64,000 bases of DNA from Branchiibius hedensis (GTDB taxonomy: Bacteria; Actinomycetota; Actinomycetes; Actinomycetales; Dermatophilaceae). The stretch is taken from assembly GCF_900108585.1 (NCBI RefSeq), contig NZ_UESZ01000001.1, forward strand, positions 124,001-188,000. Direction: 5' to 3'. The first letter of the stretch is position 1. Each line of letters opens with the position of its first letter. Positions 1 through 64,000 of the stretch are shown one piece after another. Made by a program: the position numbers and the translations under genes. The notes beneath the pieces were generated by a model. That model was not told the DNA's origin. It did not search any database and saw only the letters and a program-made list of their open reading frames with translations.

Positions 1-1
1 C

Positions 2-2449
2 TGGAACGAGGACGGCATGGCGGGCGTATGCGACATCCGCCAGGAGCTGTGCCTCTCGCTGGCGCTGTGGAACGGCCGCGACCCGTTCCTGAAGGAGCGG
101 ATGTTCGGCCTCACCGGCCCCCAGGGCAACCACGGCGAGGACGTCAAAGAGTACTGGTGGTACCTCGACGGTCTGCCCAGCCATGCATTGCTGAAGTGGC
201 GCTACCACTACCCTCAGGCGCAGTTCCCCTACGAGCAACTGGTCACCGAAAACGCCCGTCGCACAAGGCAGGACCCCGAGTTCGAACTGATCGATACCGG
301 CGTCTTCGACGACGGCAGGTTCTGGATCGTCGACGTCACCTACGCCAAGGAATCACCCACCGACCTTTTCCTGCGGATCGACATCACCAACCACGGTCCG
401 GACGAAGCCACGTTGCACGTCCTGCCGACCTTCTGGTTCCGAAACACGTGGCGATGGACCGACGCCGCGCCACCGGTCCTGTCCCTGGACGGGACGACGA
501 TTGTCTCCGACCACCCGATCGCCGGCGGTTACCGGTTCGACGCAGAACCGGGATCAGATCCGCGAATCCTGTTCTGCGACAACGAGACCAACGAGGAACT
601 TCTGCACGGCAAGCCCAACCGCTCGGCGTACCCGAAGGACGGCATCAACGATCACGTCGTCTCGGGAAAGCCGACCGTCAACCCCGATCAACGGGGCACC
701 AAGTCGGCGTTCTGGTTCCAACCGACGGTGCCCGCGGGGCAGACGGTGACGCTCCGGTTGCGCCTGCACCGACCGGTGGACCAGCCGAAGATCTGGGACA
801 AATCCCTGTGCGACAAGGTGATTGCCGACCGAGTCAGCGAAGCCGACGAGTTCTACGCCGCACTTGGCCCCGACCTCGACGAGGAGCGCAGGCAGGTGCT
901 GCGCCAGGCGTCCGCGGGGCTGGTGTGGAGCAAGCAGATCTACCCCTACCGGGTCAGTCGTTGGCTGGACGGCGACCCTGCCGAACCGCCCCCGCCGCCG
1001 CAGCGCAAGACCGGTCGCAACGCCGATTGGCGGCACGTCGACGCGTTCGACATCCTGGCGATGCCCGACCCGTGGGAGTACCCCTGGTTCGCGGCGTGGG
1101 ACCTCGCCTTCCACGCGATCGCCTGGGCGCACCTGGATCCGGCGTTTGCCAAGTACCAGCTGACCGTCCTGCTGCGCGAGTGGTTCCAGCACCCCAACGG
1201 TGCGCTGCCGGCGTACGAATGGAGCTTCGACGACGTCAACCCGCCGGTGCACGCCTTCGCGGCGCTGCGCGTCTTCCTGATCGACGGCGGCACCGACCGC
1301 GCCTTCCTCGAGCGCATCTTCCAGAAGCTGCTGCTGAACTTCACCTGGTGGCTCAACCGGGAGGACCCCGGCGGGCACAACGTCTTCGGCGGCGGCTTCC
1401 TCGGGCTGGACAACATCAGCCCAGTGGACCGCTCCCACCTGCCCGACGGCGTCACCATCGAGCAGGCCGACGGCACCGCCTGGATGGCGATGTATTCGGA
1501 GAACATGCTGCTCATCGCACTGCTGCTGGCCGAGGAGAACGACGTCTACGACGACATGGTCGTCAAGTTCCTCGAGCAGTTCTTCCTGATCGCCGACGCG
1601 CTCGAGGAGGCCAACCTCTACGACCCCGACGACGGCTTCTTCTACGACCGGATCACCGACGCCGCGGGCCACCAGACGCCGATCAAGGTGCAGAGCCTGG
1701 TGGGCATGATCCCGCTGCTGGCATCGGTGTCGTTGCCGCCGGAGCAGGTGCGGCGCCTGGCGCTGCTGGAGAAGCGCACCGCCCACCGGCTCGATGACTC
1801 CGAACGGGACGCGCCCAGTCACGGTCTGGGCCGACTGCCACGAGCGGCGGGGTCTGCCGACGGTGTGCTCATCTCCCTGGTCACGCCCGACATGGCAGCG
1901 ACCGCATTGGGCCACATTTTCGATGAAGACGGGTTCCTCTCGCCCCACGGTCTGCGGTCGGTGACCAAAAGGCTGGTCACGCCGTACGTCGTGCCCGGTC
2001 TGCCCGACGCGACGATCGACTACGAGCCCGGGGAGTCCACGACGGCGATGTACGGCGGCAACTCCAACTGGCGCGGGCCGGTGTGGCTGCCGACCAACTA
2101 CCTGGTGGTGCGGGCATTGCAGCGGTACGACACGGTGCCCGGTGCTCGGATCAGCGTGGAGTACCCGACCGGATCCGGCGTACGGCGCTCGCTGGCGCAG
2201 ATCGCCGCCGACCTGGCTGACCGCCTGGTCGGGATTTGGCTACCCGCCCCGGACGGGCGACGGGCGGTCTGGGGCGCCGACCCACGGCTGGCCGACGACC
2301 CCGCGTGGCGCGACAACCTGATGTTCTTCGAGTACTTTCACGGCGACACAGCCAAAGGCCTGGGTGCCAGCCACCAGACCGGATGGACCGCACTGGTGGT
2401 CGATCTGCTTCTTGACCCGCCGGGTGGAACCCAGGCGACACATGCGTAG
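2..2449 (+). CDS. MGH1-like glycoside hydrolase (5' end outside window)
   Basis: The reading frame is open from base 2 (WNEDGMAG...), so the gene begins upstream of the window and the internal ATG at 17 is unlikely to be the real start. About 815 residues remain. The sequence resembles the actinobacterial glucosidase / mannosylglycerate-hydrolase-like (MGH1, GH63-related) proteins: an N-terminal beta-rich part with GNHGEDVKEYWWYLD, then an alpha/alpha-barrel-type region with WYPWFAAWD-like segments and a late GGNSNWRGPVWLPTNY segment typical of the family. It probably hydrolyses an alpha-glucoside in the cytosol, as no signal peptide region is visible, but the true N-terminus is missing. The substrate cannot be told from sequence. 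Confidence 0.85.
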   Translation, partial: WNEDGMAGVCDIRQELCLSLALWNGRDPFLKERMFGLTGPQGNHGEDVKEYWWYLDGLPSHALLKWRYHYPQAQFPYEQLVTENARRTRQDPEFELIDTGVFDDGRFWIVDVTYAKESPTDLFLRIDITNHGPDEATLHVLPTFWFRNTWRWTDAAPPVLSLDGTTIVSDHPIAGGYRFDAEPGSDPRILFCDNETNEELLHGKPNRSAYPKDGINDHVVSGKPTVNPDQRGTKSAFWFQPTVPAGQTVTLRLRLHRPVDQPKIWDKSLCDKVIADRVSEADEFYAALGPDLDEERRQVLRQASAGLVWSKQIYPYRVSRWLDGDPAEPPPPPQRKTGRNADWRHVDAFDILAMPDPWEYPWFAAWDLAFHAIAWAHLDPAFAKYQLTVLLREWFQHPNGALPAYEWSFDDVNPPVHAFAALRVFLIDGGTDRAFLERIFQKLLLNFTWWLNREDPGGHNVFGGGFLGLDNISPVDRSHLPDGVTIEQADGTAWMAMYSENMLLIALLLAEENDVYDDMVVKFLEQFFLIADALEEANLYDPDDGFFYDRITDAAGHQTPIKVQSLVGMIPLLASVSLPPEQVRRLALLEKRTAHRLDDSERDAPSHGLGRLPRAAGSADGVLISLVTPDMAATALGHIFDEDGFLSPHGLRSVTKRLVTPYVVPGLPDATIDYEPGESTTAMYGGNSNWRGPVWLPTNYLVVRALQRYDTVPGARISVEYPTGSGVRRSLAQIAADLADRLVGIWLPAPDGRRAVWGADPRLADDPAWRDNLMFFEYFHGDTAKGLGASHQTGWTALVVDLLLDPPGGTQATHA

Positions 2450-2456
2450 CCCGGGC

Positions 2457-2462
2457 TAGGCT
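2457..2462 (+). promoter_or_regulatory. Leaderless -10 box for the membrane protein at 2470
   Basis: TAGGCT lies 7 nt before the ATG at 2470. A TANNNT hexamer 6-8 nt before a start codon is the usual actinobacterial leaderless arrangement. No Shine-Dalgarno sequence lies between the box and the ATG. Inferred. Confidence 0.5.
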
Positions 2463-2469
2463 CCCGAGC

Positions 2470-3150
2470 ATGCAACCCAAACGTCGTGGCCTGTGGCTGA
2501 CCATCATCGGGGCGATCATCATGCTCCCGGTCGCCTTCGGGATCTTCCTGGCCGGAACGGTGCTCGGCGTCAAGAACCTGGCCCATCTGGTCGACGAAGC
2601 ACCGGTCGTGACGGCGGGTTCGACGCACGACTTCGCAGCCGACACCACGGTCGCCATGTTCGGTGACTCGACCGGCTCGTCCTGCACGGTCACCGATCCC
2701 TCGGGCAGCACGGTGACCGTCGAGAACTCCACGAGTGGCTCGGTGAGCGAGGGTGACACCACGTTCAACCTGCTCGGCTCGTTCACAACGAGCGCTGCCG
2801 GTGCCTACCAGATCGACTGCGGCTCCGGCGTGGACGTCAAGGTGCTCAGCGGCAAGGACGCCGCCGACGTCAGCAAGAAGCTGCTGATGCCGATCTTCGT
2901 CGGTTTCGGCGGGGCCGCCTTGGCGGGTCTGATCGGTCTGGCGATGCTGATCACCGGCATCGTGAAGTTGGTGCGATCCAACCGCGAGCGCACCGCCTGG
3001 AGCCAGCAGCAGGCGTACGCCGGTGGGTACGGCGCCGCCCCGGCCGGGTATCCGTATGGCCAGCAGGGTTATCCCCAGCAACCCTCGCCGTACGAGCAGC
3101 AGCCCCCGCCGCCGCAGAACCCGGGCCAGCAGCCGCCGAACCCCCAGTGA
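2470..3150 (+). CDS. Two-pass membrane protein with Pro/Gln/Tyr-rich tail
   Basis: A 226-residue protein of unknown function. A hydrophobic segment at about residues 9-33 is followed by a Ser/Thr/Val-rich domain (about 40-135) that would sit outside the membrane. A second hydrophobic segment spans about 140-168. A cytoplasmic tail from about 180 is rich in Gly, Tyr, Pro and Gln (YGQQGYPQQPSPYEQQPPPP). This tail type is common in actinobacterial small membrane proteins. The start is supported by a TAGGCT box 7 nt upstream. The stop overlaps the next gene's GTG by 4 nt, so the two are probably cotranscribed. No function is proposed. Confidence 0.75.
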   Translation: MQPKRRGLWLTIIGAIIMLPVAFGIFLAGTVLGVKNLAHLVDEAPVVTAGSTHDFAADTTVAMFGDSTGSSCTVTDPSGSTVTVENSTSGSVSEGDTTFNLLGSFTTSAAGAYQIDCGSGVDVKVLSGKDAADVSKKLLMPIFVGFGGAALAGLIGLAMLITGIVKLVRSNRERTAWSQQQAYAGGYGAAPAGYPYGQQGYPQQPSPYEQQPPPPQNPGQQPPNPQ

Positions 3151-3767
3151 ACCTCGTCGTCGGGTTCGACCTGGACATGACGCTGGTCGACTCCCGGGCC
3201 GGCATCGTCACCTGCATGCAGCGCACGTTGGCCGATCGCGGCGTGGATGCCACCGACGAACAGTTGTGGCCGCTGATCGGTGCACCCTTGGCAGACAACC
3301 TGGCGCAATTCCTGCCCGCCGAGCAGGTGCCGGACGCCGTTGAGCACTACCGCTCGATGTATCCGGCGGTGGCTGTCCCGATGACCACAGCGCTACCCGG
3401 CGCGCACGAGGCATTCGCCGCGATCCGCGAGTACGACGGCCGCCCGATGGTGGTCAGCGCGAAGTACGAGCCCGCCGTGCACGCCGTCCTGGATCAGGTC
3501 GAGCTCCGGCCCGACATCGTGGTCGGAGACGCCTTCGGCGCCGGAAAGGCGATCCCGATCCGGGAGCACCGCGCCACGATCTTCGTGGGCGACCACGAGG
3601 GGGACATGGCCGGCGCGGTCGCCGGGGGCGCCTACCCGCTGGGGGTGCTCACCGGACCTCACGATGAGGCGAGGCTTCGGGCGGCGGGTGCGCAGTCCGT
3701 CGTACCCGGTCTGCGCAGTTTCGGCCCGTGGCTTAACGATTATCTGTCCGGCCCGCCCGCGCGTTAG
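3147..3767 (+). CDS. HAD-superfamily phosphatase
   Basis: A 206-residue haloacid-dehalogenase-type hydrolase. Motif I is FDLDMTLVDSR at residues 7-17, where the first Asp would be the nucleophile and the second the acid/base. A Ser in MVVSAK fits motif II, and a lysine-bearing GAGKA plus VGDHEGDMAGA fits motifs III and IV. The cap lies between motif I and motif II, as in the phosphoglycolate-phosphatase-like subfamily. The GTG start overlaps the previous stop (GTGA), which implies translational coupling. It is a soluble enzyme. The substrate is not determinable. Confidence 0.85.
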   Translation: MNLVVGFDLDMTLVDSRAGIVTCMQRTLADRGVDATDEQLWPLIGAPLADNLAQFLPAEQVPDAVEHYRSMYPAVAVPMTTALPGAHEAFAAIREYDGRPMVVSAKYEPAVHAVLDQVELRPDIVVGDAFGAGKAIPIREHRATIFVGDHEGDMAGAVAGGAYPLGVLTGPHDEARLRAAGAQSVVPGLRSFGPWLNDYLSGPPAR

Positions 3768-3778
3768 CCTTAAGGACC

Positions 3779-3796
3779 GGCACGTTTCGGCGTGCC
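3779..3796 (+). other. Hairpin in the cold-shock gene leader
   Basis: GGCACG and CGTGCC form a perfect 6-bp stem around a 6-nt loop, between the HAD gene and the cold-shock gene. A second short stem, CGGG/CCCG, follows near 3811-3824. The pair could structure the cold-shock mRNA leader or end transcription of the upstream genes. There is no U-tract, so a leader structure is the milder guess. Confidence 0.3.
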
Positions 3797-3846
3797 CTCA
3801 TGACGTTCGGGTGAGAGCCCGGTTACCCAGCACAACGAGGTGGACA

Positions 3847-4230
3847 GTGCCTTCCGGCAAGGTGAAGTTCTTCGATTCCGACAAGGGATTCGGTTTCGTG
3901 TCCGGCGACGACGGCCAGGACGTGTTCCTTCCCTCCAGTGCGCTGCCCACCGGCACCACGGCGCTCAAGAGCGGGACGCGGATCGAGTACTCCGTGGCCG
4001 AGGGCCGACGTGGCGCCCAGGCGCTCAGCGTCACCTTGACCGAGCCGACGGTGTCGCTGGCGGCCCGCAGCCGTAAGCCCGCCGACGATATGGCAGTCAT
4101 CGTCGAGGACCTGATCAAGTTGCTCGACAACGTGGGCGGCAGCCTGCGCCGCGGGCGCTACCCCGACAAGGGCCAGGCTGGCAAGGTGGCCGCGGTCATG
4201 CGCGCCGTTGCGGACGATCTGGACGCCTGA
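3847..4230 (+). CDS. Cold-shock domain protein with C-terminal extension
   Basis: A 127-residue protein. Residues 1-65 form a cold-shock (OB-fold) domain starting PSGKVKFFDSDKGFGFV, with the RNP1-like KGFGFV motif; RNP2 is represented by QDVFLP. The last 60 residues (DDMAVIVEDLIKLLDNVGG...) are an alpha-helical extension seen in actinobacterial long Csp proteins next to DUF3027. It likely binds single-stranded RNA or DNA. GTG at 3847 is chosen because the cold-shock domain begins there and AGGTGG precedes it; the frame stays open upstream but the extra residues are not Csp-like. It lies 2 nt before the DUF3027 gene, so an operon is likely. Confidence 0.9.
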   Translation: MPSGKVKFFDSDKGFGFVSGDDGQDVFLPSSALPTGTTALKSGTRIEYSVAEGRRGAQALSVTLTEPTVSLAARSRKPADDMAVIVEDLIKLLDNVGGSLRRGRYPDKGQAGKVAAVMRAVADDLDA

Positions 4231-4232
4231 TC

Positions 4233-5030
4233 ATGACTGTCGACGTGCGCGAGAAGCCGAAGCGGGCCAAGGCCGAGAAGGCCGACAAGGTCTTGCTCGA
4301 CGCGGCCGATCTGGCCAAGACCGCGCTGCTCGACATCACCCCGGCTGACACCATCGGGGAGCACCAGGGCGCCGAGATGGTCGGCGAACGGCTGGCGATG
4401 CACCACTTCGCGTACACCGCCAAGGGATACACCGGCTGGCACTGGGCGGTTTCGGTCGCCCGGGCGCCGCGACAGAAGTTCGCGACGGTGTGCGAGGTCA
4501 ACCTGTTGCCCGGGTCGGGCGCCATCCTCACCCCCGATTGGGTCCCGTACGCCGAGCGGTTGCGTCCCGGTGACATCGGCGCCGGGGACGTCACGCCGTA
4601 CGTCGAGGACGACCCCAACCTGGAATTCGGTTTCGAGGCCAGCGGCGACGAAGAGGTCGACGAGATGGCTCTCTTCGAACTGGGTCTTGGGCGGCCACGG
4701 GTTCTGTCCCGGGAGGGTCGCCAGGCGGCCGCCCAGCGGTGGTACGACGGTTCGCACGGTCCGCGCAGCGCGGTCGCCGTCGAGGCACCAGCGCACTGCA
4801 CGACGTGTGGCTACTTCCTGCCGATGCCGGGTGCTCTGCGTCAGGTCTTCGGTGTGTGCGCCAACGAATGGTCGCCGTCCGACGGTTCAGTCGTCTCCCT
4901 TGACCACGGCTGCGGTGCGCACAGTGAGGTCGACGTCGTCGCCCGCGAGCCCGAGCAGGTCGACCCACCCCGGCTGGACGACTTCGAGATCGAGGTCGAG
5001 TCGAGCGTCGCCGATCCCGTCGAGGCTTAA
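4233..5030 (+). CDS. DUF3027 family protein
   Basis: A 265-residue actinobacterial protein of the DUF3027 type, which is typically found beside a cold-shock gene, as here. It begins with a Lys/Glu-rich stretch, then a conserved block with AMHHFAYTAKGYTGWHW. A C-terminal part holds several cysteines (CTTCGYFLPM, GVCANEW, DHGCGAHS), which could bind a metal. No enzymatic motif is recognised. It ends 4 nt inside the convergent zwf gene. The function is unknown. Confidence 0.85.
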   Translation: MTVDVREKPKRAKAEKADKVLLDAADLAKTALLDITPADTIGEHQGAEMVGERLAMHHFAYTAKGYTGWHWAVSVARAPRQKFATVCEVNLLPGSGAILTPDWVPYAERLRPGDIGAGDVTPYVEDDPNLEFGFEASGDEEVDEMALFELGLGRPRVLSREGRQAAAQRWYDGSHGPRSAVAVEAPAHCTTCGYFLPMPGALRQVFGVCANEWSPSDGSVVSLDHGCGAHSEVDVVAREPEQVDPPRLDDFEIEVESSVADPVEA

Positions 5031-6448
5031 GCGCGCCACTTGCGCTCGAACGGCAACCGCCAGGCGCGGGGTGCCACCAATTGGTGGATCTGGTTCGGTC
5101 CCCACGATCCGCCGGAATACGGGCGCACTGGCGGCGGATTGTCCAGCAGCGGTTGGCTCAGGGCCCACACCCGCTCGATGCCCTCGGCGCTGGTGAACAA
5201 CGTGTGGTCACCGCGGACCGCGTCATAGATCAACCGCTCGTACGCCTCCAGCACCGAACCAGACCAGTGCGTGTCCGAGGTGCTGAACTGCATCGACAAC
5301 TTGTCCAACCGGAAACCCGGCCCGGGACGTTTTCCGTAGAACGACAGGGACAGTTTCGACTGATCGGCCAGGTCGAAGGTCAGGTGGTCCGGGCCGTGCT
5401 CGCCGACGCCGGAGCCGGCGGGGAACATCGACTTCGGCGGTTCCCGGAACGCAATGGAGATGATCCGCTGTCCCTCGGCGAGCTTCTTGCCGGTCCGCAG
5501 ATAGAAGGGAACTCCCGCCCAGCGCCAGTTGTCGATCCGGCAACGCAGCGCGATGAACGTCTCTGTCTCCGACTCGGGGTTGACCCCGGGCTCGTCGCGG
5601 TAGCCGACGTACTGACCGCGCACGACGTCGCTGGGCAGGATCGGCAGCATCGAGCGGAAGACCTTGTTCTTCTCCTCGGTGATGGCACCGGGTTCCAACT
5701 CGGTCGGCGGCTCCATCGCAGTGAAGGCCAGGACTTGGAACAGGTGGGTGACGACCATGTCGCGGTAGGCGCCGGTGTTCTCGTAGAACGCCGCCCGACC
5801 CTCCAAGCCAAGGGCTTCGGGTACGTCGATCTGGATGTGCTCGATGAAGTTGCGGTGCCAGATGGGTTCGAACAGACCGTTGGCGAACCGGAACGCCAGG
5901 ATGTTCAGGGCCGCTTCCTTGCCCAGGAAGTGGTCGATCCGGAAGACCTGCTCCTCGGCGAAAACCTCGTGGACTGCTGCGTTGAGCGACTTGGCAGAGG
6001 CCAGGTCCGTGCCGAACGGCTTCTCCATGATCACCCGGGACCGCTCGACCAGGTTGGCGGCTGCGATCATCTCGATGACGTTCAGGGCGGCTTTCGGCGG
6101 CACGCTGAGGTAGTGCAATCGCCGGGGTATCTCGGTGAACTCGGCTTCCGCCTCGTCGACAGTGCGCTTCAGCCCGTCCGGCCCGTCCTGGCTGCGCACG
6201 AAGTAGAGCCGCTTGGCGAAGTCCTCCCACACGGCGTCGTCCGGGTTGTGCGAGGAGAACTCGGCGATCGCCGTCGCGGCGAACTCCACGAAGCTGTCCC
6301 GGGTGTAGTCCTCCATCGAGCTGCCGACGACGCGCAGGTCGTTCAGCAGGCCGGTCTGGAACAGGTGCAGCAGACCGGGCAGCAGTTTTCGGCGCGACAG
6401 GTCACCGGTCGCGCCGAACAGGATGATCGTGGTGGGCCGTTCCGCCAT
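5027..6448 (-). CDS. zwf: Glucose-6-phosphate dehydrogenase
   Basis: A 473-residue enzyme that oxidises glucose 6-phosphate to 6-phosphogluconolactone with NADP+, the entry step of the pentose phosphate pathway. The N-terminal nucleotide-binding loop FGATGDLSRRK is at about residues 11-21. The active-site signature RIDHFLGKE is at 170-178, and EKPFG at 142-146. It is slightly shorter than the common 490-510 residues, and both ends look intact. It is convergent with DUF3027 (4-nt overlap) and stands as a single gene. It is not next to tal, tkt or opcA inside this window. Confidence 0.95.
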   Translation of the reverse strand: MAERPTTIILFGATGDLSRRKLLPGLLHLFQTGLLNDLRVVGSSMEDYTRDSFVEFAATAIAEFSSHNPDDAVWEDFAKRLYFVRSQDGPDGLKRTVDEAEAEFTEIPRRLHYLSVPPKAALNVIEMIAAANLVERSRVIMEKPFGTDLASAKSLNAAVHEVFAEEQVFRIDHFLGKEAALNILAFRFANGLFEPIWHRNFIEHIQIDVPEALGLEGRAAFYENTGAYRDMVVTHLFQVLAFTAMEPPTELEPGAITEEKNKVFRSMLPILPSDVVRGQYVGYRDEPGVNPESETETFIALRCRIDNWRWAGVPFYLRTGKKLAEGQRIISIAFREPPKSMFPAGSGVGEHGPDHLTFDLADQSKLSLSFYGKRPGPGFRLDKLSMQFSTSDTHWSGSVLEAYERLIYDAVRGDHTLFTSAEGIERVWALSQPLLDNPPPVRPYSGGSWGPNQIHQLVAPRAWRLPFERKWRA

Positions 6449-6526
6449 GGATCAAGGGTCCTGGCTAGGAGCGCGGACGGGAAGACCTGCTGTGAAAACG
6501 TCAGGTTACGAATTTGGCGCAGCCCA

Positions 6527-6709
6527 CTAGAACGGTGGAGTGCCGCCGAAGGAGGTGCCGTTCTGCCGCTGCCGGTCCATATGGGACCGGGCCACCTGCA
6601 GGTCGGTGTTGGGGTCTCCTGAGCCGTCGTAACGGCTGCGCCGGCCGGTGACCAGGACGATTCCCATCATGACGGCCAGCAAGGCGATAACTGCGATGAG
6701 CACGGCCAT
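6527..6709 (-). CDS. Small single-pass membrane protein
   Basis: A 60-residue protein with one hydrophobic segment at residues 2-22 (LIAVIALLAVMMGIVL), then a basic and polar tail that ends GGTPPF. The ATG is preceded by AAAGGAAG at a good distance, which supports it as a real gene. It lies 18 nt downstream of the DUF2530 gene on the same strand, so the two are probably cotranscribed. No family is recognised. Confidence 0.6.
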   Translation of the reverse strand: MAVLIAVIALLAVMMGIVLVTGRRSRYDGSGDPNTDLQVARSHMDRQRQNGTSFGGTPPF

Positions 6710-6727
6710 GGCGACTTCCTTTCGAGG

Positions 6728-6991
6728 TCAGCGCGATGCTGACGATCCAAAGTCAACACCTTGCGCATTGCCACGTCCAGCAGCCAGATAGGCCCACGCG
6801 ACGAAGCCGAGGATGAACCCGGTCAGCGCGATCCACGGCCAGTCCTTCTTGTCGCCGGTGTGCAGTGCCGGGACGAGCCAGGTGATGACGAAAGCCACTG
6901 CCCAACAAGCGATTCCGACCAGCAGCACCTTCTTGGTGTCGACGCGGACGGGAGGGGGCGGCGTACGTTGGAAGATCGGGTCGTCGCTCAC
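6728..6991 (-). CDS. DUF2530-like two-pass membrane protein
   Basis: An 87-residue protein with a proline-rich N-terminus (PPPPVRVDTKKV) followed by two hydrophobic segments, about residues 22-42 and 51-70. The pattern of P-rich start, V-T/D-K-V and two helices with a Trp between fits DUF2530 of actinobacteria; this is recognition from memory, not a profile match. The GTG start is set by a TAAACT box 6 nt upstream that overlaps the stop codon of the XPB gene. It may therefore have its own leaderless promoter. Confidence 0.65.
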   Translation of the reverse strand: MSDDPIFQRTPPPPVRVDTKKVLLVGIACWAVAFVITWLVPALHTGDKKDWPWIALTGFILGFVAWAYLAAGRGNAQGVDFGSSASR

Positions 6992-6997
6992 AGGGCG

Positions 6998-7003
6998 AGT
7001 TTA
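6998..7003 (-). promoter_or_regulatory. Leaderless -10 box for the DUF2530-like gene
   Basis: TAAACT on the minus strand ends 6 nt before the GTG at 6991 and shares its first bases with the TAA stop of the XPB gene. No Shine-Dalgarno sequence lies between. Inferred from the TANNNT spacing rule. Confidence 0.45.
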
Positions 7004-8647
7004 AGCCAGCGCCGGCAGGTCGTCGGCGTCGACGATCCGGTAGGCGTAACCCTGCTCGGCCAGGAACCGCTGGCGGTGGGCGGCGAACTCGGCGTCGACG
7101 GTGTCGCGGGCGACGACCGTGTAGAAGTGCGCGGTCCGCCCGTCGCCCTTGGGACGCAGCACCCGGCCAAGACGCTGGGCCTCCTCCTGGCGGGAGCCGA
7201 ATGTGCCCGACACCTGGATGGCCACACTCGCCTCGGGCAGGTCGATCGAGAAGTTCGCCACCTTGCTGACCACGAGCAGCGAGATCTCCCCGTCCCGGAA
7301 CTGCTGGAAGAGCTTCTGCCGTTGGCCGACCGGCGTCTCACCGGTGATCAGGTCGGCGTTCAGACGCCCGGCCAGGGTCTCCAACTGGTCGAGGTATTGC
7401 CCGATCACCAGGGTCGGCTCACCGCGGTGCTGCTCGACCAGTTGCTCGACCACGCGGTCCTTGGCGGGGGCGCAGGACGCGAAGCGGTAACGCTCCTCAG
7501 GCTCGGTCGTGGCGTACGCCAGCCGATCCGACTCCGACAGGGTCACCCGCACCTCGACGCAATCGGCCGGGGCGATGTAGCCCTGGGCTTCGATGTCCTT
7601 CCACGGCGCGTCGTAGCGCTTCGGGCCGATCAGGCTGAACACGTCCGACTCCCGGCCGTCCTCGCGCACCAACGTCGCGGTCAGACCCAGCCGGCGGCGG
7701 GCCTGCAGGTCCGCGGTCATCCGGAAGATCGGCGCGGGCAGCAGGTGCACCTCGTCGTAGACGACCAGGCCCCAGTCGCGCGCGTCGAGCAGCTCGAGGT
7801 GCGGGAAGACGCCCTTTCGCTTGTGGGTGAGCACCTGGTAGGTCGCGATGGTCACCGGGCGGATGTCCTTGCGGGCCCCGCTGTACTCGCCGATCTCCTC
7901 CTCGGTCAGGGAGGTTCGTTTGAGCAACTCGTCACGCCACTGCCGGGCCGACACCGTATTGGTCACCAGGATCAGCGTGGTCGCGCCGGCCTTGGCCATC
8001 GCGCCGGCGCCAACGATGGTTTTTCCTGCGCCACAAGGCAGTACGACGACACCCGAGCCGCCGTGCCAGAACCCGTCGACCGCCTGCTCCTGGTACGGGC
8101 GCAGGTCCCAGCCCTCGGTCCGCAAGCTGATTGCGTGGGCCTCGCCATCGACGTACCCCGCCTCGTCCTCGGCCGGCCAACCCACCTTGATCAGCTGCTG
8201 TTTGATCGCGCCGCGCTCGGAGGGGTGCACCAGGACGCGGTCGTCGGCGATCCGCTCGCCCACCAGCGGGGTGATCTTCTTGTGCCGCAGGATCTCCTCC
8301 AGCACCGCCCGATCAGTGGAGATGAGCATCAACCGGCCGTCGTCGTCCTTGACCAGCCGCAACCGGCCGTAGCGGTCCATCGTCTCGGCGATGTCGATCA
8401 GCAACGCGTTGGGCACCGGGTAACGGCTGTACGTGATCAGCGTGTGCACGACGGTCTCGGCGTCATGGCCGGCCGCCCGGGCGTTCCACAGGCCGAGCGG
8501 CGTGATCCGGTAGGTGTGCATGTGCTCCGGAGCGCGCTCCAACTCCGCGAACGGTGCGATCGCCCGACGAGCGTCACCGGCCTGGGGGTGATCGACCTCC
8601 AACAGCACGGTCTTGTCGCTCTGGACGATCAGCGGTCCGTCGGTCAT
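7001..8647 (-). CDS. DNA repair helicase XPB (ERCC3-like)
   Basis: A 548-residue superfamily 2 helicase of the bacterial XPB type. An N-terminal damage-recognition-like domain (about residues 1-180) precedes the two RecA-like folds. Walker A PCGAGKT lies near residue 207 and the DEVH box (VVYDEVHLLPA) near 297. Motif VI appears as EAQRLGRVLRPKGDG near the C-terminus. It probably unwinds DNA in nucleotide excision repair or transcription-coupled repair. The start at 8647 is preferred over one eight codons upstream because GGAAGG sits 7 nt before it. In mycobacteria the same helicase sits beside a homologue of the gene at 10687-12858; here an M13 peptidase lies between them. Confidence 0.92.
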   Translation of the reverse strand: MTDGPLIVQSDKTVLLEVDHPQAGDARRAIAPFAELERAPEHMHTYRITPLGLWNARAAGHDAETVVHTLITYSRYPVPNALLIDIAETMDRYGRLRLVKDDDGRLMLISTDRAVLEEILRHKKITPLVGERIADDRVLVHPSERGAIKQQLIKVGWPAEDEAGYVDGEAHAISLRTEGWDLRPYQEQAVDGFWHGGSGVVVLPCGAGKTIVGAGAMAKAGATTLILVTNTVSARQWRDELLKRTSLTEEEIGEYSGARKDIRPVTIATYQVLTHKRKGVFPHLELLDARDWGLVVYDEVHLLPAPIFRMTADLQARRRLGLTATLVREDGRESDVFSLIGPKRYDAPWKDIEAQGYIAPADCVEVRVTLSESDRLAYATTEPEERYRFASCAPAKDRVVEQLVEQHRGEPTLVIGQYLDQLETLAGRLNADLITGETPVGQRQKLFQQFRDGEISLLVVSKVANFSIDLPEASVAIQVSGTFGSRQEEAQRLGRVLRPKGDGRTAHFYTVVARDTVDAEFAAHRQRFLAEQGYAYRIVDADDLPALA

Positions 8648-8711
8648 GGGTGTCCTTCCGGGAGGGTGCAACCTATCGAACGTCGATGAACCCCGATTCT
8701 CTTCCCGTGTT

Positions 8712-8717
8712 TAATCT
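8712..8717 (+). promoter_or_regulatory. Leaderless -10 box for the M13 peptidase
   Basis: TAATCT ends 7 nt before the ATG at 8725, and there is no Shine-Dalgarno sequence in between. It argues for the 8725 start over the in-frame ATG at 8686. Inferred. Confidence 0.5.
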
Positions 8718-8724
8718 GGTGACT

Positions 8725-10674
8725 ATGAATTCGGGGATCACCAGCAGCTTTGATGCGTCCGTCCGCGCTCAGGATGATTTTTTCGAGCACGTCAACGGCG
8801 AATGGATCAAGAACACCGAGATCCCGGCGGACCGTGCTCGGTACGGCGCGTTCGACCGGTTGCGCGAGGCCTCCGAGGCCGCGATGCGCGAGTTGATCGA
8901 GAAGGCGGCCGCCGCGGACGCCGAGCCGGGCACGGAACAGGCGAAAGTCGGGGACCTCTACCGGTCGTTCATGGACACCGACCGCATCGAAGGTCTCGGT
9001 AGCCAGCCGCTGAGCGACGATCTGGCGGCCATCGCGGCCGTGCACGACGTCCCCGGTCTGATCGAACAATTCGGGCGCCTGGCCAGGCAGGACGTCTGGG
9101 GCCCGATCGCGATCTACGTGTCGGCCGACGCAGGCAATCCCGAGGAGAACATCGCCTACCTCGAGCAGTACGGGCTCGGCCTGCCGGATGAGTCGTACTA
9201 CCGCGAGGACCAGTACCAGCCGATCCGGGAGAAGTACATCGCGCACATCGAGAAGCTGCTGAACCTGGCCGGCCACGAGGCGAGCGCCAAACACGCCCAG
9301 GGCATCTTCGACGTGGAGCACCTGATCGCCGCCTCGCACTGGGACAACGTGGCCAGCCGTGACGCGGTGCGCACCTACAACAAGTCGTCTTCTGCCGACC
9401 TGCAGCAGTTGGCGCCCAACGTGGACTGGCCCGTCTTCTTGGCCGCACTCGAGGCACCGGACGGTTCGTTCGATGCCGTCGTGGTGCGCCAGCCCAGCTT
9501 CCTCACCGGACTGTCCGCAGCTCTGGTGGATCTGCCGATCGAGCAGTGGAAGGACTATCTGTCCTGGCGACTGATCAGCTCCCGCGCGCCGCACCTGACC
9601 GATGCGATCGTGCAGGAGAGTTTCGACTTTCACGGCCGCACCCTGTCCGGTGTGCCCGAGTTGAAGGAGCGCTGGAAGCGCGGAGTCGGCCTGGTCGAGG
9701 AGGCGCTGGGTGAGGCGGCCGGCCAGTTGTACGTCGCGGCGCACTTCCCGCCGCGCGCCAAGGAGCGGATGACCGAGTTGGTCGCCAACCTCATCGAGGC
9801 ATACCGGCGCGACTTCGAGACGCTGCCCTGGATGGGGGAGCAGACCCGCGCGCAGGCGCTGGAGAAGCTGGGCAAGTTCACGCCCAAGATCGGCTACCCC
9901 GACAAGTGGCGGGACTACTCGAGCCTGACCATCGACGCCGACGATCTGATCGGAAACGTACGCCGCGCAGCGGAGTTCGAGATCCACCGCCAGTTGGACA
10001 AGGTCGGCAAACCGATCGACCGCACCGAATGGCTGATGACTCCGCAGACGGTCAACGCGTATTACCACCCGGTGATGAACGAGATCGTCTTCCCGGCCGC
10101 GATCCTGCAGCCGCCGTTCTTCGACGTGGACGCCGACGATGCGGTGAACTACGGCGGCATCGGCGCCGTGATCGGGCACGAGATCGGCCACGGTTTCGAC
10201 GACCAGGGCTCGCGGTACGACGGCAACGGCGCGTTGCGGGACTGGTGGACCGAGCAGGACCGCTCGCGGTTCGACTCGTTGGCCAAGAAGCTGATCGACC
10301 AGTTCAACGAGCAGTCGCCGGCGGATGCACCCGACGTGAAGGTCAACGGTGCGCTGACCGTGGGGGAGAACATCGGCGACCTGGGTGGCCTGACCATCGG
10401 CTACAAGGCGTACGAGATCTCCCAGGAGACCAACCCGGCGATCGAGTTGTACGGATTCACTCCGGCGCAGCGGTTCTTCATCGGCTGGGCCCAGGTGTGG
10501 TGTGGCAAAGCCCGGGAGGCTGAGGCCAAGCGGCTGATCGCGATCGATCCGCACTCACCGGCGAACTGTCGCTGCAACGTCGCGCGCAACCTGGTGGAGT
10601 TCCACGAGGCGTTCGGCGTGACGGAGGGCGACGGCATGTATCTGCCGGAGGAGCAGCGGGTCCGCATCTTCTAA
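8725..10674 (+). CDS. M13-family zinc metallopeptidase (neprilysin-like)
   Basis: A 649-residue endopeptidase. The zinc motif HEIGH is at residues 485-489, with the third ligand Glu in GENIGDLGG near 548. VNAYYHPVMNEIVFPAAILQ, typical of M13, lies just before. The N-terminal half begins VRAQDDFFEHVNGEWIKN, a hallmark start of bacterial M13 (PepO-like) enzymes. There is no signal peptide, so it is likely cytosolic. It probably cleaves short peptides. The chosen ATG lies 7 nt after a TAATCT box. It is divergent from XPB and convergent with the next gene (12-nt gap). Confidence 0.92.
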   Translation: MNSGITSSFDASVRAQDDFFEHVNGEWIKNTEIPADRARYGAFDRLREASEAAMRELIEKAAAADAEPGTEQAKVGDLYRSFMDTDRIEGLGSQPLSDDLAAIAAVHDVPGLIEQFGRLARQDVWGPIAIYVSADAGNPEENIAYLEQYGLGLPDESYYREDQYQPIREKYIAHIEKLLNLAGHEASAKHAQGIFDVEHLIAASHWDNVASRDAVRTYNKSSSADLQQLAPNVDWPVFLAALEAPDGSFDAVVVRQPSFLTGLSAALVDLPIEQWKDYLSWRLISSRAPHLTDAIVQESFDFHGRTLSGVPELKERWKRGVGLVEEALGEAAGQLYVAAHFPPRAKERMTELVANLIEAYRRDFETLPWMGEQTRAQALEKLGKFTPKIGYPDKWRDYSSLTIDADDLIGNVRRAAEFEIHRQLDKVGKPIDRTEWLMTPQTVNAYYHPVMNEIVFPAAILQPPFFDVDADDAVNYGGIGAVIGHEIGHGFDDQGSRYDGNGALRDWWTEQDRSRFDSLAKKLIDQFNEQSPADAPDVKVNGALTVGENIGDLGGLTIGYKAYEISQETNPAIELYGFTPAQRFFIGWAQVWCGKAREAEAKRLIAIDPHSPANCRCNVARNLVEFHEAFGVTEGDGMYLPEEQRVRIF

Positions 10675-10686
10675 GCCGCGTCCGGC

Positions 10687-12858
10687 TCAGGCGGGGGCGA
10701 CGCCGAGGATGCGGTGTAGCGCGATCGTGCGACGCTGACCATCAACGGCGCCGACCACCCTTCCACCAGCGACCTGTTCGGGTTGCAACAGGGCGCGGTG
10801 CACGTCGCCCGTGGGGTCGGAGTAGCCGATCCACACCGGCATCCGGCCCGCCGCCGCATCCTGCAACGTCGCGAGGGTCAGCGCCGGGTCGGTCGAGGCG
10901 ATGCGCGGGCCCTCGGAGGAGTCGGGGTGCTGTCGCAACCGTGCGACCGCCTGCTCTGCCAGCTCGGCGGTGACGCTGTCCACCACCACCGGACCAGCCA
11001 GCGGGCGAGGATCAGCGCGCGGTTGGCGACGCACTCCGACGATGGAGACGCCGTCGGAGGTCTCCGCGACCGGTGAATGCCCCTGCTCACGAAGCACATC
11101 CAGTACCGTCTCCGCAGCCACCGGCGACACCAGAACAGTCGGAGCGATCTGCCGCAGTCGCAGGATCCCGGTGCGAGGGTCGGCCATCATCGACTGCAGC
11201 GAAGCCACGTCGTCACTGCGGATGTAGCTGGAGGTTGCTCCGACCCGGGTCTGACCGTGCTGGCGCGCAGCGTCGTTGATCAGATACTCGACGGGCTGGG
11301 GGATCGGCGCAGGGGACACGGCCTGCAGACGGCTCAGAATGTCCGTCGCAGTCAGCCCGCGGTCGAAACCGCGGCGGAGGCTCCCCGACGTCATCCGGAA
11401 AACCGTTGCCCCACCGCTCGATTCGACATTGAAGATCAGGTCGGCGAACCGCCGCAAGTCATCCGAGAGGGCCCCTGGCGCCACGACCGTGTGGTCCGCC
11501 TGCACCAACAGCAGATCCTGCGGCGGGGGCAGACTGCCGACAAGGGCAACGGCGACCGCTGCCTCGTCGGCCGCAGCATCGGCAAGCACGTGGCCGGCAG
11601 CGGTGAGTGCATGGCCAGCGGTAACGCCCAACCACTCTGCCTCCTGGAGCAATTCGCCGGCCCGAGTCGGCGCGCCGGCCGGTAGGCGCAATGGCCGCAG
11701 CCACCGCAACGCTTCGTCCATGGCGCCAGCCGAATAGCCGCCGCTGCCAGTGGCGAGAATCTCAAGGACGTCGCGACGGCGGGCGCGCATCATCGGCCAA
11801 TGAGCCTCTGAGCCAAGAGCATTGATCTTTCCCTTGTCGCCGGTCGTGCCCACGAGGAAGGCGGCGCGCGGGCTGTCGCGCCACGCGAACGCGAGCCGCG
11901 CCCACCGCGCGGGGGTGTCGCGGCGCAACCACTCGTCGTACTCCGTCGTGGGGAGCCAGACGGGCTCGTCGGCGTCATCGGAGGCGACCAGCTGGGCGGC
12001 GTAGGCCAGTTCGATCAGGAACGCCGTGAAGGCCTGGTCCTGGTCCAGGCGCTCGGCGGTCACCTTGAGCTCACGTGCACCAAGTCCTCCCGTGCGCAGC
12101 ACCCGAGGCGGGTCCAGCTGCCACAGTGAGGCCAATCGTTCGAGCTGCCAGAGCAATTCGCGGATCGCCACCCCGGCACCGGACTGGGCCCGCTGTGGGT
12201 CGCTCGGCAGGTCAGGCGCGGGCAGCCCGGTCAGGCCGCCGGCAACAAGCTGCCCGTCGCGCAGCCACAACCCCACTTCGCGGGGCACGGTGCCCGTGGA
12301 CTCCTCGGTGCGCACCATGAACCCGGCCGCCACCAACTCCTCCAGTACGCCGATCGCGGCCGGACCGTCGAATCTCGCCTTCGCCGGTCCCCAGCGAAGG
12401 CGTTCCAGAGCGGCACGGGCCGCATCGGACAGGGTCTCGAATCGGACCGACAGATCCGTCGGCGGGCGGTAGTCCTCGATGGAGCTCGCGGCCGGACCGA
12501 GTCCGGCGGGCTCTGGCAGCAACTCGCTGATCACGCGCGCCGGGCGCAGACCCTCTGGCGATCGCCAGACCAGTGCCTGGCGCCACAGCTGTTCGAGCTG
12601 CGCGCTGACATCGGCCGCCAACAGGATCTCGGGATCGCCGATCAGCAGCGCTTCGAGGACGTGCAAGGTGTCGGCGTGCAACGACTCCAACGCGCGCAGT
12701 GCGCTCGGTCGTGATCCCGCGCGTGCCGCCAGCGCGGTCAGATCGGTAGGCACCGGTCGCGCCAGATCGGGGCGAGCCAGCAGGAGTTGGACCAGCGCAG
12801 TGTCGTCGCGCGATCGGATGTCATCGGCGTAGCTACGCGCCGGTGCGGAGCCGGTCAT
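10687..12858 (-). CDS. Helicase-associated protein (XPB-linked, Helicase_C_3-like)
   Basis: A 723-residue protein that resembles the mycobacterial protein encoded beside ercc3/XPB (Helicase_C_3-type domain). It is alpha-helical and rich in Leu/Ala/Arg, with a conserved C-terminal part (TGILRLRQIAPTVLVSPV..., WIGYSDPTGDVHRALL) like a WYL/helicase-associated domain. No Walker motif is seen, so it is not itself a helicase. It may partner XPB; that is inferred from conserved gene proximity. The ATG at 12858 overlaps the stop of the short upstream ORF (ATGA), which favours this start over one 22 codons upstream. Confidence 0.75.
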   Translation of the reverse strand: MTGSAPARSYADDIRSRDDTALVQLLLARPDLARPVPTDLTALAARAGSRPSALRALESLHADTLHVLEALLIGDPEILLAADVSAQLEQLWRQALVWRSPEGLRPARVISELLPEPAGLGPAASSIEDYRPPTDLSVRFETLSDAARAALERLRWGPAKARFDGPAAIGVLEELVAAGFMVRTEESTGTVPREVGLWLRDGQLVAGGLTGLPAPDLPSDPQRAQSGAGVAIRELLWQLERLASLWQLDPPRVLRTGGLGARELKVTAERLDQDQAFTAFLIELAYAAQLVASDDADEPVWLPTTEYDEWLRRDTPARWARLAFAWRDSPRAAFLVGTTGDKGKINALGSEAHWPMMRARRRDVLEILATGSGGYSAGAMDEALRWLRPLRLPAGAPTRAGELLQEAEWLGVTAGHALTAAGHVLADAAADEAAVAVALVGSLPPPQDLLLVQADHTVVAPGALSDDLRRFADLIFNVESSGGATVFRMTSGSLRRGFDRGLTATDILSRLQAVSPAPIPQPVEYLINDAARQHGQTRVGATSSYIRSDDVASLQSMMADPRTGILRLRQIAPTVLVSPVAAETVLDVLREQGHSPVAETSDGVSIVGVRRQPRADPRPLAGPVVVDSVTAELAEQAVARLRQHPDSSEGPRIASTDPALTLATLQDAAAGRMPVWIGYSDPTGDVHRALLQPEQVAGGRVVGAVDGQRRTIALHRILGVAPA

Positions 12859-13073
12859 CGACGCGTTCGGGCGGACGCCGCCCGGCCAGCGGCCACCAAC
12901 TGGTCGCCCAGCAGGCCGCCCCATTCACGGCGGACTGCACGGGACACCTCGCGAGCTCCTGCATCCTCAGCCGCCGTCAGTACCGCGTCGACCTCCTCGC
13001 CCCTGCCGACATTGTGCGCGAGGGTGATGGGCGCCAGGCTCTCGGCGGGAAGGAAGGAGACGTAGTGCTGCAC
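12855..13073 (-). CDS. Short ORF, possible VOC-domain remnant
   Basis: A 72-codon ORF with a GTG start. The middle (ITLAHNVGRGEEVDAVLTAAEDAG, quoted in parts: ITLAHNV, EEVDAVLTAAEDAG, then REWGG) recalls the C-terminal half of a glyoxalase/VOC fold, whose usual WGGYSGYFxDPDGH motif is absent. It may be a decayed VOC gene or a small protein that only looks alike. Its TGA overlaps the ATG of the next gene, which argues that it is translated. No function is assigned. Confidence 0.4.
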   Translation of the reverse strand: MQHYVSFLPAESLAPITLAHNVGRGEEVDAVLTAAEDAGAREVSRAVRREWGGLLGDQLVAAGRAASARTRR

Positions 13074-13113
13074 CGATCCAGCGTACGGCCCGCTCGCATG
13101 TCAGGATCGGGTC

Positions 13114-14067
13114 ATGGGTCAGGTGACGATTCCGCCGAGCGGTGAACAGTGGTCGATCAGTGCACCCGCGGACGATCGTGGCCCGGGGGCAGTTGCGATC
13201 ATCACGCAGGTCGGCGGCGGCATCCGCGTCCTCAAGGTGGGTGGTGAGCCGGTCCTGCATGGCTACCCGCTGCAGAGCAAAGCCGACGGCGGCCGCGGCC
13301 AACTGCTCATGCCCTGGCCAAACCGGATCCGGGACGGCAAGTACTCCTTCGACGGGGTCAGCCAGCAGCTGGCGTTGTCCGAGCCGGGCCGCGGGAACGC
13401 CAGCCACGGCCTGGTGCGGTGGGCGCTGTGGAGCCTGGAGGACTTGGCCGACACGTCGGTAACGCTGTCGTATCTGCTTCTGCCGCAGCAGGGTTGGGAT
13501 GCGTGTTTGCGGATCAAGGTCCGCTACACCGCGACCAGTAGCGGCCTGGAAGTGGCCACCAAGGTCACCAACGTGGGCACCGCGAAGGCGCCGTTCGCCT
13601 ATGGCGCCCACCCCTACCTGACGACCGGTGAGACGACCGTCGACGAGGTCACTCTGACGATTCCGGCGGGGCGGAAGATCGACGTGGACGACCGGTTGAT
13701 CCCGGTCGGTTCCTCCCCGGTGGGCCCGGGGACCGACTTCCGGGCGGGCGTCCCCATCGGCAGTACCTCGCTGGACACCGCGTTCACCGATCTCTCTCCT
13801 GGCGACGACGGCCGCTGGCGGGTGAGTATCGAACGGGGCGATCGGCGTACGACGATCTGGGCCGACGCGGGCGCCTTCAGTTACCTGCAGGTCTTCACCG
13901 GGGACTCGCTGCCCCCGGAGCGCAAGCGACGCTCCGGCGTCGCTGTGGAGCCCATGTCGGCCCCCGCGAATGCCTTTGTGTCCGGTGAGGCCTTGACCAT
14001 CCTGCGCCCGGGTGACGTGTGGTCCGGCACCTGGGGGATCACCGCATCCGGGAGGATGCCGGCGTGA
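13114..14067 (+). CDS. Aldose 1-epimerase family protein
   Basis: A 317-residue galactose-mutarotase-like protein. Signs are GGGIRVLKVGGEPVLHGY near the N-terminus, PWPNRIRDGKYSFDG at about residues 68-82 and the FAYGAHPYL segment at about 167-175, where the His is the likely catalytic base. A late glutamate in GVAVEPMSAP near 270-279 fits the catalytic acid. It probably interconverts anomers of a hexose or a hexose 6-phosphate in the cytosol. It ends in a GTGA overlap with menD, so translation of the two is coupled, although the link to menaquinone synthesis is not obvious. Confidence 0.88.
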   Translation: MGQVTIPPSGEQWSISAPADDRGPGAVAIITQVGGGIRVLKVGGEPVLHGYPLQSKADGGRGQLLMPWPNRIRDGKYSFDGVSQQLALSEPGRGNASHGLVRWALWSLEDLADTSVTLSYLLLPQQGWDACLRIKVRYTATSSGLEVATKVTNVGTAKAPFAYGAHPYLTTGETTVDEVTLTIPAGRKIDVDDRLIPVGSSPVGPGTDFRAGVPIGSTSLDTAFTDLSPGDDGRWRVSIERGDRRTTIWADAGAFSYLQVFTGDSLPPERKRRSGVAVEPMSAPANAFVSGEALTILRPGDVWSGTWGITASGRMPA

Positions 14068-15806
14068 ACCCCTCGACTGCTCTGGCGACCGTGCTCGTGG
14101 ACGAGTTGATCCGGCAGGGGGTGCGTGACTTCGTCGTCTGTCCTGGATCGCGGTCGGCTCCCTTGGCGTACGCCGTGCTGGCCGCTGAGCGGGCCGGGCG
14201 CGCCCGGTTGCATGTCCGGGTCGACGAACGATCCGGTGCGTTCCTTGCGCTGGGTCTAGCCAAGGTCAGTCGGCAACCGGCCGCGGTCATCACGACCAGC
14301 GGGACGGCGGTCGCGAACCTGCACCCCGCGGTCCTCGAGGCATCCCACGGCAACGTGCCGCTGCTGCTGCTCACCGCGGACCGCCCGGCCGAGCAGCGCG
14401 GTAGCGGCGCCAACCAGACCACCGACCAGGTGAAGATCTTTGGCGGGATGACCCGGTGGTTCCACGAGTTCTCCGCTGCTGGTCGTCGCCCCGGCCAGCA
14501 GGGTCAGTGGCGCTCGGTGGTCGGCCGGGCGGTCGCGGAGTCGTGCGGTCACCCCTCCGGCGACCCGGGGCCGGTGCACCTCAACGTCAGCTTCCGCGAG
14601 CCGCTGACCCCGGACACCGACCCGACGGGGTGGTCCGAACCGCTCGACGGTCGCCCGCACGGTGAGGCGTGGCTGAGTCTGCGGTCGCCGGTGCGCCACG
14701 AAGCGGCGGGCGCCGGGCCGGGCATCGCCCCGGTCCCGCGCACACTGTTGGTGCTCGGCAGCCTTGCCGACCCCGCTCGCGCCGCCGACATCACCGAGCT
14801 GGCAGATGTCGCTGGCTGGCCGATCATCGCCGAACCGGCCGGCCTCTTCCGGCGTGCCCGGGTCACCCCGCACGGACCACTGTTGTTGTCGGCGACCGGT
14901 TGGCTGGAGGAGAACCTGCCCGAGCGGGTCCTGGTCGCCGGTGCCGTCACATTGGACCGCCGGGTGCTGGCCCTGTTACGCCGTCCTGAGGTGACCGTCG
15001 AGGTGGTCACGGCGCTGACGTCCTGGTCCGACCCGGTGCATGCGGTCCACCGGGTCCACGACTGGGCTGACATCGAGCGCAGTCACCGGGTGGTGGCCGG
15101 GTGTGTCGATCGGACCTGGGCCGCCCGCTGGCGAGCCGCGGGAGCAGTGGTCGCCGCCACCGCCGGCCCGATCGTCGAAGCGTCGTGGCCCAGTGGGCCG
15201 GCGGTCGCCCGGACGGTCGCGAACAACCTGCCGGAGCGGGCGCTGCTGTTTGTGGGTGCATCCAGTGCCGTGCGGGATCTGGATATCGCCCGTGAGCCGG
15301 CGCGGATCGCCAAAGGCGTTGTGACCGTGGGGAATCGGGGTCTGGCTGGAATCGACGGGTCGGTATCCAGCGCGATCGGTGCGGCCCTCTCGCAACCGGA
15401 CCGGCCGGCGTACGCGCTGATGGGTGACCTCACCTTCCTGCACGACACCAACGGCCTGCTGATCGGTCCGGACGAACCTCGCCCGGATCTGACCATGGTG
15501 GTCGTCAACGACGACGGTGGCGCGATCTTCAGCACGCTGGAGGTGGGGGCGCCCGAGTACGCCGGGGCGTTCGAACGGATCTTCGGCACAGCGACGGGCG
15601 CCGACATCGCCGGTGTGTGCGCAGCGCACGACGTGGCCCATCGCAGCGTCGACACCGCAGCCGAACTGGCCGAGGCGATCAGTGCCACCCCGCAGGGTCT
15701 GACGGTGCTCGAGGTGCGGGTGCCGCGCACGGACGCCCGACGGTTGCGTCAGGACCTCGCGGCGGCCGTCGACGCGGCGTTATCGCCTGGCTCAGTCGGC
15801 CAGTAG
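14064..15806 (+). CDS. menD: 2-succinyl-5-enolpyruvyl-6-hydroxy-3-cyclohexene-1-carboxylate synthase
   Basis: A 580-residue thiamine-diphosphate enzyme of menaquinone synthesis that joins isochorismate and 2-oxoglutarate. N-terminal FVVCPGSRSAPLAYA and the VDERSGAFLALGLAK block hold the conserved Glu that activates the cofactor. ADRPAEQRGSGANQTTDQ is a MenD hallmark. The C-terminal part holds GDLTFLHDTNGL and VVVNDDGGAIF, which form the ThDP/Mg site. GTG at 14064 has GGAGG upstream and overlaps the previous stop. The C-terminus overlaps the flavodoxin-like gene on the other strand by about 15 nt. menF and menG lie 4-6 kb downstream. Confidence 0.95.
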   Translation: MNPSTALATVLVDELIRQGVRDFVVCPGSRSAPLAYAVLAAERAGRARLHVRVDERSGAFLALGLAKVSRQPAAVITTSGTAVANLHPAVLEASHGNVPLLLLTADRPAEQRGSGANQTTDQVKIFGGMTRWFHEFSAAGRRPGQQGQWRSVVGRAVAESCGHPSGDPGPVHLNVSFREPLTPDTDPTGWSEPLDGRPHGEAWLSLRSPVRHEAAGAGPGIAPVPRTLLVLGSLADPARAADITELADVAGWPIIAEPAGLFRRARVTPHGPLLLSATGWLEENLPERVLVAGAVTLDRRVLALLRRPEVTVEVVTALTSWSDPVHAVHRVHDWADIERSHRVVAGCVDRTWAARWRAAGAVVAATAGPIVEASWPSGPAVARTVANNLPERALLFVGASSAVRDLDIAREPARIAKGVVTVGNRGLAGIDGSVSSAIGAALSQPDRPAYALMGDLTFLHDTNGLLIGPDEPRPDLTMVVVNDDGGAIFSTLEVGAPEYAGAFERIFGTATGADIAGVCAAHDVAHRSVDTAAELAEAISATPQGLTVLEVRVPRTDARRLRQDLAAAVDAALSPGSVGQ

Positions 15807-16232
15807 TGCGGCGAGGGTCCCGCCCAACTCGGTGCATCGGGCGAGGTCGGATTCGTCGACGGGTCCGATGAGTTCAACTGGTTCCGCCGCCAGCCGCCAG
15901 GTCAGGCCGGTCGCCACGGACAACAGCGATCGGCGGGCGCCGGTGGTGTCCGATCGCCCGTGGATCCACACCGAGAACGGGCGTTTGTCGACCCGTCCCC
16001 GGATGTCGTCGTACGTCGAGTCGAAGGCATGCTTCATCGCGCCCGACATGTAACCGAAATTGGCTGGTGTCCCGAGCAGATAACCATCCGCCGATAGGAA
16101 GTCATCGATCGAAACGTCAAGCGCGGCAACGACGTTGACGTCGACCGCGTCGATCGCGTCGTCGGTGGCTCCCGCGACGACGGCTTCGGTCAGGGACCGC
16201 AGCAGCGGGGTCGGACTGTGATGGACGATCAA
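15792..16232 (-). CDS. Flavodoxin-family protein
   Basis: About 146 residues. LLIVHHSPTPLLRSL at the start fits the phosphate-binding loop of a flavodoxin fold, and GTPANFGYMSGAMKHAFDSTYD fits the FMN-ring loop of the flavodoxin/NAD(P)H-oxidoreductase family. It probably binds FMN and carries electrons or reduces a small substrate. No ATG or GTG lies in frame at a sensible place; TTG at 16232 is a guess, and the frame runs further into the upstream gene. It follows the cysteine desulfurase by 13 nt on the same strand, so it may belong to the encapsulin operon. Confidence 0.7.
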   Translation of the reverse strand: MIVHHSPTPLLRSLTEAVVAGATDDAIDAVDVNVVAALDVSIDDFLSADGYLLGTPANFGYMSGAMKHAFDSTYDDIRGRVDKRPFSVWIHGRSDTTGARRSLLSVATGLTWRLAAEPVELIGPVDESDLARCTELGGTLAALLAD

Positions 16233-16245
16233 CAGTTGTCGCAGG

Positions 16246-17937
16246 TCATGCCCCCGCGATCTGGCGGACGGTCTCGATGAAGAAGTCGATCTCGTCGTAG
16301 GTGTTGTAGAACGCGAACGACGGACGGACCGTTGCTTCATAGCCCAGCCGGCGCAGGATTGGCTGCGCGCAGTGGTGACCGGCGCGCACCGCAATTCCCT
16401 TCTCGTTCAAAGCTGTTCCGACCTCGTGGGGCTCGTGACCGGCGAGCACGAACGACAGCACGCTGGCTTTGTGCTCAGCCGTGCCCACCAACGTGACACC
16501 AGGGATGGCGGCCAGCCGGGGCGTGGCGTACTCCAGCAGGTCGTGCTCGTAGGCGGCGATGCGATGCAGGCCGATGCGCTCGACGTACCGCAACGCTTCG
16601 GCCAGCCCCACGGCGTCGGCGATGTTGCCGGTCCCGGCCTCGTACTTGTTCGGTGGCGGCTGGTAGATGCTGCGCTCGAAGGTGACGTCGGCGATCATGT
16701 TGCCGCCGCCCTGCCAGGCCGGCGTCTCGTCCCAGACGCGCTCCCGGATGAAGACCGCGCCGATGCCGGTGGGGCCGAAGATCTTGTGACCGGAGAAGAC
16801 GAAGAAGTCCGCGTCCAACTCGCTCAGGTCGACGGCCAGGTGTGGCACCGACTGCGCCCCGTCGACCAACACCCGGGCGCCGGCCCGACGAGCCATCTGG
16901 GCCATCGAGACGACCGGGTTGACGGTGCCGGTGGCGTTGGCGACCTGGGTGAAGGCGGCGATCTTGGTGCGGGAGTTGAGCAACTCCCCGAACCGTTGCT
17001 CGTCCAGCTGGCCGCGGTTGTCGACCGGTGCCACGACGATGCGAGCGCCGGTGCGGTCGGCCACCATCTGCCACGGAACGATGTTGGCGTGGTGTTCGAG
17101 GTTGGTCAGCAGGATCTCGTCGCCCGGGCCTAGGTTCGCCCGGCCCCAGGACTGGGCGACCAGGTTGATCGCCTCGGTGGTGCCGCGGGTGAAGGTGATC
17201 TCCTCCGAGCGCGCCGCGCCCAGGAACCGCTGGACCGTCGAGCGGGCGTCCTCGTAGGCGTCGGTGGCCCGCGCCGCCAACTCGTGGGCCGCGCGGTGGA
17301 TGTTGGAGTTCTCGTGCTCGTAGAACGCCGAGATCCGCTCGATCACCGGCCGTGGCTTCTGGGTGGTGGCAGCGTTGTCGAACCATATCAGCGGGTGACC
17401 GTTGACCTGCTCGGACAGGATCGGGAAGTCGCCGCGCACTGAGCCGACGTCGAAGGTGTCCCGGGTGCTGACGTCGCTGACCGGCGCCGGCCCGAACGTG
17501 CCGGTGGGCACCTGGGGTGGCCGGGTCGCCGTACGCGCATAGGGACCCTCGACCGGGACGGCGTACGGCGCTCCGTGCGGTGCGTGGGACCCCGCCGACG
17601 GTGACGGCTGGGGCAGCGAACCGCCCAGATAACGGTTGGGCGGTGCCAGCCCCGTCAAGGGTGCATCCAGCCCCGGGATGCCGGTCGGGGCGCTCACTCC
17701 GCCGCCGCGGGGAGCCACTGGCACGACGCCGGGGGGAGCACCAGCGCCCACGGCGGGCGCGGATCCCACGCTCGCGCCGCCGCCGCGGGGAGCTACTGGT
17801 ACGACGCCGGGCGGTGAGTCGGGGCCGGGCAGCGGCAGCGAACCGGCGAACAACTCGTTCGCGATCTGGGCGACCTGCTCAGCACTGACGATGTAATCCC
17901 CGCTGGCGGGGTTGATGGGTGGCTCGTGATGGGACAC
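16246..17937 (-). CDS. Family 2A encapsulin cargo: cysteine desulfurase
   Basis: A 563-residue SufS-like class II PLP enzyme that takes sulfur from L-cysteine and leaves alanine. The PLP lysine is K385 in FSGHKIFGPT and the catalytic cysteine is C523 in RAGHHCAQP. The first 165 residues are not part of the usual SufS fold (about 405 residues). They form a Pro/Gly/Ala-rich, probably unstructured region with the conserved-looking start INPASGDYIVSAEQVAQIA and two copies of PPGVVPVAPRGGG (residues 42-54 and 68-80). Such N-terminal extensions load the enzyme into family 2A encapsulin shells. The shell gene lies 14 nt upstream on the same strand, which supports this strongly. Confidence 0.93.
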   Translation of the reverse strand: MSHHEPPINPASGDYIVSAEQVAQIANELFAGSLPLPGPDSPPGVVPVAPRGGGASVGSAPAVGAGAPPGVVPVAPRGGGVSAPTGIPGLDAPLTGLAPPNRYLGGSLPQPSPSAGSHAPHGAPYAVPVEGPYARTATRPPQVPTGTFGPAPVSDVSTRDTFDVGSVRGDFPILSEQVNGHPLIWFDNAATTQKPRPVIERISAFYEHENSNIHRAAHELAARATDAYEDARSTVQRFLGAARSEEITFTRGTTEAINLVAQSWGRANLGPGDEILLTNLEHHANIVPWQMVADRTGARIVVAPVDNRGQLDEQRFGELLNSRTKIAAFTQVANATGTVNPVVSMAQMARRAGARVLVDGAQSVPHLAVDLSELDADFFVFSGHKIFGPTGIGAVFIRERVWDETPAWQGGGNMIADVTFERSIYQPPPNKYEAGTGNIADAVGLAEALRYVERIGLHRIAAYEHDLLEYATPRLAAIPGVTLVGTAEHKASVLSFVLAGHEPHEVGTALNEKGIAVRAGHHCAQPILRRLGYEATVRPSFAFYNTYDEIDFFIETVRQIAGA

Positions 17938-17951
17938 GGCGGTGACCCCGA

Positions 17952-18869
17952 TCAGGCGTAGTCGTGGAAGGTGCCGACGTCGACGCCGTCCAACACACCC
18001 AGCGCGTCATCGGTGAGGACGGCCAGCGCGGAGTAGAGCGAGACCAGGTAGGACGCGATCGCCGACCGGTTGATCCCGGCGAAGCGCACGGACAGGCCAG
18101 GGGACTGCTCACCGGTCAGCCCCGGCTGGAACAGGCCGACCACACCTTGGCGCTCTTCCCCGGTGCGGACCAGCAGGAATTTGGTCTTGCCCTTCTCGAC
18201 CGGCACCTTGTCGGAGGGCACGATCGGGATGCCGCGCCAGGTGATGAACGGCGACCCGAACAGGTCGACGGTGGGCGGCGGGGTGCCGCGGCGAGTGGCT
18301 TCGCGACCGAACGCGGCGACACCCAGCGGGTGGGTCAGGAAGAAGCTGGGGGTCTTCCAGACCTTGGCGATCAGGCTGTCCAGGTCGTCGGGGGTGGGCG
18401 GACCGGACAGGGTCGAGATCGTCTGGTCCTGGGTGACCTGGGACAGCAGGCCGTGCTCGGCGTTGTTGATCAGTTCGAACTCCTGGCGCTCCTTGATCGT
18501 CTCGATCGTGAGGCGCAACTGCTCGCTGACCTGGTCGTGCGGGCTGGAGTAGAGGTCGGAGACCCGGGTGTGGATGTCGACGATCGTGGAGATCGAGCGC
18601 AGCGTGATCTCACGCGGGTTGGTCTGATAGTCCACGAAGGTCTGCGGCAACGGCTCTTCGCCGGCCTCGCCGACCTGGACCAGGACGTTCTCCGGGTTGG
18701 ACACCCGGTTGACCCGGTAGATACCGGCTTCGACGGGCACCCAGGACAGCAGATGCAGCAACCAGCGCGGGGTGATTGTCTCCAGTTGCGAAACCGTCTT
18801 GGTGGCATTCGCAAGTTGTCGTGCCGCGAGATCGCCCAGTGCCTGCGATTCGTTTTGTTCGGTGGCCAT
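17952..18869 (-). CDS. Family 2A encapsulin shell protein
   Basis: A 305-residue HK97-fold shell protein of the SrpI/family 2A type, which self-assembles into a cytosolic compartment around a cysteine desulfurase. Characteristic parts are ITPRWLLHLLSWVPVEAGIYRVN, quoted as ITPRWLLHLLSW then PVEAGIYRVNRV at about 37-59, IHTRVSDLYSSPHDQ at about 103-117, the EFELINN segment and a conserved C-terminus with GLSVRFAGINRSAIASYLV. ATG at 18869 is preceded by AGAGGA at ideal spacing; an in-frame GTG five codons upstream is less likely. In other actinobacteria and cyanobacteria this pair is tied to sulfur storage. Confidence 0.93.
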   Translation of the reverse strand: MATEQNESQALGDLAARQLANATKTVSQLETITPRWLLHLLSWVPVEAGIYRVNRVSNPENVLVQVGEAGEEPLPQTFVDYQTNPREITLRSISTIVDIHTRVSDLYSSPHDQVSEQLRLTIETIKERQEFELINNAEHGLLSQVTQDQTISTLSGPPTPDDLDSLIAKVWKTPSFFLTHPLGVAAFGREATRRGTPPPTVDLFGSPFITWRGIPIVPSDKVPVEKGKTKFLLVRTGEERQGVVGLFQPGLTGEQSPGLSVRFAGINRSAIASYLVSLYSALAVLTDDALGVLDGVDVGTFHDYA

Positions 18870-18878
18870 AACGTCCTC

Positions 18879-18893
18879 TTTCACAATGTGAAA
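18879..18893. promoter_or_regulatory. Palindrome upstream of the encapsulin gene
   Basis: TTTCAC-AAT-GTGAAA is a perfect 6-bp inverted repeat directly upstream of the encapsulin Shine-Dalgarno sequence. It could be an operator for a sulfur- or redox-responsive regulator; that is inferred. It overlaps the place where a transcript leader would begin. Confidence 0.4.
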
Positions 18894-18950
18894 CGGGCGT
18901 TCATAGCGATTTCGCGTCGTCGGGTTATCGCTGGAAGAACGATCCGTTAT

Positions 18951-20009
18951 CTACGTGTTTGCTGCGAATGTCCTTGAATACGAACGGTACTCGCCATCGG
19001 TGTTTGTCGCGACGATTCGTGAGCTTCGTCGCACTGCGGTCACCAAGGGAGTGAATTCTTCGTGGCTGTCCCGTCGGCTAGAACCCGCTAGCCGACGCGC
19101 ATGAATAGCGGAAACATCCAAATCGACCACGACGGAAGTGGCCAGGTGCACCAGGTGCTCATAGAGGGCGACGATGCGTGCGGGATTGCGGTAGGGGGAG
19201 GCGGCGACCGGCCGCAAAGACACGTCCGCCAGGCGCACGCGGTGATCCCCGTCGGCCCGCGCGACGCAGCGGTAGTGCAGGAAGCCGATGGTCCGGGCGT
19301 TCGTCGTGTGCGAGACGGTGACGCCGACGCCGAGCGCTTTGGACACCATCCCGCCGTCAGGTGCACGCACCGAGGACGTCGCCACCCGCTGCCAGGTCCG
19401 GCCGTCGAGGGAACGCTCCAGGTGCACCGTGACCGGACCGTCGCTGCTGACGGTGACGTCGTAGCTGCGCAGTTCCAAAGGTTGGCCCAAGGTGAGGGTC
19501 AGCGTCGACCGGCCGCCGCGGTGCCGAGCCGACTGCTGCACGGGTGCGGCGATCTCGCGCGTGTCCAGGTGCAGGTCGTTGGTGAGGTGCCAGATCGCCG
19601 CCTGGGTTGCCGCGATGGCTTCGTGCGGGCGCAATTCGGCGGCTCCGGCGACCCCTTCTGCTGCGAGGCGGGCGCGGACCTTGGCCAGTGAGACGAACGG
19701 GTAGCTGACCGACAGGATGCGGGCGATGGTGCGCTCGTGGGTGCGATGGGTCGACGGGTGCGCTGCGGGCCACGCACTGCCCTGGTAGTGGGCGATCTGT
19801 CGGGGGCTGCGGCCGAAGAAGTCCAACGAGTAGCTGTCGACCCCGGGATTGAGCCGGATCAGGTCCGTCAGGGCGCTCTGGCCGTTGGTGAAGTGGATCT
19901 GGGCGACGGTCGGTGAGTAGGTCCCGCCCCGCACCCGGGACAGCCGGGGTTCGCTGCGAATCTCCAGGGGTGCGACAACGGGCACGGGAGCGCTGGCTGC
20001 GGATGACAT
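18951..20009 (-). CDS. Thioester-domain (TQXA)-like protein lacking the Cys
   Basis: A 352-residue protein. Residues 28-145 follow the layout of the thioester (TQXA) domain of Gram-positive surface adhesins: an RGGTYSPTVAQIHF beta start, a YxxDF block at 60-64, tryptophan and SYP segments, and ATQAAIWHLTN at 134-144. In true members the block reads YCID and its Cys bonds to the Gln of TQ. Here the Cys position is Ser61 while Gln136 is kept, so no thioester can form. There is no signal peptide or sorting signal, so it appears cytosolic. Residues 150-265 are beta-rich (ELRSYDVTVSSDG, RTIGFLHYRCVARADGDHRVRLAD). It lies 81 nt upstream of the encapsulin gene on the same strand. Function unknown. 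Confidence 0.7.
   Translation of the reverse strand: MSSAASAPVPVVAPLEIRSEPRLSRVRGGTYSPTVAQIHFTNGQSALTDLIRLNPGVDSYSLDFFGRSPRQIAHYQGSAWPAAHPSTHRTHERTIARILSVSYPFVSLAKVRARLAAEGVAGAAELRPHEAIAATQAAIWHLTNDLHLDTREIAAPVQQSARHRGGRSTLTLTLGQPLELRSYDVTVSSDGPVTVHLERSLDGRTWQRVATSSVRAPDGGMVSKALGVGVTVSHTTNARTIGFLHYRCVARADGDHRVRLADVSLRPVAASPYRNPARIVALYEHLVHLATSVVVDLDVSAIHARRLAGSSRRDSHEEFTPLVTAVRRSSRIVATNTDGEYRSYSRTFAANT
19073..19096. other. Perfect 9-bp stem-loop inside a coding region
   Basis: GTCGGCTAG and CTAGCCGAC flank a 6-nt loop, inside the 3' third of the thioester-like gene. CTAG is rare in high-GC genomes, and two copies in one stem are striking. No U-tract follows on either strand, so it is not a standard terminator. 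Confidence 0.5.
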
Positions 20010-20044
20010 GCGACGCCTTTGTCTGACGGGTGATGGCCAGGCAA

Positions 20045-20055
20045 AACTTTAAGTT
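20045..20055. promoter_or_regulatory. AT-rich inverted repeat upstream of the thioester-like gene
   Basis: AACTT-T-AAGTT lies about 36-46 nt upstream of the ATG at 20009 in an intergenic stretch (20010-20127) that is markedly AT-rich for this genome. It could be a promoter or operator of the encapsulin block. Nothing else is visible in this gap. Confidence 0.35.
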
Positions 20056-20127
20056 ATGTCTTCGGGAACACGCAATTATGGATCTCAGTACGCGGGCACC
20101 ACGGTGGGCGCGCGTCGGCGGGTCAGG

Positions 20128-21399
20128 TCAGTCGTGCAGGGCGGACAGCATCGGCCGCAGTTTGGCGTTGGACTCGGCCACCTCGTCCTGTGGATCCGAG
20201 CCCGCCACGATGCCGCAGCCGGCGAACAGGCGGATCGTCGCGGGGTCCCCCTGGATCTGTCCACACCGCAGAGCGATACCCCACTCGCCGTCTCCGGAGG
20301 AATCGATCCAGCCGACCGGCCCGGCGTACCGCCCCCGATCCATCTGCTCCAGATCCGCGATCACCTCGCGGGCCTTCCAGGTGGGGGTCCCGCACACCGC
20401 CGCCGACGGGTGCAGCGCGGCCGCCAGGGCCAGCGAGGACGAACTGTCCGACAGCACCCCGGCCACATCGGTCGCCAGATGCATCACGTTGGGCAGGTGC
20501 AACACGAACGGCGCCTCGGGCACGTTCATCGACGAGCAGTGCGCATCCAGCGCCTCGGCAACCGACCGCACGGCGTACTCGTGCTCCTCCAAGTCCTTCG
20601 AGGAGCGGGCCAGCGACGCCGCCAGGGCGAGGTCGTGCTCGTCGTCACCGGTGCGTTGGATGGTGCCGGCCAGGATCCGGGAGGTCACCAGGGCCTTCTC
20701 GCGGCGCACCAGCATCTCCGGTGTTGCGCCGATCAGCCGGTCGACGCTGAACGTCCACGTTTTGCGGTACGACGTGGACAACCGCTCCAGGAGCCAGCGG
20801 GCATCCAGCGGCTCCTGGCCCGTGATGAAGACATCGCGCGCCATCACCACCTTGTCCAGGTCGCCCGCGGAGATGCGTTGCACGGCAACGCCGATGGCCT
20901 GCGCCCAGCCATCCTCATCCAACGCCCCGGGCCGGGTCTGCAGGTTCGCGGGGCGTACGGCGATCGGCTGCTCGCGGGGCGAGGGGGGCTGTTCGAGGGA
21001 GCCGCTGATGGTCGTCACCCAGGCCAGGCCGCCGCGGCGACCAACGATGACTCGGGGCACGATCAACGTGCTGGGGGAGGCGGAGTCGGCGGCGAAGGCG
21101 AAGGATCCGAAGGCCACCAGTCCAGCGCCGGGCACTTCGACCTCGGAGCGCACCACCGCGCGTCCCACCAGATCCGACCACCACGCGTCGGCATCGGCGA
21201 ATCGAGAGGTTGCCGAGGTTTCCAGGTACGCCGCGCGACCCCAACCGACGAAACCCTCGCCGTCGCGCAACCACGACAACACATCAGCGGAATCGACATC
21301 CGGGGGGATGATCGCGACCAGGTCGCCGGGATCGGGGATACGACGGGTGCGGACGACCAGTGCGGGTGCGCTCTGATCGGCGCTCGCGGGCATCGTCAC
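20128..21399 (-). CDS. menF: Isochorismate synthase
   Basis: A chorismate-binding enzyme of about 423 residues that converts chorismate to isochorismate, the first step toward menaquinone. The C-terminal half holds the typical MST-family blocks: [30 protein letters not shown] (with the conserved PTPAVCGTP-like turn), [27 protein letters not shown] and the final [18 protein letters not shown] at 21399 is chosen because TATCGT lies 8 nt upstream, a leaderless arrangement; ATG at 21393 is the alternative. It is divergent from menG with a short shared promoter region. The enzyme could also feed a siderophore path, but its men neighbours favour menaquinone. Confidence 0.9.
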
Positions 21400-21407
21400 A
21401 AGAGGCA

Positions 21408-21413
21408 ACGATA
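21408..21413 (-). promoter_or_regulatory. Leaderless -10 box for menF
   Basis: TATCGT on the minus strand ends 8 nt before the GTG at 21399. It sits in the 59-nt gap shared with the divergent menG gene. Inferred. Confidence 0.4.
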
Positions 21414-21458
21414 AACCCGCGCTCGAATCGCGCTGTCGGCATGCGGGAGGATGCAGCC

Positions 21459-22148
21459 ATGAACCGCGCAACTCTCGACAAACAACCCACTGACGTCGCG
21501 CGGATGTTCGACGGTGTCGCTGCTCGCTACGACCTGACCAATGACGTGCTGTCGCTTGGTCAGGACCGGGCCTGGCGCACCCGGGTCGTTCAGGCGGTCG
21601 ATGCCCAGCCCGGCCAGACCGTGCTCGACATCGCGGCCGGCACGGGGACCAGCAGCTTGCCGTTCGAGCGGTTGGGCGCGCACGTCGTACCGGCAGATTT
21701 CTCGATCGGGATGCTTCGCCAGGGCCGCAAGCAGTACCCGTCGTTGGCCTTCACCGCGGCCGACGCGACCCGGTTGCCGTTCGCGGACGCGTCCTTCGAT
21801 GCGGTCACGATGTCGTTCGGGCTGCGCAACGTGGTGCGGGTGGATCTCGCGCTACGGGAGTTCCTGCGGGTGACCAAACCCGGCGGCCGACTGGTGATCT
21901 GTGAATTCTCAACTCCGGTGAACCCGGCCTTCCGCAAGGTCTACTCGGAGTACCTGATGGTCGCGCTGCCGAAGATTGCGCGCCGGGTGGGTTCCAACGC
22001 CGAGTCCTACGTCTACCTGGCCGAGTCCATCCAGGCGTGGCCCGATCAGGCGGGTCTCGGGGCGCAGATCGCGGCTGCGGGCTGGGGTGGGGTGGAGTGG
22101 CAGAACCTGACAGGGGGGATTGTCGCCTTGCACCGCGCCACGAAGTGA
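21459..22148 (+). CDS. menG: Demethylmenaquinone methyltransferase
   Basis: A 229-residue SAM-dependent methyltransferase that makes menaquinone from demethylmenaquinone. The SAM motif is [15 protein letters not shown] at about residues 50-64, and the UbiE/MenG signatures [17 protein letters not shown] and MSFGLRNV are present. The C-terminal [13 protein letters not shown] is the usual end of the family. ATG at 21459 has GGGAGG 8 nt upstream. The last codons and the stop lie in the first of three tandem copies of a 95-bp repeat; the third copy ends HRATKDN, which may be the ancestral C-terminus. Confidence 0.93.
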
Positions 22149-22325
22149 TCCCCGTCAGCCGGAGCGCAGCGGAGGGTAGGGGTCACGTAGTGGCCGGAAA
22201 GGGCGACGGGGTGATTGTCGCCTTGCACCGAGGCACGAAGTGATCCCCGTCAGCCGGAGCGCAGCGGAGGGTAGGGGTCACGTAGTGGCCGGAAAGGGCG
22301 ACGGGGTGATTGTCGCCTTGCACCG
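22118..22325 (+). repeat. 95-bp tandem repeat over the menG 3' end
   Basis: Three copies of a segment starting GATTGTCGCCTTGCACCG begin at 22118, 22213 and 22308, a period of 95 bp; the third copy matches only for its first 18 bases. Each full unit carries the last codons of menG, its stop, and a 62-bp piece bounded by CCCCGTC and GACGGGG (22150-22211 and 22245-22306). The two 62-bp pieces are identical, while the codon-level copies differ (CGCGCC, CGAGGC, CGTGCG). The rest of the 22149-22480 gap holds no gene; it should contain the promoter of the reductase gene. Confidence 0.9.
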
Positions 22326-22480
22326 TGCGACCAAGGACAACTAGTGAGGTTCTCCTTAGTTCTCGCGTGCTGAATCGGAGGCATAGAGTCGGATCACCAG
22401 GCAAGTGAAGAGATTCACAAGTACGGTCGATCCGTGCGGCTACCGCCGCGCCAGGGTCGCCGAGCATGCAAGGAAGCAAC

Positions 22481-23788
22481 GTGAGCCAGCAACATCCATC
22501 TGCCCTGTCCCAGGACAGTGCTGATGTCATCGTCGTCGGCGCCGGACCCGGCGGATCGACGACTGCCGCGTATCTGGCGATGGCCGGTCTGGACGTCCTC
22601 CTACTGGAGAAAACGCACTTTCCCCGCGAGAAGGTCTGCGGCGATGGTTTGACGCCGCGCGCCGTACGCGAACTGGTCACTCTCGGCATCCCCACGCCGG
22701 AGGACGACGGCTGGATCCGCAACAAGGGGCTGCGGATCATCGGCGGCGGCATGCGCCTGCAACTGGACTGGCCGGACACGACCAGCTTCCCGCCCTACGG
22801 TCTGGTGCGTACGCGTCAGGACTTCGACGACATCCTCGCCCGGCACGCGGTCAAGCACGGCGCGAAGCTGCGCGAAGGCATCAACGTGACCGCTCCGATC
22901 CTCGAGAACGGCAAGGTTGTCGGCGTCGAGGCCAAGGAGATGGGCGTCGACGGCCGCGCGACCGGCAACACGATGACCTTCCGCGCCCCGCTGGTGATCG
23001 CCGCCGACGGCAACTCAGCCCGCCTCGCGCTGGCGATGGGCCGGGAGAAGCGCGAAGACCGGCCGATCGGGGTGGCGGTGCGCGCGTACTACACCAGCCC
23101 CCGGCACGACGACGACTACCTGGAGTCCTGGCTGGAACTGTGGTCCACCGACGAGGCGGGCAACAAGATCCTGCTGCCCGGCTACGGCTGGATCTTCGGC
23201 GTCGGTGACGGCACGAGCAACATCGGGCTGGGCATCCTGAACACCTCCAAGGCGTTCGGGCGTACCGACTACCGCGACGTCATGAAGCGATGGGTCGCCA
23301 CCATGCCGGCCGAGTGGACGTACAACGACGAGACCATCACCGGACCGATCCGCGGCGCCGCCTTGCCGATGGGCTTCAACCGCGCCCCGATGTACGCCGA
23401 TGGGTTGCTTCTGGTGGGCGACGCCGCCGGAGCGATCAACCCGTTCAACGGCGAAGGTATCGCCTACGCCATGGAGTCGGGCCGGATCGCTGCCGAGGTC
23501 GTCTCGCAGGCGTTCGCGCGCGCCGACGACGCCGGCCGCGAACGGGTGCTCTCGACGTACCCGAAGGTCATGCGCGAAGCCCTCGGCGGTTACTTCACGC
23601 TCGGCCGCTGGTTCGCCAAGGCGATCGGCAATCCCGAGGTGATGCGGTTGGCCGTCAAGTACGGACTGCCGCGGCAGACGATGATGCGGTTCTTGCTCAA
23701 GGTGATGGCCAACCTCGGGGACGAGAACGGCGGGCACGTCGATGATCGACTGCTCGCAGCGCTGAACAAGATCACCCCAGCGGCATGA
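22481..23788 (+). CDS. Geranylgeranyl reductase family protein (MenJ-like)
   Basis: A FAD-dependent reductase of about 435 residues. The N-terminal dinucleotide loop is VIVVGAGPGGSTTAAYLAMAG, with a second FAD motif LLVGDAAGAINPFNGEGI at about residues 307-325. KVCGDGLTPRAV near 46-57 is typical of geranylgeranyl-reductase-like proteins. It lies between menG and nuoA, so it probably saturates an isoprene unit of the menaquinone side chain, as mycobacterial MenJ does; this is inferred. GTG at 22481 is preferred because AAGGAAG lies just upstream; ATG at 22466 is possible. Confidence 0.88.
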   Translation: MSQQHPSALSQDSADVIVVGAGPGGSTTAAYLAMAGLDVLLLEKTHFPREKVCGDGLTPRAVRELVTLGIPTPEDDGWIRNKGLRIIGGGMRLQLDWPDTTSFPPYGLVRTRQDFDDILARHAVKHGAKLREGINVTAPILENGKVVGVEAKEMGVDGRATGNTMTFRAPLVIAADGNSARLALAMGREKREDRPIGVAVRAYYTSPRHDDDYLESWLELWSTDEAGNKILLPGYGWIFGVGDGTSNIGLGILNTSKAFGRTDYRDVMKRWVATMPAEWTYNDETITGPIRGAALPMGFNRAPMYADGLLLVGDAAGAINPFNGEGIAYAMESGRIAAEVVSQAFARADDAGRERVLSTYPKVMREALGGYFTLGRWFAKAIGNPEVMRLAVKYGLPRQTMMRFLLKVMANLGDENGGHVDDRLLAALNKITPAA

Positions 23789-23828
23789 GTTGCGGCAATA
23801 GCATGGGGTCACGGAAGGAGTCGCGCAG

Positions 23829-24194
23829 GTGAACGGGTACTCATACGCACCGTTGCTGTTCTTCCTCGCCCTGGGTGGGGGATTCGCAGCGTTCTCTGTG
23901 GCGATCGGACCCATCACGGGCCGTCGCCGGTACAACCGCGCCAAGGCGGATGCCTACGAATGTGGCATCCAGCCCAGTCCGCACGCCGAGGGCGGCGGCC
24001 GCGTGCCGATCAAGTACTACCTGACGGCCATGCTCTTCATCATCTTCGACGTGGAAAGCGTCTTCCTCTTCCCGTTCGCTGTGGCGTTCGACCGGATGGG
24101 GCTGTTCGCGCTGGTCGAGATGGTGCTGTTCATCATCACCGTGTTCGTTGCCTACGCCTACGTGTGGCGTCGCGGCGGCCTGGAATGGGACTGA
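23829..24194 (+). CDS. nuoA: NADH-quinone oxidoreductase subunit A
   Basis: A 121-residue membrane subunit with three hydrophobic helices. The conserved loop [14 protein letters not shown] (about residues 40-53) holds the Cys-Gly region that lines the quinone channel, and [23 protein letters not shown] follows in the typical place. GTG is preceded by AAGGAG. It is the first gene of a 14-gene complex I operon that transfers electrons from NADH to menaquinone and pumps protons. It lies 40 nt downstream of the MenJ-like reductase, so the men and nuo genes may share transcripts. Confidence 0.95.
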
Positions 24195-24246
24195 TGGCAA
24201 ACACCCTGACAGTCAAGCTATTTCACCAGCAGAAGGGAGCCCACTG

Positions 24247-24801
24247 ATGGGGATCGAGGAGAAGCTGCCCGCGGGCTTCATGCTCACCTCTGTGGAGGTG
24301 CTCGCTGGCTACATGCGCCAATTCTCCGTGTGGCCGGCCACGTTCGGCCTCGCGTGCTGCGCGATCGAGATGATGGCCGTCGGCACGCCGGACTACGACA
24401 TCGCCCGGTTCGGCATGGAGCGCTTCAGCGCCACCCCGCGCCAGGCGGATCTGATGATCGTCGCCGGCCGGGTGAGCCAGAAGATGGCCCCGGTCGTGCG
24501 CCAGGTCTACGACCAGATGCCTGAGCCCAAGTGGGTCATCTCGATGGGGGTGTGCGCCAGCTCCGGCGGCATGTTCAACAACTACGCCATCGTGCAGGGT
24601 GTCGACCACATCATCCCGGTCGACATCTATCTACCCGGCTGTCCGCCGCGACCGCAGATGCTGGAGCACGCGATCCTGGAGCTGCACAAGCAGATCCGCA
24701 GCACGAAGTTCGGCGTCAACCGCAAGGAAGCGGCCAAGGCTGCTGAGGCGGCCGCGCTGGCGGCGACGCCGACGCACGCGATGAAGGGGTTATTGGCGTG
24801 A
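24247..24801 (+). CDS. nuoB: NADH-quinone oxidoreductase subunit B
   Basis: A 184-residue peripheral-arm subunit that binds the last iron-sulfur cluster, N2. The four ligands are present: C37 and C38 in GLACCAIE, C103 in GVCASSGG and C132 in LPGCPPRP. It hands electrons to quinone at the interface with NuoD. ATG has AAGGGAG upstream. A 52-nt gap separates it from nuoA. Its TGA overlaps the ATG of a 24-codon ORF that bridges to nuoC. Confidence 0.96.
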
Positions 24802-24875
24802 TGACAGCGAAGCGAGGAAACGAGCGCAGCGGGGCCCGGAACGAGCGCGGAATCGCGCCCGGAGGTGCAGCGTGA
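24801..24875 (+). CDS. 24-codon spacer ORF between nuoB and nuoC
   Basis: ATG at 24801 overlaps the nuoB stop (TGATG), and its TGA at 24873 overlaps the nuoC GTG (GTGA). The peptide is Arg/Gly/Ala-rich ([17 protein letters not shown]...). The DNA contains GAGCGCAGCGG, also seen in the menG repeat. It may be a repeat-derived spacer that keeps ribosomes coupled across the gap, with no function of its own. Confidence 0.3.
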
Positions 24876-25618
24876 GCGATACCCAAGGGGAGAACGCTGC
24901 GCTGAGCGGCGTGACCGAGCACGAGGTCGACGAGCACGCGACGCAGGACGCGCCGGTCGAAATCGCCCACCGCACAGGCATGTTCGGCTCGTCGCTGGGT
25001 GGAGACACCACGGGGTACGGCGGCCTGGACCGGCCGATCTTCTTCCCCGGCGCCGCGACCCGGCCTTACGGCTCGTACTTCGATGAGATCGTCGACAACC
25101 TGGGCCGCGCGCTCGGTGCCGCCGGCGAGACCACCCTGCAGGACGCCGTACGCCGAGTGGTGGTCGACCGCGACGAGCTCACCTTGTTCATCGACCCGGC
25201 CCACCTGCTGTCCGTGGTCAAGGTGTTGCGCGACGACCCGGCGCTGCGGTTCGAGATGTGCCTGTCGGTCTCGGGTGTGCACTATCCGCAGGAGACCGGC
25301 GCGGAGCTGCACGCGGTCTACGAGTTCCTGTCGATCACCAACGGCTCGCGGCGGGTTCGGCTCGAACTCACCACCGCCGATGATGACCGGCACCTGCCCA
25401 GCATCGTGCCGGTCTACCCCAGCGCGGATTGGCACGAGCGTGAGACCTGGGACATGTTCGGGATTATTTTCGATGGCCACCCGGCGCTGACCCGGATCCT
25501 GATGCCCGACGACTGGCCGGGCCACCCGCAACGCAAGGACTATCCGCTGGGCGGTATCCCGGTGGAATACAAGGGCGCGACGGTTCCGCCGCCGGACGAT
25601 CGGAGGTCCTACCGGTGA
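24872..25618 (+). CDS. nuoC: NADH-quinone oxidoreductase subunit C
   Basis: A 248-residue subunit of the hydrophilic arm (30-kDa family). The signature [19 protein letters not shown] at about residues 187-205 and the end block [17 protein letters not shown] are clear. The first 60 residues are an acidic extension not found in shorter family members. It helps hold NuoD and NuoB. The GTG start overlaps the short upstream ORF, and its stop overlaps nuoD (GTGA). It is not fused to NuoD, unlike in E. coli. Confidence 0.95.
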
Positions 25619-26970
25619 CCACTACTTCGGACACTTCAGACGCCTACGGCGCCTCGACCCCGGACGACGTCGAGGAAGGCACCCCGGTCGTCAACTCCTA
25701 CGGCGGCGACTGGGACAGCGTCGTCGATGAGGTCACGGCCCTGTCCGACGAGCGCATCGTCGTCAACATGGGCCCGCAGCACCCCTCCACCCACGGTGTG
25801 TTGCGGCTGGTGCTCGAACTCGACGGCGAGACAGTCACCGAGGCTCGCGCCGGAATCGGCTACTTGCACACCGGGATCGAGAAGAACATGGAGTTCCGCA
25901 CCTGGGTGCAGGGCGTCACGTTCTGCACCCGGATGGACTACCTGACCCCGATCCTGAACGAGACGGCCTACTGCCTCGCGGTCGAGAAGCTGCTCGGCAT
26001 CACCGATCAGGTGCCGGAGCGCGCCAGCACCATCCGGGTGATGATGATGGAGCTGAACCGGATGGGTTCGCACCTGGTCGCCCTGGCCACCGGCGGGATG
26101 GAGATGGGCGCGACCACGGTCATGACCATCGGCTTCCGCGAGCGTGAGCGGATCCTGTCGATCTTCGAAATGGTCACCGGTCTGCGGATGAACAACAACT
26201 ACATCCGTCCCGGTGGCGTCGCCCAGGACATTCCGCCCGGTTGCCTCGACAAGGTCCGAGAAGCGCTGCGGGACATGAAGAAGGGCATCGGTGAGCTCGA
26301 GGCCCTGCTGCTGGAGAACCCGATCCTGAAGGGCCGCACCGTCGACGTCGGCTACCTGGACCTGACCGGCTGCATGGCGCTGGGCATCACCGGCCCGATG
26401 CTGCGGGCCACGGGGCTGCCGCACGATCTGCGCAAGAGCAACCCTTACTGCGGTTACGAGACCTACGACTTCGACGTCGCGACCTGGGACACCTGCGACG
26501 CCTACGGGCGGCTGCGCGTGCGGGTCAACGAGATGCACGAGTCGATGAAGATCGTCGAGCAGTGCGTCCAGCGTCTCGACGGCCCGGCCGGTCCGGTCAT
26601 GGTTGCGGACAAGAAGATCGCCTGGCCGGCGCAGTTGGCGGTCGGCAGCGATGGTCAGGGCAACAGCCTTGACCACATCCGCGAGATCATGGGCGAGTCG
26701 ATGGAGTCGTTGATCCATCACTTCAAGCTGGTCACCGAGGGTTTCCGGGTACCGCCGGGTCAGGCGTACGCCGCGGTGGAGAGCGCCAAGGGCGAACTCG
26801 GTTGTCACGCAGTCTCCGACGGCTCGACCCGGCCCTACCGGGTGCACTTCCGGGAGCCGTCCTTCAACAACCTGCAGGCGGTCGCCGCGTTGTCCGAAGG
26901 CGGCCAGATCGGTGACGTGATCGTCGCCGTCGCCTCGATCGACCCAGTCATGGGAGGGGTGGATCGCTGA
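25615..26970 (+). CDS. nuoD: NADH-quinone oxidoreductase subunit D
   Basis: A 451-residue 49-kDa-type subunit that forms the quinone pocket with Nuo[22 protein letters not shown] at about residues 48-68 holds the quinone-headgroup His region, and [16 protein letters not shown] follows. The protein ends VMGGVDR, as in the family. A 40-residue acidic extension precedes the core. This is the only nuoD in the window: the second nuo cluster at 55-64 kb has none. GTG overlaps the nuoC stop; the TGA overlaps the nuoE ATG. Confidence 0.96.
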
Positions 26971-27878
26971 TGAGCATTGATGACGCGGAAATCCGCGAAG
27001 CGTACGACCTGGAGGGAATCCCGGAGCCGTTCCACCGGCTGACCCCGATCCAGCCCAGCGAGAGCAAGTACGACGAGGCGCAGCTGACCGCGTTGCGGGC
27101 CGACGCCGCTCAGATCATCGCGCGTTACCCGCACAAGCGATCCGCGTTGTTGCCGCTGCTGCACCTGGTGCAGAGCGTCGATGGCTACGTGACCGGTCGT
27201 GGCGTGGCCTTCTGCGCCGAGCAGCTCGAGCTGACCGACGCCGAGGTGACCGGCGTTGCGACGTTCTACACGCAGTACAAGCGCCACCCCAACGGCGAGT
27301 ACACCGTCGGGGTCTGCACCAACACGCTGTGTGCGGTCATGGGTGGTGACCTGATCTTCGAGCGGCTCTCCGAGCATCTGGGGATCGGGCACGACGAGAC
27401 CACCGAAGACGGCAAGATCACCCTCGAGCGTGTCGAGTGCAACGCGGCGTGCGACTACGCGCCGGTCGTGATGGCCAACTGGGAGTTCATGGACAACCAG
27501 ACTCCGGAGTCCACGATCGACTTCGTCGAGGATTTGCGTGCCGGCAAACCGGTGCGACCCAGCCGCGGCCCGAACGCGATCTGCACCTTCAAGCAGGTCT
27601 CGCGGGTGCTCGCCGGTTTCAACGACGGCCTCGCCGATCAGGGTGTCGGCGCCGGTTCGGCGTCGCTGGCCGGGCTGGAGTTGGTGCGCGCCGAAGAGCG
27701 TGAGTCCGGTCAGAGCACCGGCGCCACGCACGGCTCGACCGACACCTCCGATGAGGCCGCTGACACCGGCGGGATGCTGCCGGGATTGCACACCTCGCAG
27801 GACACCCCCGCCAACGATCCGGACACGTTGCCGCAGAGCAGCGGTGGCGACGCGCAGCAGACCAAGGACGAGGAGTAA
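26970..27878 (+). CDS. nuoE: NADH-quinone oxidoreductase subunit E
   Basis: A 302-residue 24-kDa-type subunit of the NADH-oxidising module. It binds a [2Fe-2S] cluster (N1a) through CTNTLC and CNAACDYAP, at about residues 113-118 and 157-165. The fold ends near residue 210. The remaining 90 residues are acidic, Ser/Thr-rich and look disordered (STGATHGSTDTSDEAADTGG). Such tails exist in actinobacterial NuoE, but this one is long. It is coupled to nuoD by TGATG. Confidence 0.95.
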   Translation: MSIDDAEIREAYDLEGIPEPFHRLTPIQPSESKYDEAQLTALRADAAQIIARYPHKRSALLPLLHLVQSVDGYVTGRGVAFCAEQLELTDAEVTGVATFYTQYKRHPNGEYTVGVCTNTLCAVMGGDLIFERLSEHLGIGHDETTEDGKITLERVECNAACDYAPVVMANWEFMDNQTPESTIDFVEDLRAGKPVRPSRGPNAICTFKQVSRVLAGFNDGLADQGVGAGSASLAGLELVRAEERESGQSTGATHGSTDTSDEAADTGGMLPGLHTSQDTPANDPDTLPQSSGGDAQQTKDEE

Positions 27879-27881
27879 GTC

Positions 27882-29219
27882 GTGAGCACTCCGTTGACCC
27901 CGATCCTCACAAAGTTCTGGGACGACCCGCAGTCGTGGACCCTGGACACCTACGTCAAGCACGAGGGCTACCAGGGTCTTGATAAGGCGCTGGGCATGAG
28001 CCAGGAAGACCTCGTCGCGGCGGCCAAGGACTCCGGTCTGCGTGGCCGTGGTGGAGCGGGCTTCCCGACCGGCCTGAAGTGGTCCTTCCTGCCCAAGCCG
28101 GACGGCGGCCCGCGGTACCTCGTGGTCAACGCCGACGAGTCCGAGCCGGGCACCTGCAAGGACATCCCGTTGTTGATGGCCGCGCCGCACTTCTTGATCG
28201 AAGGCGTTGCGATCACCTCGTTCGCGATCGGCTGCAACCACGCCTTCATTTATCTGCGCGGTGAGGTGGTGCACGTCTACCGCCGGCTGCTGCACGCGGT
28301 CGAAGAGGCCTATGCCGCAGGACACCTGGGCAAGAACATCCACGGCAGCGGTTTCGACCTCGACGTGACGGTGCACGCCGGTGCCGGTGCCTACATCTGC
28401 GGTGAGGAGACGGCACTGCTGGACTCCTTGGAGGGTCGGCGCGGTCAACCCCGGTTGAAGCCGCCGTTCCCCGCGGTCGCAGGTCTGTACGCCCGTCCGA
28501 CCGTGGTCAACAACGTCGAGTCCATCGCGTCCGTGCCGCCGATCGTGCTGCACGGTGCGGACTGGTTCGCCGACATGGGCACGGAGAAGTCCAAGGGCTT
28601 CGGCATCTTCAGTCTGTCCGGGCACGTCACGACCCCGGGTCAGTACGAAGCGCCGCTGGGGATCACCCTGCGCGAGTTGCTGGACATGTCCGGTGGGATC
28701 CGCGACGGTCACGAATTGAAGTTCTGGACGCCGGGCGGCTCGTCCACGCCGATCTTCACGGCTGAACATCTCGACGTACCCCTGGATTTCGAGTCTGTGG
28801 CCGCCGCCGGCTCCATGCTGGGCACCCGCGCACTGCAGATCTTCGACGAGACGGTCTCGGTCGTCCGCGCGGTGAGCCGGTGGATCGACTTCTACGCGCA
28901 CGAGTCGTGCGGCAAGTGCACCCCGTGCCGTGAGGGCACGTTCTGGTTGAAGCAGATCATGACCCGCCTCGAATACGGCCAGGGCACCCAGGACGACATC
29001 GACAAACTGGTCGACATCTGCGACAACATCCTCGGCCGCAGCTTCTGCGCGTTGGGTGACGGCGCCACCAGCCCGGTCACGTCCGCGGTGAAGTACTTCC
29101 GTGAGGAGTTCGAGGCCGGGATGCACACCCCGTGGTGGGAGGCCTTCCCGCCGGAACGCTCTGTCCTGTTCCCCGTCACCGCGAATCCGTCAACCGCGAA
29201 GGAGACGATCCCCGCATGA
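27882..29219 (+). CDS. nuoF: NADH-quinone oxidoreductase subunit F
   Basis: A 445-residue NADH-binding subunit with FMN and cluster N3. [13 protein letters not shown] at about residues 54-66 is the NADH/FMN glycine loop, and [17 protein letters not shown] at about 168-184 is the second FMN motif. [13 protein letters not shown] near 342-354 plus a later Cys in FCALGDGA ligate N3. The enzyme oxidises NADH and passes electrons to NuoE and NuoG. It overlaps nuoG by ATGA. Confidence 0.96.
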
Positions 29220-31699
29220 CGACTGTGACCTCACCGGCCGCAGGCGGCAACGCGGTCGACAAGGGTGGCAACGCCGCCCCGCCGATCGCGCCCGATGCGA
29301 TCAACCTGACCATCGACGGTCTGCCGGTCAGCGTGCCCAAGGGCACGCTGGTCATTCGCGCCGCCGAGAAGGCAGGCATCGAAGTTCCGCGCTTCTGCGA
29401 CCACCCGTTGCTGGACCCGGTCGGCGCGTGCCGCCAGTGCCTGGTCGACGTGGCGACGCCCGGTCCCGACGGCTCGATGCGGGCGATGCCCAAGCCGCAG
29501 GCGTCCTGCACCATCGAGGCCACCGAGGGCATGCAGGTCAAGACCCAGCACACCTCGCCCGTGGCCGAGAAGGCGCAGCACGGCGTGATGGAGTTGCTGC
29601 TGATCAACCACCCGCTGGACTGCCCGGTCTGCGACAAGGGTGGTGAGTGCCCGCTGCAGAACCAAGCGATGAGCAACGGGCGGCCCAAGAGCCGTTTCGA
29701 GGACATCAAGCGCACCTACCCCAAGCCGATCAACATCTCCTCAGAGGTGCTGCTGGACCGGGAGCGCTGCGTGTTGTGCGCTCGCTGCACCCGGTTCTCC
29801 GACCAGATCGCCGGCGACCCGTTCATCTCCCTCATCGAGCGTGGCGCCCTGCAGCAGGTGGGCATCTACGAGGAGAAGCCGTTCAAGAGCTACTTCTCCG
29901 GCAACACCGTCCAGATCTGCCCGGTCGGCGCGTTGACCGGTGCGGCCTACCGCTTCCGCTCCCGCCCGTTCGACCTGGTCTCCACCCCGAGCGTGTGCGA
30001 GCACTGCGCCGGCGGTTGCTCGCTGCGCGTCGACCACCGCCGCGGCGTCGTCCTGCGTCGGATGGCGCTGAACGACCCGCAGGTCAACGAGGAGTGGAAC
30101 TGCGACAAGGGCCGCTGGGCGTTCACCTATGCGACCAGCGACCGGCTGAACTACCCGCTGATCCGCGAGAACGGTGAACTGCGCGTGGCCGGTTGGCCCG
30201 AGGCGTTGGAGTTCGCGGCACGCGGCCTGAAGGCCGCCGGGGCTGCCGGGGTCCTGACCGGTGGCCGGATGAGCGTCGAAGACGCTTACGCCTACAGCAA
30301 ATTCGCGCGGCTGGTGCTGGGCACCAACGACGTCGACTTCCGGGCCCGGCCGCACTCGGCCGAGGAGGCTGAGTTCTTGGCCCACCACGTGGCCGGCACC
30401 GGTGTCGACTCGCCGGACGCCGTCACGTACGACGCCCTGGAGCAGGCGGACACCGTGCTTCTCGTCGGGTTGGAGCCCGAGGAAGAAGCGGCCATGGTCT
30501 TCCTGCGACTGCGCAAGGCGTGGCGCAAGAAGCAACTCAAGGTCGTCTCGATCGCGCCCTTCGAGACCAATGGCTTGCGCAAGGCGGGTGGTGCCTTGAT
30601 CCAGGCCGCCCCCGGCACCGAGGCCGAGGTCCTCGACGCGCTGGCCAAGGGCACGATCAGCGAGTACGCCGATGTGCTGGGTCGCGAGTCAATCGTCCTG
30701 GCCGGCGCCCGGTTGGCGAGTGTCCCCGGCGCGCTGTCCGCAGCGCTGTCGCTGTCGCAGGCCACCGGCGCTCGGTTGGCGTGGCTGCCGCGCCGGGCCG
30801 GTGAGCGGGGTGCGCTGGAGGCCGGCGCACTGCCCAACCTGCTCCCGGGTGGGCGACCCGTCGCCAACGCCGAAGCCCGCGGCTCCATCGAAACCGTTTG
30901 GGGGGCAACGGATCTGCCCGACACCCCGGGGCGTGACACGACCGGGATCCTGCGAGCCGCTGCCGCGGGAGAGATCGGTGGGGTCGTGATCGGCGGGGTG
31001 GACCTGGACGATCTGCCCGACCCCGCGGCCGCCCGAGCCGCGCTGACCGATGCGTTCGTGGTGTCCCTTGAGCTGCGGACCAGCACGGTCAGCGAGGTCG
31101 CCGACGTGATCCTGCCCGTTGCCGCCCATCAGGAGAAGGACGGCTCCTTCGTCAACTGGGAAGGCCGGGTGCGCCCCTTCGAGCGGGCCATCGAGACCCA
31201 GGGGATGTCGGACTACCGGGTCCTGGATCTGCTGGCCGGCGAAATGGGCGAATTCCTCGGGACGCGCACCGTCGCCGCCATCCAGACCGAGTTGGCCGAG
31301 ATCGGAGCATGGACCGGCGAGCGGGCCACGCGTCCGAGGGCGACCGGTGGTTCGGTGCCGCGGCCGCTGGCCGGTGAAGCGGTCCTCGCAACCTGGAATC
31401 TGCTGCTGGACAAGGGTTCCCTGCAAGAGGGGGAGCCGTTCCTCGCGGGCACCGCGCACCCCAGCGTCGCGCGGATCTCCGCGGCGACGGCTGCCGGCGC
31501 AGGCGTCGCAGACGGTGACCCGCTGACGGTGCAGGCCAAGGCCGGATCGGTGACGTTGCCGGTGGCGATCACCGATATGCCCGACCACGTGGTGTGGTTG
31601 CCGACGAAGTCGCAAGGGTGCGCCGTCCGCGCTGACCTCGCGGTCGACGCCGGAGCGATCGTGGCGCTGCGCGCCGGGACGAAGGAGGCGGTGCGATGA
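29216..31699 (+). CDS. nuoG: NADH-quinone oxidoreductase subunit G
   Basis: An 827-residue electron-wire subunit. The N-terminal part holds [2Fe-2S] ligands in [16 protein letters not shown], then a His/Cys set in [14 protein letters not shown] and a further [4Fe-4S] set in [11 protein letters not shown] molybdopterin-oxidoreductase-like domain follows from about residue 255. It starts with [15 protein letters not shown] and a later Cys in EWNCDKGRW, the ligands of the extra cluster N7. The C-terminal half is more variable. ATG overlaps the nuoF stop, and the stop overlaps nuoH. Confidence 0.95.
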
Positions 31700-33075
31700 G
31701 CGCCCTGGTCACCCTGGCCGCGACGACGGACAACCCGGTCGCTGACTTCAGTGACACGCCCTGGTGGCTCTCGCTGGTCAAGGCCGTCTTCCTCTTCGTC
31801 ATCCTGCTGCTGTCGACGTTGATCGTGATCTGGTTCGAACGACGCGTCATCGGCCGGATGCAGCAGCGGCCCGGCCCCAACCGGTTCGGACCGTGGGGCA
31901 TCTTCCAGTCCGCCGCCGACGGCGTGAAGCTGGCCTTCAAGGAGGACGTGGTCCCCGCCAAGGCCGACAAGTTCATGTTCATCCTCGCGCCGACCCTGGC
32001 CGGGGCGATGGCATTCGTGTCGTTCGCCATCATCCCGATCAGCAACAGCGTCTGGATGTTCGGGCACCACACGCCGCTGCAGTTGACCGACACCCCGATC
32101 GCCGTACTCCTGGTGCTCGCCGTTGCGGGAGTCGGCACCTACGGCATCGTCCTGGCCGGCTGGGCCTCCGGGTCGACGTACCCGCTGCTGGGTGGTCTGC
32201 GCTCCAGCGCCCAGGTGATCTCCTACGAGATCGCGATGGGTCTGTCGCTGGTCGTGGTCTTCATGTACGCCAAGTCGATGTCCACCTCGCAGATCGTCGC
32301 CGCGCAGAGCAGTCTGTGGTTCGCGATCCCGGCGTTCTTCTCCCTCATCGTCTACGTCATCACCATGGTCGGTGAGACCAACCGGTTGCCGTTCGACCTC
32401 GCCGAGGGCGAGGGCGAGCTCACCGGAGGTTTCCACACCGAGTACTCCTCGATGAAGTTCGCGATGTTCTACCTCGGTGAGTACGTCAACATGTTCACCG
32501 TCGCCGGCTTGGCCACCACGATGTTCTTCGGTGGCTGGCAGGCGCCGCCCGGGATCAGCGCGATCAACAACGGCATGTTCAACGGCGGTTGGTGGGGCTT
32601 GCTCTGGTTCGGCATCAAGCTGTGGCTGTTCATGTTCTTCTTCGTCTGGCTGCGCGGTTCGCTACCGCGGGTGCGGTACGACCAGTTCATGCGCCTGGGC
32701 TGGAAGGTGCTGATCCCGACCACGCTGATCTGGGTGGTGGCGATCGCCTTCATCAGGGCCGCGCAATTGGGCTTCCTGGGGGATCGGCAGGTCAGCCTCT
32801 TCGGCAAGACGTTCCCGCAGGCCACGATGTTCGTGGTCGGAGTGATTGCGGTTCTCGTGCTGATCGCCGCCTGGATCTTCGATAGCCGGCAGGCTCGCAA
32901 GGCGGCTGTCGACACCTCGCCGCCAGCCGAGATCGACCCGTTCGCCGGCGGTTACCCCGTTCCGCCGCTACCCGGCCAGCGGTTGCGTGAACCAGTCCCG
33001 GCGCTGGCCGCTGCCAGTGCGACCCGCACTGCCACCGACGACTCGCTCACCCCAGTGGAGGAATCCCGTGACTGA
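31696..33075 (+). CDS. nuoH: NADH-quinone oxidoreductase subunit H
   Basis: A 459-residue membrane subunit (ND1 type) that joins the hydrophilic arm to the pumps and forms the quinone tunnel. Family motifs are [21 protein letters not shown] near residues 50-70, quoted as [16 protein letters not shown], and [20 protein letters not shown] near 223-242. About eight hydrophobic helices are seen. The C-terminal 60 residues are a Pro/Ala-rich cytoplasmic tail, missing in the second copy at 56.8 kb. It overlaps nuoI by 8 nt. Confidence 0.95.
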
Positions 33076-33703
33076 CAACCCAGTGCCCGTCAACGGGCCC
33101 GGTGACCAGGAGAAGAAGGGTTTCCTCGCGGATCTCTTCGCACCGGTCGCCGGATTCGGGGTCACCTTCTCGACGATGTTCCGCAAGGTGCCGACCGAGG
33201 AGTACCCCGAGGAGAAGCGCCCGACGCAGCTGCGCTTCCACGGGCGCCACCAGCTCAACCGGCACCCGGACGGCCTGGAGAAGTGCGTCGGTTGCGAGTT
33301 GTGTGCTTGGGCGTGCCCGGCGGACGCGATTCTGGTCGAAGGCGCCAACAACGACGACGCCACGGGCGAGCGGTTCTCACCGGGGGAGCGCTACGGCCGC
33401 GTCTACCAGATCAACTACTTGCGCTGCATTTTCTGCGGTCTGTGCATCGAGGCGTGCCCCACGCGGGCCCTGACGATGACCAACGAGTACGAACTCGCGG
33501 ACAACAACCGGGCCGATCTGATCTTCACCAAGGATCAGCTACTGGCTCCGCTACAGTCCGGGATGCTGCCCGCCCCGCACCCGATGGTCGAGGGGATGGA
33601 AGAGCGCGACTACTACCAGGGCAAGGTCACCGGACCTACCCAGGCCCAGCGTGACTGGGTCGAGCAGCACGAGGAAGCCAAGCAGGAAGAACACGTCTCA
33701 TGA
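33068..33703 (+). CDS. nuoI: NADH-quinone oxidoreductase subunit I
   Basis: A 211-residue ferredoxin-like subunit with two [4Fe-4S] clusters (N6a, N6b). Ligands are C73, C76, C79 and C83 in [12 protein letters not shown], and C120, C123, C126 and C130 in [12 protein letters not shown]. It carries electrons from NuoG to NuoB. GTG at 33068 is chosen over upstream in-frame starts because GGAGG precedes it and the sequence upstream lies inside nuoH. The stop overlaps the nuoJ ATG. Confidence 0.95.
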
Positions 33704-34494
33704 CCCACCTCGGAGGTGCGGAAACCACCCTGTTCTGGGTTGGTGCACCGCTTGCCGTCCTCGGCGCCCTCGGGTTGCTCTTTGCCCGCAAAGCGGTCCA
33801 CGCCGCGATGGGCATGGCGCTGACCATGATCATCCTGGGTGTCTTCTACATCGCCCAGCAGGCCGAGTTCCTCGGTGTCATCCAGATCTTCGTCTACTCC
33901 GGCGCCGTCATGATGCTCTTCCTGTTCGTCATCATGCTGATCGGTGTCGACTCCTCCGACTCGTTGGTGGAGACCATCCGTGGCCAGCGCGTCGCCGGTC
34001 TCCTCCTCAGCCTGGCGCTGATGGCGATGCTGCTCGCGCAGGTCGCACACGCACGGTTCCCGACCGCCGTCGGTCTGCAGCAGGTCAACGCCGACCCGGG
34101 CAACGTCAGCGGGATCGCCAACCTGATCTTCGGGCCGTACGTGTGGCCGTTCGAGGTCACCTCGGCGCTGCTGATCACCGCCGCGATCGGAGCGATGATC
34201 CTGGCGCACCGCGAGCGGTTGAGCGCCAAGCCCAGCCAGGCCGACTGGTCGCGTGAGCGCATCAAGTCCGGTGAGAACGTCGCCGGTCTGCCCGTGCCGG
34301 GTGTCTACGCCCGGAGCAACTCGGTCGACACTCCGGCCCTGCTGCCCGACGGCTCGATCAGCGAGTTGTCGGTCTCGCGGGTCCTGCGGGCGCGTAAGCA
34401 GATCGCCGACAGCCGCGCGGAGTTGGAGCACTCCCAGGAGTTGGAAGCGGAGTCGGGAGACATGACCTCGCAAGAAGTGGGTGACCGCCAGTGA
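33700..34494 (+). CDS. nuoJ: NADH-quinone oxidoreductase subunit J
   Basis: A 264-residue membrane subunit with five helices in its first 175 residues. [26 protein letters not shown], quoted as [18 protein letters not shown], is the conserved pi-bulge helix (about 55-80). The last 85 residues are hydrophilic ([17 protein letters not shown]...), a cytoplasmic tail common in actinobacterial NuoJ; the second copy lacks it. It overlaps nuoK by GTGA. Confidence 0.94.
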
Positions 34495-34790
34495 GCTTGA
34501 TCGGATACATCTACCTGTCGGTGATCCTGTTCTCCATCGGCACCGCAGTCGTGCTGCTGCGACGCAACGCGATCATCGTGTTCATGGGGGTCGAGTTGAT
34601 GCTCAACGCCGCCAACCTCTCCTTCGTCACGTTTGCGCGCATGTTCGGCACGCTCGATGGTCAGGTGATCGCCCTGTTCGTGATGGTGGTTGCCGCTGCG
34701 GAGGTCGTTGTCGGCCTCGCGATCATCATGGCCATCTATCGGGCTCGCCGGTCGGCTTCGGTCGACGACGCGAACCTGCTGAAGCTGTAA
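34491..34790 (+). CDS. nuoK: NADH-quinone oxidoreductase subunit K
   Basis: A 99-residue, three-helix membrane subunit (ND4L type). [21 protein letters not shown], quoted as [17 protein letters not shown] at about residues 24-40, contains the conserved membrane glutamate of the proton path, with a second Glu in [13 protein letters not shown] near 67. It lies between nuoJ and nuoL in the standard order. GTG overlaps the nuoJ stop. Confidence 0.95.
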
Positions 34791-34805
34791 GGGATCGGTG
34801 AACTG

Positions 34806-36716
34806 ATGCAGTCCTTGGAAACGACAGCAGCGACGGGGTTGGCCAGTGCTGGCTGGCTGCTCATCGCGCTGCCGCTGGCCGGTGCGGCGATCCTCCTGCT
34901 GGGCGGGAAAGCCCTGGACAAGGTAGGGCCCTACATCGCTGTCGCGATGTCCTGGCTGGCTTGCCTGCTGGGGATCGGGATTGTGATCCAGCTGGCCGGC
35001 CGGGCCAGTGACGCGCGCTCGTTGCACCTGCACCTGTTCTCCTGGTTGCAGACCGGTGACTTCAAGCTCGACGCCGGTCTGCTGATGGACCCGCTGTCGC
35101 TGACGTTCGTCTTGCTGATCACCTTCGTCGGCTCGCTGATCCACGTCTACTCGCTGGGGTACATGGAGCACGATCCAGACAAGCGGCGGTTCTTCGCCTA
35201 TCTCAACCTCTTCATCGCCGCGATGCTCACGCTGGTGCTGGCCGACTCCTACGGTCTGCTCTTCGTCGGCTGGGAAGGCGTCGGTCTGGCCTCGTTCCTG
35301 CTGATCAGCTTCTGGAACTGGAACCCGGCCTACGCCACCGCCGGTAACAAGGCGTTCATCATGAACCGCGTCGGTGACTTCGGTCTGCTGCTGGGCATCT
35401 TCACCATGTTCGCGACGTTCGGCCGGATCGACTTCGCCGGCGTCGACGCCGGTGTGCAGGGCGCGAGCAAGGGTGTGTTGACCGCGATCGGCATCTTCCT
35501 GCTGGTGGGTGCCTGCGGTAAGTCGGCGCAGTTCCCGTTGCAGGCCTGGCTGGGCGATGCGATGGCCGGTCCGACACCGGTGTCGGCGCTGATCCACGCA
35601 GCGACCATGGTGACCGCGGGTGTCTACCTGATCGCCCGCAGCAACGTCATCTACACCGCCACCCCGGACGCTCGCCTCGCCGTGTGCATCGTGGGTGCCA
35701 TCACGCTGGTCTACGGCGCCATCGTCGGTTGCGCCAAGGACGACCTGAAGAAGGCCCTCGCCGCCTCGACGATGTCCCAGATCGGCTACATGATCCTCGC
35801 CGCCGGCCTCGGCCCGATCGGCTACGCGTTCGCGATCTTCCACCTGCTCACGCACGGTTTCTTCAAGGCCGGCATGTTCCTCGGTGCCGGTTCGGTCATG
35901 CACGCCATGAACGACCAGGTGAACATGCGCAGATTCGGCGGCCTGTCCACCGTCATGAAAATCACCTGGGTCACCTTCGGCCTGGGGTATTTGGCGATCA
36001 TCGGTATCCCCGGCCTGTCCGGGTTCTGGTCGAAGGACAAGATCATCGAGAGTGCGTTCGTCGGCGATGGCTGGCGACCCTGGGTCTTCGGTGGGGCGGC
36101 CATGCTGGCGGCGGGGTTGACCGCTTTCTACATGTCGCGGTTGTTCTTCATGACCTTCCAGGGCAAGGCCCGCTGGACCGACGACGTGCACCCGCACGAG
36201 TCGCCCCTGGTGATGACCATCCCGATGATGGTGCTGGCGTTCGGCTCGGCGTTCCTGGGTCTGATCCTCGGTCCGACCGGGATCATCACCTCCTGGTTGA
36301 AGCCGGTGTTGGGTGAAGTCGGTGAGGACCACCCGGTCCTGCCCGTGTGGGTGCTGATGATCCTGACCCTCGCGCTGGTGTTGCTCGGAATCTTCGTGGC
36401 CTACCGCCAGTTCTGGGCCAGCGATGTGCCGATCAACCCACCGGTCGGCTCGCCGCTCACGCAAGCGGCCCGCAAAGACCTGTACCAGGACGACATCAAC
36501 GAGGCGGTCTTCGCCCGTCCCGGTGTCCACCTGACCCGGGCCCTGGTCTACGCCGACAACAAGGGTGTCGATGGCGCCGTTGGTGGTGCGGCCGCGCTGA
36601 TCGGCGGCTCGTCGTCCCGGTTGCGCAAGATCCAGAACGGCTTTGTGCGTTCGTACGCTCTGACGATGCTCCTCGGCGTCGTCGCAATCCTCGGCATCGT
36701 GTGGGTGGTCCAGTGA
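34806..36716 (+). CDS. nuoL: NADH-quinone oxidoreductase subunit L
   Basis: A 636-residue antiporter-like proton-pump subunit, the outermost of the membrane arm. [17 protein letters not shown] at about residues 150-166 holds the conserved glutamate. [31 protein letters not shown], quoted as [19 protein letters not shown], carries the lysine-bearing helix region. A long lateral helix is expected at the C-terminus. It begins 15 nt after nuoK and overlaps nuoM by TGATG. Confidence 0.95.
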
Positions 36717-38251
36717 TGTGGTTGACAACGCTCGGTCTGATCCCGCTGGTCGGGGCCCTGATCGTCGCCTTCCTGCCGAAGAGTTCAGCGGTCTACGCAC
36801 GGCACATCGCACTGGCCTTCTCCCTGGTCACGCTGGTGTTCGGCATCGTGATGGCCACCCGCTTCGACCTGAACTCCACCGCGCAGTTCCAGCTCACCGA
36901 GACCCACTCCTGGATCCCGCAGTTCGGTGTCTCCTACGCGCTCGGCGTTGACGGGATCGCGCTCGCGCTGATCCTGATGAGCCTGGTCCTGGTGCCGGTG
37001 TCGCTGTTGGCGGCGTGGAATGACGAGCCGGAGGCCGGTCGGCGTCAGCAGGTCTACTTCGCCCTGCTCCTGGTGCTCGAGACGTTCATGATCGGCGTCT
37101 TCGCCGCGACCGACGTCTTCTTGTTCTACGTCTTCTTCGAGGCGATGCTGATCCCGGTCTACTTCCTGATCGGAACGTTCGGCGGTGCGCGCCGGCAGTA
37201 CGCCGCGGTGAAGTTCCTGCTGTTCTCGCTGCTGGGTGGCCTGATCATGCTGATCGCGGTCATCGCGCTGTACCAGCAGGGACCCGGCGGTGACGACGGC
37301 TTCCTGATCAGCAAGCTGACCGGGTTGCACATGTCGACCAGCACCGAGCGGCTGATCTTCCTTGGCTTCTTCCTCGCCTTCGCGATCAAGGCGCCGATGT
37401 GGCCGGTGCACACCTGGCTACCCGATGCCGCCGCCGAGTCGCGGCCGGCGGTGGCGGTCCTGCTCGTGGGTGTGCTGGACAAGGTCGGCACCTTCGGAAT
37501 GATCCGGTTCTGCCTGCAGCTGTTCCCCGAGGCCAGCAAGTGGGCGACACCGGTGGTGATCGTGCTGGCGTTGATATCGATCATCTACGGGGCTCTGGTC
37601 GCGATCGGCCAGACCGACATGATGCGCCTGATCGCCTACACCTCGGTCAGTCACTTCGGGTTCATCGTGCTGGGCATCTTCGCGCTCACCTCGACCTCCC
37701 AGGCCGGGGCGAACCTCTACATGGTCAACCACGGCTTCACGACCGCAGCCCTGTTCCTGTTCGCCGGGTTCCTGATCGTGCGCCGCGGCAGCAAGAACAT
37801 CGCCGACTACGGCGGTTGGCAGCGGGTGACCCCGGTCCTGGCCGGCGTGTTCCTGATCGCCGGTCTGTCGGGTCTGTCGCTGCCCGGGTTGAACTCCTTC
37901 ATCTCCGAGTTCCTGGTGATGATGGGCACCTTCAGCCGGTACAAGTGGGCCGGTGCCATCGCCGCCCTCGGCGTGATCCTCGCGGCGATCTACGTGTTGT
38001 GGCTCTACAAGCGGGTGATGACCGGGCCGAAGCCGGAAGGGCTGGCCACAGCGGATGGCGGCACCGTTGCGGACCTGTCGGTGCGCGAGAAGGTGGTGGC
38101 CGGCGTACTCATCGCGTTCATGGTCGCGCTCGGGTTCTATCCCAAGCCGGCGTTGGATCTGTTGAATCCGGCGGTCAAACAGACGTTGCAGTACACGCAT
38201 TCGACCGACCCGGTTCCCGCGGTCCAGGTCGCTGAGGGGAGCGGCAAGTGA
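36716..38251 (+). CDS. nuoM: NADH-quinone oxidoreductase subunit M
   Basis: A 511-residue antiporter-like proton pump. YVFFEAMLIPVYFLIGTFGG at about residues 139-158 holds the conserved Glu, and FAIKAPMWPVHTWLPDAAAE at about 222-241 holds the lysine helix. About 14 hydrophobic helices are visible. ATG at 36716 lies in the nuoL stop (TGATG); the frame is open further upstream inside nuoL, but only this start fits the family. The stop overlaps the nuoN GTG. Confidence 0.95.
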   Translation: MWLTTLGLIPLVGALIVAFLPKSSAVYARHIALAFSLVTLVFGIVMATRFDLNSTAQFQLTETHSWIPQFGVSYALGVDGIALALILMSLVLVPVSLLAAWNDEPEAGRRQQVYFALLLVLETFMIGVFAATDVFLFYVFFEAMLIPVYFLIGTFGGARRQYAAVKFLLFSLLGGLIMLIAVIALYQQGPGGDDGFLISKLTGLHMSTSTERLIFLGFFLAFAIKAPMWPVHTWLPDAAAESRPAVAVLLVGVLDKVGTFGMIRFCLQLFPEASKWATPVVIVLALISIIYGALVAIGQTDMMRLIAYTSVSHFGFIVLGIFALTSTSQAGANLYMVNHGFTTAALFLFAGFLIVRRGSKNIADYGGWQRVTPVLAGVFLIAGLSGLSLPGLNSFISEFLVMMGTFSRYKWAGAIAALGVILAAIYVLWLYKRVMTGPKPEGLATADGGTVADLSVREKVVAGVLIAFMVALGFYPKPALDLLNPAVKQTLQYTHSTDPVPAVQVAEGSGK

Positions 38252-39786
38252 GCGACACCTTCACCCAGGCGAGTTTCATGTACTCGGCCATCAGTCCGAT
38301 GTTGGTGATCTTCGCCGCGGGCATCATCGGTGTCCTGATCGAGGCCTTCGCGCCCCGTCAGGTGCGGTACGTCGCGCAGTTGGCCCTGACTCTCATCGCC
38401 CTGGTCGTCTCGTTCCTGACCCTGGTCCTGTGGGCCAGGCACCACCAGGGTCTGACGGCCGGGAATGCAGTCGCCATCGACGGGGTGACCCTGATGCTGC
38501 AGGGCACCGTGCTCACCCTGGCGTTCATCGCGGTCCTGGCGATGGCCGAGCGCTTCGGCGGCTCCCAAGCGGACGCCTTCACCCAATCCGGTGCGTCAAC
38601 GCCCGGTTCGGTGCTGGAAGCCGACGCCGTACGGCTGGGCGCCACCACCACCGAGATCTTCCCGCTGACCCTCTTCGCGGTCGCCGGCATGATGCTCTTC
38701 CCGGCGTCGAACAACCTGATCGCGATGTTCATCGCCCTGGAGATCCTGTCGCTGCCGTTGTACATCCTCACCGGCCTGGCCCGGCGGCGCCGGTTGCTGT
38801 CGCAGGAGGCGTCGCTGAAGTACTTCCTGCTCGGCGCGTTCTCCTCGGCGTTCTTCCTGTTCGGCAGCGCACTGGTCTTCGGTGCCACCAAGACGCTGAA
38901 CCTGTCCGGGATCGCCGATGCGGTGCCGGCGGTCGCGGGTCTGGACAACCTGTTGGTCCCCGGACTGATGCTGATCGCGGTCGGCCTGCTCTTCAAGGTC
39001 GCCGCCGTGCCGTTCCACTCCTGGACCCCGGATGTGTACCAAGGGGCTCCGACACCGGTGACCGGCTTCATGGCGGCATGCACCAAGGTCGCCGCGTTCG
39101 GCGCGGTGTTGCGCGTGTTCTACGTCGGCTTCGACGGACTGAAGTGGAACTGGCAGCCGATCCTGGCGATCATCGCGGTCCTGACCATGGTGGTCGGAGC
39201 GGTCCTGACCGTGACCCAGACCGACATGAAGCGACTGCTGGCCTACTCCTCGATCACGCACGCCGGCTTCCTGCTGGTGGGTGTCGTGGCGTTGGACCGG
39301 GCCGCCGTCTCCGGGACGTTGTTCTACCTGATCGCCTACGGGTTCACCACGATCGCGGCGTTCGCGATCATCGCGATGGTCCGCTCCGGCGGGTCCGAGG
39401 CAACGCACCTGTCGCAGTGGGCGGGCCTCGGCAAGCAGCACCCGGTGGTTGCCGGTGTCTACTCCTTCCTGATGCTCGCGTTCACCGGTATCCCGCTGAC
39501 CTCCGGATTCACCAGCAAGTTCGCGGTGTTCTCGGCAGCCGTCGGCAACGGCGGCGCGTGGTTGGCGGTCATCGGTGTCCTGGCCTCGGCGGTCACGGCC
39601 TTCGTCTACGTTCGCGTGATCGTGCTGATGTACTTCTCCGAACCGACCGGTGACACCACCGTGGTCATGCCCTCGCCGTTGACCGGTGTCGCCGTCGCCG
39701 CAGGCACCTTGATCACGTTGCTGCTGGGCATCGTGCCCGCCCCGATCCTCGACCTGGCCAACCATTCGGCGCTCTTCATCCGATGA
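38248..39786 (+). CDS. nuoN: NADH-quinone oxidoreductase subunit N
   Basis: A 512-residue antiporter-like proton-pump subunit. FKVAAVPFHSWTPDVYQGAP at about residues 249-268 contains the conserved lysine, and ALEILSLPLYILTGL at about 165-179 the conserved glutamate. It is the last nuo gene of this operon. The stop overlaps the ATG of the polyprenyl diphosphate synthase (ATGA), so complex I and quinone side-chain synthesis are translationally linked. Confidence 0.95.
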   Translation: MSDTFTQASFMYSAISPMLVIFAAGIIGVLIEAFAPRQVRYVAQLALTLIALVVSFLTLVLWARHHQGLTAGNAVAIDGVTLMLQGTVLTLAFIAVLAMAERFGGSQADAFTQSGASTPGSVLEADAVRLGATTTEIFPLTLFAVAGMMLFPASNNLIAMFIALEILSLPLYILTGLARRRRLLSQEASLKYFLLGAFSSAFFLFGSALVFGATKTLNLSGIADAVPAVAGLDNLLVPGLMLIAVGLLFKVAAVPFHSWTPDVYQGAPTPVTGFMAACTKVAAFGAVLRVFYVGFDGLKWNWQPILAIIAVLTMVVGAVLTVTQTDMKRLLAYSSITHAGFLLVGVVALDRAAVSGTLFYLIAYGFTTIAAFAIIAMVRSGGSEATHLSQWAGLGKQHPVVAGVYSFLMLAFTGIPLTSGFTSKFAVFSAAVGNGGAWLAVIGVLASAVTAFVYVRVIVLMYFSEPTGDTTVVMPSPLTGVAVAAGTLITLLLGIVPAPILDLANHSALFIR

Positions 39787-40733
39787 GTGACCTGCAGGCG
39801 GGGCTGGCCCGGGTCGACACCCGGCTGCACGAGGTCGTCTCGCACGACGATGCGTTCATCGCGGCCGCGTCCTCGCACCTGCTGGACGCCGGTGGCAAAC
39901 GTTTCCGGCCGATGCTGACCCTGCTGGCCAGCGAGCTCGGCACCGGCATCAACGATGACGTCATCGAAGCTGCTGTGGGGGTGGAGCTGACCCACCTCGC
40001 CTCGCTCTACCACGACGACGTGATGGACGAGGCGGACGTGCGCCGCGGCGTACCGTCGGCCAACGCCACCTACGACAACGCGACGGCCATCCTGGTCGGG
40101 GACCTGCTCTTCGGCCGGGCCTCCGAGGTGATCGCCGGGCTGGGTGCCGAAGCGGTCCGGATCCAGGCCCAGACCTTCGTGCGGTTGTGCCAGGGGCAGA
40201 TCCAGGACGACCGGCAGGCGCCCGCCGGTGCAGACGCCATGAGCCACTACCTCGGGGTCCTGGCGGACAAAACCGGTTCGCTGATCTCGACCGCGGCCCG
40301 CTACGGCGCGATGTTCGGCGGGGCGCCGGACAAGACTGTCGACGTCATGATCCAGTACGGCGAGTTGATCGGCCTGATCTTCCAACTCGCCGACGACGTC
40401 CTGGACATCACCTCCCAGAGTCAGCAATCCGGGAAAGTCCCCGGTACCGATCTGCGCGAGGGTGTGCTGACCCTGCCGGTGCTCTACCTGCGGGAGTCGA
40501 CCGACCCGGCCGATGCGCGCCTGCAGGACCTGACCTCCGGTCCGATCGAGGACGAGGCGCAGGTGCAGGAAGCGCTGGGGCTGTTGCGTGCCCACCCGGC
40601 AGTTGAGCGGGCCCGGGCGCACGCTCTGCAGCTGGCCGACGACGCGGCCGGCCTGCTGGATCCGTTGCCGGACAGCGAGGCGGTCCAGACCCTGCGTCTT
40701 CTGCCGTATCAGGTGGCCGGCCGCTCCGCCTGA
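39783..40733 (+). CDS. Polyprenyl diphosphate synthase
   Basis: A 316-residue trans-prenyltransferase. The two aspartate-rich motifs are DDVMD at 78-82 and DDVLD at 204-208, and GGKRFRPML near 37-45 binds isopentenyl diphosphate. It builds the long isoprenoid chain, probably of menaquinone (hepta-, octa- or nonaprenyl). Chain length cannot be read from the sequence. It overlaps nuoN by 4 nt as the operon's fifteenth gene. Confidence 0.92.
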   Translation: MSDLQAGLARVDTRLHEVVSHDDAFIAAASSHLLDAGGKRFRPMLTLLASELGTGINDDVIEAAVGVELTHLASLYHDDVMDEADVRRGVPSANATYDNATAILVGDLLFGRASEVIAGLGAEAVRIQAQTFVRLCQGQIQDDRQAPAGADAMSHYLGVLADKTGSLISTAARYGAMFGGAPDKTVDVMIQYGELIGLIFQLADDVLDITSQSQQSGKVPGTDLREGVLTLPVLYLRESTDPADARLQDLTSGPIEDEAQVQEALGLLRAHPAVERARAHALQLADDAAGLLDPLPDSEAVQTLRLLPYQVAGRSA

Positions 40734-40811
40734 GCCGGACCTGCCGGATTCCCGTACGTCGCGTGGGCGCGTCCGCTACCGCCCTGCGCCCAGAGGCGGC
40801 ACACTTCGGCC

Positions 40812-42128
40812 ATGACCGATGACAGGGGAACGACACGGTGGCACCGGGTAGCCGGGCGGTGGCTGGAGCCCTGGTTCTCGGCGTACGCCCTGGCCGGTCT
40901 GCTGGTCAACGCCCTGGTCCCGATCCTGATCCCGGTCACGGTCGAGTCCAAGGGGCCGGTGGCCGTCGCGGTGGTCATCTCTGCGTTCTTCGTGGGGCAG
41001 TTGACGGCGCCGTTCATCGGCAGTCTCGCGGACCGCAAGAACGCCCAACGGCAGGTGTTCCTCGGCTCCTTCCCGATCATGGCGGCCGCTGCGGTCGCTT
41101 TCGGTCTGTCGCATTCGGTGGTGCTGTGGGTCCTGGCAGCGCTCGTTGCGGGCGCCGCGGCCGGAGCGGCGCAGACCACCGGCAGCGTGTTCATCGTGGA
41201 GGGCCACCCGCGCAGTGAATGGGATATGCGCATCGGTTGGTTCCGGTTGACCTTCGGGGCCGGCCAGGTGGCAGGTCTGGCGATCGGTGCGGTCTTCGCC
41301 GACCATCAGGTCAGCACCGGATGGTTCGTCGGCGCGGCCGCGATCCTGTGTGGGGTTTTCCTCGGCCGCCTGGGGTTGCCGCACCTCACCGCGGCGGGCG
41401 ACCCCGACGCGCCCACTGCGAAGGATCCGGTGCGCCGGGCGCACCCGGTGCACTCCGCGACCGCCGGGCCGGCCGCGCCCGTTCCCGCGCGGCACCATCG
41501 TGGCCATGACGAACCGGTGGTGCAGAAAGGTGAGTTGCGCCGGGAGTTGAACGGCCCGTTCGGCACCTTCTTGCTCACCTGGCTGCTGGCGATGATTGCG
41601 GTCCAGACCATCCTCAACGTGATGCCGCTGATCATGAAGCACGCGTTCGAGGTTCCGCCGTCCAAGACGGCCACCTACTACCTGGTCGGCTCGGTCGTCG
41701 GTGCGTTGCTCTACCCGGTGTGTGGCGCGTTGGCGGCGAAAATCGGTTCGGGACGGGTCCTTGCGATTGGCATGCTCATCACGCTCACCGCGTTCGTGAT
41801 GATGGCGGCCGCGTGGCTCTTCGACCTGCCCGGTGGCCACATCATCGGTCCGTGTGCGTTGATCGTGGTCGCCATCGGCTACCCGTTCGACTACGTGGGC
41901 GGCACGATGCTCGCGGCGGAACTCACACTCGATGGGCAGGGCTCGGCGATGGGGCTGTTCAACAGTGCCGTCGCTGCTGGTGCGATTGTCGGGGCCGTCG
42001 TGCCGTCGTTCTTGGCCGTTCATTTCGGCTACGGATCGTTGCCGCCGCTGGCCGCCGTCATCATGGCAGCGGCCTTCCTGGTCGGACTCAAGATTTTCCG
42101 GAGTCGTCCTTCGGCGCCTGCGCCGTGA
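40812..42128 (+). CDS. MFS transporter
   Basis: A 438-residue major facilitator. It has about 12 hydrophobic helices in two halves, split by a hydrophilic loop near residues 195-245. The loop between helices 2 and 3 reads GSLADRKNAQRQVFLG, a typical MFS signature A. It is likely a proton-driven exporter; resemblance to sugar-efflux members (MFS_1/SetA-like) is only an impression. The C-terminal coding end overlaps the PPK2 gene on the opposite strand by 41 bp. Confidence 0.82.
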   Translation: MTDDRGTTRWHRVAGRWLEPWFSAYALAGLLVNALVPILIPVTVESKGPVAVAVVISAFFVGQLTAPFIGSLADRKNAQRQVFLGSFPIMAAAAVAFGLSHSVVLWVLAALVAGAAAGAAQTTGSVFIVEGHPRSEWDMRIGWFRLTFGAGQVAGLAIGAVFADHQVSTGWFVGAAAILCGVFLGRLGLPHLTAAGDPDAPTAKDPVRRAHPVHSATAGPAAPVPARHHRGHDEPVVQKGELRRELNGPFGTFLLTWLLAMIAVQTILNVMPLIMKHAFEVPPSKTATYYLVGSVVGALLYPVCGALAAKIGSGRVLAIGMLITLTAFVMMAAAWLFDLPGGHIIGPCALIVVAIGYPFDYVGGTMLAAELTLDGQGSAMGLFNSAVAAGAIVGAVVPSFLAVHFGYGSLPPLAAVIMAAAFLVGLKIFRSRPSAPAP

Positions 42129-43014
42129 GTTCGGCCTTGATGTCGGCCAGTTTGCTCTTGGTGTCGCTGTCGACCTTGGGGTAGTGCGGATCGATCTGTT
42201 CCAATGCGGTCAGGATGACGCCGAAGGTGGACAAGTGGGAGAACCATTTGTGGTCGGCGGGAATCACGTGCCAGGGTGCCCATTGCGTCGAGGTGTGGCT
42301 CAGCATTTCCGAAAACGCCTTGGTGTAATCCGGCCAGTGCGCCCGCTCGGCCATATCGGTGGGGGATACCTTCCAGTTCTTGGCTGGGTTCTCGACCCGC
42401 TCCAGGAACCGCAACCGCTGCTCCTCTTGGGAGACATTCAGAAATAGTTTGACGATCGTGGTGCCGCTCTCGGTGAGGTAGCGCTCCCAGTCATTGATCT
42501 GTCGATACCGTTCCTGCCACAAGTGGTGCGGCCGTTTGTGGGCGGTCCGCGGCCAGAGGAACTCCGGATGCACCCGGGTCACGGTGACGTTCTCGTAGTG
42601 TGACCGGTTGAACACCGCGATCCGGCCCAGCGGCGGCACGACGAGTTGGTGGCGCCACAGGTAGTCATGCTCGCGCTCGGTCGCGCTGGGCGCCTTGAAG
42701 GAGTAGACGTCGACCCCTTCCGGATTCACCCCGGACATGACGTGTTTGATCGTGGAATCCTTACCCGCGGCGTCGATAGCCTGCAGGACGATCAGGACGG
42801 CCGACTCGGCCTCGGCGTAGAGCCGATCCTGTAGTTCGAAGAGCCGGATCTTTGCCTTCTCCAGCGCCGCTTTGCCGGTCGTCTTGGTGAAGGCAGAGTC
42901 CTTATAGCCAGGGTCGAAATCCTTGCGCAGGTCGACGCGGCTGCCCGGGGTGACCCTGGTGGCCTTCGCCAGCGCGGCGTAGTTGATCTCGTCCGACGCT
43001 TTGTGCTGGGACAT
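42088..43014 (-). CDS. ppk2: Polyphosphate kinase 2 family protein
   Basis: A 308-residue PPK2 enzyme that moves phosphate between polyphosphate and a nucleotide (ADP/AMP/GDP). The Walker A-like loop DAAGKDST is at residues 81-88. The Walker B-side lid has FNRSHYENVTVTRVHPE at about 139-155. WERYLTESGTTIVKLFLNVSQEEQ is a PPK2 signature. ATG at 43014 has GGAGG upstream, so an in-frame start 16 codons further is less likely. It is divergent from the interrupted P-type ATPase and convergent with the MFS gene. Its class (I, II or III) cannot be fixed. Confidence 0.93.
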   Translation of the reverse strand: MSQHKASDEINYAALAKATRVTPGSRVDLRKDFDPGYKDSAFTKTTGKAALEKAKIRLFELQDRLYAEAESAVLIVLQAIDAAGKDSTIKHVMSGVNPEGVDVYSFKAPSATEREHDYLWRHQLVVPPLGRIAVFNRSHYENVTVTRVHPEFLWPRTAHKRPHHLWQERYRQINDWERYLTESGTTIVKLFLNVSQEEQRLRFLERVENPAKNWKVSPTDMAERAHWPDYTKAFSEMLSHTSTQWAPWHVIPADHKWFSHLSTFGVILTALEQIDPHYPKVDSDTKSKLADIKAELTAQAPKDDSGKS

Positions 43015-43083
43015 TTGTGGGCCTCCCTGACTTCGACCTGCTGAATACGGCGACGTTTTCACGTGCCATCACCCTTATGGGTC

Positions 43084-43096
43084 TACCGTATCGGTA
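43084..43096. promoter_or_regulatory. Inverted repeat between ppk2 and the P-type ATPase
   Basis: TACCG-TAT-CGGTA, 5-bp arms with a 3-nt centre, lies 41 nt before the ATPase ATG in a 123-nt divergent promoter region. It is a possible shared operator. Inferred. Confidence 0.35.
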
Positions 43097-43137
43097 CCCC
43101 CAGAAATCCACAGTCCGGCACTATTTCGAGGAGCGCG

Positions 43138-43305
43138 ATGGCCACCCCTGTAGCTGCTGATTCGTCCGCAGCGGCGCACCCAGATCTGGAAAAGGCCTCG
43201 CTACCGGAGGTTTTCACCGATTTGGCGGTGACCGCAGATGCCGGTCTGAGCTCCGCCGAAGCGGCGACGCGACTGTGTCGACGACGCTTGAAAACGAGGC
43301 CATAG
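43138..43305 (+). pseudogene. 5' fragment of an interrupted P-type ATPase gene
   Basis: ATG at 43138 with GAGGAG upstream begins a protein whose first 46 codons (to 43275) match the N-terminus of a P3A-type plasma-membrane proton ATPase, ending GLSSAEAATRL. The next codons come from the IS21 element, and the frame stops at 43303-43305 after nine foreign residues. The rest of the ATPase resumes at 45430. Cutting out the IS and one copy of GACTG joins AATRL directly to TKYGPNGITDKEE in frame, which proves that this was one gene. Confidence 0.9.
43271..43275. repeat. Target-site duplication, left copy
   Basis: GACTG immediately left of the IS element, repeated at 45425-45429. Five bases is within the range known for IS21-family insertions. 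Confidence 0.85.
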
Positions 43306-43344
43306 CGACGGTCGAAAACGAGGCCACCCAGACAGATTGGATGG

Positions 43345-44562
43345 GTGATCTCTGTGGAGGATTGGGCTTTGATCCGGCGGCTGGTGGCGGATGGTGTTCC
43401 GCAGCGTCAGGTCGCACGAGAGTTGGGCATTGGCAGGTCGACGGTGGAGCGGGCGTTGGCCTCGGACCGGCCCCCGAAGTACGAGCGGCCAGCGGGTCCG
43501 ACATCGTTCACGCCGTTCGAGCCGGCGGTGCGGCAACTGCTGGTGAAGACACCAGACATGCCAGCGACGGTGATCGCCGAACGGGTCGGCTGGACGGGGT
43601 CGATCACCTGGTTCCGTGACAACGTGCGGCGTTTGCGACCTGAGCATCGGCCGGTTGACCCCTGCGATCGGTTGATTTGGTTGCCGGGTGACGCGGCGCA
43701 GTGCGACCTGTGGTTCCCGCCGCGGAAGATCCCGCTGGAGGACGGCAGCAGGACGTTGCTGCCGGTGATGGTGATCACTGCCGCGCATTCCCGGTTCATG
43801 GTCGGGCGGATGATCCCGACCCGCCATACCCAGGACCTGTTGCTGGGCATGTGGGAACTGCTGCAAGACCTCGGCCGGGTTCCGCGTCGGTTGATCTGGG
43901 ACAACGAGACTGGGATCGGTCGCGGGAAGCGGCATGCCGAGGGAGTCGGCGCGTTCACCGGCACCTTGGCGACCACCCTGTTGCGGTTGAAGCCCTACGA
44001 CCCTGAATCCAAGGGTGTGGTCGAACGCCGCAACCGCTACTACGAGACGTCCTTTATGCCCGGGCGGACCTTTGAGTCACCGGCTGACTTCGATGCCCAG
44101 TTCCGCGACTGGCTTGGACTGGCGAATAGCCGTGTCGTGCGGACCATCAAGGCTCGCCCGGTCGATCTGGTCGATGCCGACCGGGCCGCGATGCTGCCGC
44201 TGCCACCCGTGCCGCCAGCGGTGGGATGGGTCAACCGGGTCCGGCTGGGACGTGACTACTACGTGCGTGTCGACAGCAGCGACTACTCCGTGGAACCGAA
44301 CGTGATCGGCAGATTCGTCGACGTCCACGCCGACCTGGCCAGGGTCGAAGTCCGCCACGAGGGCCGCCTGGTCGCCGCCCACCAGCGGGTGTGGGCACGC
44401 GGGATGACGATCACCGACCCGGCCCACGTCGCGGCCGCGAAAGTCCTGCGTGAGCAGTTCCAACTACCCCGACCAGCCGCCGATCCCGACCAGGAGTTGG
44501 CACGGGACCTGGCCGAATACGACCGGGCCTTCGGCCTGATCGATGGCGAGGAGGTCGCCTGA
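43345..44562 (+). CDS. istA: IS21-family transposase IstA
   Basis: A 405-residue transposase. The N-terminal helix-turn-helix is visible in RRLVADGVPQRQVARELGIG, quoted in part, near residues 10-29. The DDE-type integrase core follows, with CDRLIWLPGDAAQCDLWF (first Asp), LIWDNETGIGRGK (second Asp) and YDPESKGVVERRNRYYETSF (the Glu). The GTG start gives the right N-terminus. It overlaps istB by TGATG. Confidence 0.93.
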   Translation: MISVEDWALIRRLVADGVPQRQVARELGIGRSTVERALASDRPPKYERPAGPTSFTPFEPAVRQLLVKTPDMPATVIAERVGWTGSITWFRDNVRRLRPEHRPVDPCDRLIWLPGDAAQCDLWFPPRKIPLEDGSRTLLPVMVITAAHSRFMVGRMIPTRHTQDLLLGMWELLQDLGRVPRRLIWDNETGIGRGKRHAEGVGAFTGTLATTLLRLKPYDPESKGVVERRNRYYETSFMPGRTFESPADFDAQFRDWLGLANSRVVRTIKARPVDLVDADRAAMLPLPPVPPAVGWVNRVRLGRDYYVRVDSSDYSVEPNVIGRFVDVHADLARVEVRHEGRLVAAHQRVWARGMTITDPAHVAAAKVLREQFQLPRPAADPDQELARDLAEYDRAFGLIDGEEVA

Positions 44563-45359
44563 TGGCCACGAAGAAGACCGAGACGACCGAGGCGCTGAAA
44601 CAGCTGACCTACCTGGCATCAGCGTTGAAGGCGCCCCGGATCACCGAAGCCGCGGCCCGGTTGGCTGATCATGCCAGGGACGCCGGCTGGACCCACGAGG
44701 AGTACCTCGCCGCAGTCCTGGATCGTGAGGTCGCCGCCCGCAACGCCTCCGGCGCCCAGCTGCGGATCCGCGCCGCCGGGTTCGGGGCGAGGAAGACGAT
44801 CGAGGAGTTCGACTGGGATGCCCAACCCGCCGTCCGGCAACAGGTCGCATCCTTGGCCTCGGGTGGATTCCTCACCGAAGCCCGCAACGTCGTGCTGCTC
44901 GGGCCACCCGGCACCGGCAAGACCCACCTGGCCACCGGACTGGGGATCGCCGCGGCCAACCACGGACACCGTGTGCTGTTCGCCACCGCAACCGAGTGGG
45001 TCACCCGCCTGACCGATGCCCACCAGGCCGGTCGACTCCCGCAAGAACTCGCCCGACTGCGCCGCTACAGCCTGATCATCGTCGACGAAGTCGGCTACCT
45101 ACCCTTCGAACAAGACGCCGCGAACCTGTTCTTCCAACTCGTGTCATCGCGCTATGAACACGCCTCGCTCATCCTCACCAGCAACCTGCCATTCAGCGGC
45201 TGGGGCGGCGTATTCGGCGACCAAGCCGTCGCCGCCGCCATGATCGACAGAGTCGTCCACCACGCCGACGTCCTCACCCTCAAAGGCGCCAGCTACCGGC
45301 TACGCAACCGCGGGATCGACACCCTGCCCAGCATCAGAACCCAAGACACGGCAAACTAG
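44562..45359 (+). CDS. istB: IS21-family helper ATPase IstB
   Basis: A 265-residue AAA+ ATPase that helps IstA choose a target. Walker A is LLGPPGTGKTHLA at about residues 110-122 and Walker B is LIIVDEVGYLPFEQ at about 171-184. The sensor region reads LILTSNLPFSGWGGVFGDQ. Full length, with no frameshift. ATG overlaps the istA stop. Confidence 0.95.
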   Translation: MATKKTETTEALKQLTYLASALKAPRITEAAARLADHARDAGWTHEEYLAAVLDREVAARNASGAQLRIRAAGFGARKTIEEFDWDAQPAVRQQVASLASGGFLTEARNVVLLGPPGTGKTHLATGLGIAAANHGHRVLFATATEWVTRLTDAHQAGRLPQELARLRRYSLIIVDEVGYLPFEQDAANLFFQLVSSRYEHASLILTSNLPFSGWGGVFGDQAVAAAMIDRVVHHADVLTLKGASYRLRNRGIDTLPSIRTQDTAN

Positions 45360-45372
45360 ACAACACGAACCG

Positions 45373-47850
45373 GTGGCCTCATTTTCGAGCGTCGCAACGG
45401 CCTCACTTTCGAGCGACGTCGACAGACTGACGAAGTACGGGCCAAACGGGATCACCGACAAGGAGGAGTCGCTGGCCCGCAAGTTGCTGGGGTACTTCAC
45501 CGGGCCGATCGCTTACATGATCGAGGCAGCGGCTCTGGTCTCGGCGATTCTGGGAGACTGGCCGAGTTTCGCAGTGATTTTCGGACTGCTGATCATCAAT
45601 GCGGGACTTGCCTTCTGGCAGGACGCCAAGGCAGCGAACGCGTTGGCGGCGCTGAAAGCCGGTCTGGCGCCACAAGCCAAGGTCCTGCGCGACGGCGCGT
45701 GGTCCTCGATCAAGGCACAGGAACTGGTGCCCGGAGACATCGTCAAGGTGCGTCTGGGCGACATCGTGCCGGCGGACCTGCGACTGATCGGGGAGGGCTT
45801 CGCTTCGATCGACCAGTCCGCGCTGACTGGGGAGTCGGTGCCGGTCACCAAACACGAGGGGGACGAGGCCTACTCGGGCAGCGTGGTCAAAGAAGGGGAG
45901 ATGTCGGCGGTCGTCATCGCCACCGGCGGCAAGACCTTCTTCGGTCGTACCGCCAAACTCGTCGCCGGCGCGGGCGTGAAGTCCAACGCCCAGACGGCGA
46001 TGTTCCAGATCGGCAACTTCCTGATCCTCGTGGCGGTCGTCCTCGCCGCGGTGCTGGTCATCTTCCAGGTGTGGCGCAACGTGCACGCGGGCTGGGAGTG
46101 GAAGGACGCGTTACGGATCCTGCAGTTCGTGCTCGTGTTGTTGGTCGCAGCGATTCCGGTCGCCATGCCTGCGGTTTTCTCGGTGACCCTCGCCCTGGGT
46201 GCGCTGGCGCTGTCCAAGAAGCAGGCGATCGTGTCCCGGTTGCAGTCCATTGAGGAAATGGCCGGCGTCGACATCCTGTGTACGGACAAGACCGGAACGC
46301 TGACCAAGAATCAACTGACGCTGTCCGATCCGATTCTGTTGCACGGCAAAGACGGTTCTCAGGTGGTCCTCGCCGGTGCACTCGCCTCCCGCGCGGAGGA
46401 CCACGATGTCATCGACGACGCTGTCATTGCGGGCCTGTCCGACCCGAGCGCCACCAAGGCCTGGACGGTCACCGACTACACGCCGTTCGATCCGATCACG
46501 AAGTACACCAAGGCCAAAGTCACCGGTCCGGACGGTCAGCACCTGGTGGTCGCCAAGGGCGCTCCGGCGGCCATCGTGAAGCTGGCCGGTGACGCCGGTG
46601 CGGATGCTGACACGGTGACCAAGACGGTGGCCGACCTCGCGGCGAACGGACGACGGGCGCTGGCGGTGGCCCAGTCGACCGACGACGGTGCGACCTGGCA
46701 GATCCTGGGCATCCTGCCGATGTCCGATCCGCCCCGCGATGACAGCAAGGCCACGATCGACGCGGTGGAGACCAAGGGCCTGTCGGTCAAGATGATCACC
46801 GGCGACGACACCGCGATCGCCATCGAGACCGCCAAGGAACTCGGGATGGGAACCAACATCCTGGCCGCGGCCGACGTCTTCCCCAAGGACCTCGACCCCG
46901 ACAACGTCCCCTCGGCCATCGTGGATCAGATCGAGAAGGCCGACGGATTCGCGCGCGTCTTCCCCGAGCACAAGTACGCCATCGTGAAGTCCCTGCAGAA
47001 GCGTGGTCGTCTGGTCGCGATGACCGGTGACGGCGTCAACGACGCCCCCGCGTTGAAACAAGCCAACTGCGGCACGGCGGTATCGGGCGCGACCGATGCG
47101 GCGCGCGGCGCCGCGGCGCTGAGCCTCACCGCACCGGGGTTGTCGGTTATCAATAGCGCCATCGATGAGGCGCGGCGGATCTTCGGCCGCATCACGTCGT
47201 ACACGATCTACCGGGTCGCCCTGACGCTGACCATCATGTTCCTGGTCGTGATCGCCACCATTCTGGAGGGCTTCCAGCCGCTCACCCCGATCATGATCGT
47301 GGTCCTGTCGTTGCTCGATGACATCCCGATCATGACCATCGCCTACGACAACACCCCGGTGAGCAAGACCCCGATCCGGTGGAACATGCGCCAGCTACTG
47401 CTCAACGCCGGCGTGCTCGGCCTGTTCGCGGTGGTCCAGTCCCTGATCATGCTGCTCATCGCGGTGGGTCTGCGCCGCACCGGTGCCTTGGACGTCACGA
47501 CCGAGGGCGCGATCCAGACGATCGTCTTCCTGCAACTGGTCACCGGTGGCCACCTCCTGATCTTCGTGACTCGCAGCGCCGGGTGGTTCTTCCAGCGACC
47601 GTTCCCGGCCAAACAGTTGTGGCTGGCCATCCTGGCCACCCAGATCATTGCGGTGCTGATGGCTGCCTTCGGCTGGTTGGTTCCGGCCATCTCGTGGGGA
47701 GCCATTCTGCTGGTCCTGGTCTACTGCCTGGTCTGGGTCTTCATCATGGGCGCGGTGCGGGTCGTCTCCGATCGGATGATCGCGGACCGCACCGCCACCC
47801 ACCTGCACCACCAGGCGTTGGTCACGCAGGATCTGGCTCGGGCCGTGTGA
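45373..47850 (+). CDS. P-type (P3A) ATPase, 3' part, with IS-derived N-terminus
   Basis: An 825-codon frame. The first 19 codons (GTG at 45373) lie in the right end of the IS; the chromosomal part begins at 45425 and carries 806 residues of the ATPase after 45430. All catalytic parts are there: TGES in LTGESVPVTK, the phosphorylated Asp in CTDKTGTLTKNQLTL (about 46282-46320), and TGDGVNDAPALKQANCG near 47023. Helix pattern and length fit proton-pump-like ATPases of bacteria. Lost are the first 46 residues. No Shine-Dalgarno sequence is seen before the GTG, though it lies only 13 nt after the istB stop, so re-initiation is conceivable. Otherwise this is a pseudogene. Confidence 0.85.
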   Translation: MASFSSVATASLSSDVDRLTKYGPNGITDKEESLARKLLGYFTGPIAYMIEAAALVSAILGDWPSFAVIFGLLIINAGLAFWQDAKAANALAALKAGLAPQAKVLRDGAWSSIKAQELVPGDIVKVRLGDIVPADLRLIGEGFASIDQSALTGESVPVTKHEGDEAYSGSVVKEGEMSAVVIATGGKTFFGRTAKLVAGAGVKSNAQTAMFQIGNFLILVAVVLAAVLVIFQVWRNVHAGWEWKDALRILQFVLVLLVAAIPVAMPAVFSVTLALGALALSKKQAIVSRLQSIEEMAGVDILCTDKTGTLTKNQLTLSDPILLHGKDGSQVVLAGALASRAEDHDVIDDAVIAGLSDPSATKAWTVTDYTPFDPITKYTKAKVTGPDGQHLVVAKGAPAAIVKLAGDAGADADTVTKTVADLAANGRRALAVAQSTDDGATWQILGILPMSDPPRDDSKATIDAVETKGLSVKMITGDDTAIAIETAKELGMGTNILAAADVFPKDLDPDNVPSAIVDQIEKADGFARVFPEHKYAIVKSLQKRGRLVAMTGDGVNDAPALKQANCGTAVSGATDAARGAAALSLTAPGLSVINSAIDEARRIFGRITSYTIYRVALTLTIMFLVVIATILEGFQPLTPIMIVVLSLLDDIPIMTIAYDNTPVSKTPIRWNMRQLLLNAGVLGLFAVVQSLIMLLIAVGLRRTGALDVTTEGAIQTIVFLQLVTGGHLLIFVTRSAGWFFQRPFPAKQLWLAILATQIIAVLMAAFGWLVPAISWGAILLVLVYCLVWVFIMGAVRVVSDRMIADRTATHLHHQALVTQDLARAV
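45425..45429. repeat. Target-site duplication, right copy
   Basis: GACTG immediately right of the IS element, identical to 43271-43275. Confidence 0.85.
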
Positions 47851-47904
47851 GCGCGCGTCCGTGAGCTTGTTGCGTGCTGCCGCGTCCGTGAGACGATCAC
47901 CGGC

Positions 47905-48063
47905 ATGAACGCCGCACTGATCATGGTCCTCGCCCTCGTGTTGGCAATCGCAGGGATTGTCGTGTTCGCCAAGATCGTGTGGTTGGGCGGGGTGTTGCTG
48001 GTGCTCGGTGTGGCGGCATTCCTGCTGGCGCAGAACCTGCACCGCCGCGACATCGAGCGCTGA
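47905..48063 (+). CDS. Small two-helix membrane protein
   Basis: A 52-residue protein starting MNAALIMVLALVLAIAGIVV. Two hydrophobic helices (about residues 3-22 and 26-43) are followed by a charged end, LHRRDIER. It lies 54 nt after the P-type ATPase on the same strand. The start has no clear Shine-Dalgarno sequence. The hydrophobic pattern and the clean positive-inside end suggest a real gene, but no family is recognised. Confidence 0.5.
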   Translation: MNAALIMVLALVLAIAGIVVFAKIVWLGGVLLVLGVAAFLLAQNLHRRDIER

Positions 48064-48109
48064 TCGGGTCGCGTGGCACGGCTCCGCGAAGGCATACCGC
48101 GTGTCGCGG

Positions 48110-48134
48110 GATTCATGACTTCAAGTCATGAATC
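48110..48134. terminator. Palindrome, likely bidirectional terminator
   Basis: GATTCATGACTT and AAGTCATGAATC are perfect complements with a single base between, giving a realistic 9-bp stem and 7-nt loop. TTT follows on the plus strand. It lies between the convergent 52-residue gene and the gene at 48126-48470, whose stop codon is inside it. The stem is A/T-rich for this genome. Confidence 0.55.
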
Positions 48135-48470
48135 TTTCGAAAACAGACCGGTCTGGTGCTCATCGCCCGTATCGAAGAAACTGTCGATATACTTCTCGGG
48201 AGTGCGAGAAGAACTGCGCACGAGCGAAAATACCTCGGCGCCATGACCGGGCTCATCAAAGAGTTGGTAGCTCTGAGAGAGGTCCAGCACTTGACCGTCA
48301 ATCACTTTCACGTACTCGGCGGCTGATCCTTCCGACATCAGAATCGCTTCTTCGGAGCTCGCGGCACGCCATAGCGTGATGCGCTCCTCGAAGGCGTCCT
48401 GGCCGTCGGCGTGACCCGCATTCGCAAACCGGACGAGGGTCCGGACGGCGTACCAGTGTTCCTGGGTCAT
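48126..48470 (-). CDS. DUF4288-like protein
   Basis: A 114-residue soluble protein. HWYAVRTLVRF at the start and ERITLWRAASSEEAI in the middle resemble the DUF4288 layout (WYAVR...YEERI.LW.A.s.eEA). It is acidic at the C-terminus (SFFDTGDEHQTGLFS). It has a TGAGG stretch just before the ATG. It overlaps the terminator palindrome at its 3' end. No activity is proposed. Confidence 0.55.
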   Translation of the reverse strand: MTQEHWYAVRTLVRFANAGHADGQDAFEERITLWRAASSEEAILMSEGSAAEYVKVIDGQVLDLSQSYQLFDEPGHGAEVFSLVRSSSRTPEKYIDSFFDTGDEHQTGLFSKDS

Positions 48471-48512
48471 GCCTCAAGGATGCACTTCGGCTGGGGACCT
48501 CACCAGCCGATT

Positions 48513-49445
48513 TCAGATCGCGGCTTCGCCGGCGGCGCGCGCGAGCCGACGGCCGCGCGAGGCGCTGAGCAGCGCGTCGATCGACAGCAGGATCAAGGCG
48601 ATCCAGACGATCCCGAAGCCGATCCACCGCCCGGTCGACAGGTGCTCGCCCAGGAGTGTGACTCCGCAGATCAGCTGCAGGACCGGGGTGATGAACTGCA
48701 TCAGGCCGATCGACACCAGTGGCACGCGAGAGGCCGCGGCGGCGAACAGCAACAACGGAAGGGCCGTCGCCAGACCGGTCGACATCAGGAGCAGCGAATG
48801 ACCGGCCCCGTCGGTGGTGAAGGTGGTGTCCCCGCGGATCGTGAGGACGACCAGCAGTATCGCGGCCACCGGTGCCAGCACGGCGGTCTCACTCGACAGT
48901 GACTGCAGGGCGTTCAGTGAGCCGCCGATCTTGTTCTTCAACAACCCGTAGGTGCCGAAGGACAGGGCCAGCGAGAGCGCGATCCACGGTGGCCGGCCGT
49001 CGTCGATCGCCAGGTAGATACACGCGGCCAGCCCGATGAAGACGGCCGCAATCTGCAACGGCCGCAAGCGTTCCCGCAGGACGAGCACCCCGAGCGCGAC
49101 GGTGAACAGCGGGTTCAGGAAGTAGCCCAATGACGCTTGCGTGACGTGGCCCGTCAGCACCGCCTGCACGTAGATGATCCAGTTGGCCGCGATCGCCAGG
49201 CTCGCCATCGTCACCATCGCCAACCGGCGGGGGCTGTGCCGAAGCTCGCGGATGAACGACGTCTGTCGCGTGATGGCCAACGCGATCGCGCACACCACCA
49301 GGGTCCACAAGATGCGGTGGCACAGCACCTCCCAGGCGCCGGCCGGCTCCAACAGGTGGAAGTAGAGCGGGAAGATGCCCCAGATCAAATAGGCCAGGAC
49401 GCCGTACGTCGTGCCCTTGGTCTCCTCTGACCGCTCACCCACCAC
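48513..49445 (-). CDS. rarD: EamA-family transporter RarD
   Basis: A 310-residue, ten-helix membrane protein of the drug/metabolite transporter superfamily. The start YGVLAYLIWGIFPLYFHLL, WEVLCHRILWTLVVC and NWIIYVQAVLTGHVTQASLGYFLNPL (quoted as NWIIYVQAVLTGHV, ASLGYFLNPL) are hallmarks of RarD, linked by name to chloramphenicol resistance but of unproven substrate. The GTG start follows a TAGCGT box by 6 nt, a leaderless arrangement. It is a single gene, divergent from the ABC transporter. Confidence 0.9.
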   Translation of the reverse strand: MVGERSEETKGTTYGVLAYLIWGIFPLYFHLLEPAGAWEVLCHRILWTLVVCAIALAITRQTSFIRELRHSPRRLAMVTMASLAIAANWIIYVQAVLTGHVTQASLGYFLNPLFTVALGVLVLRERLRPLQIAAVFIGLAACIYLAIDDGRPPWIALSLALSFGTYGLLKNKIGGSLNALQSLSSETAVLAPVAAILLVVLTIRGDTTFTTDGAGHSLLLMSTGLATALPLLLFAAAASRVPLVSIGLMQFITPVLQLICGVTLLGEHLSTGRWIGFGIVWIALILLSIDALLSASRGRRLARAAGEAAI

Positions 49446-49451
49446 CGCTCC

Positions 49452-49457
49452 ACGCTA
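49452..49457 (-). promoter_or_regulatory. Leaderless -10 box for rarD
   Basis: TAGCGT on the minus strand, 6 nt before the GTG at 49445. Inferred from spacing. Confidence 0.45.
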
Positions 49458-49497
49458 ATCGGGGGTCGGAAGTGCCTCTTGCCCGGTGCCGAAGACG

Positions 49498-49507
49498 CGA
49501 TATATCG
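49498..49507. promoter_or_regulatory. CGATATATCG palindrome 1 (putative operator)
   Basis: The first of two identical 10-bp palindromes, within GACGCGATATATCG, about 130 nt upstream of the ABC transporter ATP-binding gene. TATCG-rich palindromes of this kind are typical operators of PadR-type regulators in actinobacteria. No such regulator gene lies in the window. Confidence 0.5.
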
Positions 49508-49524
49508 TGTCGGCATCCCCGACG

Positions 49525-49534
49525 CGATATATCG
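49525..49534. promoter_or_regulatory. CGATATATCG palindrome 2 (putative operator)
   Basis: The second copy, 27 bp from the first (start to start), within GACGCGATATATCGC, so the flanking GACG is shared by both. Confidence 0.5.
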
Positions 49535-49538
49535 CAAT

Positions 49539-49560
49539 CAGCGCCGTGTCAGCGCCGTGT
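49539..49560 (+). repeat. 11-bp tandem repeat
   Basis: CAGCGCCGTGT occurs twice head to tail, then CAGCGG. It sits directly after the second palindrome and before the ABC transporter gene. Its role is unknown. Confidence 0.6.
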
Positions 49561-49630
49561 CAGCGGTCCTCACGATGCTGGAACCAGTTCGCCGCACACC
49601 CGCGGCGCCAGAAACGAAAGGAGGCCCGCG

Positions 49631-50575
49631 ATGAGCGATCCGATGATCTACGCGGAGAACCTGCACAAGAGGTTCGGCGACTTCACCGCCGTGCACGACG
49701 TCAGCCTGGCGGTCCCCGCCGGCACCGTGCTCGGCGTCCTCGGCCCCAACGGCGCGGGCAAGACGACCACCGTTCGCATGTTGGCCACGCTGTTGCAGAT
49801 GGACGGCGGGCACGCCACGGTCGGGGGTTTCGACGTCGCCAAGCAGGCCGGCGACGTACGTCGCACGATCGGCCTGACCGGTCAGTACGCCTCGGTCGAT
49901 CAGGACCTGACCGGCACCCAGAATCTGGTCATGATCGGCCAGTTGCTCGGGCTGAGGACCAAGGATGCCAAGGCCCGGGCCGCCGAGCTGCTCGACTGGT
50001 TCGACCTGGCCGAGGCCGCCGGCCGGATGGCCAAGACCTATTCCGGCGGCATGCGCCGGCGTCTGGATCTGGCCGCCAGCCTGGTCGGGCGGCCGGCGGT
50101 GATCTTCCTGGACGAGCCGACCACCGGCCTGGACCCGGCCAAACGCGAGGACATGTGGGACGTCGTACGCCGATTGGTCACCGACGGCTCGACCGTCCTG
50201 TTGACGACCCAGTACCTGGAGGAGGCCGACGCCCTGGCCGATGAGATCACGGTCATCGACCACGGCCGGGTGATCGCGCACGACACCCCCGAGGGTCTCA
50301 AGAGGGTGATCGGTGGCCAGCGCATCGTGCTGGTGCCGGCCGACCGGGAGCGGCTGGACGACGTACGCCGAGTGCTCACCGAGACGACGCACCGCACCCC
50401 TGAGTTGACCGGGCGAAGCGAGCTCACGGTGGCGGTCGACGATGACTCAGCGTTCCCGCAGATCGTGAACACCCTTGCTCAGCAGGGAATTTCGATGAAC
50501 GAAGTGTCCTTGCATCTACCCAGTCTCGATGAGGTCTTCATGACGCTCACCGGTGAGAAGAAGGCGGCGGCTTGA
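49631..50575 (+). CDS. ABC transporter ATP-binding protein (DrrA family)
   Basis: A 314-residue ATPase of a multidrug-type exporter. Walker A GPNGAGKTTT is at about residues 38-47, the signature YSGGMRRRLDLAASL near 138-152, and Walker B with VIFLDEPTTGLDP near 158-170. The C-terminal 75 residues after the ATPase core are typical of the daunorubicin-resistance (DrrA) subfamily. ATG has AAAGGAGG upstream. It is followed 1 nt later by the permease gene. Two CGATATATCG sites upstream suggest repression by a PadR-like protein. Confidence 0.93.
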   Translation: MSDPMIYAENLHKRFGDFTAVHDVSLAVPAGTVLGVLGPNGAGKTTTVRMLATLLQMDGGHATVGGFDVAKQAGDVRRTIGLTGQYASVDQDLTGTQNLVMIGQLLGLRTKDAKARAAELLDWFDLAEAAGRMAKTYSGGMRRRLDLAASLVGRPAVIFLDEPTTGLDPAKREDMWDVVRRLVTDGSTVLLTTQYLEEADALADEITVIDHGRVIAHDTPEGLKRVIGGQRIVLVPADRERLDDVRRVLTETTHRTPELTGRSELTVAVDDDSAFPQIVNTLAQQGISMNEVSLHLPSLDEVFMTLTGEKKAAA

Positions 50576-50576
50576 G

Positions 50577-51395
50577 ATGAGCACCCTGCAAGCAACCCAG
50601 ACCGGAACGTTGACGGCAGCGAGCAACGCCGGCGGCGGGAATGCCTTGTGGCACGCGGTCGTGCTGGCCAAGCGCAGTCTGATCAAAACGTTCCGCACGC
50701 CAGAAGCACTGATCGACGTCACGCTGCAGCCGATCATCTTCCTGGCGATGTTCACCTACATCTTCGGCGGGGCCATCTCCGGTGGATCGCAGCATGAGTA
50801 CTTGCAGTTCCTGCTGCCCGGCATCATGGCGCAGACGATCGCCACGGCGAGCGTCAGCATCGGCCAGAACCTCAACGAGGACATCGAGAAGGGTGTCTTC
50901 GACCGGTTCCGGTCGCTGCCGATCGCTCGCTCCGCGCCGTTGGTCGGCACCGTGCTGGCTGATCTGGTGCGCTACCTCATCCTGTTCACGGTGATCATGA
51001 CGGTCGGCTCGTTGATGGGCTTCCGGGTCGAGACCAACGCACTCAACGTGGTCGTGGCGCTCGTGCTGGCGATGGCCTTCGCACTGTGCTTCTGCTGGAT
51101 CTCGGTCTTCGTCGGGATGGTCGCCCGCACCCCGGGCGCAGTGCAGGGCATCATGTTCCTGCTGGTGCTGCCACTGTCCTTCGCCAGCAGCACGTTCGTC
51201 GCGGTCGACACCATGCCGGGCTGGTTGCAGGCGTTCGTGAAGGTCAACCCGATCACCCACCTGGTCGACGTGATCCGCAGCCTGTTGCTCGGCACACCGA
51301 TGGGCAATCACGTGTGGTGGCTGCTGGCGTGGATGGTGGGCCTGCTCGTGGTCTTCGTACCGCTGGCGCTGCGGGCCTACCGCCGCCGCGCCTAA
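50577..51395 (+). CDS. ABC transporter permease (DrrB family)
   Basis: A 272-residue ABC-2-type membrane protein with six helices. TFRTPEALIDVTLQPIIFLAMFTYIFGG, quoted as LIDVTLQPIIFLAMF, is the conserved first helix, and LNEDIEKGVFDRFRSLPIARS is the family's coupling loop. With the preceding ATPase it forms an exporter of a drug or lipid-like compound. It is convergent with the SARP-type regulator (4-nt overlap). Confidence 0.92.
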   Translation: MSTLQATQTGTLTAASNAGGGNALWHAVVLAKRSLIKTFRTPEALIDVTLQPIIFLAMFTYIFGGAISGGSQHEYLQFLLPGIMAQTIATASVSIGQNLNEDIEKGVFDRFRSLPIARSAPLVGTVLADLVRYLILFTVIMTVGSLMGFRVETNALNVVVALVLAMAFALCFCWISVFVGMVARTPGAVQGIMFLLVLPLSFASSTFVAVDTMPGWLQAFVKVNPITHLVDVIRSLLLGTPMGNHVWWLLAWMVGLLVVFVPLALRAYRRRA

Positions 51396-54300
51396 CCGCT
51401 CGCGAACAACACCGCCGGGTCGACGTCAGTGATGGCGTCGGCCCGGTCTTTGCTGCGTCCCATGGCGTACGCCGCGTCGAACCTTCCGCCCAGAGCGGCA
51501 CGTAGCCGCCGGGTCAGGACCGCAACGATCGGCTCCCCGGGATCGTCGGTGCCGCGGATCGCGGCCGCTTCGCCGAGGCATTCGGCGGCGCGCTCGGGTC
51601 GGTCCAGCGACACTGCGAAGGCTGCCGAGACGGTGTACCCGGCAAGGATCGGCATGTCGGCTGTCTTCAGCGCCGCGGGGTAGGCAGTGCGTAGCGCACG
51701 GATCGCGGCCGCCTGGTCGCCGTCGGCTGCCTGGTCGCCGTCGGCTGCCTGGTCGCCCCCGACCGCCTCGAGCAGCGCGAGCGCACTGTGCACGATCGCC
51801 TCGCTGTGGTCATGGAACGCCCCGGCCACCGGCTGGGGTTGACCCAGCGCTTCGCGGGCTTCGGCCAGCCGTTCCGAATCGCCCTCTGCCACAGCGATCG
51901 TCACCAGAAACGCGTGGGGGACGTCGTCGCCGATGACCTCATGCCACTGCTGCGGGACGTCGGCAATCGCCGCCCGGGCCCCGTCGTAGTCGCCCAAGCG
52001 CAACCGCAGATCCATCGCTCGAACGGCCAGGAACATCGCGTCCCCGGATCGGCCGAGGGCATCGATCAGCTCGCGTGCTTCGTGCAGGGTGGCCATGGCC
52101 CGACCGGGATCGCCGTCCAAGGACTCGACCTGGGAGCGGCGCACCAACATCGCGGCGGTCAGCCAGCGATCCTGCAGCGGACCGACGGCACGCTCGAGAT
52201 CGGCCACGTCGGAGCGGAGTTGGTCGTGCTCGCCGGCGTTCTCGGCGAGGTCGATTCGCGTCTGCAGGGCGGCTGCACGGACCCACGGGTCGTCGTGCTC
52301 CAACGCCTGCTGCATCAGCCGCGCAGTCACCTCTGGCAGGTCGGTCCAGGCGGCGGCCTGGGCCACGAGGATCAGTGCGTGCGGGTAGTCGGCGAAGAGC
52401 GTCGGGTCGGCCTCGACGGCGGTCGTGGCCTCCCGCATCCGGGGCCGTGACTGCGCTAGGTCCAGGACGCCGATGGCGGCTTGAGCAGACAATTGCATCA
52501 TCCGGACCAAGCCGCGCCGAGCCGAGTCCACCGCACCTTCGGCATCCAGTGCGATCTGGGCCAGGGCAAGGGTGCGGTGGTCGTCGTCGGTCATGGTGAG
52601 GGCCCACGACAAGGCCAGCACGAGATCGGTCGCACCCTGTGCATCGCCGCTGTCAGCCAGGAACCGCAGTGCCGCAACGAGATTGTCGGTGTCGTCCTCC
52701 AGTCGGGCGAGCGCGTCGGCCTGCTCGGGTCCGCGCAACCGAGCGTCCTGGGCACGTGCGAAGCCCAGAGCCCAGCGCGCGTGCGCCTGCCGCACGGCGG
52801 TCGCTTCCCCGTCAGCCGAGAGTTGGGTCAGCCCGAACTCGCGGATCGTCTCCAGCAGTCGATAGCGCAAGGCGCTCGCCGAGCGCTCCATCACCAGCAG
52901 GGACTTGTCCACCAGCGAGGCCAGCAGTGACTGATCGGCGCCGGTGACCGTCGCTGCGGCAGCTGGAGTTGCCCCACCTGCGAACACTGAGAACCGTCGC
53001 AGCAGTTGCTGTTCCGGGGCATCCAGTAGATCCCAGCTCCACGCGACGACTGCGTAAAGCGTCCTGTGTCGGGGCAGCGCGGTGCGTCGACCACCGGTCA
53101 GTAACGCGAACCGGTCCGACAGTCGCGCCGCGATGACCGGCACGGGCAGGGTGCGCACCCGCGCCGCAGCCAACTCGATGGCCAACGGCAAGCCGTCCAG
53201 TCGGCGTACGATCTCGGCCACGCTGGCTGAGTCCTCATCACTGACCGTCACCCCCGCGGACGCCGCCCGGTCGAGGAAGAGCTGGGTGGCCGGATCGGTC
53301 GCCAGCGGCGGCAACGAACGGACGTGTTCGCCGTCGATCGCGAGCGGCTCGCGACTGGTGACCAGGACGCGGACGGTGGGTACGGCGACCAGCAGGTCCT
53401 CGATCAACCGGGCCACCGGGTCCAGCAGGTGCTCGGCGTTGTCGACGATCAGCAGTTGCTCATCGGTGCTGAGGGCACCGGTGAGCAGACCCCAGTCGTC
53501 GACCGGTCGGCCGCTGTCGCGCAGGCGGTCGAAGACCCGGGAGGTCTGCAGATCGAGGGCGGCCACGAAGGTTGGCAGGACCGCCGCGGGTTCGGTGACA
53601 GCAGCCAGTTCAATGAACCAGACAGGAGCCAGATGCCTTTGCCGCCAGACGTCTCCGGCTTCCGCAGCCAGTCGCGTCTTGCCGGCACCACCTGGGCCCG
53701 CCAGGGTGACCAGCCGGTCGTGGGCGAGGTCCAGCGTGACCTGCGCCAGCTCACGGTCGCGGCCCAGGAAGCTGGTCAGCCCGGCGCGCAGGTGGCTGCC
53801 GCGCACGACGGGCTCGGCGCCGCGCAACAGGTCGGCATAGAGCTCCTGGAGGGCCGGGCCCGGATCGGCGCCGAGGGTGTCGGCCAGGGTGCGACGGGTC
53901 TGCTCGTACGCCGCGAGTGCCTCAGCGCTCTGGCCCTGCGCCCGCAAGGTGCGGATCAGTTGGGCAGCGAAGTCCTCATCCAGTGGATGGGCTGCGACCA
54001 GGTCGCGGAGCCATCCGGACAGACCCGTGAGTTCGCCTGCTGCCAAACGAGATTCGATGACCCTATGTTCGGCTTCGAGCGCTTGTTGCTCGATGCGGGC
54101 AACGAGCGGCAGTGCCCAGGGCTGGTCGGCGACCACGGGTAGCGGCGGGCCGTCCAGCAGACTCAGCGCCTCGGCGTACGCCGATGGGTCACCCTCGCGC
54201 CCGCGCTCGACGAGCGTGTGGAACCGGTGCAGATCGACGTCGGCAGGGTCGATGAGCAGGCGATAGCCGGTCCCGGTCTGCTCGATGGTCACGCCCAGGG

Positions 54301-54514
54301 TGCGGCGCAGCCGGGAGACCAGCGCCTGCAACGCGCCGGCCGGATCCGCGGGCGGGTCGGCCCAGATGGTGTCGATGAGTTCGCCGGTCGACACTGGCCG
54401 GCCCACGTCAACGGCCAAGCGCACCAACAAGGCCTGCAGCCGGGCACCGGCGACGGGGACGACCGAGCCGTCGTCGCTGTCGACCCGCAGGTCGCGAAGG
54501 ACGGTGATCAGCAC
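51392..54514 (-). CDS. SARP/BTAD-type transcriptional regulator with NB-ARC-like ATPase
   Basis: A 1040-residue regulator. Residues 1-90 are an OmpR-like winged helix, with VSTGELIDTIWADPP and the C-terminal wing GTGYRLLIDP. Residues 95-235 are the bacterial transcriptional activation domain (BTAD). A P-loop ATPase follows, with GPGGAGKT at 273-280. The last 450 residues are TPR-like helices. This is the AfsR/SARP layout, usually an activator of transport or secondary-metabolite genes. It is beside the DrrAB-like transporter, a common pairing. A 6-residue repeat AADGDQ lies near 927-945. GTG start; no clear Shine-Dalgarno sequence. Confidence 0.88.
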   Translation of the reverse strand: MLITVLRDLRVDSDDGSVVPVAGARLQALLVRLAVDVGRPVSTGELIDTIWADPPADPAGALQALVSRLRRTLGVTIEQTGTGYRLLIDPADVDLHRFHTLVERGREGDPSAYAEALSLLDGPPLPVVADQPWALPLVARIEQQALEAEHRVIESRLAAGELTGLSGWLRDLVAAHPLDEDFAAQLIRTLRAQGQSAEALAAYEQTRRTLADTLGADPGPALQELYADLLRGAEPVVRGSHLRAGLTSFLGRDRELAQVTLDLAHDRLVTLAGPGGAGKTRLAAEAGDVWRQRHLAPVWFIELAAVTEPAAVLPTFVAALDLQTSRVFDRLRDSGRPVDDWGLLTGALSTDEQLLIVDNAEHLLDPVARLIEDLLVAVPTVRVLVTSREPLAIDGEHVRSLPPLATDPATQLFLDRAASAGVTVSDEDSASVAEIVRRLDGLPLAIELAAARVRTLPVPVIAARLSDRFALLTGGRRTALPRHRTLYAVVAWSWDLLDAPEQQLLRRFSVFAGGATPAAAATVTGADQSLLASLVDKSLLVMERSASALRYRLLETIREFGLTQLSADGEATAVRQAHARWALGFARAQDARLRGPEQADALARLEDDTDNLVAALRFLADSGDAQGATDLVLALSWALTMTDDDHRTLALAQIALDAEGAVDSARRGLVRMMQLSAQAAIGVLDLAQSRPRMREATTAVEADPTLFADYPHALILVAQAAAWTDLPEVTARLMQQALEHDDPWVRAAALQTRIDLAENAGEHDQLRSDVADLERAVGPLQDRWLTAAMLVRRSQVESLDGDPGRAMATLHEARELIDALGRSGDAMFLAVRAMDLRLRLGDYDGARAAIADVPQQWHEVIGDDVPHAFLVTIAVAEGDSERLAEAREALGQPQPVAGAFHDHSEAIVHSALALLEAVGGDQAADGDQAADGDQAAAIRALRTAYPAALKTADMPILAGYTVSAAFAVSLDRPERAAECLGEAAAIRGTDDPGEPIVAVLTRRLRAALGGRFDAAYAMGRSKDRADAITDVDPAVLFASG
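51711..51757 (-). repeat. 18-bp tandem repeat in the SARP gene
   Basis: The unit GCCTGGTCGCCGTCGGCT occurs 2.6 times in a row and encodes the AADGDQ repeat. It is in frame, so copy-number changes would not break the protein. Confidence 0.8.
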
Positions 54515-54536
54515 AGTGCCGATTCTCGCAGTCGGA

Positions 54537-55295
54537 TCAGGGCGCGAGCACTCGCTCCAGCCAGTCGGTCAGGAGCGCGTGGACCAGGGCTGGTGCTTCC
54601 AGGTGACCGTTGTGGCCGACGCCGTCGAGGACCGCGAGCGTCGCTGCGGGGTAGTTCTCCAGCGATGCCATCGTGTCGCGGTAGCCGACCACGCTGTCCT
54701 GGCGACCGGTTACGAACAGGCTCGGCCCGGCGTACCGGCCGGGTTCGATGGTCGGCGCATATGCCGCGGAGAGCATCTCGACCGCTTCCGGGTCGGCTGC
54801 TTGCAAACCGGGCTGGATGTAGTCGAGGAACCCTTGTGCGGTCTGCGGCGACTGGATCACCGCGAGGTCCGTGTAGTCCGAGGCGCCAGCGAGCGCGACA
54901 GCGGATGGATCGGATCGACGTACGACGTGGGCGGGCACGTCGCGCGCGGCCAGGTCGGGCACGACCAGGCCGAAGATCGTGGCCAGGCCGATGACCTGCT
55001 GGGGTCGGCGGCCGGCAATGATCCGGGACACCATGCCGCCGTAGGAGTTACCCACCAGCACGAACGACTCGCCGCCGAGCAGATCCGTCAGGCCGGAGTC
55101 GACAGCCTCGACCAGTTCGTCGGTGCTGCTGACATCGCCGCGGGGACTGTGCCCGAAGCCGGGCATATCGACGTACAACCGGCGCCAGGCGCCGCCTGCG
55201 AAGGCGGGATCCAGCGGCAGCATGATGCGGTGATCGACGCTGAAACCATGCAGGAATACGACGGGGACACCGGTTCCGCGTTCGACGATGTGCAT
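54537..55295 (-). CDS. Alpha/beta hydrolase
   Basis: A 252-residue serine hydrolase fold. The nucleophile elbow is VGNSYGGMV, the oxyanion region is VVFLHGFSVDH near residue 14, and the catalytic His is in GVGHNGHLEAP near the C-terminus. The substrate is unknown. ATG at 55295 (MHIVERG) is preferred because it leaves 89 nt for the divergent promoter of nuoA2. A GTG at 55352 would add 19 residues and leave only 32 nt. No Shine-Dalgarno sequence decides the case. Confidence 0.82.
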   Translation of the reverse strand: MHIVERGTGVPVVFLHGFSVDHRIMLPLDPAFAGGAWRRLYVDMPGFGHSPRGDVSSTDELVEAVDSGLTDLLGGESFVLVGNSYGGMVSRIIAGRRPQQVIGLATIFGLVVPDLAARDVPAHVVRRSDPSAVALAGASDYTDLAVIQSPQTAQGFLDYIQPGLQAADPEAVEMLSAAYAPTIEPGRYAGPSLFVTGRQDSVVGYRDTMASLENYPAATLAVLDGVGHNGHLEAPALVHALLTDWLERVLAP

Positions 55296-55372
55296 GTCGT
55301 CGGCAACGCCGTTCGGCGCAGAGGTGTTCCGGTCGTGGTGAGTCAGTCCCACGCGGGAGGGTCGCGGCTCGT

Positions 55373-55378
55373 TAGGCT
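55373..55378 (+). promoter_or_regulatory. Leaderless -10 box for the second nuo operon
   Basis: TAGGCT ends 6 nt before the GTG of nuoA2 at 55385. No Shine-Dalgarno sequence lies between. It is the most likely promoter of the ten-gene cluster. Inferred. Confidence 0.5.
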
Positions 55379-55384
55379 TCCGGG

Positions 55385-55762
55385 GTGAGCGACCTGACCG
55401 GCTACCTGGTGCTTGGCTGCGTGCTGATCGCCGGTGTCGTGCTGTTCAGCGCCGCGATGGTGATGCGCCGGCTGCTCGCGCCGCGGGCCGTCGTCCCCGC
55501 CGGTCTGACCACCTACGAGTCCGGGGTCGACCCCGTCGGTTCGGGGTGGGCGCAGGTCAACGTGCGCTACCTGTCCTACGCCTTCCTCTACGTGATCTTC
55601 GCGGTCGACGCTGTCTACCTGTTCCCGTGGGCGCTGGTGCTGCGCGACCACCACCTGGGGCGTACGACGCTCATCGAAGTGGCCGTGTTCGTCGCCATCG
55701 TGCTGGTCGGTCTGCTGCATGCGGGCCGCCGCGGGTTGCTGACCTGGGAGGACGACGCGTGA
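55385..55762 (+). CDS. nuoA2: NADH-quinone oxidoreductase subunit A, second copy
   Basis: A 125-residue, three-helix membrane protein. [21 protein letters not shown], quoted in part, fills the quinone-channel loop, but the Cys of the usual YECG is Ser here (YESG); the following helix [19 protein letters not shown] is typical. It is the first gene of a ten-gene operon A-B-C-H-I-J-K-L-M-N with no D, E, F or G. It overlaps nuoB2 by GTGA. Confidence 0.93.
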
Positions 55763-56307
55763 GCACCGAGCTCGGTATGCCGAAGGTCGGGCCGGTGCAG
55801 CAGGCAGCGCCCCGACCGATGCGACTGATCCTGAACTGGGGCCGGCGCTACTCGTTGTGGGTCTTCAACTTCGGCCTGGCCTGCTGCGCGATCGAGTTCA
55901 TCGCCGCCTCGATGGCCCGGCATGACTTCATCCGGCTCGGTGTGATCCCGTTCGCGCCCGGCCCCCGGCAGGCCGACCTGATGGTGGTCTCCGGCACGGT
56001 GACCGACAAGATGGCCCCCGCCGTGCGCCGGCTCTATGACCAGATGCCCGAGCCGAAGTACGTGATCTCCTTCGGCGCCTGCTCCAACTCCGGTGGCCCC
56101 TACTGGGATTCGTACTGCGTGACCAAAGGTGTCGACCAACTGATCCCGGTCGACGTCTACGTGCCCGGGTGCCCGCCGCGCCCGGAGGCACTGCTGGACG
56201 GCATCGTCAAACTCCAGGCGAAGATCAAGGACGAGAAGCTCACCAGCGGCAACCTGCGGCGCAAGCGGGCGTCTGTCCTGACCCGGGACAAGGTGTCGGC
56301 GCCATGA
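55759..56307 (+). CDS. nuoB2: NADH-quinone oxidoreductase subunit B, second copy
   Basis: A 182-residue N2-cluster subunit. The four ligands are kept: C42 and C43 in LACCAIEF, C108 in GACSNSGG and C138 in VPGCPPRP. So a functional quinone-facing cluster is expected, although no NuoD2 partner is encoded beside it. GTG start overlapping nuoA2. It is clearly diverged from nuoB at 24 kb and not a recent duplicate. Confidence 0.94.
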
Positions 56308-56819
56308 TCGAACCCATCGTGTGCGAGCCCAGCGGCTGGTTACCCACGCTGGCCGGACTGCGCGAAGACGGCTACGACTTCTTCGATTTCCTCACCGCGG
56401 TGGACGAGGGTGAGGACGGATTCGACGTCATCACGCACCTGTACCGCTTCACGCCCGAAGCCGCGGCGGAGGTCTTCGTCAGCAGCCGCCTCGAGCCGGG
56501 TCAGAGCCTGCTGACCATCACCGGTCTGTGGCGCGGCGCCGCGTGGCACGAGCGGGAGACCTTCGAGATGTTCGGCATCGTCTTCGACGGCTTCGAGGAC
56601 GGCACCGGCCTGGGGTTGCGACCGCTGCTGCTACCCGACGGCTTCGAGGGCAATCCGCTGCGTAAAGACTTCGTGCTCACCGCCCGGGCGAGCAAGCCGT
56701 GGCCGGGGGCCAAGGATCCCTCCGACGCCAGCGAGGCACACGAGGTGCGCCCCGGTCGGGCGCCGCGACGCAAAACGTTGCCACCCGGCGTACCTCCGGC
56801 CAGTTGGGGGCCGCGGTGA
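56304..56819 (+). CDS. nuoC2: NADH-quinone oxidoreductase subunit C, second copy
   Basis: A 171-residue 30-kDa-type subunit. [18 protein letters not shown] at about residues 78-95 and [15 protein letters not shown] at about 116-130 are the family marks. It lacks the acidic N-terminal extension of the first copy and ends in a Pro/Arg-rich tail. In most complexes nuoD follows next; here nuoH2 starts 4 nt inside the nuoC2 end, so no room exists for nuoD. Confidence 0.92.
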
Positions 56820-57772
56820 GTGTCGGTGAAGCGATCCTGCGCGCGGTCCTGGTCCTCGTCGGCTTCCTGGTCCTGCCCCTGGTGGTCGGACAGAGCGAAC
56901 ACAAGGTGATGGCGCACATGCAGGGCCGCCTCGGCCCGATGGAGGCCGGCGGCTTCCACGGCTGGGCCCAACTGGTCGCGGACGGAGTCAAATTCGTCCA
57001 GAAGGAAGACATCGTCCCGCGGGCCGCGGACGGCAAGATCTTCCGGATCGCGCCGGTGCTCGCGATCGTCTCCTATCTCGCGGCGCTCGCGGTCATCCCG
57101 CTCAGCCCGGACCTGGTCGGCGCGGATGTCCCCGCCAGCCTGGTGTGGGTCCTGGCTGTGGGCGGCGTCGGCACGGTCGGCACACTGCTGGCGGGTTGGT
57201 CCAGTGGCAACAAGTACGCGCTGCTGGGGGCGATGCGGGCCGCAGCGTCGCTGATCTCCTACGAGGTCGCGTTGATCCTGGCCGCGGCCTCCTTCGCCAT
57301 CGCTGCCGGTTCGCTGTCGCTGGCCGGCATCGCGCACGCCTGGACACCGTGGTGGCTGATCTGGCAGCTACCGGCCGCCTTCGTGCTGCTGGCGGCGGGG
57401 ACCGCTGAGCTGCAACGGGTTCCGTTCGACACCCCGGTCGCCGACGCCGAGATCGTGATGGGTCCGTACACCGAGTACACCGGGCTTCGGTTCGCCCTCT
57501 TCCTGCTGGCCGAGTACGCCGGCATCGTCGTGCTCTCGCTGTTGATCGCCGTGCTGTGGCTGGGCGGTTGGACCGGTCCGTTCGATGCGCACATCGGCTG
57601 GCTCTGGACGGTCCTGAAGGCCGCGATCATCGTCTTCGTGATCATCTGGATGCGGGTGTCCTGGCCCCGAGTGCGGGTCGATCAACTGCAACGCTTCACC
57701 TGGCTGGTCCTGGTGCCGATCGCGTTGGTTCAGTTACTGATCACGGCCGCGGGGGTGGTGTTGTGGCAGTAG
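56816..57772 (+). CDS. nuoH2: NADH-quinone oxidoreductase subunit H, second copy
   Basis: A 318-residue ND1-type membrane subunit with about eight helices. [20 protein letters not shown] near residues 23-42 and [20 protein letters not shown] near 201-220 are the conserved cytosolic loops. The Glu-rich loop of the first copy ([12 protein letters not shown]) is replaced by [14 protein letters not shown], which keeps a Glu. It ends without the long tail of the first copy. The stop overlaps nuoI2. Confidence 0.94.
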
Positions 57773-58266
57773 ACAACGGCTCAGCAGGCAACGGCTTCGG
57801 GAAAGGTCTGCTCAAGGGCCTCGCGACGACCGCGAAGACGATGGTGCACCCGGCGCACACCGCGCAGTACCCCCATGTGCAACCCGAACTGCCCGACCGA
57901 TCCCGCGGTGTCATCGCACTGCTGGAGTCCAACTGCACCTCCTGCATGCTGTGCGCGCGGGAGTGCCCGGACTGGTGCATCTACATCGACTCGCACAAGG
58001 AGACGATCCCCGCGGGGCCGGAGGGCGGTCGCGACCGGCAGCAGAACGTGCTCGACCGTTTCGCCATCGACTTCAGCCTGTGCATGTACTGCGGGATCTG
58101 CATCGAGGTGTGCCCGTTCGACGCGCTCTTCTGGGCGCCGAACTTCGATTACGCCAGCACCGACATCCGGGATCTGTTGCAGGAGAAGGAAAAGCTGGGG
58201 GAGTGGCTGGCCGACGTGCCGCCGCCGCCGGCGATCGACGCCGGCCCGGAAGACGGTACGCCGTGA
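57763..58266 (+). CDS. nuoI2: NADH-quinone oxidoreductase subunit I, second copy
   Basis: A 167-residue ferredoxin-like subunit. Two full [4Fe-4S] motifs are present: C58, C61, C64, C68 and C107, C110, C113, C117. A further Cys in CPDWC follows the first motif. It must receive electrons from some donor, but neither NuoE, F nor G is encoded beside it; a ferredoxin or another dehydrogenase is possible. GTG at 57763 overlaps the end of nuoH2 by 10 nt. Confidence 0.94.
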
Positions 58267-58781
58267 CCGCCGCCGACGTGCTCTTCACCCTGATCGGGCT
58301 GGTGTGTGCGGGGTCCGCGGTGCTGGCCGTGACCAGCCGCCACCTCGTCCACGCCGCCCTGTGGTTGACCGTGGCGCTGGGCTCCCTGGCCGGCTGCTAC
58401 CTCGTGCTCGGTGCCGAACTCGTCGCACTGGCCCAGTTGCTGGTCTACGTCGGCGCGGTCGTGGTGCTCGTTCTCTTCGCGCTGATGGTCACCCGCGGTC
58501 CGATGACCCGCAGTCGGGAGCTGAGTTCCGGTGTGCTGCAACGGGCTACTGCCGCTGTGGTCGCACTCGCCACCGCGACCCTGCTGTCCGCGGCGCTGAT
58601 CGTCGCCTTCGCCGACACCCCTGCACGCACCGGTGGCACCGGCACCGTCGAACTCGCTCATGACTTGTTCAGCACCTGGGTGTGGCCCTTCGAGTTGCTC
58701 TCCCTGCTGCTGCTGGTCGCATTGATCACCGCCTTCGCCACCTACCGGCTGCCCGGTCGATCAGGTGAGGGCGACCGGTGA
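58263..58781 (+). CDS. nuoJ2: NADH-quinone oxidoreductase subunit J, second copy
   Basis: A 172-residue, five-helix membrane subunit. [21 protein letters not shown], quoted as [17 protein letters not shown] near residues 57-73, is the conserved helix. It lacks the 85-residue tail of nuoJ at 33.7 kb. GTG start overlapping nuoI2; the stop overlaps nuoK2. Confidence 0.93.
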
Positions 58782-59083
58782 TCCATCTCGCGCTGCCCTA
58801 CGTGCTGGTGGGGGTTCTGTTCGGCTGCGGCCTCTACGCCACGATCAGCCGCCGCAACGCCGTACTCATGCTGGTCGGTGTCGAACTGATCCTCGCTGCT
58901 GCCGGTCTGCTGCTGGTCACCACCTCCATGGTCCTGCGGCAGAGTGCTGGTCAGGTCGTCACGCTCTTCCTGATCACCATCGCTGCTGCCGAGATCGCCG
59001 TCGCGCTCGCGATCGTCAGCGCGGTCTTCCGTAGCCGGGGCACCGTCGATCTGGATACCCGGGCGCAGGAGGACCAGCCATGA
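58778..59083 (+). CDS. nuoK2: NADH-quinone oxidoreductase subunit K, second copy
   Basis: A 101-residue, three-helix membrane subunit. NAVLMLVGVELILAAAGLLLV, quoted as NAVLMLVGVELILAAAG, keeps the conserved membrane Glu, and a second Glu is in AAEIAVALAI. GTG start overlapping nuoJ2; it overlaps nuoL2 by ATGA. Confidence 0.94.
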   Translation: MIHLALPYVLVGVLFGCGLYATISRRNAVLMLVGVELILAAAGLLLVTTSMVLRQSAGQVVTLFLITIAAAEIAVALAIVSAVFRSRGTVDLDTRAQEDQP

Positions 59084-61050
59084 GGGCGGTCACCGAGCAC
59101 CTCGCGCAACTGACCGTCGTGTTGCCGGCTCTCACGGCTGTGCTCGCCCTGTGGGTTGGTCACGCGAGCCGCCGATCGACGTACGTCGTGTCCTTCCTCG
59201 GCGGGCTCCTCACCCTCGCGGCGGCGGGCTGGCTCGTGGTCCACACCACGCGCCACGGGACAATCAGCGAGGCCACCATCGGACCGCTTCCGGTCGGTGA
59301 CCAGTTGCGAATCCCGTTGCAGTTGCAGGTCCCTGGCTGGGCAGCGATCGTCGCGGTTGCCGTCGCCCTGGTGTCCTTGGTGGTGCAGAGCTTTGCCCGC
59401 TGGTACCTCGACATGGATCCGCGCTACCAGCGGTTCGCCGCGACCGTCGCGCTGTTCACCGCCGCGATGCTGCTGGTGGTCCTGTCCGGCGACGTGCTGC
59501 TGACGCTGGCCGGTTGGGAGCTGATGGGCTGGTGCTCCTACCTGCTCATCGGGCACGAGTCGGAGCGGAGCAAGGCCCGCCGCGCCGCGCAGAAGGCATT
59601 CCTGGTCACCCGGGTCGCCGATGCCCCGTTCACGATCGCGTTGGTTGGCCTGGCGGTCCACGCCCGCAGCACCAGCATCGACAAGATCGTCGCCCTACCA
59701 CCGGCGTCGGTGACCGCCCTGCTGGTCCTGCTGGTGATCGGTGTCGCGGGCAAGTCCGCGCAGGTGCCGTTCCAGGACTGGTTGCCGGACGCGATGGAGG
59801 GCCCGACCCCCGCGTCGGCGCTGATCCACGCCGCCACCATGGTCGCCGCCGGCACCGTCGTGCTGACCGGGCTGCACCCGCTGCTGGCCGGCTCCCGGCC
59901 CGCGCTGCTCACCTTGGCCGTCCTCGCCGCGATCAGCGTGGTGCTCGCGTCGGTCCTGGCCCTGCTGCAGCACGACCTGAAGCGCCTGCTGGCCTGGTCC
60001 ACCATCGCCCAGGTCGGCATCATGCTGCTCGCGATCGTGGTCCAACCGGCCACCGATACCACCCAGCTGGGCATCATGCATCTACTCGGCCACGCCATGT
60101 TCAAGGCGCTGCTCTTCTTGATGATCGGCTGGGCCGCGGTGCTGGCCGGCGGCACCATCGTCGAGCGGATTTCCGGTGTCGCCTGGCGTCGGGGGGAGTT
60201 GCGGCGACGGCTCGGCATCGGCCTGCTCGCCCTTGCCGGTGTGCCGCCGCTGGTCGGTTTCGTCAGCAAGGACCTGATCATCGATGAGTCGGCCCGTCAA
60301 CTGGCCGCGACCCGCGGCCTCGCGCCGACCATCGCCCTCGTGGCTCTGGTGCTCGCCGTCCCACTGACCGCTGCCTACTGCGCCCGCGCCTGGTTGGTCC
60401 TGACCCATCCGACTGCCGTCGAGCGGCACGGTTACTACGACCTCATCGAGGACTCCGAGACCGTCCAGGACGTCGGCCTGATCGAGTTACTGGAGACCAC
60501 CCCACCCCTGGGTGAAGCCGAGGGGGCCGACCTGGAGCCGGCGACACCCTACGACGAGGAGGCCGCCGACCTCACCGACGCCGGCCGCTTCGGCCTGTGG
60601 ATTCTCGCCGTCCTGAGTGTCGTCGGCGGGCTGGTCTTCTTCGTCCCCGCCCTGGGGCACCTCGACCTGGCCGGGATCAGCCCCATGCTCATCGCCGGCG
60701 GGCTGGTCGCGATCGCCGCCGCCGGCCTGTTGATGCGCGCGCTGTCCGTGCGCACCGTGTGGGGCGATCCGATGTCGCGGGTACCGGCCTGGCTGCGGGG
60801 CAGCGCCAGCCGTGGCCTGGATATGGACCAGGCGTACACGACTCTCGTGGCGGCACCGGTCATGCAGGCCAGTGCGGGCGTGCGCCGCCTCGAGAAACTC
60901 CTCGACCGCGCCGTGGGTTCACTGGCCGGCTTCGCCACCTGGTTGGGAGATCGGTCCGAACGTCTGCACGATCGCTCGCCGTCGCGGGCGATTGCCGGGA
61001 TAGCCGTCGGGTTGCTCGTGGTCTGTTTCCTCGGAGTCGGCCTGTGGTGA
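59080..61050 (+). CDS. nuoL2: NADH-quinone oxidoreductase subunit L, second copy
   Basis: A 656-residue antiporter-like proton-pump subunit. LTLAGWELMGWCSYLLIGHE near residues 141-160 and GKSAQVPFQDWLPDAMEGPTP near 222-242 match the functional motifs. Unlike the first copy, it carries an acidic, hydrophilic stretch of about 55 residues (447-505; YDLIEDSETVQDVGL..., EAEGADLEPATPYDEEAADL) between late helices. ATG start; its stop overlaps nuoM2. Confidence 0.93.
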   Translation: MRAVTEHLAQLTVVLPALTAVLALWVGHASRRSTYVVSFLGGLLTLAAAGWLVVHTTRHGTISEATIGPLPVGDQLRIPLQLQVPGWAAIVAVAVALVSLVVQSFARWYLDMDPRYQRFAATVALFTAAMLLVVLSGDVLLTLAGWELMGWCSYLLIGHESERSKARRAAQKAFLVTRVADAPFTIALVGLAVHARSTSIDKIVALPPASVTALLVLLVIGVAGKSAQVPFQDWLPDAMEGPTPASALIHAATMVAAGTVVLTGLHPLLAGSRPALLTLAVLAAISVVLASVLALLQHDLKRLLAWSTIAQVGIMLLAIVVQPATDTTQLGIMHLLGHAMFKALLFLMIGWAAVLAGGTIVERISGVAWRRGELRRRLGIGLLALAGVPPLVGFVSKDLIIDESARQLAATRGLAPTIALVALVLAVPLTAAYCARAWLVLTHPTAVERHGYYDLIEDSETVQDVGLIELLETTPPLGEAEGADLEPATPYDEEAADLTDAGRFGLWILAVLSVVGGLVFFVPALGHLDLAGISPMLIAGGLVAIAAAGLLMRALSVRTVWGDPMSRVPAWLRGSASRGLDMDQAYTTLVAAPVMQASAGVRRLEKLLDRAVGSLAGFATWLGDRSERLHDRSPSRAIAGIAVGLLVVCFLGVGLW

Positions 61051-62522
61051 GTTTGCTGCTGATCGCGCCGCTGCTGCCGATCGTCGCCGGCATCGTCCTG
61101 ACCGCCATGGATATCGGGCCGCGCCGGGTCCCGCATCGCCTCGCGTACGTCGTGTCCCTCGGCACCGCGATCGTCACCGCCGCCGCTGTGGCCGGGATCG
61201 TGATCGCCCGACCGGTCATCGACATCGCCTGGGTGCCGTCCATCGGGTTGCGGTTGTACCTGGCCGCCGACGACATCAGCGTGCCGCTGATTGTGCTCAC
61301 GGCGGTCATCGCGGTGCTGCTGGTGGCCCGCAGCACCGGGCCGCAGGAGGACCGCAACGGACTGTTCCTCGGCAGCGTGCTCGGCGTCGTGGGTGCCGCA
61401 CTCGCAGCGTTCCTCACCCGCGACGTCATCGGCTTCTTCGTCGCCTTCGAGGTGGCGCTGGTCCCGATGTGGGTGCTCATCCGCCGGTTCGGGGAGCCGG
61501 CCGAAGCACACCGGGCGGCATGGCTGTTCGTGCTCTACACGGTGCTCGGGTCCATGCTGATGCTCGCCGGCATCCTGGTGTTGGTCACCACCGCCGGGAC
61601 CACCGACATGGACCGCCTCGCGCACGGCATCGGCGGGTCGCACGGCACGCAGGTCGTCGCCGCGACCTTGTTGCTGGCCGGTCTGGGTATCAAGATCCCG
61701 ATCTGGCCGCTGCACACCTGGCTGCCGGCAGCGCACACCGCCGCTCCCACCACGGGGTCGGTGCTGCTGGCGGCGATCCTGCTGAAGATGGGCAGCTACG
61801 GCATCGTGCGGCTGGTCGTCGGTCCGCTGCCGGACGGCTTGCGCTCCGTGGCGCCGGTCTTCGCGGTCATGACGGTGATCGGGATGATCTGGGCCGCACT
61901 GATCTGTCTGCGCGAGGACCGATTCAAACGCATCGTGGCGTGGTCCTCGATCGTGCACATGGGCTTTGTGATGCTGGCGTTGCTCACCGGCACCGTGCTG
62001 GGCGTGCAGGCCGCGCTCTTCGGCAACATCGCGCACGCGGTGATCAGTGCCCTGCTCTTCCTCGTCGCCGGAGAGCTGAAGACCCGCTGGGGCAACGACG
62101 ACCTGTCCGTGGCCCACCCCGCGCTGCGAGACGCCACTCCGAAGCTCGGCTTCGCGCTGATCCTCGGGGTGGCAGCGGCGATCGGCGTGCCCGCGTTGGC
62201 CGGCTTCTGGAGCGAGATCCTCACCCTGCTGGCCCTGTGGCAGCACGGCGGCGGGTGGCGCTTCATCGCCATCCTTGCCGTAGCGGCCGCCGTGCTCGTC
62301 GGCGCCTACAGCGTCCGGTTGCTGCGTCGGGTGTGGGCCGGCGAGGACGGCGAGACCACCGCGCTGCCGCCGTCGCCCGGCCAGCCCGCACCGGACCTGA
62401 CGATCAGCGCTCAGGTGGGGATCGGCGTACTCGCACTGGCGATCGTCGTCCTCGGGGTCTACCCGACCCCGCTGCTGCACCTGACCCAGGCCAGCGTCCA
62501 GGTCCTGGTGGGGGCGCGATGA
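61047..62522 (+). CDS. nuoM2: NADH-quinone oxidoreductase subunit M, second copy
   Basis: A 491-residue antiporter-like pump. FFVAFEVALVPMWVLIRRFG at about residues 130-149 holds the conserved Glu, and GIKIPIWPLHTWLPAAHTAA at about 214-233 the Lys helix. GTG at 61047, inside the nuoL2 end (GTGA), is chosen because it gives the family's hydrophobic N-terminus; the frame is open further upstream in nuoL2. It overlaps nuoN2 by ATGA. Confidence 0.93.
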   Translation: MSLLLIAPLLPIVAGIVLTAMDIGPRRVPHRLAYVVSLGTAIVTAAAVAGIVIARPVIDIAWVPSIGLRLYLAADDISVPLIVLTAVIAVLLVARSTGPQEDRNGLFLGSVLGVVGAALAAFLTRDVIGFFVAFEVALVPMWVLIRRFGEPAEAHRAAWLFVLYTVLGSMLMLAGILVLVTTAGTTDMDRLAHGIGGSHGTQVVAATLLLAGLGIKIPIWPLHTWLPAAHTAAPTTGSVLLAAILLKMGSYGIVRLVVGPLPDGLRSVAPVFAVMTVIGMIWAALICLREDRFKRIVAWSSIVHMGFVMLALLTGTVLGVQAALFGNIAHAVISALLFLVAGELKTRWGNDDLSVAHPALRDATPKLGFALILGVAAAIGVPALAGFWSEILTLLALWQHGGGWRFIAILAVAAAVLVGAYSVRLLRRVWAGEDGETTALPPSPGQPAPDLTISAQVGIGVLALAIVVLGVYPTPLLHLTQASVQVLVGAR

Positions 62523-63991
62523 CCGTCACCTTCGACTTCGGTCTGCTCGCGCCGGCTCTCGTGGTCGCCCTGGCCGCTGTCGGCGTCCTGATCGTCGACG
62601 CAGCGCTGCCGCGGCTGGGCCGCGTGCACTGGTGGCTGGCGGCGCTCACCCTCGTGATCACCACCGCTGTGCTGGCCCAGCGCTGGGTGCAGATCCCGGC
62701 GCGGGGCGACGCCACCTTGTGCAGCAGCGGCTATTGCGCGTACGGCGTGGACCGGGTTGTGCTGTCCCTGCAACTGGCCATCGCCGTCAGTTCCTTGGTC
62801 GTCGTACTCCTGATCAGCGCCATCCCGGCCCCTTCGTCGCGCACCCCCGTCCAGGTCGCGCTGCTGCTCAGCGCTACCGCCGGTGGCCTGATCGTCTGCG
62901 CCAGCCGGGACGCCGCGTCGTGGTTGATCGCGCTCGAGCTGGCCACCCTGCCCACCGTTGGGCTGGTTGCGCTACGCGCCCGCCGATCGGCGATCGACGG
63001 CAGCCTCGCGCTGCTTGTCTCGGCCCTGACCTCGTTCGCGCTCGCGGCGATGGGAGTGGCGCTGTGGTACGCCGCGACGGGCACCTTGCGCTTCAGCCAA
63101 TCGGCCGCGTTGCACGCCATCGCCGACTCCGGACGCAGTCGGGTGCTGATCCTGGCGATCATGCTGCTGCTGGCCGGGGTCGCCTTCAAACTGTCCCTCG
63201 CCCCCTTCCACGCCTGGACCCCGGACACCTTCGCGGGGGCTTCCGTACCCGTGTCGGCCTACCTGGCGGTGACTTCCAAGGTGGCCGCGGTCGGTGCCCT
63301 GATCGTCGTCATCAGGTCCCTGACCGGGGTCGGGGGCGCAACGTTGTCGGTTATCGGTCTGGTCAGCGTGCTGTCGATGACGCTGGGCAATCTGATGGCG
63401 CTGCGGGAGCGGCGGATGCTGCGGCTGTTGGCCTGGTCGACCGTCGCACAGGCTGGTTGGGTGGTGATGCCGCTTGCCCCTGCAGGGTCCGCCGGAGTCG
63501 GGGAGTCGGTGCGCTATCTGTTGATGTACGCCCTTGCCACCTTGCTGGTCTTCGCCGTGGTGACCGCGGTCGCGCACTCACGTGGTCGCGACGCCGCGTT
63601 GGACCTGAGCTCCTACCACGGCCTCGCGCGCAGCCGACCGATCCTGGGCTGGGCGATGGCTTTCGCGTTGTTGACCCTCGCCGGGGTCCCGCCTGCGGTG
63701 CTGGGCGTGGCCGCCAAAGTCGCTGCGGTCGGGCCGGTTGTGGCAGCGCACCTGTGGTGGTTGGCGGTGGCCGCTGCGATCAACACGATGATCGGACTGG
63801 CCGTCTACCTGCGCTGGGTCCTGGCCATCGTCATCCGGGACGGGCGCACGGCGACCGAGCAGCATCGGTCAGCCGCGACCGGTGACAACGACGCAGTCGC
63901 CCCGGTGCATTCGCTCGTGGTGGTGGTCCTGGTTCTGTGCCTGATCGTGGCCTCGGTGTGGCCGCAGGTGCTCTTTGGGTTGCCCGGCTGA
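62519..63991 (+). CDS. nuoN2: NADH-quinone oxidoreductase subunit N, second copy
   Basis: A 490-residue antiporter-like pump subunit. FKLSLAPFHAWTPDTFAGAS at about residues 222-241 holds the conserved lysine, and ALELATLPTVGLVAL near 138-152 the glutamate. It is complete; its stop lies 9 bases before the window edge. Whether nuoD2 or an electron-input module follows beyond the edge cannot be seen. Confidence 0.93.
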   Translation: MTVTFDFGLLAPALVVALAAVGVLIVDAALPRLGRVHWWLAALTLVITTAVLAQRWVQIPARGDATLCSSGYCAYGVDRVVLSLQLAIAVSSLVVVLLISAIPAPSSRTPVQVALLLSATAGGLIVCASRDAASWLIALELATLPTVGLVALRARRSAIDGSLALLVSALTSFALAAMGVALWYAATGTLRFSQSAALHAIADSGRSRVLILAIMLLLAGVAFKLSLAPFHAWTPDTFAGASVPVSAYLAVTSKVAAVGALIVVIRSLTGVGGATLSVIGLVSVLSMTLGNLMALRERRMLRLLAWSTVAQAGWVVMPLAPAGSAGVGESVRYLLMYALATLLVFAVVTAVAHSRGRDAALDLSSYHGLARSRPILGWAMAFALLTLAGVPPAVLGVAAKVAAVGPVVAAHLWWLAVAAAINTMIGLAVYLRWVLAIVIRDGRTATEQHRSAATGDNDAVAPVHSLVVVVLVLCLIVASVWPQVLFGLPG

Positions 63992-64000
63992 ACCTACCCA

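Follow-up and report, generated by a model that had tools for sequence, protein, structure and literature searches.

Surface adhesins of the thioester domain (TED) fold need a Cys and export, and a protein of this layout that carries Ser at the Cys position and shows no signal peptide raises the question of what use the domain could have inside the cell. Such a protein is encoded in Branchiibius hedensis, within the stretch of 64,000 nucleotides analysed here (contig NZ_UESZ01000001.1, positions 124,001 to 188,000; the window in what follows). A first-pass annotation, made from the letters alone, had taken it for a cytosolic, chemically dead form put to another use, perhaps binding. To assess this proposal, the domain content of the protein, its relatives, their predicted fold and their gene neighbourhoods were analysed.

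The gene and its domain content

The gene for the encapsulin-associated pseudo-thioester-domain protein P0001 (352 amino acids) occupies positions 18951..20009 on the minus strand, with a Shine-Dalgarno-like AAAGG (20016..20020, minus strand) six bases 5' of the ATG at 20009. The TQXA thioester-domain layout attributed to it, consisting of a YxxD block, an SYP segment and TQxAIW, was confirmed. Its motifs read Y60-S61-L62-D63, S102-Y103-P104 and T135-Q-A-A-I-W140, the last of them being a helix motif conserved in the family (TQAAIW, residues 135-140; 19590..19607, minus strand), and the ORF is matched by the profiles TIGR03934 (TQXA; 44.2 bits, cut-off 30.4) and PF08341 (TED; 33.1 bits, cut-off 22). 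Since both scores exceed the curated cut-offs, the TED assignment is not a matter of chance. P0001 is the sole TED gene found in this genome. Zero matches were obtained with it among phages and plasmids, a search of PDB sequences returned nothing useful, and a single-sequence scan of the genome contigs gave zero matches; only an alignment query retrieved the family, listing 110 relatives, and 80 of these were fetched for analysis.

Loss of both thioester residues

The residue singled out in the first-pass annotation, Ser61 in YSLD (codon at 19827..19829, minus strand), indeed stands at the thioester Cys position. Alignment of the homologues indicates that Cys has been lost throughout the encapsulin clade, in which Ser61, Tyr60 and Gln136 are invariant (75 of 75 members). 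Ordinary surface TQXA proteins of the class carry Cys there, apart from two with Gly, so that most surface relatives are of the Cys type. In an hhalign comparison of the mycobacterial homologues with 25 surface TEDs (99.75%, E 3.2e-27), homology extends across the whole TED, and the surface-TED Cys aligns to the invariant Ser of the encapsulin clade.

The retention of Gln136 was also correctly noted, but a role as the thioester partner of residue 61 does not stand, the residue being the Gln of the TQXA helix. In TEDs this Gln is not the bond-forming one, which lies in a later strand within a weak 'Phi-Q' motif (PMC4450167, PMC6194298), and the retention of Gln136 is therefore uninformative on thioester chemistry. 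The surface TQTLI region aligns to R-[FL]-T-P-V-A-L in the clade, with a register of +/- 1-2 residues, and within that register neither a conserved Gln nor any candidate Gln is present in the TPVAL region. In P0001 the segment corresponding to the bond-Gln strand is EFTPLVT (residues 318-324; 19038..19058, minus strand), which contains no Gln. With the Cys changed to Ser and the true bond-forming Gln gone, no thioester is expected to form in the domain, and the description of the encapsulin pseudo-TED as a chemically dead form is supported, as far as its sequences allow it to be judged.

The same conservation could be read as that of an enzyme, in which Ser61 and His129 would act as a hydrolase or as a persulfide handler. 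Besides the invariant Ser61, His129 (motif HEAIAATQAAIW) is kept in 73 of the 75 clade members and is unconserved in the surface TEDs inspected; it is placed two helix turns from Gln136, so that both residues probably occupy one face. However, no TED is known to have such an activity, nor is a substrate pocket known, and we regard catalysis as quite unlikely. The preferred reading is that the pseudo-TED acts by binding, because it is non-exported and, as judged above, would be unable to form a thioester.

Fold and inserted domain

The structure model of P0001 has a pLDDT of 75.5, with residues 52-77 below 50, and is too poor around Ser61 for a TED fold to be visible in it. Its middle domain (about residues 157-270; 19200..19541, minus strand; model m51beb6bbc275) matches jelly rolls of the CBM32, APC10 and factor VIII C2-like type in Foldseek. 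The thioester fold was recovered in the model of the full-length mycobacterial homologue L121 (pLDDT 90.7, pTM 0.87). Compared with the PDB, this model matches two crystal structures of Class II TEDs best, 6fwy (E 3e-8) and 6fwv (E 2e-6), and its insert leads to CBM32. Thus, the mycobacterial pseudo-TED, as modelled, matches a Class II TED fold with an inserted CBM32/discoidin-like domain, which follows the TQXA helix and precedes the helix after it. The hhalign comparison of the mycobacterial homologues likewise shows this jelly-roll insertion, which is missing from the Cys-type surface TEDs, and a profile search of PDB sequences gave weak matches to streptococcal pilus ancillary protein 1 and to a CBM32. 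The best-conserved part of the protein is the N-terminal lobe of the TED (residues 24-156; 19542..19940, minus strand), with 54 of 133 positions conserved to at least 95%, a level that the jelly roll reaches at 13 of its 114 positions.

The Class II TEDs of the TIE adhesins (EfmTIE86-TED, 6FWY; BaTIE, 6FWV) share with the mycobacterial homologue the fold, the YxxD strand and the TQxxxW helix, and their beta-sandwich insert is present in the mycobacterial form but lost from the window copy. In contrast to them, the pseudo-TED has Ser for Cys and lacks the bond-forming Gln, a signal peptide and an anchor, while it carries the extra CBM32/discoidin insert and is linked to an encapsulin.

Absence of export and origin of the serine

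No signal peptide was detected in about 80 copies of the family, and P0001 has no cell-wall anchor. The lack of an export signal pointed out in the first-pass annotation was corroborated by the N-terminus of P0001, which is devoid of the hydrophobic stretch typical of the surface relatives: its best 12-residue Kyte-Doolittle mean is 1.5, with a family median of 0.93 and values of about 2.2 in surface TQXA proteins. The family N-terminus, ahead of the domain, is short, basic, rich in Arg and Pro, and conserved across genera. A wrong start or a hidden signal peptide was rejected, since the in-frame sequence 5' of the ATG gives merely 13 codons and the short N-terminus is conserved. The suggestion that P0001 is a normal TED adhesin, its signal peptide concealed by a wrong start or a frameshift, in favour of which the fold alone can be cited, thus meets both of these facts as well as the encapsulin linkage, and deserves hardly any credence.

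It might also be thought that the protein reaches the surface by non-classical export together with the encapsulin. The fold is that of an adhesin, the mycobacterial encapsulin was earlier characterised as an antigen and a major protein of the membrane, and PMC8049743 gives its shell homologue in M. leprae and M. avium as a known antigen. The missing signal peptides and anchor and the loss of the thioester speak against such a location, as do the cytosolic products of its gene neighbours cysK and cysE, and it appears very improbable.

The actinobacterial surface proteins of TIGR03934 are exported, have an LPXTG-like anchor and mostly carry Cys, features that are lacking in the pseudo-TED. Among them, only a protein of genome G382 combines Ser with the inserted domain. 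It is an LPXTG wall-anchored protein with two TEDs, in which the motif reads YSLD and YSVD, and with the inserted domain of the encapsulin clade; no Family 2A shell was found in its genome. A phylogeny of the N-terminal lobe places it with the encapsulin clade (96/95), amid surface TEDs of the Cys type; this tree was midpoint-rooted, the direction of change being inferred. The Cys-to-Ser change probably predates the loss of export, because the anchored G382 protein has Ser and joins the encapsulin clade; an origin of Ser together with export loss was ruled out on the same ground. Thus, of the earlier argument that the fold needs both Cys and export, the non-exported state holds for P0001, but the coupling of Ser to export loss does not.

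Linkage to the Family 2A encapsulin

Family 2A compartments are regarded as stores of elemental sulfur. Their shell is virus-derived and is thought to handle sulfur. In the window, the pseudo-TED gene is followed on the same strand by a Family 2A shell gene (17952..18869, minus strand; NF041162, 499.6 bits, cut-off 380), with about 80 bases separating the shell ATG from the TED stop, and then by the gene for an encapsulated SufS-like cysteine desulfurase (16246..17937, minus strand; TIGR01979, 523.9 bits), whose long N-terminal cargo domain is probably disordered. The shell ATG at 18869 was chosen by N-terminal similarity to other shells, the ORF being open from a GTG at 18884. The locus is of Family 2A type by its NF041162 shell and its SufS-like desulfurase cargo, although the latter scores 783.5 bits with NF041166, slightly below the exception cut-off of 800. 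Directly behind the desulfurase, and possibly in the same operon, lies a gene with weak likeness to FMN reductases/quinone oxidoreductases (15792-16394, minus strand).

Known Family 2A systems comprise an SrpI shell and a cysteine desulfurase, with serine O-acetyltransferase and rhodanese. The pseudo-TED loci likewise have a bona fide 2A shell and desulfurase, with cysE and cysK nearby as in known sulfur-type operons. A shell gene adjoins the pseudo-TED gene in 78 of the 80 fetched relatives, the two exceptions (L074 and L143) lying at contig ends. Among 98 genomes of the genus Mycobacterium, 32 have the shell together with a full-length pseudo-TED, and none of the 66 others has a full-length copy; this co-occurrence of 32/32 against 0/66 gives a Fisher p of about 1.5e-26, relatedness being ignored. 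Remnants occur in three of the 66 genomes devoid of the full pair. In one of these decayed loci, that of G1340, both genes have decayed together: a frameshift interrupts the TED, and 41 residues are left of the shell. The pseudo-TED is intact in G1328 (Mycobacterium genus; 3,271,694 bp, 58.5% GC locally), a genome that would be M. leprae-like.

At the level of the class, a true 2A shell was found in 16 genomes, and the homologue adjoins it in the window and in all seven genomes of genus g149, that is, Mycobacterium in the broad sense. No pseudo-TED was found beside the shell in 8 of the 16, with contigs L046 and L048 ending close by. G100, from the same family as the window genome, has the shell and the desulfurase with no pseudo-TED found beside them, and G1348 has a second 2A shell and desulfurase locus without a pseudo-TED (L181), its first locus having one. 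The compartment as such does not, then, require the pseudo-TED.

Two gene arrangements are found. The pseudo-TED gene is codirectional with the shell gene in the window, in G542 (another family of the same order, with the gene order of the window), in Propionicimonas, where both ORFs overlap by a few bases, and in Leucobacter, and divergent from it in mycobacteria. In the G542 locus (L014:11149-12320) the TED is split by a frameshift and an in-frame stop interrupts the shell match, reflecting either decay or sequencing error. The linkage to the shell has been kept through both arrangements, which we regard as strong evidence, drawn from gene content and order, that pseudo-TED and Family 2A encapsulin are functional partners. 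The other use suspected in the first-pass annotation would thus be a specific one, as constant partner of this encapsulin.

A partner of this kind could be a second cargo, packed in the encapsulin alongside the cysteine desulfurase. The constant shell linkage is compatible with packaging, as are the transcription with shell and cargo in the window, Propionicimonas and G542 and the conserved basic, Pro-containing N-terminus ahead of the domain. The N-terminal cargo motif of the desulfurase is of the LARLANEFF type, according to Nichols 2021 (PMC8049743). A canonical cargo signal on the pseudo-TED was discarded, a LARLANEFF-type motif being missing from all 74 copies; moreover, in mycobacteria it is transcribed divergently from the shell gene and has a regulation of its own. 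Packaging is thus an unlikely explanation, and an accessory that binds to the compartment is preferred to it.

A poly-Cys leader in mycobacterial loci

In mycobacterial-type loci, L121 included, the pseudo-TED gene is preceded, 80-200 bases upstream, by a leader with a short ORF ending in a run of Cys codons, present in 84 of 84 such loci (a few near-identical records included) and illustrated by that of L088, MQQAVQLRFVPTRCIAVGCCCCCC. The short ORF is accompanied by a -10 box in 72 of the 74 copies outside the window, and this TANNNT box is positioned for a transcript start at the ATG of the short ORF, i.e., a leaderless one. The Shine-Dalgarno of the TED gene, TCAGGAAG or TCAGAAAG, base-pairs with the segment that follows the stop of the short ORF, TGATTTCCTGA or TGATTTTCTGA. 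The mean energy of this duplex is -10.3 kcal/mol for cognate pairs, against -8.8 for swapped pairs (0 of 2000 as good) and -6.4 for shuffled ones, relatedness being ignored, and the variants CCTG/CAGG and TCTG/CAGA are matched to each other in a 28/1/2/36 table, with the same disregard of relatedness, as in segments that coevolve. No such ORF was found 5' of 67 shell genes, nor at the window, G542 and Leucobacter loci; Propionicimonas has a Cys-run ORF shorter than the mycobacterial one.

This leader has the layout expected of a cysteine-responsive attenuator, a mechanism reportedly demonstrated by Canestrari 2020. The known mycobacterial poly-Cys attenuators (of nirA, cysA2 and others) share with it the leaderless Cys-run ORF and the anti-SD/SD pairing; they precede sulfur-related genes, whereas the pseudo-TED leader precedes an encapsulin accessory gene. 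Cysteine-responsive poly-Cys attenuators had been proposed by Shell 2015 (PMC4633059). Because the window locus has no poly-Cys uORF, cysteine regulation is not extended to the window copy.

Genes of cysteine synthesis accompany many of these loci. Directly 3' of the TED gene lies cysK in 36 loci, usually with cysE and often with a thioredoxin-like gene behind, and in twelve other loci cysK is found beyond the desulfurase. In L051 (7099-10960), the poly-Cys leader is followed one after another by TED, cysK, cysE, a thioredoxin-like gene and a gene for a small membrane protein, likely a cysteine-shortage operon. A MAG of Propionicimonas encodes a cysteine synthase-rhodanese fusion 3' of the gene for the encapsulated desulfurase (L067:9498-10838).

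Proposed function

Taking the above together, we consider it probable that the pseudo-TED serves the Family 2A sulfur encapsulin as a dedicated accessory, one that is not exported and acts by binding alone, and that in mycobacteria it would be made under cysteine shortage and may aid sulfur recovery. It is proposed that in mycobacteria, when cysteine is scarce, ribosomes would stall at the Cys codons of the leader, freeing the Shine-Dalgarno of the TED gene, and that the pseudo-TED would then be synthesised. The conserved surface at the former thioester site, together with the jelly roll, could contact shell or cargo. As a result, and as neighbours and attenuator architecture suggest, the sulfur of the compartment might be recovered for CysK, or else further use of cysteine by the desulfurase might be stopped. 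A more specific form of the proposal, in which the dead adhesin fold is a regulator induced by cysteine shortage that docks on the shell, CysK and CysE then recovering the stored sulfur, is put forward only tentatively. Sulfur storage by the Family 2A shell is presented as a model in Nichols 2021 (PMC8049743), and no pseudo-TED accessory is named in the passages of that paper covered here.

Neither thioester proteins nor TQXA proteins occur in the main text of the large encapsulin survey PMC8346489, and a search of openly available main texts found no report combining encapsulin, cysteine desulfurase and thioester domain. The pseudo-TED thus shows a known fold in an unaccustomed place, as an encapsulin partner, with its chemistry lost. 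If encapsulins store sulfur, the pseudo-TED with its cysteine-sensing leader is a concrete candidate for sulfur recovery, and this candidate partner is present in many mycobacteria, including the genome that fits M. leprae. If the proposal is true, a covalent adhesin fold would have been recruited for a non-covalent task inside the cell, and encapsulins would be tied to a control by cysteine as sensed by the ribosome.

As a last observation, the pseudo-TEDs of L046-L146 are themselves poor in cysteine, with a median of 1 residue and none in 33 of the 74 copies, which fits a protein produced under cysteine shortage.
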